Source: a virus. Taken from it: a stretch of DNA of 20,279 nucleotides. The notes beneath the pieces were generated by a model. The model ran no database searches, was not told where the DNA came from, and was given only the letters and a program-made list of their open reading frames with translations. Shown piece after piece: positions 1 to 20,279 of the stretch (positions within the stretch are counted from its first letter, which is position 1; every line of letters begins with the position of its first letter). The DNA lies in the IMG/VR virus record IMGVR_UViG_3300035670_001483, positions 1 to 20,279 of that record; one strand, 5' to 3'. A program made the translations under genes and the position numbers.

Positions 1-162
1 GGTGATCGCAGACCGCACGCTTTTTCTAGCGTCAGCGCCAAAAGCCCGTAAACCCTTGCGGCGCAACGAATCTCACGTCGCGTCAAATTGGACTCAGGGC
101 TAGACCGTTAAGCGGGGTTTAGGATCAGTTAACTTAAGCCTAGTGGTTTTTAACTCTTCTCA
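1..162. other. Leader upstream of terminase; candidate cos/packaging region
   Basis: No convincing gene lies here. A frame open from the left edge (positions 2-103) ends in TAG and could be the last 33 codons of an upstream gene, but I do not recognise it. The last 40 bases are markedly more AT-rich than the genes. Two loose inverted repeats can be seen: TAAACCC (49-55) with GGGTTTA (115-121), and AGTTAA (127-132) with TTAACT (150-155). In lambda-type phages the cos site sits just upstream of the small terminase gene, so this stretch is a candidate for part of cos. That rests on position alone; I see no recognisable cosN or clear cosB repeats. Confidence 0.3.
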
Positions 163-687
163 GTGCTGGTTACTTTTGCTGAGTTTGCTGCGATTCGTGG
201 ATGCACGAAAGCTGCAGTGACTCATGCCAGCAAGAGCCGAATCGCGGCGGCGGTGGTTGAGAAAGATGGCAAGCGATGGCTGGATCGCGACCTGGCTTTG
301 GAGCTGTGGAACAGGAACACGCGGGCCACTGCTAACTCGAAGGTCAGCCAGGCCGACCCGGTTGACCCACAGGAGCTGCGGCAGCAAATCGACAAGCTGC
401 CTGATGATGCGATCCCGGATCTCAATGAGAGTCGCGCGAGACGCGAGCATTACCAAGCCGAGCTGGCGAAGTTGCAGGTGACGCAGCAACGTGGCGATCT
501 GGTGCCGGCTGATGAGGTGAAGAAAGAGGCGTTTCAGGTGGGTCGCAGCATCCGCGAGGCGCTGGCGAACCTGGCCGATCGGCTTAGCCATCAGCTGGCG
601 GGCGAGACGGACCCGACGGTGATCCATGAGGTGCTGACGCGTGAGCACCGGGATGCGTTGCTGGTGCTGACGGAGGTGGAAAAGTGA
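163..687 (+). CDS. terS: Terminase small subunit (Nu1-like)
   Basis: Predicted small terminase, which recognises the packaging site on viral DNA and recruits the large subunit. The 174-residue length fits Nu1-type proteins (lambda Nu1 is 181 aa). Residues 1-50 look like a winged helix-turn-helix (FAEFAAIRGCTKAAVTHASK, then KRWLDRD), as expected for cos binding. Residues about 85-174 are a charged helical segment (SRARREHYQAELAKLQ, then GDLVPADEVKKEAF) typical of the oligomerisation part of this family. The start is GTG at 163: an in-frame TAA at 151-153 rules out anything much further upstream, and no good Shine-Dalgarno precedes it. Its 3' end overlaps the large-subunit start (GTGA), implying translational coupling. 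Family assignment is by pattern and position. Confidence 0.85.
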   Translation: MLVTFAEFAAIRGCTKAAVTHASKSRIAAAVVEKDGKRWLDRDLALELWNRNTRATANSKVSQADPVDPQELRQQIDKLPDDAIPDLNESRARREHYQAELAKLQVTQQRGDLVPADEVKKEAFQVGRSIREALANLADRLSHQLAGETDPTVIHEVLTREHRDALLVLTEVEK

Positions 688-2537
688 GCGTCTGGCGCGC
701 GGGATTCATGGACGGGCTGCGACCTGAGCAGCCGTTGACGGTGAGCGAGTGGGCTGACAAGCACCGGCGGCTGAGCAGCAAGGCGAGCGCGGAACCTGGG
801 CCGTGGCGCACCAGCCGGACGCCGTACCTGCGCGAGCCGATGGATTGCTTGAGCAGCAGCAGTCCGGTGCAGCGTGTGGTGATGATGTTCGCGGCGCAGA
901 CGGGCAAGACAGAGGCGGGCAGCAACTGGCTCGGCTATGTGATCGACCACGCGCCTGGGCCAATGCTGCTGGTGCAACCAACTGTTGAGATGGCCAAGCG
1001 GCTTAGCAAGCAGCGGCTCGAGTCAATGATCACTGAGACGCCGGTGTTGGCGGCAAAGATCGCACCGGCCAGGACGAGGGATTCGGGTAACACGATGTTC
1101 GCTAAGGAGTATCCCGGCGGCATCATGTTGCTCACCGGGGCCAACAGCAGCACGGGGCTGCGGTCGGCGCCGTGCAGATACCTGTTTGCTGATGAGGTGG
1201 ATGCGTTCCCGAGCGATGTGGATGGCGAGGGCGATCCGGTGGCACTGGCGGAGCGACGGACGACGACGTTTGCGCGGCGCAAGATTTTGCTCACCAGCAC
1301 GCCAACGGTGAAGGACTTCAGCCGGATTGAGGCGGAGTATCTGCGCAGTGATCAGCGGCGGTTCTATGTGCCGTGCCCTAGCTGTGGCGGGATGCAGTGG
1401 TTGCAGTGGCCGCGGTTGAAGTGGGACGCAAAGCGGCCGGGTGACGTGCGCTATGAGTGCGAGCATTGCGGCGAGCGGTTCGAGGAGCTGCACAAGCCGG
1501 CAATGCTGCGCGGCGGCGAGTGGCGCGCTACGGCACCTGCTGATGGCCGGACTGCGGGGTTCCATCTGTCGGGGCTTTACAGCCCGCTGGGCTGGTGCAG
1601 CTGGGAGCAGCTGGTGGATGACTTCTTGCGGGCGAAGGCTGACGCGCCGGCGTTGAAGGCGTTCGTAAACACAAGGCTGGCGGAGACGTGGGAGGAGGAC
1701 TACGCGGCCGCGGTGAGCGCTGACGGACTGCTTGCCAAGCGGCTGGATTATGCGGCGGGCAAGTGCCCCGATGGCGTGGTGCTGCTGACCTGCGGCGTTG
1801 ACGTGCAGGACAACCGGTTGGCGGTGAGCGTGTGGGGCTGGGGCGAGGCTGAGACGGGCTGGCTGGTGTGGCACCAAGAGCTGATGGGTGACCCGACGCA
1901 GACGGAGGTGTGGGGGCAGCTTGATCAGGTGCTGGCGACTGAATGGGACGCGACGGGCGGGCGTGTGCTGAAGGTGAGCCAGACGGCGGTTGACAGCGGC
2001 GGCCACTGCACGCATGAGGTCTACGCATACGTGCGCGACCGGGTGCGGCAGGGCGTCATTGCGATCAAGGGCAGCAGCAGACGCAATAGCCCGGCGGTTG
2101 GCAAGGGCAACAAGGTTGATGTGAACTGGCGCGGGCGTGTGATCAAGCGTGGCGTCACGTTGTTTCAACTGGGCACCGACACGATTAAGACAACGCTGTT
2201 TGGGCGGCTGCGGCATAACGAAGGCGCTGGCGGGTTGTATTTCGGGCAGGCGGCTGATGCGGAATACTTCAAGCAGCTGACCAGTGAACGGCAGGCACTG
2301 CGGTATCACCGGGGCTTTCCGATACGGGAGTGGGTCAAGAAAGCAGGCGACCGCAACGAGGCGCTGGACTGCGCGGTTTATGGCTATGCAGCGATGTTGA
2401 TCTTTAGCCGACGGATGAACAAGGCGACGATGTGGCAGCAGCTGCGCGATCAGTTGGAAGGTGCAAAGCGCCCGGCGCTAAGATCAAAGCAGCAGGCCGC
2501 CTCTGGGCCTGCTAGTGGCTTCGTTGGTAACTGGTAA
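684..2537 (+). CDS. terL: Terminase large subunit (lambda GpA family)
   Basis: ATPase/nuclease motor that cuts concatemeric DNA and pumps it into the prohead through the portal. At 617 aa it matches GpA-type terminases (lambda gpA is 641 aa). The packaging ATPase shows a Walker-A-like loop AAQTGKTE at residues 70-77 and a Walker B LFADEVD with D170/E171. A zinc-ribbon pair, CPSC (C231, C234) and CEHC (C259, C262), is characteristic of the GpA family. The nuclease domain begins near GVDVQDNRL (D373), followed by AVDSGGH and NEALDCAVYGY, which supply the other acidic metal ligands. The start is GTG at 684, overlapping the small-subunit stop by 4 nt. GpA-type enzymes normally package from cos sites, which suggests unit-length genomes with cohesive ends. 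Confidence 0.97.
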   Translation: MSVWRAGFMDGLRPEQPLTVSEWADKHRRLSSKASAEPGPWRTSRTPYLREPMDCLSSSSPVQRVVMMFAAQTGKTEAGSNWLGYVIDHAPGPMLLVQPTVEMAKRLSKQRLESMITETPVLAAKIAPARTRDSGNTMFAKEYPGGIMLLTGANSSTGLRSAPCRYLFADEVDAFPSDVDGEGDPVALAERRTTTFARRKILLTSTPTVKDFSRIEAEYLRSDQRRFYVPCPSCGGMQWLQWPRLKWDAKRPGDVRYECEHCGERFEELHKPAMLRGGEWRATAPADGRTAGFHLSGLYSPLGWCSWEQLVDDFLRAKADAPALKAFVNTRLAETWEEDYAAAVSADGLLAKRLDYAAGKCPDGVVLLTCGVDVQDNRLAVSVWGWGEAETGWLVWHQELMGDPTQTEVWGQLDQVLATEWDATGGRVLKVSQTAVDSGGHCTHEVYAYVRDRVRQGVIAIKGSSRRNSPAVGKGNKVDVNWRGRVIKRGVTLFQLGTDTIKTTLFGRLRHNEGAGGLYFGQAADAEYFKQLTSERQALRYHRGFPIREWVKKAGDRNEALDCAVYGYAAMLIFSRRMNKATMWQQLRDQLEGAKRPALRSKQQAASGPASGFVGNW

Positions 2538-2539
2538 CC

Positions 2540-3109
2540 GTGCGCATCCCTAGCCAGATCAGAGCGGGCGACACGATCCAGTGGCGCGATGTGGAAGGCG
2601 TTGACAACCTGGGCAACGCGATCAGCAGCGCTGACTATGTGCTGACCTACTACCTGCGGACTAACACGGCGAGCGAAGGCGCGACGGTTGTTGGCAGCGC
2701 TGATGGAACTGGATGGCAGTTCACGATCGCTGCGGCTACTAGCACGGGTTTTGATGCTGGGACGTGGTTTTGGCAGGCGGTCGCGACGAAGTCCGGCAGC
2801 ACCATCACGATGGGCAGCGGCCAGCTGACTGTGCTGCGGTCGCTGAGCTATACCGGCACACCGGGCGCTGTTGATGGACGGTCACAGGCGCAGCAGGATC
2901 TGGATGCGGTGCAGTCCGCGATCCGTGCGTTGGTATCTGGCGGTGTGGTGCGTGAGTACACGATCGGCAGCCGCAGCCTGAAGAAGTATGAACTGGCGGA
3001 TCTGATGCAGCTTGAGTCAAAGCTCAAGGCTGAGGTCAAGCGTGAGCAGATGGCGGAACTTATGGCCAACGGGCTCGGTAACCCTCACAATCTGTTTGTG
3101 AGGTTCTGA
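2540..3109 (+). CDS. gpW-like head-tail joining protein with extra N-terminal beta domain
   Basis: Probable head completion protein. The last ~75 residues (from about 115) resemble lambda gpW, a 68-aa protein that sits under the portal: a helix around AIRALVSGG, a beta hairpin VREYTIGSRS, then LKKYELADLMQLESKLKAEV, matching the gpW pattern with its DLKKYIAELE helix. It also occupies the gpW position between terminase and portal. Residues 1-100 are a separate beta-rich domain (GDTIQWRDVEG, YVLTYYLRTNT, GTWFWQAVAT) that looks like an immunoglobulin-type sandwich and is not part of lambda gpW. The start is GTG, 2 nt after the terminase stop. The gpW part is moderately supported by eye; the fold of the N-terminal part is inferred. 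Confidence 0.65.
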   Translation: MRIPSQIRAGDTIQWRDVEGVDNLGNAISSADYVLTYYLRTNTASEGATVVGSADGTGWQFTIAAATSTGFDAGTWFWQAVATKSGSTITMGSGQLTVLRSLSYTGTPGAVDGRSQAQQDLDAVQSAIRALVSGGVVREYTIGSRSLKKYELADLMQLESKLKAEVKREQMAELMANGLGNPHNLFVRF

Positions 3110-3110
3110 C

Positions 3111-4676
3111 ATGGGACTGAGGACGCGATTGTTTCGAGCGATGGGATTTGAGCCGGTGCGGCCGCGGATGCGGGCGTATCAAGGCGCGCGTGTCAGTCGG
3201 CTGACGGCCGATTGGGTGACAAGCGGCACCAGCGCCGACGCCGAGATTAAGTCGAGCTTCAAGGCACTGCGCAACCGTGCGCGGCAGTTGTGCCGTGACA
3301 ATGACTACGCGCGGCAGGCGGTGCGCGCGATCCAGAACAACGTGATCGGGCATGGCATCCGGCATCAGGGGCAGGTGCGGATGCTGCGCGGCGGCAAGCT
3401 CGACGAGGCGATCAATGGCCGCATCCATGAGGAGTGGGAGAAGTGGATGCACAAGAACCGCTGTGATGTGAGCGGGATCCTTGGCTTTCACGACATCGAG
3501 CGGTTGCTGGTGCGCAGCATGGCCGAGTCGGGCGAGGTGTTCGTGCGGATGATTAAGCGGCCATTCGGTGACAGCCGTGTGCCGTTTGCGCTGCAGGTGC
3601 TGGAGGCGGATTATCTGATCGACGATGAGGTGCCGCAGGCGGCTGACGGCAACACAGTGCGGATGGGCATCGAGGTGGATCAGTACCTGCGGCCGCAGGC
3701 GTATCACTTCTACGCGAATCACCCTGGCGACACTTACGCGGGCAACGCGCGCACCAACGGCCGCCGCATCCGTGTGCCAGCCGATGAAGTGATCCATCTG
3801 TTCATGCCTGAGCGGCCAGGGCAGACGCGGGGCGTGTCGTGGTTTGCGTCGGCACTGATGCGGCTCCACATGCTGCAGGGCTATGAAGAGGCCGAGGTGG
3901 TGCGTGCGCGAGCGAGCAGCGCGCTGATGGGATTCATCACCAGCCCCGAGGGCGAGCTGGTGGGTGATGAGGTCTACGAGGGCGAGCGTGTCAGTGAGTT
4001 CCAGCCTGGTGTGTTCAAGTATCTGCAACCGGGCGAAAGCGTCACGGTGCCGGACCTAAACAGCCCTGATGGCCAGCTTGAGCCGTTCACGCGGTCGATG
4101 CTGCGGGCTGTTGCTGCTGGCGTAGGTGTTTCGTTTGAGAGCATCAGCAAGAACTTCTCAGAGAGCAACTACAGCAGCAGCCGGCTGAGCCTGCTGGAGG
4201 AGCGCGACACCTATCGGGTGCTGCAGCGGTACATGGTGGAGAACTTCCACCAGCAGGTGTTTGAGCAGTGGCTTGAGATGGCGGTGCTGAGCGGCGCGTT
4301 GAGCCTGCCTGGGTATGAGACCAACCCAGACCGCTATCGCGCCAGCCGGTGGGTGCCACGCAGCTGGGAGTGGGTTGATCCGCAACGCGAGGTGGCGGCA
4401 TATAAGGCAGCGGTCCGGTGTGGCTTTAAGACGCTGGGCCAGGTGATCGCGGAGCAGGGCGGCGACCTTGAGGATGTGCTGGTGGCGCGTCAAGCCGAGC
4501 TGGCGATGCTCGATGAGATGGACATCGTCACCGACACCGACCCGAGTGAGGTGAGCGATAGCGGCGCGGTGCAGGCTCCGCTCGGCATGGGCGCGATGCC
4601 GGCATTTGATGAGACGGAGCCGCCGGCGATGGCTGATGAGGAAGAAGAGGAGGCGATTGAAGATGACGATGATTGA
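3111..4676 (+). CDS. Portal protein (lambda gpB family)
   Basis: Forms the dodecameric ring at the unique capsid vertex that nucleates head assembly and conducts DNA. At 521 aa it matches lambda-B-type portals (lambda gpB is 533 aa). Family traits visible: an N-terminal TADWVTSGTSADAEI segment, the core RNRARQLCRDNDYARQAVRAI at about residues 53-73, VFVRMIKRPFG, then VIHLFMPERPGQTRGVSWFA near residues 225-245, and NYSSSRLSLLEERDTYRVLQ around 346-365. The tail is extremely acidic (DEEEEEAIEDDDD). The ATG at 3111 follows the upstream stop by one base. The last 14 nt overlap the start of the protease-capsid gene, and the purine-rich codons of the acidic tail supply that gene's Shine-Dalgarno. 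Confidence 0.96.
   Translation: MGLRTRLFRAMGFEPVRPRMRAYQGARVSRLTADWVTSGTSADAEIKSSFKALRNRARQLCRDNDYARQAVRAIQNNVIGHGIRHQGQVRMLRGGKLDEAINGRIHEEWEKWMHKNRCDVSGILGFHDIERLLVRSMAESGEVFVRMIKRPFGDSRVPFALQVLEADYLIDDEVPQAADGNTVRMGIEVDQYLRPQAYHFYANHPGDTYAGNARTNGRRIRVPADEVIHLFMPERPGQTRGVSWFASALMRLHMLQGYEEAEVVRARASSALMGFITSPEGELVGDEVYEGERVSEFQPGVFKYLQPGESVTVPDLNSPDGQLEPFTRSMLRAVAAGVGVSFESISKNFSESNYSSSRLSLLEERDTYRVLQRYMVENFHQQVFEQWLEMAVLSGALSLPGYETNPDRYRASRWVPRSWEWVDPQREVAAYKAAVRCGFKTLGQVIAEQGGDLEDVLVARQAELAMLDEMDIVTDTDPSEVSDSGAVQAPLGMGAMPAFDETEPPAMADEEEEEAIEDDDD
4648..4653 (+). promoter_or_regulatory. Shine-Dalgarno that fixes the protease-capsid start
   Basis: A consensus AGGAGG lies inside the portal gene, 9 nt upstream of ATG 4663. 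It favours 4663 over the upstream in-frame TTG/ATG codons at 4606-4609, which would add an improbable Arg/Lys-rich leader made from another frame of the portal's acidic tail. Confidence 0.8.
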
Positions 4677-6732
4677 ACCCGATAGACTGAAGTCAGTAGA
4701 AGATCGCAGCGCTATGAATCTTGCGCGTCCCTATCCCAACGAACACGCCGCGAGACTGACCGATCCTGATCAGTACGATTCGCTGCGCCGCGAGAATGAT
4801 GCCGGTGGTGCTGGTGTCGATTTTATCTATGGGATCAAGGAAGGCGTAAGCGAGGTTCAGGCGATCCGGTTCAACAGCTCGCAATACACCCCGACCGAGG
4901 CGCGCGCTTGGCTGGCTGAGCACGACTTCACGCCGATCGAGTTTGAGGAGGCCACCGGCGATGGTGAGGACCGCAGCCTGACAGGCAAGTATCAGCGCGC
5001 TGAGGTGACCACCTTCGATGAGGTGAAAGATCGCACCTATGAGTTCCCATTTAGCTCTGAGTTCCCGGTTGCGCGCTATTTCGGCAACGAGATCCTGAGC
5101 CACGATGAAGAAGCAGCCAACCTAAGCCGTCTGAACGATGGCGCGCCGCTGCTGTTCAACCACAACCCTGACAAGGTGATCGGCGTGGTTGAGCGGGCAT
5201 ACATCGACGGCAAACGCCGCCGCGGCTATGCACGCGTGCGGTTCAGCCGCAACGCCTTTGCTCAGGAGATCCTGAGTGATGTGAAGGATGGCGTTCTACG
5301 GAATGTCTCCTTCGGCTACTCCATTGACAAAATGGAGGAGCGTGGCAGTGGCGACTATGTTGCAACTGCTTGGTCTCCTTACGAGATCAGCGTTGTCTCG
5401 GTGCCGGCTGACCCCGGCGTCGGGATCGGCCGATCTTTTGAGGCTGACACCCCTGCTGCTTCGGCAGCACCATCCCCTGATCCTATTCCTCTAATGGAAA
5501 CCGCCACCCCCGATCTGGCCGTGGTGCAGGCCGAGGCCGCTCAGGCCGAACGGTCCCGCATCTCGGACATCACTGCCCTGTGCGACAAGCACGGCATGGC
5601 AGACCTGGGCCGGCAGCTGGTTGAGTCTGGTCGTTCAATCGACGAGGCTCGCGCTGCTGTGCTCGACAAGCTCAACATTCACCAGGAGACCGTGACCATG
5701 CAGGCCGCCGACCTTGGCCTTAGCGAGAAGGAGAGCCGCAGCTTCTCCTTCCTGCGCGCCATCAACTTCCTTGCTAACCCAACCGATCGCTCGGCTCGCG
5801 AGGCTGCTGCCTTCGAGATTGAGGCCTCCGAGGCTGCTGCGGCCAAGCTCGGCCGTCAATCGCGCGGTATCACCATCCCTCAGGATGTGCTGCGCCGTGA
5901 CCTGAACGTGGGTGCTGCCACCGCTGGCGGTAACCTCGTCGCCACCGAACTGGACGCCGGCAGCTTCATCGATCTGCTGCGCAATGCTTCCGCTCTGGAT
6001 CAAGCTGGCGCCACCGTGCTGACCGGCCTGACCGGCAACGTTGCCATCCCCCGCCAATCCGGCGCTGCTACCGCCTACTGGGTGGCCGAGAGCGGCTCGC
6101 CTACCGAGAGCCAACAGACCGTGGATCAGGTCAGCCTGACCCCCAAGACGGTTGCTGCCTACACCGACTACAGCCGCCGCCTGATGCTGCAGTCCAGCAT
6201 CGACGTGGAGAACATGGTCCGCAACGACCTGGCTCGCGTGCTTGCGCTCAAGATCGACGCTGCTGGCCTTTATGGCACCGGCAGCAACAGCGAACCCCTC
6301 GGACTGAAGCTGACCACCGGCATCGGCACCGAGAACTTCGCTGCTGCGATCCCCACCTTCGCTGAGGTTGTGGCACTTGAGAGCGACGTGGCAACTGCTA
6401 ACGCACTGCTTGGCAGCCCTGTCTACCTGATGAACGCTGCCATGCGCGGCGGTCTGAAGACCAAGGCCAAGGATGCAGGCTCCGGCCTGTTCGTGATGGA
6501 AGGCAACGAGGTCAATGGCTACCGCGGCGTGCTCTCCAATCAGGTTGAGTCCGGCGATCTGTGGTTTGGCAACTTCGCTGACCTGATCATCGGTTACTTC
6601 TCCGGCCTGGATTTGATGGTTGACCCCTACACCCACAGCACCTCCGGCACTGTGCGCGTGGTCGCCATGCAGGACGTGGACATCGCTGTTCGCCATCCTG
6701 AATCGTTCAGCCGCGGCAACGACACCCTCTGA
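4663..6732 (+). CDS. HK97-type prohead protease fused to major capsid protein
   Basis: One 689-aa frame holds both head maturation protease and shell protein. Residues ~90-260 are an HK97 prohead protease (peptidase U35 type): FNHNPDKVIGVV with H167, LRNVSFGYS with S216, and SPYEISVVSVPADPG with E241 are the expected catalytic-region motifs. Residues ~275-345 are a Pro/Ala linker and a charged helical scaffold-like segment (AQAERSRISDITALC, then RQLVESGRSIDEARA). From about residue 346 the HK97-fold capsid protein follows, with GGNLVATELDAGSFIDLLRN, NVAIPRQSG, the YGTGSNSEPLGL loop and C-terminal VRVVAMQDVDIAVRHPESF. Start ATG 4663 has AGGAGG 9 nt upstream. The capsid half uses more GCT/GCC, ACC and CTG codons than the packaging genes, as in highly expressed genes. 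Whether one polypeptide is cleaved or a capsid-only product is also made cannot be told from sequence. Confidence 0.93.
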   Translation: MTMIEPDRLKSVEDRSAMNLARPYPNEHAARLTDPDQYDSLRRENDAGGAGVDFIYGIKEGVSEVQAIRFNSSQYTPTEARAWLAEHDFTPIEFEEATGDGEDRSLTGKYQRAEVTTFDEVKDRTYEFPFSSEFPVARYFGNEILSHDEEAANLSRLNDGAPLLFNHNPDKVIGVVERAYIDGKRRRGYARVRFSRNAFAQEILSDVKDGVLRNVSFGYSIDKMEERGSGDYVATAWSPYEISVVSVPADPGVGIGRSFEADTPAASAAPSPDPIPLMETATPDLAVVQAEAAQAERSRISDITALCDKHGMADLGRQLVESGRSIDEARAAVLDKLNIHQETVTMQAADLGLSEKESRSFSFLRAINFLANPTDRSAREAAAFEIEASEAAAAKLGRQSRGITIPQDVLRRDLNVGAATAGGNLVATELDAGSFIDLLRNASALDQAGATVLTGLTGNVAIPRQSGAATAYWVAESGSPTESQQTVDQVSLTPKTVAAYTDYSRRLMLQSSIDVENMVRNDLARVLALKIDAAGLYGTGSNSEPLGLKLTTGIGTENFAAAIPTFAEVVALESDVATANALLGSPVYLMNAAMRGGLKTKAKDAGSGLFVMEGNEVNGYRGVLSNQVESGDLWFGNFADLIIGYFSGLDLMVDPYTHSTSGTVRVVAMQDVDIAVRHPESFSRGNDTL
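5684..5700 (+). promoter_or_regulatory. Candidate internal ribosome binding site and ATG for capsid-only product
   Basis: AGGAG (5684-5688) stands 9 nt before an in-frame ATG (5698-5700) at the junction of the scaffold-like segment and the capsid domain. Initiation here would give a 344-aa capsid protein without protease. Another in-frame ATG at 5494 has no visible Shine-Dalgarno. Use of either start is inferred. Confidence 0.4.
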
Positions 6733-6734
6733 TC

Positions 6735-6941
6735 ATGTTGATCAAGGTCCTACGGCAAACAATGCTGGCAGGGCAGGTGGCCAGAATCGGGGATGTCCTT
6801 GAGGCATCCCCCTCTGACGCCAAGTTCCTGATCGGTATTGGCAAAGCTGTGGAGGCCATCGCAGCGGTGGCCGACGTGGTTCAGGACTTGCCTGAACCGA
6901 CCCGTAAACCAACAACCCCCAGACGGAGGGCTAAGTCATGA
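6735..6941 (+). CDS. Small protein of unknown function after capsid gene
   Basis: A 68-aa protein I cannot assign to a named family. Residues 1-40 (MLIKVLRQTMLAGQVARIGD, then DAKFLIGIGKAVE) resemble small proteins commonly found directly behind phage capsid genes, with a beta segment, a conserved-looking Gly and a short helix ending in IGIGKA. The last ~18 residues are Pro/Arg/Lys-rich (PEPTRKPTTPRRRAKS) and probably disordered. ATG 6735 is 2 nt after the capsid stop, with no strong Shine-Dalgarno, so it probably depends on coupling. Its stop overlaps the next ATG (ATGA). A minor head role is an inference from position. Confidence 0.65.
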   Translation: MLIKVLRQTMLAGQVARIGDVLEASPSDAKFLIGIGKAVEAIAAVADVVQDLPEPTRKPTTPRRRAKS

Positions 6942-7327
6942 CCATCCACAATCTCGGGTCCAAAACGGATCTGCTCGAAATCCACAACAACGCAGTTGTC
7001 GCGTCAACCGGCGCTGGCACCCCTGCCAACGTTGACCTGCTGGATTATGAAGGCGACGTTGCTTTCATCATCGATGCTGCTGCTGCCGGTTCTGGCGTCA
7101 CACTGACCGCCAAGATCCAGCACAGCAACACAACCACCGCCGGCGATTTCGTCGATGTGACCGGTGGCGGCTTTACCGCTGCTGCCGCTAACACCGCCTT
7201 CCAAGAGAAGATCTACCTGAACAGCAACGACCTGCGTCGTTATGTTCGCGTGCTCTTCACCGTGACTGGCGGTACCGGCACCGGCGCTGTTTCAGTGGTT
7301 GCTCTCGGCTCGAAGAAGTACAGCTGA
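6938..7327 (+). CDS. Beta-rich structural protein, possible capsid decoration
   Basis: A 129-aa protein, nearly all short beta strands separated by Gly/Ala/Thr turns, without Cys, signal peptide or membrane segment. The strand pattern VTLTAKIQHSN, GDFVDVTGGGF, LRRYVRVLFTVTGGTG resembles small sandwich domains used as head decoration or cement proteins. Its place immediately behind the capsid gene fits that. The start ATG at 6938 has GGAGG at 6925-6929, 8 nt upstream, and overlaps the previous stop by 4 nt. The protein at 7602 shows the same layout and may be a distant paralogue. The decoration role is inferred; a connector or tail role is possible. Confidence 0.7.
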   Translation: MTIHNLGSKTDLLEIHNNAVVASTGAGTPANVDLLDYEGDVAFIIDAAAAGSGVTLTAKIQHSNTTTAGDFVDVTGGGFTAAAANTAFQEKIYLNSNDLRRYVRVLFTVTGGTGTGAVSVVALGSKKYS

Positions 7328-7605
7328 TGGCGCTGACGGAGGATCTCGGAATCTTCCTGGCAGACTTCGGCGTCAGCTGCACAGCTGGCGCCGTTACTGC
7401 CCTTGGCATCCTGGACATGCCAAGCCAAGTGCTGGCGAATGGCATGGTGCTCAGCACCGACTACACACTGACCGCCAAGGCTTCTGACTTCGGCACGCTG
7501 ACCCGCGGCAGCTCGATCACGGTTGATTCTGTGGCCTACACCGTGCGCGAGGTGATGCTGATGGATGACGGCAAGATCGTTCAACTTGGACTTCAAAAAA
7601 CATGA
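7327..7605 (+). CDS. FII-like head-tail connector
   Basis: A 92-aa protein resembling lambda gpFII (117 aa), which joins the finished head to the tail. The match is in the C-terminal beta barrel: DFGTLTRGSSITVDSVAYTV, then REVMLMDDGKIVQLGL, compared with the lambda pattern of RRGDTLTI, an aromatic-containing strand and a DDG turn. Its place between the capsid and tail terminator genes agrees with the lambda order. The start ATG shares a base with the previous TGA (TGATG), and the stop overlaps the next start (ATGA). Two internal Cys-free beta strands precede the barrel. Confidence is moderate because the family is short and divergent. Confidence 0.65.
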   Translation: MALTEDLGIFLADFGVSCTAGAVTALGILDMPSQVLANGMVLSTDYTLTAKASDFGTLTRGSSITVDSVAYTVREVMLMDDGKIVQLGLQKT

Positions 7606-7931
7606 GCACCATCGTCGGCGGCAACGCGGATCGCCCGCAGAACATCCATACGTTCGCGGCGATCACCGGCACGACGGGCTCGAGCGCTTCGATCGAGTGT
7701 GATGGCACAGTGATCACGACGTTCGAGAAGATCGCCGGTGGCCAGATCACCTATGACCTTCAGGGCTCCATGAACGGCATCGATTGGGCCGACCTTGGCG
7801 AGGAGAAGCAGAAGGAACCTGGGAACCACATCCACACCTATCACGGCTATGCGCTTCGTTATCTGCGGCTGAACGTGACCGCCAGCGGTGCCGGTCGTAG
7901 CATCACGATGACCGTCTGCTGCGACACATGA
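7602..7931 (+). CDS. Small beta-rich structural protein of unknown function
   Basis: A 109-aa protein I cannot name. It has the strand layout ITYDLQGSMNGIDWADLGE, YALRYLRLNVTASGAG, SITMTV, a pattern often seen in galactose-binding-like sandwiches (a Trp-containing strand, then an RYLRL strand near the end). The 129-aa protein two genes upstream has a comparable pattern (KIQHSN...DFVDV...LRRYVRVLF), which suggests related folds. It lies between FII-like and U-like genes, where lambda has Z, but it is shorter than Z (192 aa) and does not resemble it. A decoration or connector role is possible. It is joined to both neighbours by 4-nt ATGA overlaps. Confidence 0.65.
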   Translation: MSTIVGGNADRPQNIHTFAAITGTTGSSASIECDGTVITTFEKIAGGQITYDLQGSMNGIDWADLGEEKQKEPGNHIHTYHGYALRYLRLNVTASGAGRSITMTVCCDT

Positions 7932-8356
7932 CAACGCGCCGCGAGTCAATCCTGGCTGCTATCGCATCGACGCTGACAGGCACGACAGGCGTCAGCACGC
8001 GCATCTATCGCAGCCGGGTCGAGCCAATGGCACGGGCCGAAAGCCCCGCGATCGTGATCGAGCCGGTCAACGACACGGCCGAGCAGACCACCAGCCTGCC
8101 GACCCTTGATTGGAGCCTAACGGTGCGAATCTCAGTGATCGTGCGCGGCGCGATTCCTGACCAGTTGGCCGATCCGATCGTGGCGGACATGCACGGCAAG
8201 CTGATGGCCGATCTGACGCTTGGCGGTGTAGCAATGGACATCAGGCCGCAAAGCGTCAATTTCGAGCTGGTTGAGGCGGATCAACCGGCCGGTGTGATCA
8301 GCTGCGACTATTTAATCCGCTATCGGACCGCTAACGCTAACCTCACGACAGCATGA
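7928..8356 (+). CDS. Tail terminator (lambda gpU-like)
   Basis: A 142-aa protein of the gpU/minor tail U type (lambda gpU is 131 aa), which forms a hexameric ring that stops tail tube growth and docks to the head. Visible layout: N-terminal helix RRESILAAIASTL, RIYRSRVEP, a strand SPAIVIEPVNDTAEQ, a central WSLTVRISVIV strand, helix PIVADMHGKLMADL, and a last strand YLIRYRT matching the YVITYEM end of lambda gpU. It sits immediately before the tail tube module, as in lambda. ATG 7928 overlaps the previous stop and its own stop overlaps the next small gene (ATGA), so it sits inside a chain of coupled genes. Confidence 0.78.
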   Translation: MTTRRESILAAIASTLTGTTGVSTRIYRSRVEPMARAESPAIVIEPVNDTAEQTTSLPTLDWSLTVRISVIVRGAIPDQLADPIVADMHGKLMADLTLGGVAMDIRPQSVNFELVEADQPAGVISCDYLIRYRTANANLTTA

Positions 8357-8529
8357 TGGCTACGATGGACGAGTATCACGGCCAAGGCGGGTCATACCTG
8401 CTGAACCCGAAAACCGGCAAGCGAAAGCTCATCGAGCGGACAGAGCCGGCCCAACCCTCTGAACCCGAACCTGAGGTAACGAGCAATGCCGCTTTTGAGC
8501 CGCAAACGCCTAATTCTGGCGAAAGCTGA
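8353..8529 (+). CDS. Small 58-aa protein between tail terminator and tail tube
   Basis: A 58-residue frame starting ATG 8353 (ATGA overlap with the tail terminator) and ending TGA 8529, which overlaps the first 44 nt of the tail tube gene in another frame. The N-terminal part (MDEYHGQGGSYLLNPKTGKR, then KLIERT) is protein-like, with Gly, aromatic and Lys residues as in short conserved phage tail-module proteins. The remainder is a Pro/Glu-rich disordered tail (PAQPSEPEPEV). No function is known to me. The perfect start overlap, and the fact that it fills an otherwise empty 129-nt gap in a tightly packed operon, are the main evidence that it is real. Confidence 0.6.
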   Translation: MMATMDEYHGQGGSYLLNPKTGKRKLIERTEPAQPSEPEPEVTSNAAFEPQTPNSGES

Positions 8530-9421
8530 AACTGTCTACGGCACCGACCCTACCCCTACGGGTGCGTCGAACGCCATCCTGGTGCGCAACCTGGAGATCA
8601 CCCCGCTGCAGGCTGAGACGGTCACCCGTGACCTGATCCGCCCGTATCTTGGCAACAGCGACCAGCTGCTCGCGCAGACACGCGTTGAAGTGACCTTTGA
8701 GGTTGAGCTGGCTGGCTCCGGCACCGCCGGCACCGCACCGGCATATGGCCCGGTCCTCAAGGCCTGCGGCCTTTCTGAGACGGTTGTGGCGACCACATCG
8801 GTCACCTACGCGCCGGTGTCGAGCAGCTTCGACAGCTGCACGATTCACTTTCACAACGACGGCATTCGCCACAAGGTCACCGGCTGCCGCGGCACCTTCA
8901 GCCTCAGCGCTGAGGTGGGCGCCATCCCGTTCATCAGCTTCACGATGACCGGGATCTACAACGCGCCGACTGATGAAACGCTGCCTGCCCCGACGTACGC
9001 CAACCAAGTGGCGCCGCTGATCTTCAAAAACGGCAACACCAGCTCGTTTTCGATTTTCAGCTACAGCGGCTGCCTGCAGAGCCTGAGCTTCGACTTTGCG
9101 AACGAGATCGTCTATCGCGAGCTGGTCGGCTGCACCAAAGAGGTGCTAATCACCAATCGCGGCCCTAACGGCACCTGCGTGATCGAAGCGCCCAGCATCG
9201 CGACGAAAGATTTCTTCACGATTGCCAACGGCTCGAGCACCGGCTCGATCAGCTTCCTGCACGGCACCACTGCCGGAAACCGTGTGACCTTCACCATGGC
9301 GCAATCTGACATCGGCAGCCCGACTTACTCTGATCAGGACGGCATCCAGATGCTGAACCTGCCCTACCTGGCCATTCCGACCAGCGCAGGCAATGATGAA
9401 CTGAGCCTCGCTTACACCTAA
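8486..9421 (+). CDS. Major tail tube protein
   Basis: Polymerises as rings to make the non-contractile tail tube. The 311-aa protein has the family opening RKRLILAKAETVYGTDPTPT (approx. residues 6-25), followed by ILVRNLEITPLQAETVTRDL and the beta-rich core TRVEVTFEVELAG and FISFTMTGIYNAP, characteristic of siphovirus tube proteins of the phage_tube_2 type. A second beta segment (LSFDFANEIVYRELVG to VTFTMAQSDIG) makes it longer than lambda gpV (246 aa) and may form a surface domain. ATG 8486 follows a GAGG-like stretch (8472-8476). It is next to the tail terminator and chaperone genes, the usual order. Two further tube-like proteins occur at 17924-19251. Confidence 0.88.
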   Translation: MPLLSRKRLILAKAETVYGTDPTPTGASNAILVRNLEITPLQAETVTRDLIRPYLGNSDQLLAQTRVEVTFEVELAGSGTAGTAPAYGPVLKACGLSETVVATTSVTYAPVSSSFDSCTIHFHNDGIRHKVTGCRGTFSLSAEVGAIPFISFTMTGIYNAPTDETLPAPTYANQVAPLIFKNGNTSSFSIFSYSGCLQSLSFDFANEIVYRELVGCTKEVLITNRGPNGTCVIEAPSIATKDFFTIANGSSTGSISFLHGTTAGNRVTFTMAQSDIGSPTYSDQDGIQMLNLPYLAIPTSAGNDELSLAYT

Positions 9422-9431
9422 GGAGCACTGC

Positions 9432-9791
9432 ATGGCTTTTGTCCTCAAGCAATCCGACACCTACACCTGGCCGGTCGCCTTCGATGTCCCCGTCGATGGT
9501 GGCCGGCATGAGCGCCAGACGTTCGATGGTGAGTTCAAGCGGCTGCCGCAAAGCAAGGTTGGTCCGCTGGTGGCTGAGCTGCAGCGGCTCGAGGATTTAG
9601 GCGACCTCGAGCGCATTACTGAAATGGCGGCCGAGGTGCTAGTCGGATGGTCAGGCGTGACCGACGACCAAGGCAAAGATGTGCCATTTAGCCAGAAGGC
9701 GCTCGAGCAGCTGCTTGAGGTACCGCTGTTGTCGGTGGCGATCCTCAAGGCCTACATGGACAGCATCAAGGGAGCCAAGCGAAAAAACTGA
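9432..9791 (+). CDS. Tail assembly chaperone G
   Basis: A 119-aa gpG-like chaperone that, with its frameshifted form GT, coats the tape measure and recruits tube subunits during tail assembly; it is absent from mature virions in lambda. The sequence opens MAFVLKQSDTYTWPVAFDVP and continues with LPQSKVGPLVAELQRLEDL, then a helical WSGVTDDQGKDVPFSQKALE and LLSVAILKAYMDSIKGAKRK, a layout usual for these chaperones. AAGGAG (9420-9425) lies 6 nt before the ATG. The final codons CGA AAA AAC TGA contain the slippery site that lets a fraction of ribosomes enter the -1 frame. Confidence 0.85.
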   Translation: MAFVLKQSDTYTWPVAFDVPVDGGRHERQTFDGEFKRLPQSKVGPLVAELQRLEDLGDLERITEMAAEVLVGWSGVTDDQGKDVPFSQKALEQLLEVPLLSVAILKAYMDSIKGAKRKN

Positions 9792-10111
9792 TCGAGGCCG
9801 CTGAGCATTGGGCCAGCGGCGGCGTCAAGGATGAGACGCAAGACGATGCAGCCGCGCTCGGCGTGGCGCTGCCAGAGCAGGAGCCTGAAGGCAACTTTGA
9901 GGTGTGGGAGGAAAATTGGGCAGTGGTTGCAATGTTTTGCCGAGCGCAGACGCAATGGCGCACCACCATGAACGGCGTGTTGGGGCTCGATTACGGGGCC
10001 GTGGCTTGGCTGTTTAGACTGTACGCAGTGGAGGATGAGCGCTCCATGCTTGAAGACCTGCAGGTGATGGAGGCCGCAGCCATGGCAGCGCTATACGAGA
10101 GGGGCAGCTGA
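9432..10111 (+). CDS. Tail assembly chaperone GT, product of -1 frameshift
   Basis: Predicted 226-aa fusion: 119 codons read in the G frame to AAC 9786-9788, slippage by one base, then 107 codons from CTG 9788-9790 to TGA 10111. The -1 frame is open from the slip site. It encodes a T-like domain with VWEENWAVVAMFCRAQTQWR, GLDYGAVAWLFRL and LQVMEAAAMAALYE, a sequence style I recognise from T domains of other siphoviruses. The T part has no credible start of its own: a GTG at 9863 lacks a Shine-Dalgarno and would remove 25 codons. T domains bind the tail tube protein while G binds the tape measure. The stop is 1 nt before the tape measure ATG. Confidence 0.85.
9782..9788 (+). promoter_or_regulatory. 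-1 frameshift slippery heptamer A AAA AAC
   Basis: The G frame reads CGA AAA AAC TGA, so the heptamer A AAA AAC is in the canonical X XXY YYZ register directly before the G stop codon. Both tRNAs can re-pair one base back on AAA AAA. The frame entered is exactly that of the T domain. Confidence 0.88.
9797..9820 (+). promoter_or_regulatory. Frameshift-stimulating stem-loop
   Basis: GCCGCTG (9797-9803) and CAGCGGC (9814-9820) are perfect reverse complements, giving a 7-bp GC-rich stem with a 10-nt loop. The spacer to the slippery heptamer is 8 nt, within the usual 5-9 nt for -1 frameshift stimulators. I did not see a clear pseudoknot partner for the loop. Confidence 0.8.
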
Positions 10112-10112
10112 C

Positions 10113-12566
10113 ATGGCGCTGAACATGGACGCCATGCTCCGCATCAAGGCGGACGTTCAGGGCGAAAACAACATCCGCCGCCTTGGCAACTCGATGCAGG
10201 GCCTGCAGGGGCAGGTCAAGAACGCAGCGCTGGGCTTCAGCAATCTGAAGGGTGCTGTCGCCGGATTTGGCGCAGCTATTGCTGGCAGCGCGATTGTGGC
10301 TGGCCTGTCGGCCGCTGTGAAGCAAACGATCAACCTAGGCGACGAGCTGGGCAAGCTGAGCGCACGCACAGGTGTGGCGCAGGGCGCGCTGATCGGCTTG
10401 CGCAATGCTGCAGCGCTGTCGGATGTGAGCAACGAGAGCTTGGCCAAGAGCCTGACTAGGCTCAACGTCAACCTAGTCGCTGCTGCTGAGGGCAATGAAG
10501 CTCTAGCCCGGCGGTTCCGGTCTCTTGGCGTGAACATCCGCGGCGCCGATGGGCAGGTGGTGTCGGCCGACAAGGCGCTCAAGCAGTTGGCGGATCGGTT
10601 CGCCAACATGCCGGACGGCGCGCAGAAGGCGGCCGCGGCCGTTCAAATCTTCGGCAAGTCCGGCGCCGACCTCATCCCGCTGCTGAACAGCGGCTCAGAG
10701 GCGATGGAAAAGTTCACCTTTGCGGTCAGCGAAGATTTCTCAGCGCGCTCTGAACTGTTCAATGACACGATCACCGAGCTGGGGTTCAAGACCCAAGGCT
10801 TTCAGCTGCAGCTGACTGATGCGTTGCTGCCGTCGCTGCAGTCGATTCTAGAGGTGTTTGGCGATTTGTTTGACACCAAGAATGACTTCAATGTTTTATT
10901 TGAGGTCATTAAGGGTGGCTTGCGTGCGATAGCGACTGCCTTGTACGCAACAATCAAACTTGTTGATCAATTTTTAAAGGCATGGGGCGCAACATTTGAC
11001 GCGCTTAACAAAGCCATGCAGGGCGATTTTGCCGGTGCCGGCCGCGCTCTTTATCAAGGCCTGACGCAAGGCATTGACCAAGCCAGGCGCGACTTCCAAC
11101 AGATCGAAAAGATCTGGACCGATTCAGCGTCACCCGGCACTGGCAGCATCCGCACCGGCGGGCGCGGCATGGACTTGGATACCAGCGCAGCTGATAGCAG
11201 AGCGGCGGCTGCCGCACGACGCGCCGATGCTGATGCACGTCGTGCCGCCAGCGAACAGGAACGTTTGGCCAAACGCCGCAGCACACTGACTCAGCAAGCG
11301 ATCGCTTTGCAAGAACAGTTACGGCAAAGCGTTGAGGACGCAAATGCTGCCTACAAAGGTGTCGGTGCTAACTCGGTTGAGGCACTGCTGCTGCGGCGCA
11401 ACGCGGCGACCACAGAAAACAACCGCACGATCGACAAGCTCACACTAGACGTAGTGGAGTTGGCGCGTGCGGTTAAAGAAGCCGGCGGCGATTTGGACGT
11501 TGAGCCATTTCGGCAGCTGATCAACACGCTGTCGCAATCACGCGAGACGCTGGCCAATAGCCAGCTCACACAAGGTTTCAAGGATTTACTGCCCAGCCTC
11601 GACGATTACAACCAGCGCATCGCCGAGGCCAAGCTGCTTGAGGAGAACCGCAAGGCTGGCGTCGAAGGATTAACCGAAGCGCAGAAGCTGCAGCTGCAGG
11701 TTCAGCTGTTGGGCCTTGAGGCGCTAGCCGCCACCAACGAAGAGCTGCGCAAGTATCTCGAGCAGTTGAAGCAGGCTGCGGCAGGCCTCGACAAGGTGCA
11801 ACAGAAACAAAAGACAACATTCGGTGAAGACTTCCGAAAGACTTTGCAAGACGCCTACAAGTCGGCCACCGATCTAGGCAGCGCGCTGGGCAGCACCGCT
11901 GTCAGAGGCATCGACGGACTGACCAATGCGATCGTCGATTTTGCGTCAACTGGCAAGGCGGCATTCCAGGATCTGGCGGCCACTGCGCTCAAGGAGTTGG
12001 GCTCGATCTTCATTAAGTACGCCCTATTCAAGACGCTGTTCAGCGTGTTTCCTGGCCTAAACATTGGCTTGGCCGCTACAGGCGGGGCCACCGGGCCGAA
12101 CAGCGCAGCACCTTTGAAGGCGTTCGCCAATGGTGGCATCATGTCGGCTAATGGCGTCGTGCCGCTCAAGCGCTACGCGCAAGGCGGCATTGCCCGGTCG
12201 CCGCAGATGGCGCTCTACGGCGAGCGCGGCCCTGAGGCCTACGTGCCGCTGCCTGACGGTCGCAATATCCCGGTCAAGGTGCAGCAGCGCAACGATGTGC
12301 TGGACCGCTACCGGCCGATGGGCGCGACGGGCACGGTCACAGGCGACGGCGACATGGCCGCGGCTGCTGGTGGCGCTGTGGCTGCTGGCGGCGCGATCGA
12401 CGTGCGCTACACGGTCGAGCGCATCAATAACGTCGAGTACGTCACCGCCGAGCAGTTCCAGCAAGGGCTGCAGCGTGCCGCACGCGAGGGCGCAGCGCGC
12501 GGTGAGCAGCAAACGCTCAGGCGGCTGCAGACCAGCGCCAGCACACGCAGGAAGGTCGGGGTCTGA
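10113..12566 (+). CDS. Tail tape measure protein
   Basis: Sets tail length and is ejected with DNA into the host. The 817-aa protein has an Ala/Gly-rich N-terminus with a hydrophobic stretch at residues ~45-69 (AVAGFGAAIAGSAIVAGLSA), a long region rich in Ala, Gln, Glu and Arg with coiled-coil character (about 360-590), and a C-terminal part like the lambda tape measure family: TNAIVDFASTGKAAFQDLAA, a second hydrophobic stretch near 630-655, and YGERGPEAYVPLPDG near 702. At about 0.15 nm per residue it would specify a tail near 120 nm. The start is 1 nt after the GT stop. A stretch at about 10855-10985 is distinctly AT-rich compared with the rest of the gene. The stop shares a base with the next ATG. 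Confidence 0.93.
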   Translation: MALNMDAMLRIKADVQGENNIRRLGNSMQGLQGQVKNAALGFSNLKGAVAGFGAAIAGSAIVAGLSAAVKQTINLGDELGKLSARTGVAQGALIGLRNAAALSDVSNESLAKSLTRLNVNLVAAAEGNEALARRFRSLGVNIRGADGQVVSADKALKQLADRFANMPDGAQKAAAAVQIFGKSGADLIPLLNSGSEAMEKFTFAVSEDFSARSELFNDTITELGFKTQGFQLQLTDALLPSLQSILEVFGDLFDTKNDFNVLFEVIKGGLRAIATALYATIKLVDQFLKAWGATFDALNKAMQGDFAGAGRALYQGLTQGIDQARRDFQQIEKIWTDSASPGTGSIRTGGRGMDLDTSAADSRAAAAARRADADARRAASEQERLAKRRSTLTQQAIALQEQLRQSVEDANAAYKGVGANSVEALLLRRNAATTENNRTIDKLTLDVVELARAVKEAGGDLDVEPFRQLINTLSQSRETLANSQLTQGFKDLLPSLDDYNQRIAEAKLLEENRKAGVEGLTEAQKLQLQVQLLGLEALAATNEELRKYLEQLKQAAAGLDKVQQKQKTTFGEDFRKTLQDAYKSATDLGSALGSTAVRGIDGLTNAIVDFASTGKAAFQDLAATALKELGSIFIKYALFKTLFSVFPGLNIGLAATGGATGPNSAAPLKAFANGGIMSANGVVPLKRYAQGGIARSPQMALYGERGPEAYVPLPDGRNIPVKVQQRNDVLDRYRPMGATGTVTGDGDMAAAAGGAVAAGGAIDVRYTVERINNVEYVTAEQFQQGLQRAAREGAARGEQQTLRRLQTSASTRRKVGV

Positions 12567-13030
12567 TGGAACTAGCGGTCGGCAATTTTCTGACGTTCAG
12601 CCTCAACGCTGTCACGCTGCACCAGTTCCAAAACTTCTTTATCGGCGAGACGATCACTTACAGCGGCAACAACTACGGGTTCCTGCCGTTTGGGTTCTCG
12701 GGCGTCACGGTCAACCGCACCGGCGACAACACTGAGGCGAGCCTGGTGCTGCCCAACAACACGCTGAGCCGCAACTGGGCGGTTGAGTCAATCGATAATC
12801 GCTGGCTGGCCACCATTGATGTGATGCTGCTCAACCCAGACGATCGGTCGAGCTTCGCTCGGCTGCACCAATACGTGGGCCAGGTAGCCGGCGGCAAATG
12901 GGACGAGGTAGGGCTGCAGGTGACACTCAGCACGGTGCTCGATGCAGTCGGCAGCGATGTGCCGATGCGGCGCCTGACGCAGAAGCTCATCGGCGCGATC
13001 CCGGTCACCAGTGCAATCAGACTGCAGTGA
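12566..13030 (+). CDS. Minor tail protein, gpL-like N-terminal domain only
   Basis: A 154-aa tail tip protein. The strand pattern around TITYSGNNYGFLPFGFSGVT, then ASLVLPNNTLSR and WLATIDVMLLNPDD, resembles the N-terminal domain of lambda gpL and DUF1833-type proteins, which form a ring at the tail tip between tape measure and hub. Lambda gpL (232 aa) has a C-terminal domain with clustered cysteines binding an iron-sulfur cluster; this protein ends before it and contains no Cys. It follows the tape measure in the usual L position and overlaps the next gene by 20 nt. The L/DUF1833 call is moderate and based on pattern and position. Confidence 0.6.
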   Translation: MELAVGNFLTFSLNAVTLHQFQNFFIGETITYSGNNYGFLPFGFSGVTVNRTGDNTEASLVLPNNTLSRNWAVESIDNRWLATIDVMLLNPDDRSSFARLHQYVGQVAGGKWDEVGLQVTLSTVLDAVGSDVPMRRLTQKLIGAIPVTSAIRLQ

Positions 13031-13391
13031 TCTGATCGGCCGGCCGTTTCGGTTGGGCGCTGATGGCAGCGGGCATGAAATCGACTGCATTCACTTGGTC
13101 TACGAGGTGCTGGGTCGGCTTGAGATCCCGGCGCCGCCATTTAAGAAGCGATGGTATGAGGCGAACAGATGGGAGATTCTGAGGGATTTACTGGCTTGGG
13201 GTTACAGGGTGCCGCAGCCCCTTTACGATGGGGACGTTCTGCTCATCCCGCACGACGGATGGGCATTCGCGGTGACATGGCAGACCGGGATCCTGTACTG
13301 CAACCAACAGCTGAAGCAGGTCTGCTGGTCACCGGCGCGCAGCTTTACAACCCGCCACTGCTTCCGTTCGAGAAGCAGATCATCGAGCTGA
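13011..13391 (+). CDS. NlpC/P60-like tail tip protein (gpK position)
   Basis: A 126-aa protein in the place of lambda gpK, whose NlpC/P60 domain is thought to cut peptidoglycan or mature the tail tip. It has the family's N-terminal Cys motif: IGRPFRLGADGSGHEIDCIH with Cys26 at the start of the helix LVYEVLG, then the strand PLYDGDVLLI. The usual His of an HVGI-type strand is not evident. The equivalent stretch reads GWAFAVTWQTGILYC, and the only nearby His is H81 in IPHDGW, so activity is doubtful. The start is GTG 13011, inside the previous gene, with only a weak Shine-Dalgarno. The last part overlaps the J-like gene in the -1 frame, and the extreme C-terminus (TTRHCFRSRSRSSS) may be little more than overlap-constrained sequence. 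Confidence 0.65.
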   Translation: MQSDCSDLIGRPFRLGADGSGHEIDCIHLVYEVLGRLEIPAPPFKKRWYEANRWEILRDLLAWGYRVPQPLYDGDVLLIPHDGWAFAVTWQTGILYCNQQLKQVCWSPARSFTTRHCFRSRSRSSS

Positions 13392-16300
13392 TCGGCTGCA
13401 GCGAAGCTGAGTATCGGTTTCTGGTGGCTGAGGCTGTGCGGCGCGCTGGGCCGCGGCCTGCGGCTTATGCACATGTGCCGGAAGTGCAGATGGAGCTGGT
13501 AACAATTATCAGTTTGGTGGTTGGCTTGGCGCTGTCGGCCGCCTCTTACCTGCTGACGCCGAAGCCAAAGGAACGGCCAGCGAACGACATCCAACAGCGC
13601 AACCTGGGCAGCATCAACGGCCCGTCACGATTCAGCCCGACCTTTGGTTTCGACAGCCAGGCCGAGCTGGCCAACTACGGCGAACCGATCCCGATCGTGT
13701 TTGGCCGTTACACCGGCGAGACCGGCGGCATGTTGGTCAGCCCGCGGCTGGTGTGGTCGCGCATGTTTAGCTACGGCACGCAGCAGGCGATCAAGCTGCT
13801 GCTCGTGGTGGGCGAGCAAGGGCGCGACGCGGGCCAAACACCGCAGGGCATCGACCCGCCAAGTCTGAACGGCATCTTCATCGGTAACGGTGCGCTCGAC
13901 GCGATCTACGAGAACGCGTTCACGTTCTATTGGAAGCGCAACACGACGATCTCAGGTTTTAGCCGCATCAAAGCGGTGAACCGCATCTATGGCACCCGCG
14001 GCACGCCCGAAAGCGCCGACCCCGAAACCTTCGACGACATCTACAGCTGCCCGACGGGCCGCAGCGAGAACGACTACGGGTTCAGCTCAGCGCATGGCCT
14101 GAGCAACAACGCCGAGTTTGGCTGTTACGCGCCGATCGCCAACGGCTCCGGCTATCGCGTCAACTGGCGCGTCGTCACGATCCCCGAGCTGCAGGATCAA
14201 GAAGATGACCCCGGCAACAATCTGATCTACGAGCGGATCAAGATCGCCGGCGACAACAACGGCGCTGCAGCCAGCCCGAACGCTGTGCGCGACCTGTATC
14301 AGTCCGGCACCGGTCGCAACTACAGCCGCCGCATGGGCATCACGGCGCTGAACGGTGTCGGTGTGGCCAACTCGGTCGGCACTGAGGAGCGCCGCGTAAA
14401 CGTGGGCGACGTGATCCAGTTCACGATCGTCGCGAGGCAGATCCCCGAGAACATCTACGAGGCTGGCTCGGTCAAGGTTGACGACATCAACAGCGAGCTG
14501 AACGAACAGCGGATCGCGGCCGACGACGCGCTGCAGATCGGCGAGCTGTTCATGATCGCCCGCACAACGTGGCAGGTGACAGGCCGCAAGCTGTCGCAGT
14601 GGCGGCCCGAGGACAATCAGGACCAGGTGATCGAGCTGAAGTGCATCGACACCAACCCACCGGCCAACAACACGATCGGCCTAGTGGCGCCGGCGATGCT
14701 GACCAGCAACTACCTGAGCGACGACAACGGCGCGACCAACAAGCTGCACGCAGGTGGCGCGTTCTATCCGCTGATGCGGTTCTCAAAGGGCACCGTCCGC
14801 AACACCAGGGCGTGCGAGGTGACCGAGATCGGGCTGCGGTCCAGCGTGTTCCAGCGGATCAACGGGCTGTGCAACTTCCAGTCAATCCCGACGCCTGACG
14901 AGCTGCGCGACGCAGAACGCAACCGGGTCAACCTGAACAGCGGCACGATCAGCTCCTACGTTCGCCGCGCGTCGGTGTTCACCGTGTTCCTGCGGCCCGC
15001 TGGCCTCGACCTGAACGGGCAGGCCTACGGCTGGCAGCCGCTGGGTATGCGGTTTGTGGTGGTGGGCAACCAACCAACCGATCTCTACAACTTCCTGCGG
15101 TTCAGGCATCCCGAGAGCCGGCAGTACGAGTTCCAGTTCATCCCGAAGAACGGCGCAGACATGCGCAACTCGGCAGAAGAAACTGAGTTTTGGCAGCTGA
15201 ACGCAGCCGCATCGGTTGGCAACAGCGGCGAGCGGTCGATCCTTAGCGCTGATTTTGACACGGTTTACGGTCGGTTTACGGTCACGTCGGTCGGGCGCGT
15301 GGTGCGCAAGGCTGAGATCCAGAAGAACGCTGAGTTCACCAGCAAGCCAAGCGCAACCGGATCGGTCAAAACGCGCAGCTACCCAAGCGCGGTTGGCATT
15401 AACAGCTACCTGCCAGATGTAGAAGCCACAACCACAACGGCTGTCGCTGTGCAGTACGTGGACCTCTACAGCAACCCGTCAGGATTTACACAAGGCCGTA
15501 GCGGTTCTTTTACGTCTGAATTATTTGGATCGGCCGACAACTCGCCTGTAGGAGAGGGCGGATTTACCACGCGTCAAGTGCGCGAGCAGCTGCCAAACAA
15601 CCAATGGATCGAGCTGGAGTACAGAGCAATCAAGAGCCGGCTGCCGAGCGGGCATTTTAGCGGTCAGACGTTCTACTGGTTCATCGTCGAATACAACGTA
15701 AAGGGCAGCTCAGGCGGCTTCAACACGTTCCAGGAGTTCATCGTCTCGCGCAACATCAGCGCCAGCAACCCGTTCAGATCTGTGCCCGGCGAGGGCACCA
15801 TCCTGAGCAGCGGCGTGAAGCTGAGCGTCACCGGCGTGCAAAGCACCGCGCAGCCACAAGGCCGGTCACAGGGTGCGTTCGAGGAGATCTTCGGCCCGGC
15901 GCGCAACTACGACATCGGGCAGATCCGCACCGCGACGGTCAACTACACATCAGGCGATCGCAAAATCCGGCTCACGCTGTCGAGCACGGTCTACAGCGAT
16001 CCGAATCACTGGACCGGGGTGACCAAGCTCTGGACCACGCCGACGATCACGCCAAGCCGCGACAGCAACACGTCAACCAACTGGAATGCAGGCGACCTGT
16101 TCAACCGTAACTATGCGGTCAGCGCATCCAACCCATTTGCGCAGCAGTACGTCAGCACCGGCGTCGGCATTCAGTTCATCGTGCAGGCAATCAGTAACCT
16201 TGAGCTGGCGCCGTCGGTGTTCACGGCCGCGCGTGAGTTTGAAACGCAAAGCCAGTACGCCGACGTGAGCTTCTACGGCAACCTGGTCGAGAAGTCGAAC

Positions 16301-17527
16301 GCGAGCCAGCCCGAGCATCGTATCGCCTACGTCAATGAGATCGTCTCCAACGAGACCGCGCCAAGCTATGACCGCATGACGATCTGCGGCTTGGTCCTCA
16401 AGGCCAGCCGCAACTTCAGCAACGTCGATCAGATCCGGCTGTGGCTGGCGAACGGCGTCCCGGTCACCCGCTTTCACCCTGACGACGCAGCAGCACCAAT
16501 TGGCCCGTCAAACCTATTCAGCGACCTTGTGTTTTATCTGCTGACCAACGCAACAGCAGGCCTTGGTCGGGTGCTCAACATGACCGCCGACAACGCGCCA
16601 TTGATTAACACGGCCGACTTTGTTACAACCGCCAAGTTCCTCAAAGCGAACCGGCTGTTCTTTGACGGCGTGCTGGGTGATGCGGTCAACGTGCGGCAGT
16701 ACATCGGTGAGACCGCGCCATTCTTCCTGTGCAACTTTGTGATCCGCGACGGCAAGTTCAGCATCGTGCCCGCGCTGCCGACCACCGCCGCTGGCGAGAT
16801 CAGCACCGGTCCGGTCACGATCAGCCAGCTGTTCACCGCCGGCAACATCCTTGAGGACAGCTTTGAGTTGGAGTATCTCGCGGCCGAGGAGCGCAAGCCA
16901 TTTCAGGCGGTGGTGCGCTACCGCGACGAAACCGAGAACCAGCTGCCGCAAGAGCGCAACATTGTCGTGCGATGGGCCGACGCTGATGAGTTCACCGCCA
17001 GCGAGTCCTTTGATATGACTGCTTACTGCACCAGTGAGCAGCACGCGCGCATTGTGGGTAAGTTCTTCCTGTCGATCCGCCAGCGCGTCAATCACACCAT
17101 TCGGTTCCGCACGACGCCCTACGGGCTCAATCTGGCGCCGGGTGAGTTCATCAAGGTGGTCACCGAGGCCAGCCCCTACAGCGCCGCCAAGAACGGCACG
17201 ATCAGCAGCTCTGGCGTGGTCACCAGCGCCACCACGCTGACCGATGGCCAGTACCGGATCCTCTACTACAAGAGCGGTTCAGAAGACGTGAGCGAGGCGA
17301 CCTTGTCGATAAGCGGCGGCCGCACGCAGGACCAGTCGCTATGGGGCACGATCTTCACGCTGCTCGAGGCGACAACATCGCAAAACGTCTACATGGTCGA
17401 GCAGCTCACGCTTTCTGATGACAACACCGTGCAAATCACGGCTTCTGAGTTCCCCTGCGACGACAACCTGTCTAGCCTGATGGCGCAAGATGTACTCAAC
17501 AACAGCCGTTTCGCATTCGAGACCTGA
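13277..17527 (+). CDS. J-like central tail hub / host specificity protein
   Basis: Large tail tip protein that forms the hub and contacts the host. The N-terminal part has LYNPPLLPFEKQIIELIGCS (about 24-43), a hydrophobic segment VTIISLVVGLALSAASYLL (75-93) and EPIPIVFGRYTGETGGMLVS. The middle is a long beta-rich region. The last 350 residues carry hub motifs, including HTIRFRTTPYGLNLAPGEFI near 1273-1292, as in lambda J-type proteins. The predicted 1416 aa is longer than lambda J (1132 aa). The start is uncertain. Protein-like sequence is clear from about 13320, and ATG 13277 is the nearest upstream standard start, overlapping the NlpC gene by 115 nt. ATG 13490, preceded by GGAAG, would lose the conserved-looking LPFEKQII segment. 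Frame positions upstream of 13277 read like a shadow of the NlpC gene. The stop shares a base with the next ATG. Confidence 0.88.
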   Translation: MADRDPVLQPTAEAGLLVTGAQLYNPPLLPFEKQIIELIGCSEAEYRFLVAEAVRRAGPRPAAYAHVPEVQMELVTIISLVVGLALSAASYLLTPKPKERPANDIQQRNLGSINGPSRFSPTFGFDSQAELANYGEPIPIVFGRYTGETGGMLVSPRLVWSRMFSYGTQQAIKLLLVVGEQGRDAGQTPQGIDPPSLNGIFIGNGALDAIYENAFTFYWKRNTTISGFSRIKAVNRIYGTRGTPESADPETFDDIYSCPTGRSENDYGFSSAHGLSNNAEFGCYAPIANGSGYRVNWRVVTIPELQDQEDDPGNNLIYERIKIAGDNNGAAASPNAVRDLYQSGTGRNYSRRMGITALNGVGVANSVGTEERRVNVGDVIQFTIVARQIPENIYEAGSVKVDDINSELNEQRIAADDALQIGELFMIARTTWQVTGRKLSQWRPEDNQDQVIELKCIDTNPPANNTIGLVAPAMLTSNYLSDDNGATNKLHAGGAFYPLMRFSKGTVRNTRACEVTEIGLRSSVFQRINGLCNFQSIPTPDELRDAERNRVNLNSGTISSYVRRASVFTVFLRPAGLDLNGQAYGWQPLGMRFVVVGNQPTDLYNFLRFRHPESRQYEFQFIPKNGADMRNSAEETEFWQLNAAASVGNSGERSILSADFDTVYGRFTVTSVGRVVRKAEIQKNAEFTSKPSATGSVKTRSYPSAVGINSYLPDVEATTTTAVAVQYVDLYSNPSGFTQGRSGSFTSELFGSADNSPVGEGGFTTRQVREQLPNNQWIELEYRAIKSRLPSGHFSGQTFYWFIVEYNVKGSSGGFNTFQEFIVSRNISASNPFRSVPGEGTILSSGVKLSVTGVQSTAQPQGRSQGAFEEIFGPARNYDIGQIRTATVNYTSGDRKIRLTLSSTVYSDPNHWTGVTKLWTTPTITPSRDSNTSTNWNAGDLFNRNYAVSASNPFAQQYVSTGVGIQFIVQAISNLELAPSVFTAAREFETQSQYADVSFYGNLVEKSNASQPEHRIAYVNEIVSNETAPSYDRMTICGLVLKASRNFSNVDQIRLWLANGVPVTRFHPDDAAAPIGPSNLFSDLVFYLLTNATAGLGRVLNMTADNAPLINTADFVTTAKFLKANRLFFDGVLGDAVNVRQYIGETAPFFLCNFVIRDGKFSIVPALPTTAAGEISTGPVTISQLFTAGNILEDSFELEYLAAEERKPFQAVVRYRDETENQLPQERNIVVRWADADEFTASESFDMTAYCTSEQHARIVGKFFLSIRQRVNHTIRFRTTPYGLNLAPGEFIKVVTEASPYSAAKNGTISSSGVVTSATTLTDGQYRILYYKSGSEDVSEATLSISGGRTQDQSLWGTIFTLLEATTSQNVYMVEQLTLSDDNTVQITASEFPCDDNLSSLMAQDVLNNSRFAFET

Positions 17528-17901
17528 TGGCCTACCCCACACTGCAACCAACAGGCCGCGAGTTTGACCCCGGCTCCTATCCGGTTAAGACTTTTCGTTC
17601 GCAGTCCGGCGCTGAGTCGCGCATCCTGTACGGCAGCAAACGGGTCGATCAGTCGCTGGCGCTGACTTACGAGAACATCAATGACAGCCAAGCTGAGCAG
17701 TTCGTTACGCACTTTGATGAGGTTCGCGGCAGTTACGACACGTTTACGCTGCCAGCCGCTGTGCGGGCCGGCTGGGCGGCCAGCAGCAGCACGATCGACG
17801 CGGTGACCGGCGCAGCGTGGCGTTACGACGCGCCGCCCCAGATCAGCAGCGTCAAGCCGGGCATCAGCACCGTGCAGGTGAAGCTGGTCGGGGTTCTCTA
17901 G
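17527..17901 (+). CDS. Minor tail protein, gpM-like
   Basis: A 124-aa protein resembling lambda gpM (109 aa), a tail tip component. Shared layout: an early strand pair with SRILYGSKRVDQSLALTYEN, then a helix SQAEQFVTHFDEVRGSYDTF and TLP, as in the lambda pattern of VTLSVPREE, LESFLEEHGGWKSFLWTPP. The C-terminal strands ISSVKPGISTVQVKLVGVL match the ligand-proximal end of such proteins. In lambda, M lies between the tape measure and L; here it lies behind the J-like gene. ATG 17527 shares a base with the J stop (TGATG). The function is moderately supported and the place in the particle is inferred. Confidence 0.6.
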   Translation: MAYPTLQPTGREFDPGSYPVKTFRSQSGAESRILYGSKRVDQSLALTYENINDSQAEQFVTHFDEVRGSYDTFTLPAAVRAGWAASSSTIDAVTGAAWRYDAPPQISSVKPGISTVQVKLVGVL

Positions 17902-17910
17902 ACTGCTGAC

Positions 17911-17916
17911 AGGAGG
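17911..17916 (+). promoter_or_regulatory. Strong Shine-Dalgarno before 17924 gene
   Basis: AGGAGG 7 nt upstream of ATG 17924, in one of the few intergenic gaps (22 nt). Its strength suggests independent, substantial translation of the tube-like protein, unlike the coupled starts around it. Confidence 0.7.
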
Positions 17917-17923
17917 CTGACCA

Positions 17924-18355
17924 ATGGCAAAGGCTTACACCGGGCGCGATGGTCAGCTGCTGCTGAGCGGCACTGCGCTGGTCAAGGTGACTAGCTGGGC
18001 GCTGCAGGCAGATGTGGAGCTGCTCGAAACCACCAGTCTGGGCGACAACGTGCGCAGTTTTACGCCTGGCGTGCAGTCATTTTCGGGCAGCGCGAGCCTG
18101 ATCTACTACAAGGCCGACGACAACAGCATCGACGCGAGCAGCCTGCTGCGCAAACTGGTGAAGACTGGCACCGATGGCGTGAGCAGCGCCGACACCGTGA
18201 GCATGACGCTGCGGCTTGCAGATGGCAGCGACCTGAACGACATCGGTCTGACGGCCTACATCACAAGCGCCACCATCGGCGCATCAGTCGGTGAGATCGT
18301 GTCGGCTCAGATCAGCTTCCAAGGCACCGGCGCGTTGAGTGCAGCGAGCGTCTAA
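17924..18355 (+). CDS. Tail-tube-fold protein 1 downstream of J
   Basis: A 143-aa protein with the build of a small tail tube domain: GRDGQLLLSGTALVKVTSWA, then LLETTSLGD (near 33-41), VQSFSGSASLIYYK, a helix SSLLRKLVKTG, and strands GLTAYITSATIGASVGEIVS, AQISFQGTG. Tube proteins of many siphoviruses share the T-x-L-G-D and GEIV-x-A-x-ISFQ-x-x-G features. The main tube protein is encoded at 8486, so this is an extra tube-like subunit, perhaps forming a distal or specialised ring, or a decoration of the tail tip. The strong AGGAGG 7 nt upstream supports the start. It is paired with the next gene, whose second half aligns with it. Its exact role is unknown. Confidence 0.6.
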   Translation: MAKAYTGRDGQLLLSGTALVKVTSWALQADVELLETTSLGDNVRSFTPGVQSFSGSASLIYYKADDNSIDASSLLRKLVKTGTDGVSSADTVSMTLRLADGSDLNDIGLTAYITSATIGASVGEIVSAQISFQGTGALSAASV

Positions 18356-19251
18356 TGGCTGTTTATCTTGGCACATTTGGCAGAATCACGTTGCAGCGCA
18401 AGTCCGACGAAGGCGCGCTGGAATCAGTAATTAACCCGTCAGATGTAAACACAACGCGCAAGCGATTTTCGTTTGACTTTGACCAGGGCTATCTGATTAC
18501 CGGCGATCAAGTGGAGATCACCAGCACCAACGGGGCAACGCTGGAATGGGTCAGCACTGCTGGCTGGGCGAATGCTACCAAGCAGTCCAGCGGCAAGTGG
18601 TTCGCGAACGTCGATGAGCTGGGCGGCGTGCGGCTGTACTCCACATTCGCCGACGCGATGGATGGCGGCAGCGCCAACGCCATCGCGCTGGACAGCCTCG
18701 CGACCGACATCCCGATCAGGGTGGTCATCGCGAACGCGCAACAGCGCATCCTGGGCGCGATCACCAGCTACGAGCTGAGCACGCAGCGTGAGGCCGTGGA
18801 CATCACCGCGTTGTCGGATCAGTTCAGGTCGCAGTGGTCTTCGCTGATGTCCGGCTCAGGCCGCATCAGTTGCCAATGGGACTACAAAGATTGCTGTGGT
18901 GGTGGCAGCTACGAAACGGCGCACTACCTGCTGCAGCTGGCATTGCGCACCGAAGTAGGCAGCGAGTTCAGCGCACAGCTGTTCTTAAAGATCCCTAACT
19001 ACAACCCAAGCGGTGGGGCTGGACAGGCCGATGATGTGATCTGGTATCAGATCTCAGGGGTGATCACCGGTTCAGCAGTTCAGTTCACGCCGGGCACGAT
19101 CGTTGAAATGACAGCCGATTTCATTACCACAGGACCCATTCGTCTAAAAGCCAAAACCGTTGGCGACTACAAGATTTTGCAGGAAGGCGGCGACGAAATC
19201 CTCCTTGATCAGGACGCTACTGCTAGCCTGCTTCAAGAAGGCGACATCTAA
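18355..19251 (+). CDS. Tail-tube-fold protein 2 with extra N-terminal domain
   Basis: A 298-aa protein. Residues 1-120 (LGTFGRITLQRKSDEGALES, then DFDQGYLITGDQVEI, TSTNGATLEWV) form an unrecognised beta-rich domain. Residues ~138-262 align with the previous protein: SYELSTQREAVDITALSD matches SWALQADVELLETTSLGD at 6 of 18 positions with several similar changes, and a Y/W-x-Q-I-SGVITGS...IVEMTADFITTG end corresponds to GLTAYITSATIG...IVSAQISFQGTG. A DCCGGG turn lies in the middle. The C-terminal tail (KILQEGGDEILLDQD, SLLQEGDI) is a short imperfect repeat of the ILQEG type. TAATG overlap joins it to the gene before. The role is inferred: tail tube or tip layer. Confidence 0.55.
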   Translation: MAVYLGTFGRITLQRKSDEGALESVINPSDVNTTRKRFSFDFDQGYLITGDQVEITSTNGATLEWVSTAGWANATKQSSGKWFANVDELGGVRLYSTFADAMDGGSANAIALDSLATDIPIRVVIANAQQRILGAITSYELSTQREAVDITALSDQFRSQWSSLMSGSGRISCQWDYKDCCGGGSYETAHYLLQLALRTEVGSEFSAQLFLKIPNYNPSGGAGQADDVIWYQISGVITGSAVQFTPGTIVEMTADFITTGPIRLKAKTVGDYKILQEGGDEILLDQDATASLLQEGDI

Positions 19252-19263
19252 CTCTGAGGGCGC

Positions 19264-20279
19264 ATGGCAGACCTGAAGATCAGTGAACTAGCTGCCCTGG
19301 CTGGCAACGACCTCGCAGCCAGCGACCTCTTCGCAGCTGTTGATGTCTCAGCAAGCGAAACCAAAAAGATCACTGTTCAGGACGCGATCGGCTACGGCGT
19401 CACTCTGATCGCTGACGCAACCATTCCCGGCGCGAAGATTCTGTTTAACGCTGGCCAGATCGCCGGCACCGCGCTAACCGATGGCGGCATCAGCACCGCC
19501 AAGCTGGCCGATGATGCTGTCACGGCCGCCAAGCTGGCCAATGAGAGCACCGTCGATCTTGTCACCACGCTGCCGGCTTCAGGCGCCTTTACGGGGCAGC
19601 TGGCGCTCGACACGGATGATCTTAAGGTCTACTGCTGGGATGGCTCGGCGTGGCAGTCGATCAAAGCCGCTGGCTCAATCAACACAGTCGTCGGCAGCAG
19701 CGCTGATCTGGTCAATGTCATTGTGAGCACGTCTGGCGACACGGTGACCATCACCACGTCGCTCGACAACACCAGCGCCGCAGCGCAATTCTTGGCCGGC
19801 CCGACCGCTAATGCTGGCGCGGTTGCCTACCGCACGATCGCAGGCGATGACCTGCCGACTGCTACGACCAGCGCCAAGGGCGGCGTGGCGGTTAATGGCG
19901 AGGGCCTCCGCATGGATGGCACCCGCATCGAGATCGACAACGATCTGACGGCCAGCCCTTCGACTAACCACGTCGTCACCTATAGCGCCAAGGGTCTAAT
20001 TACTGGCGGCCGGGCGATTATTAGTAGTGATATGCCAGCCGCCACCAGCGGCGCGCGCGGTGCGGTGCTCCCCGGCAGCGGCCTAAGCGTAGATGGTTCC
20101 GGCACAATAAATCACGCCAACAGCGCTGCGGCGGGGACATATACCAAAATCACGATTGACGCGCAGGGGCATGTCACAACTGGCGCTGCTTTGGCCGACA
20201 CCGACCTGCCGAATCACAGCGCAGCACTGCTGACCACCGGCACGCTGTCGGCTGACCGTATTGCCGCCAACGCAATCAC
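19264..20279 (+). CDS. Tail fibre protein, N-terminal part, runs off the window
   Basis: An open frame from ATG 19264 to the window edge (338 complete codons, no stop), so the gene is cut by the end of the sequence. The N-terminus (LKISELAALAGNDLAASDLF, then VDVSASETKKITVQD) is a common anchoring domain of phage fibres. It is followed by TAKLADDAVTAAKLA, by LALDTDDLKVYCWDGSAWQS (a chain-start motif used in fibre domains) and by beta-rich 60-residue repeats. The fibre presumably binds host surface ligands through its missing C-terminus. A GAGGG stretch 5 nt upstream, after a 12-nt gap from the previous stop, supports the start. High Ala/Thr/Gly content fits trimeric fibres. Confidence 0.8.
   Translation, partial: MADLKISELAALAGNDLAASDLFAAVDVSASETKKITVQDAIGYGVTLIADATIPGAKILFNAGQIAGTALTDGGISTAKLADDAVTAAKLANESTVDLVTTLPASGAFTGQLALDTDDLKVYCWDGSAWQSIKAAGSINTVVGSSADLVNVIVSTSGDTVTITTSLDNTSAAAQFLAGPTANAGAVAYRTIAGDDLPTATTSAKGGVAVNGEGLRMDGTRIEIDNDLTASPSTNHVVTYSAKGLITGGRAIISSDMPAATSGARGAVLPGSGLSVDGSGTINHANSAAAGTYTKITIDAQGHVTTGAALADTDLPNHSAALLTTGTLSADRIAANAI
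19861..20220 (+). repeat. Two 60-codon imperfect repeats in tail fibre
   Basis: Units 19861-20040 and 20041-20220 encode comparable 60-aa segments: SAKGGVAVNGEGLRMDG aligns with GARGAVLPGSGLSVDGSG, VTYSAKGLITGG with ITIDAQGHVTTG, and SSDMPAA with DTDLPNH. The sequence before (GAVAYRTIAGDDLPT) and after (LLTTGTLSADRI) resembles partial further units. The copies are diverged at DNA level, so this is a protein repeat and not a recent tandem duplication. Confidence 0.7.

Follow-up and report, generated by a model that had tools for sequence, protein, structure and literature searches.

The window analysed here, a stretch of 20,279 nucleotides (IMG/VR virus record IMGVR_UViG_3300035670_001483, positions 1 to 20,279), carries a pair of overlapping reading frames between a tail tube gene and a tape measure gene, which is the standard position of a G-T tail chaperone pair. 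The features of the locus are:

8486..9421, plus strand: tail tube protein gene, just upstream of G (Pfam Phage_tube_2, E 2.4e-26)
9432..9791, plus strand: gene G, tail assembly chaperone, 119 aa followed by TGA (Phage_TAC_4; PHROG 569 and 313)
9768..9774, plus strand: Shine-Dalgarno (SD)-like AAGGGAG, candidate 5' stimulator 7 nt upstream of the heptamer (anti-SD pairing, invariant GGA)
9782..9788, plus strand: slippery heptamer A_AAA_AAC (read directly; conserved in relatives)
9789..9791, plus strand: zero-frame stop TGA abutting the heptamer (read directly; conserved in relatives)
9788..10111, plus strand: T domain in the -1 frame, 107 codons followed by TGA (Pfam DUF1799)
9797..9803, plus strand: 5' arm of the hairpin, GCCGCTG, the exact reverse complement of 9814-9820, with conserved pairs
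9805..9813, plus strand: apical part of the hairpin with inner pairs and loop (minimum free energy and centroid structures agree)
9814..9820, plus strand: 3' arm of the hairpin, CAGCGGC, exactly complementary to the 5' arm, with conserved pairs
10113..12566, plus strand: tape measure protein gene, just downstream of T (Tape_meas_lam_C, E 2e-9; tape-measure PHROGs)

G matches Phage_TAC_4 (Pfam PF08748) over the entire profile (1-124 of 124) with 23.0 bits, a score barely above the curated cut-off of 21.1, and the same domain was found in 39 of 50 G homologues. The -1 frame, which had been described as open for 107 codons and T-domain-like, is confirmed in both respects by direct reading (sense codons 9788-10108, closing TGA 10109-10111) and by its match to DUF1799 (PF08809; E 5.5e-19, 68.6 bits against a curated cut-off of 26). 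DUF1799 was also detected in 40 of 41 homologous -1 frames. The predicted GT fusion comprises 119 + 107 = 226 aa, and the locus supports the view that DUF1799 represents, in many phages and prophages, the T half of a TAC_4 chaperone. PDB searches with G and T by sequence and by fold gave no meaningful match, and for this reason we claim no fold-level tie to solved tail chaperones. There was likewise no match in a search of NCBIfam, no family in an Rfam search of the window and no hit among phage records when the entire window was compared by megablast. Under PHROGs 569, 680 and 17368, matched by G and T (9432-10111), both chaperone halves carry the label 'tail length tape measure protein', probably in error.

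The zero-frame codons of G end with CGA AAA AAC TGA, and the heptamer thereby lies in the X_XXY_YYZ register directly in front of the stop. A spacer of 8 nt (9789-9796) separates it from the stem. Heptamer, register, spacer and the 7-bp stem can all be read exactly where the original prediction had placed them. AAAAAAC is not rare by itself in the window (2 copies observed, 0.85 expected); the second copy, at 7595, lies outside the slippery register. The called genes contain six in-register XXXYYYZ heptamers, only one of which, A_AAA_AAC at 9782-9788, abuts a stop codon.

As far as sequence comparison goes, the directly observed conservation of this arrangement is the decisive evidence for a frameshift signal. 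In the 80 closest IMG/VR relatives of G (the close set), AAAAAAC stands directly before a stop (TGA or TAA) in every case, and the -1 frame is open for 106-111 codons wherever the contig is long enough; the sole exception, L034, has a premature stop in T near the contig end. R_RRA_AAC directly precedes the stop in all 11 isolate phages compared (S-CBS1, S-CBS3, S-LBS1, RcapMu, RcWaterboi, RC1, Pandora71, RhkS_P1, MACPNOA1, ZX4290 and phiES15). A wider set was assembled from viral contigs and bacterial genomes by means of T proteins (170 loci, dereplicated to 111). The T profile searches used single proteins and a closer alignment, as the most diverse T alignment had no sufficiently conserved stretch. 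A usable heptamer is present in 161 of the 170 loci, and nearly all others are truncated near a contig end. Among the 111 dereplicated relatives the heptamer is AAAAAAC in 89, GGGAAAC in 20 and composed of A only in 2, so that R_RRA_AAC is found in 109; 102 of the 111 have the stop immediately next to it, and the others have it at a distance of 3-39 nt. Heptamers ending with AAG, the more shift-prone type in E. coli (PMC5009743), were not found in any of these 111 relatives. The constant AAC ending could stem from two conserved residues, the terminal Asn of G and the initial Leu of T, as well as from a preferred rate. The heptamer of the A-run/AAC type, pointed out in the original prediction as the choice of this phage, is indeed present; special to this phage it is not, R_RRA_AAC being the rule in the TAC_4/DUF1799 family and already published. 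Checked against its own refuting condition, homologues with neither heptamer nor -1 frame, the prediction stands: nearly all homologous loci keep both of these together with a T domain of the DUF1799 type.

A single gene split by an error in sequencing or assembly, e.g. by a miscounted A in the homopolymer, would look alike in two frames, as would a decayed pseudogene. Such an origin is of negligible probability, since the identical break at the same codon is shared by 80 metagenome viral contigs and also by isolate phages and bacterial genomes; sequencing error was rejected because isolates sequenced independently keep this break.

GT could also be made by ordinary translation if RNA polymerase added an A on the A6 run of some mRNAs. 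The six-A run of the window would fit such transcriptional slippage, as would the run of eight A that replaces AAAAAAC in two relatives, but bacterial slippage is described on stretches of nine A or T (PMC5009743), and the GGGAAAC of 20 of the 111 representatives has no long homopolymer. Furthermore, the C at position 7, the distance of the hairpin and the SD-like element all suit a ribosomal site. We consider polymerase slippage very unlikely and rejected it because of the GGGAAAC relatives and the run of only six A. The eight-A runs are located at the G/T junctions of L147 (near 1491) and L201 (near 424); in these two relatives another register or slippage by the polymerase could be at work.

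A third explanation holds that T is a separate protein, made by translational coupling from a separate start located after the G stop, and that no fusion is made. A short separate T ORF is annotated in several GenBank records. Against this, the 111 representatives have no ATG, GTG or TTG at a conserved position in T, the starts being scattered, and in 25 of them the first ATG lies beyond the conserved TQW core. The alignment of homologues begins at the first Leu codon of T, and the SD-like element is not followed by a -1-frame ATG, GTG or TTG at usable spacing. A separate start of T was rejected on account of the scattered start codons, and we regard it as even less probable than slippage of the polymerase.

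The locus is almost certainly a programmed -1 ribosomal frameshift site, giving from one start the G protein (119 aa) and, as a minor product, the GT fusion (226 aa). On the sequence evidence it is a real G/GT site, correctly predicted but ordinary and of a kind already known. Most ribosomes would read AAA AAC and terminate at the adjoining UGA to give G, and a minority would be delayed by the hairpin 8 nt downstream; pairing of AAGGGAG with 16S rRNA possibly adds to this delay. We infer that tRNA-Lys and tRNA-Asn then slip back by one base, from A_AAA_AAC to AAA_AAA, and that the shifted ribosomes resume at CTG (Leu) and continue into the DUF1799 T domain with the junction ...KRKN-LIEAAEHW.... 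By analogy to lambda, the role of G would be to coat the tape measure protein and that of the T part to recruit tube subunits, and the ratio of G to GT would matter for this reason. In E. coli, A_AAA_AAG shifts far more readily than A_AAA_AAC (PMC5009743), so the frameshift rate at this locus may be low.

In the predicted fold, two inner G-C pairs (9805-9806 with 9812-9813) extend the perfect 7-bp stem. The 36 nt after the heptamer fold with -18.1 kcal/mol (z -2.3 versus dinucleotide shuffles), and a 72-nt stretch is unremarkable (z -1.05). Of 53 distinct relatives, 39 retain all seven stem pairs. Covariation is thin, with a pairing-preserving double change at one stem pair only among these 53 sequences. 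Since most pairs are fixed by protein constraint, compensatory changes are a weak proof of the stem, and synonymous-codon nulls were used instead: the T codons were swapped for synonyms drawn from the same gene, the protein was kept and the folding was compared. In the 21 representatives closest to the window, the segment of 42 nt at +5..+46 after the heptamer gave a mean z of -2.46, and the folding excess is confined to this segment and absent elsewhere along T. Cyanophage-like relatives (n=37) showed a mean z of -1.88 at +5..+46 and only there; for other phages and prophages (n=53) the folding excess was weak (mean z -0.65). Many proteobacterial prophage relatives keep the heptamer without a clear hairpin, indicating that such a structure is not required across the whole family. 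Judged against these nulls, the hairpin is under selection in the clade of the window but not throughout the family. The stem had been called unusually clean, which does not hold, as an identical 7-bp stem is present in most close relatives and a longer one in S-LBS1 and the Microcystis phage MACPNOA1.

The AAGGGAG element at 9768-9774 was absent from the original prediction. On average, 48% of the four-fold sites in G codons 1-105 differ between representatives, and constraint on synonymous sites in G starts at about codon 106. The codon for Gly114 is GGA in all 59 distinct close relatives; elsewhere in G, Gly is mostly encoded by GGC or GGT. Of 26 four-fold degenerate columns, only that of Gly114 is invariant. 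AAGGGAG and AAAGGAG alternate among the close relatives, each being a good SD match, and pairing with the anti-SD exceeds the synonymous-codon nulls (mean z -2.16) only at this position. S-CBS1 and many further relatives have no SD-like element. In dnaX and in many IS elements, SD elements placed 9-14 nt ahead of the heptamer act as stimulators of the -1 shift (PMC5009743). With 7 nt the spacing of AAGGGAG lies outside the range reported for -1 sites, so that its putative role as a stimulator is uncertain. The conserved SD-like element is the only mildly new point of the locus. It is conceivable, though rather doubtful, that the G/GT site of this clade is a three-part signal composed of an internal SD stimulator (7 nt, below the known -1 spacing), a stop-abutting heptamer and a hairpin, and that, the R_RRA_AAC-stop arrangement being nearly family-wide, slow termination could set the GT ratio together with the hairpin. 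The SD-like element and the abutting stop offer handles on what sets the ratio of G to GT. The remaining interest of the locus lies in this element, in the nearly family-wide R_RRA_AAC-stop rule and in the corrected mis-annotation of cyanophage genes.

The closest isolate relatives are the Synechococcus phages S-CBS1, S-LBS1 and S-CBS3 (G 30-47%, T 42-50% identical). All three have AAAAAAC-TGA, and the stem of S-CBS1 is the same as that of the window. A homologous chaperone/DUF1799 pair is found in Rhodobacter phage RcapMu (gp49/gp50), with GGGAAAC-TGA and a hairpin; its G is about 31% identical to that of the window and its hairpin is longer and more GC-rich. The RcapMu record is annotated with 'potential -1 frameshift' and 'DUF1799-containing protein'. 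The lambda G/GT genes have the same genomic position, and their -1 shift, like the one predicted for the window, occurs near the end of G. The slippery heptamer of lambda is GGGAAAG, whereas that of the window is AAAAAAC; no lambda-type G or T model matched the window proteins, for which Pfam at E <= 0.1 names only TAC_4 and DUF1799. In lambda, G and GT are produced at a ratio of about 30:1, which is required for tail assembly (PMC5009743).

The heptamer-stop arrangement is already known, and the window is a further member of this group. AAAAAAC-stop was published as the predicted frameshift site of gp12/gp13 in Acinetobacter phage vB_AbaS_Loki (PMC5313236); Loki and IME_AB3 share the arrangement with the window but are different phages with a different host. 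In Burkholderia phage KL1 (gp18/gp19), GGGAAAC immediately before TGA was published as a predicted site giving a -1 fusion, with a predicted stem-loop downstream (PMC3483164). KL1 differs from the window by GGGAAAC in place of AAAAAAC and by an extra gene between chaperone and tape measure. Phages of the phiCbK group have AAAAAAC or GGGAAAC (PMC3556154). E. coli dnaX combines an internal SD, an A_AAA_AAx heptamer and a downstream stem-loop (PMC5009743), and these three parts have candidate counterparts in the window without any relation by descent. In dnaX the heptamer ends with AAG and about 50% of ribosomes shift, to a shorter product, whereas the window has AAC and an SD-like element at 7 nt, compared to the 9-14 nt reported for -1 sites.

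The window represents a clean, strongly conserved case in cyanophage-like siphoviruses, whose records split the chaperone into two unrelated genes. In the records of S-CBS1, S-LBS1 and S-CBS3 the genes are separate or truncated and the frameshift is unannotated; T is given as a short separate ORF starting downstream (L082-L084), and the fusion was missed. The S-LBS1 record lists the G homologue (L083, 1501-1881) under the name of an ABC-transporter ATPase component (FepC). At another tail gene junction of the window, the ORFs 13011-13391 and 13169-17527 overlap by about 220 bases in different frames, which is probably merely due to an over-long start call for the second ORF.
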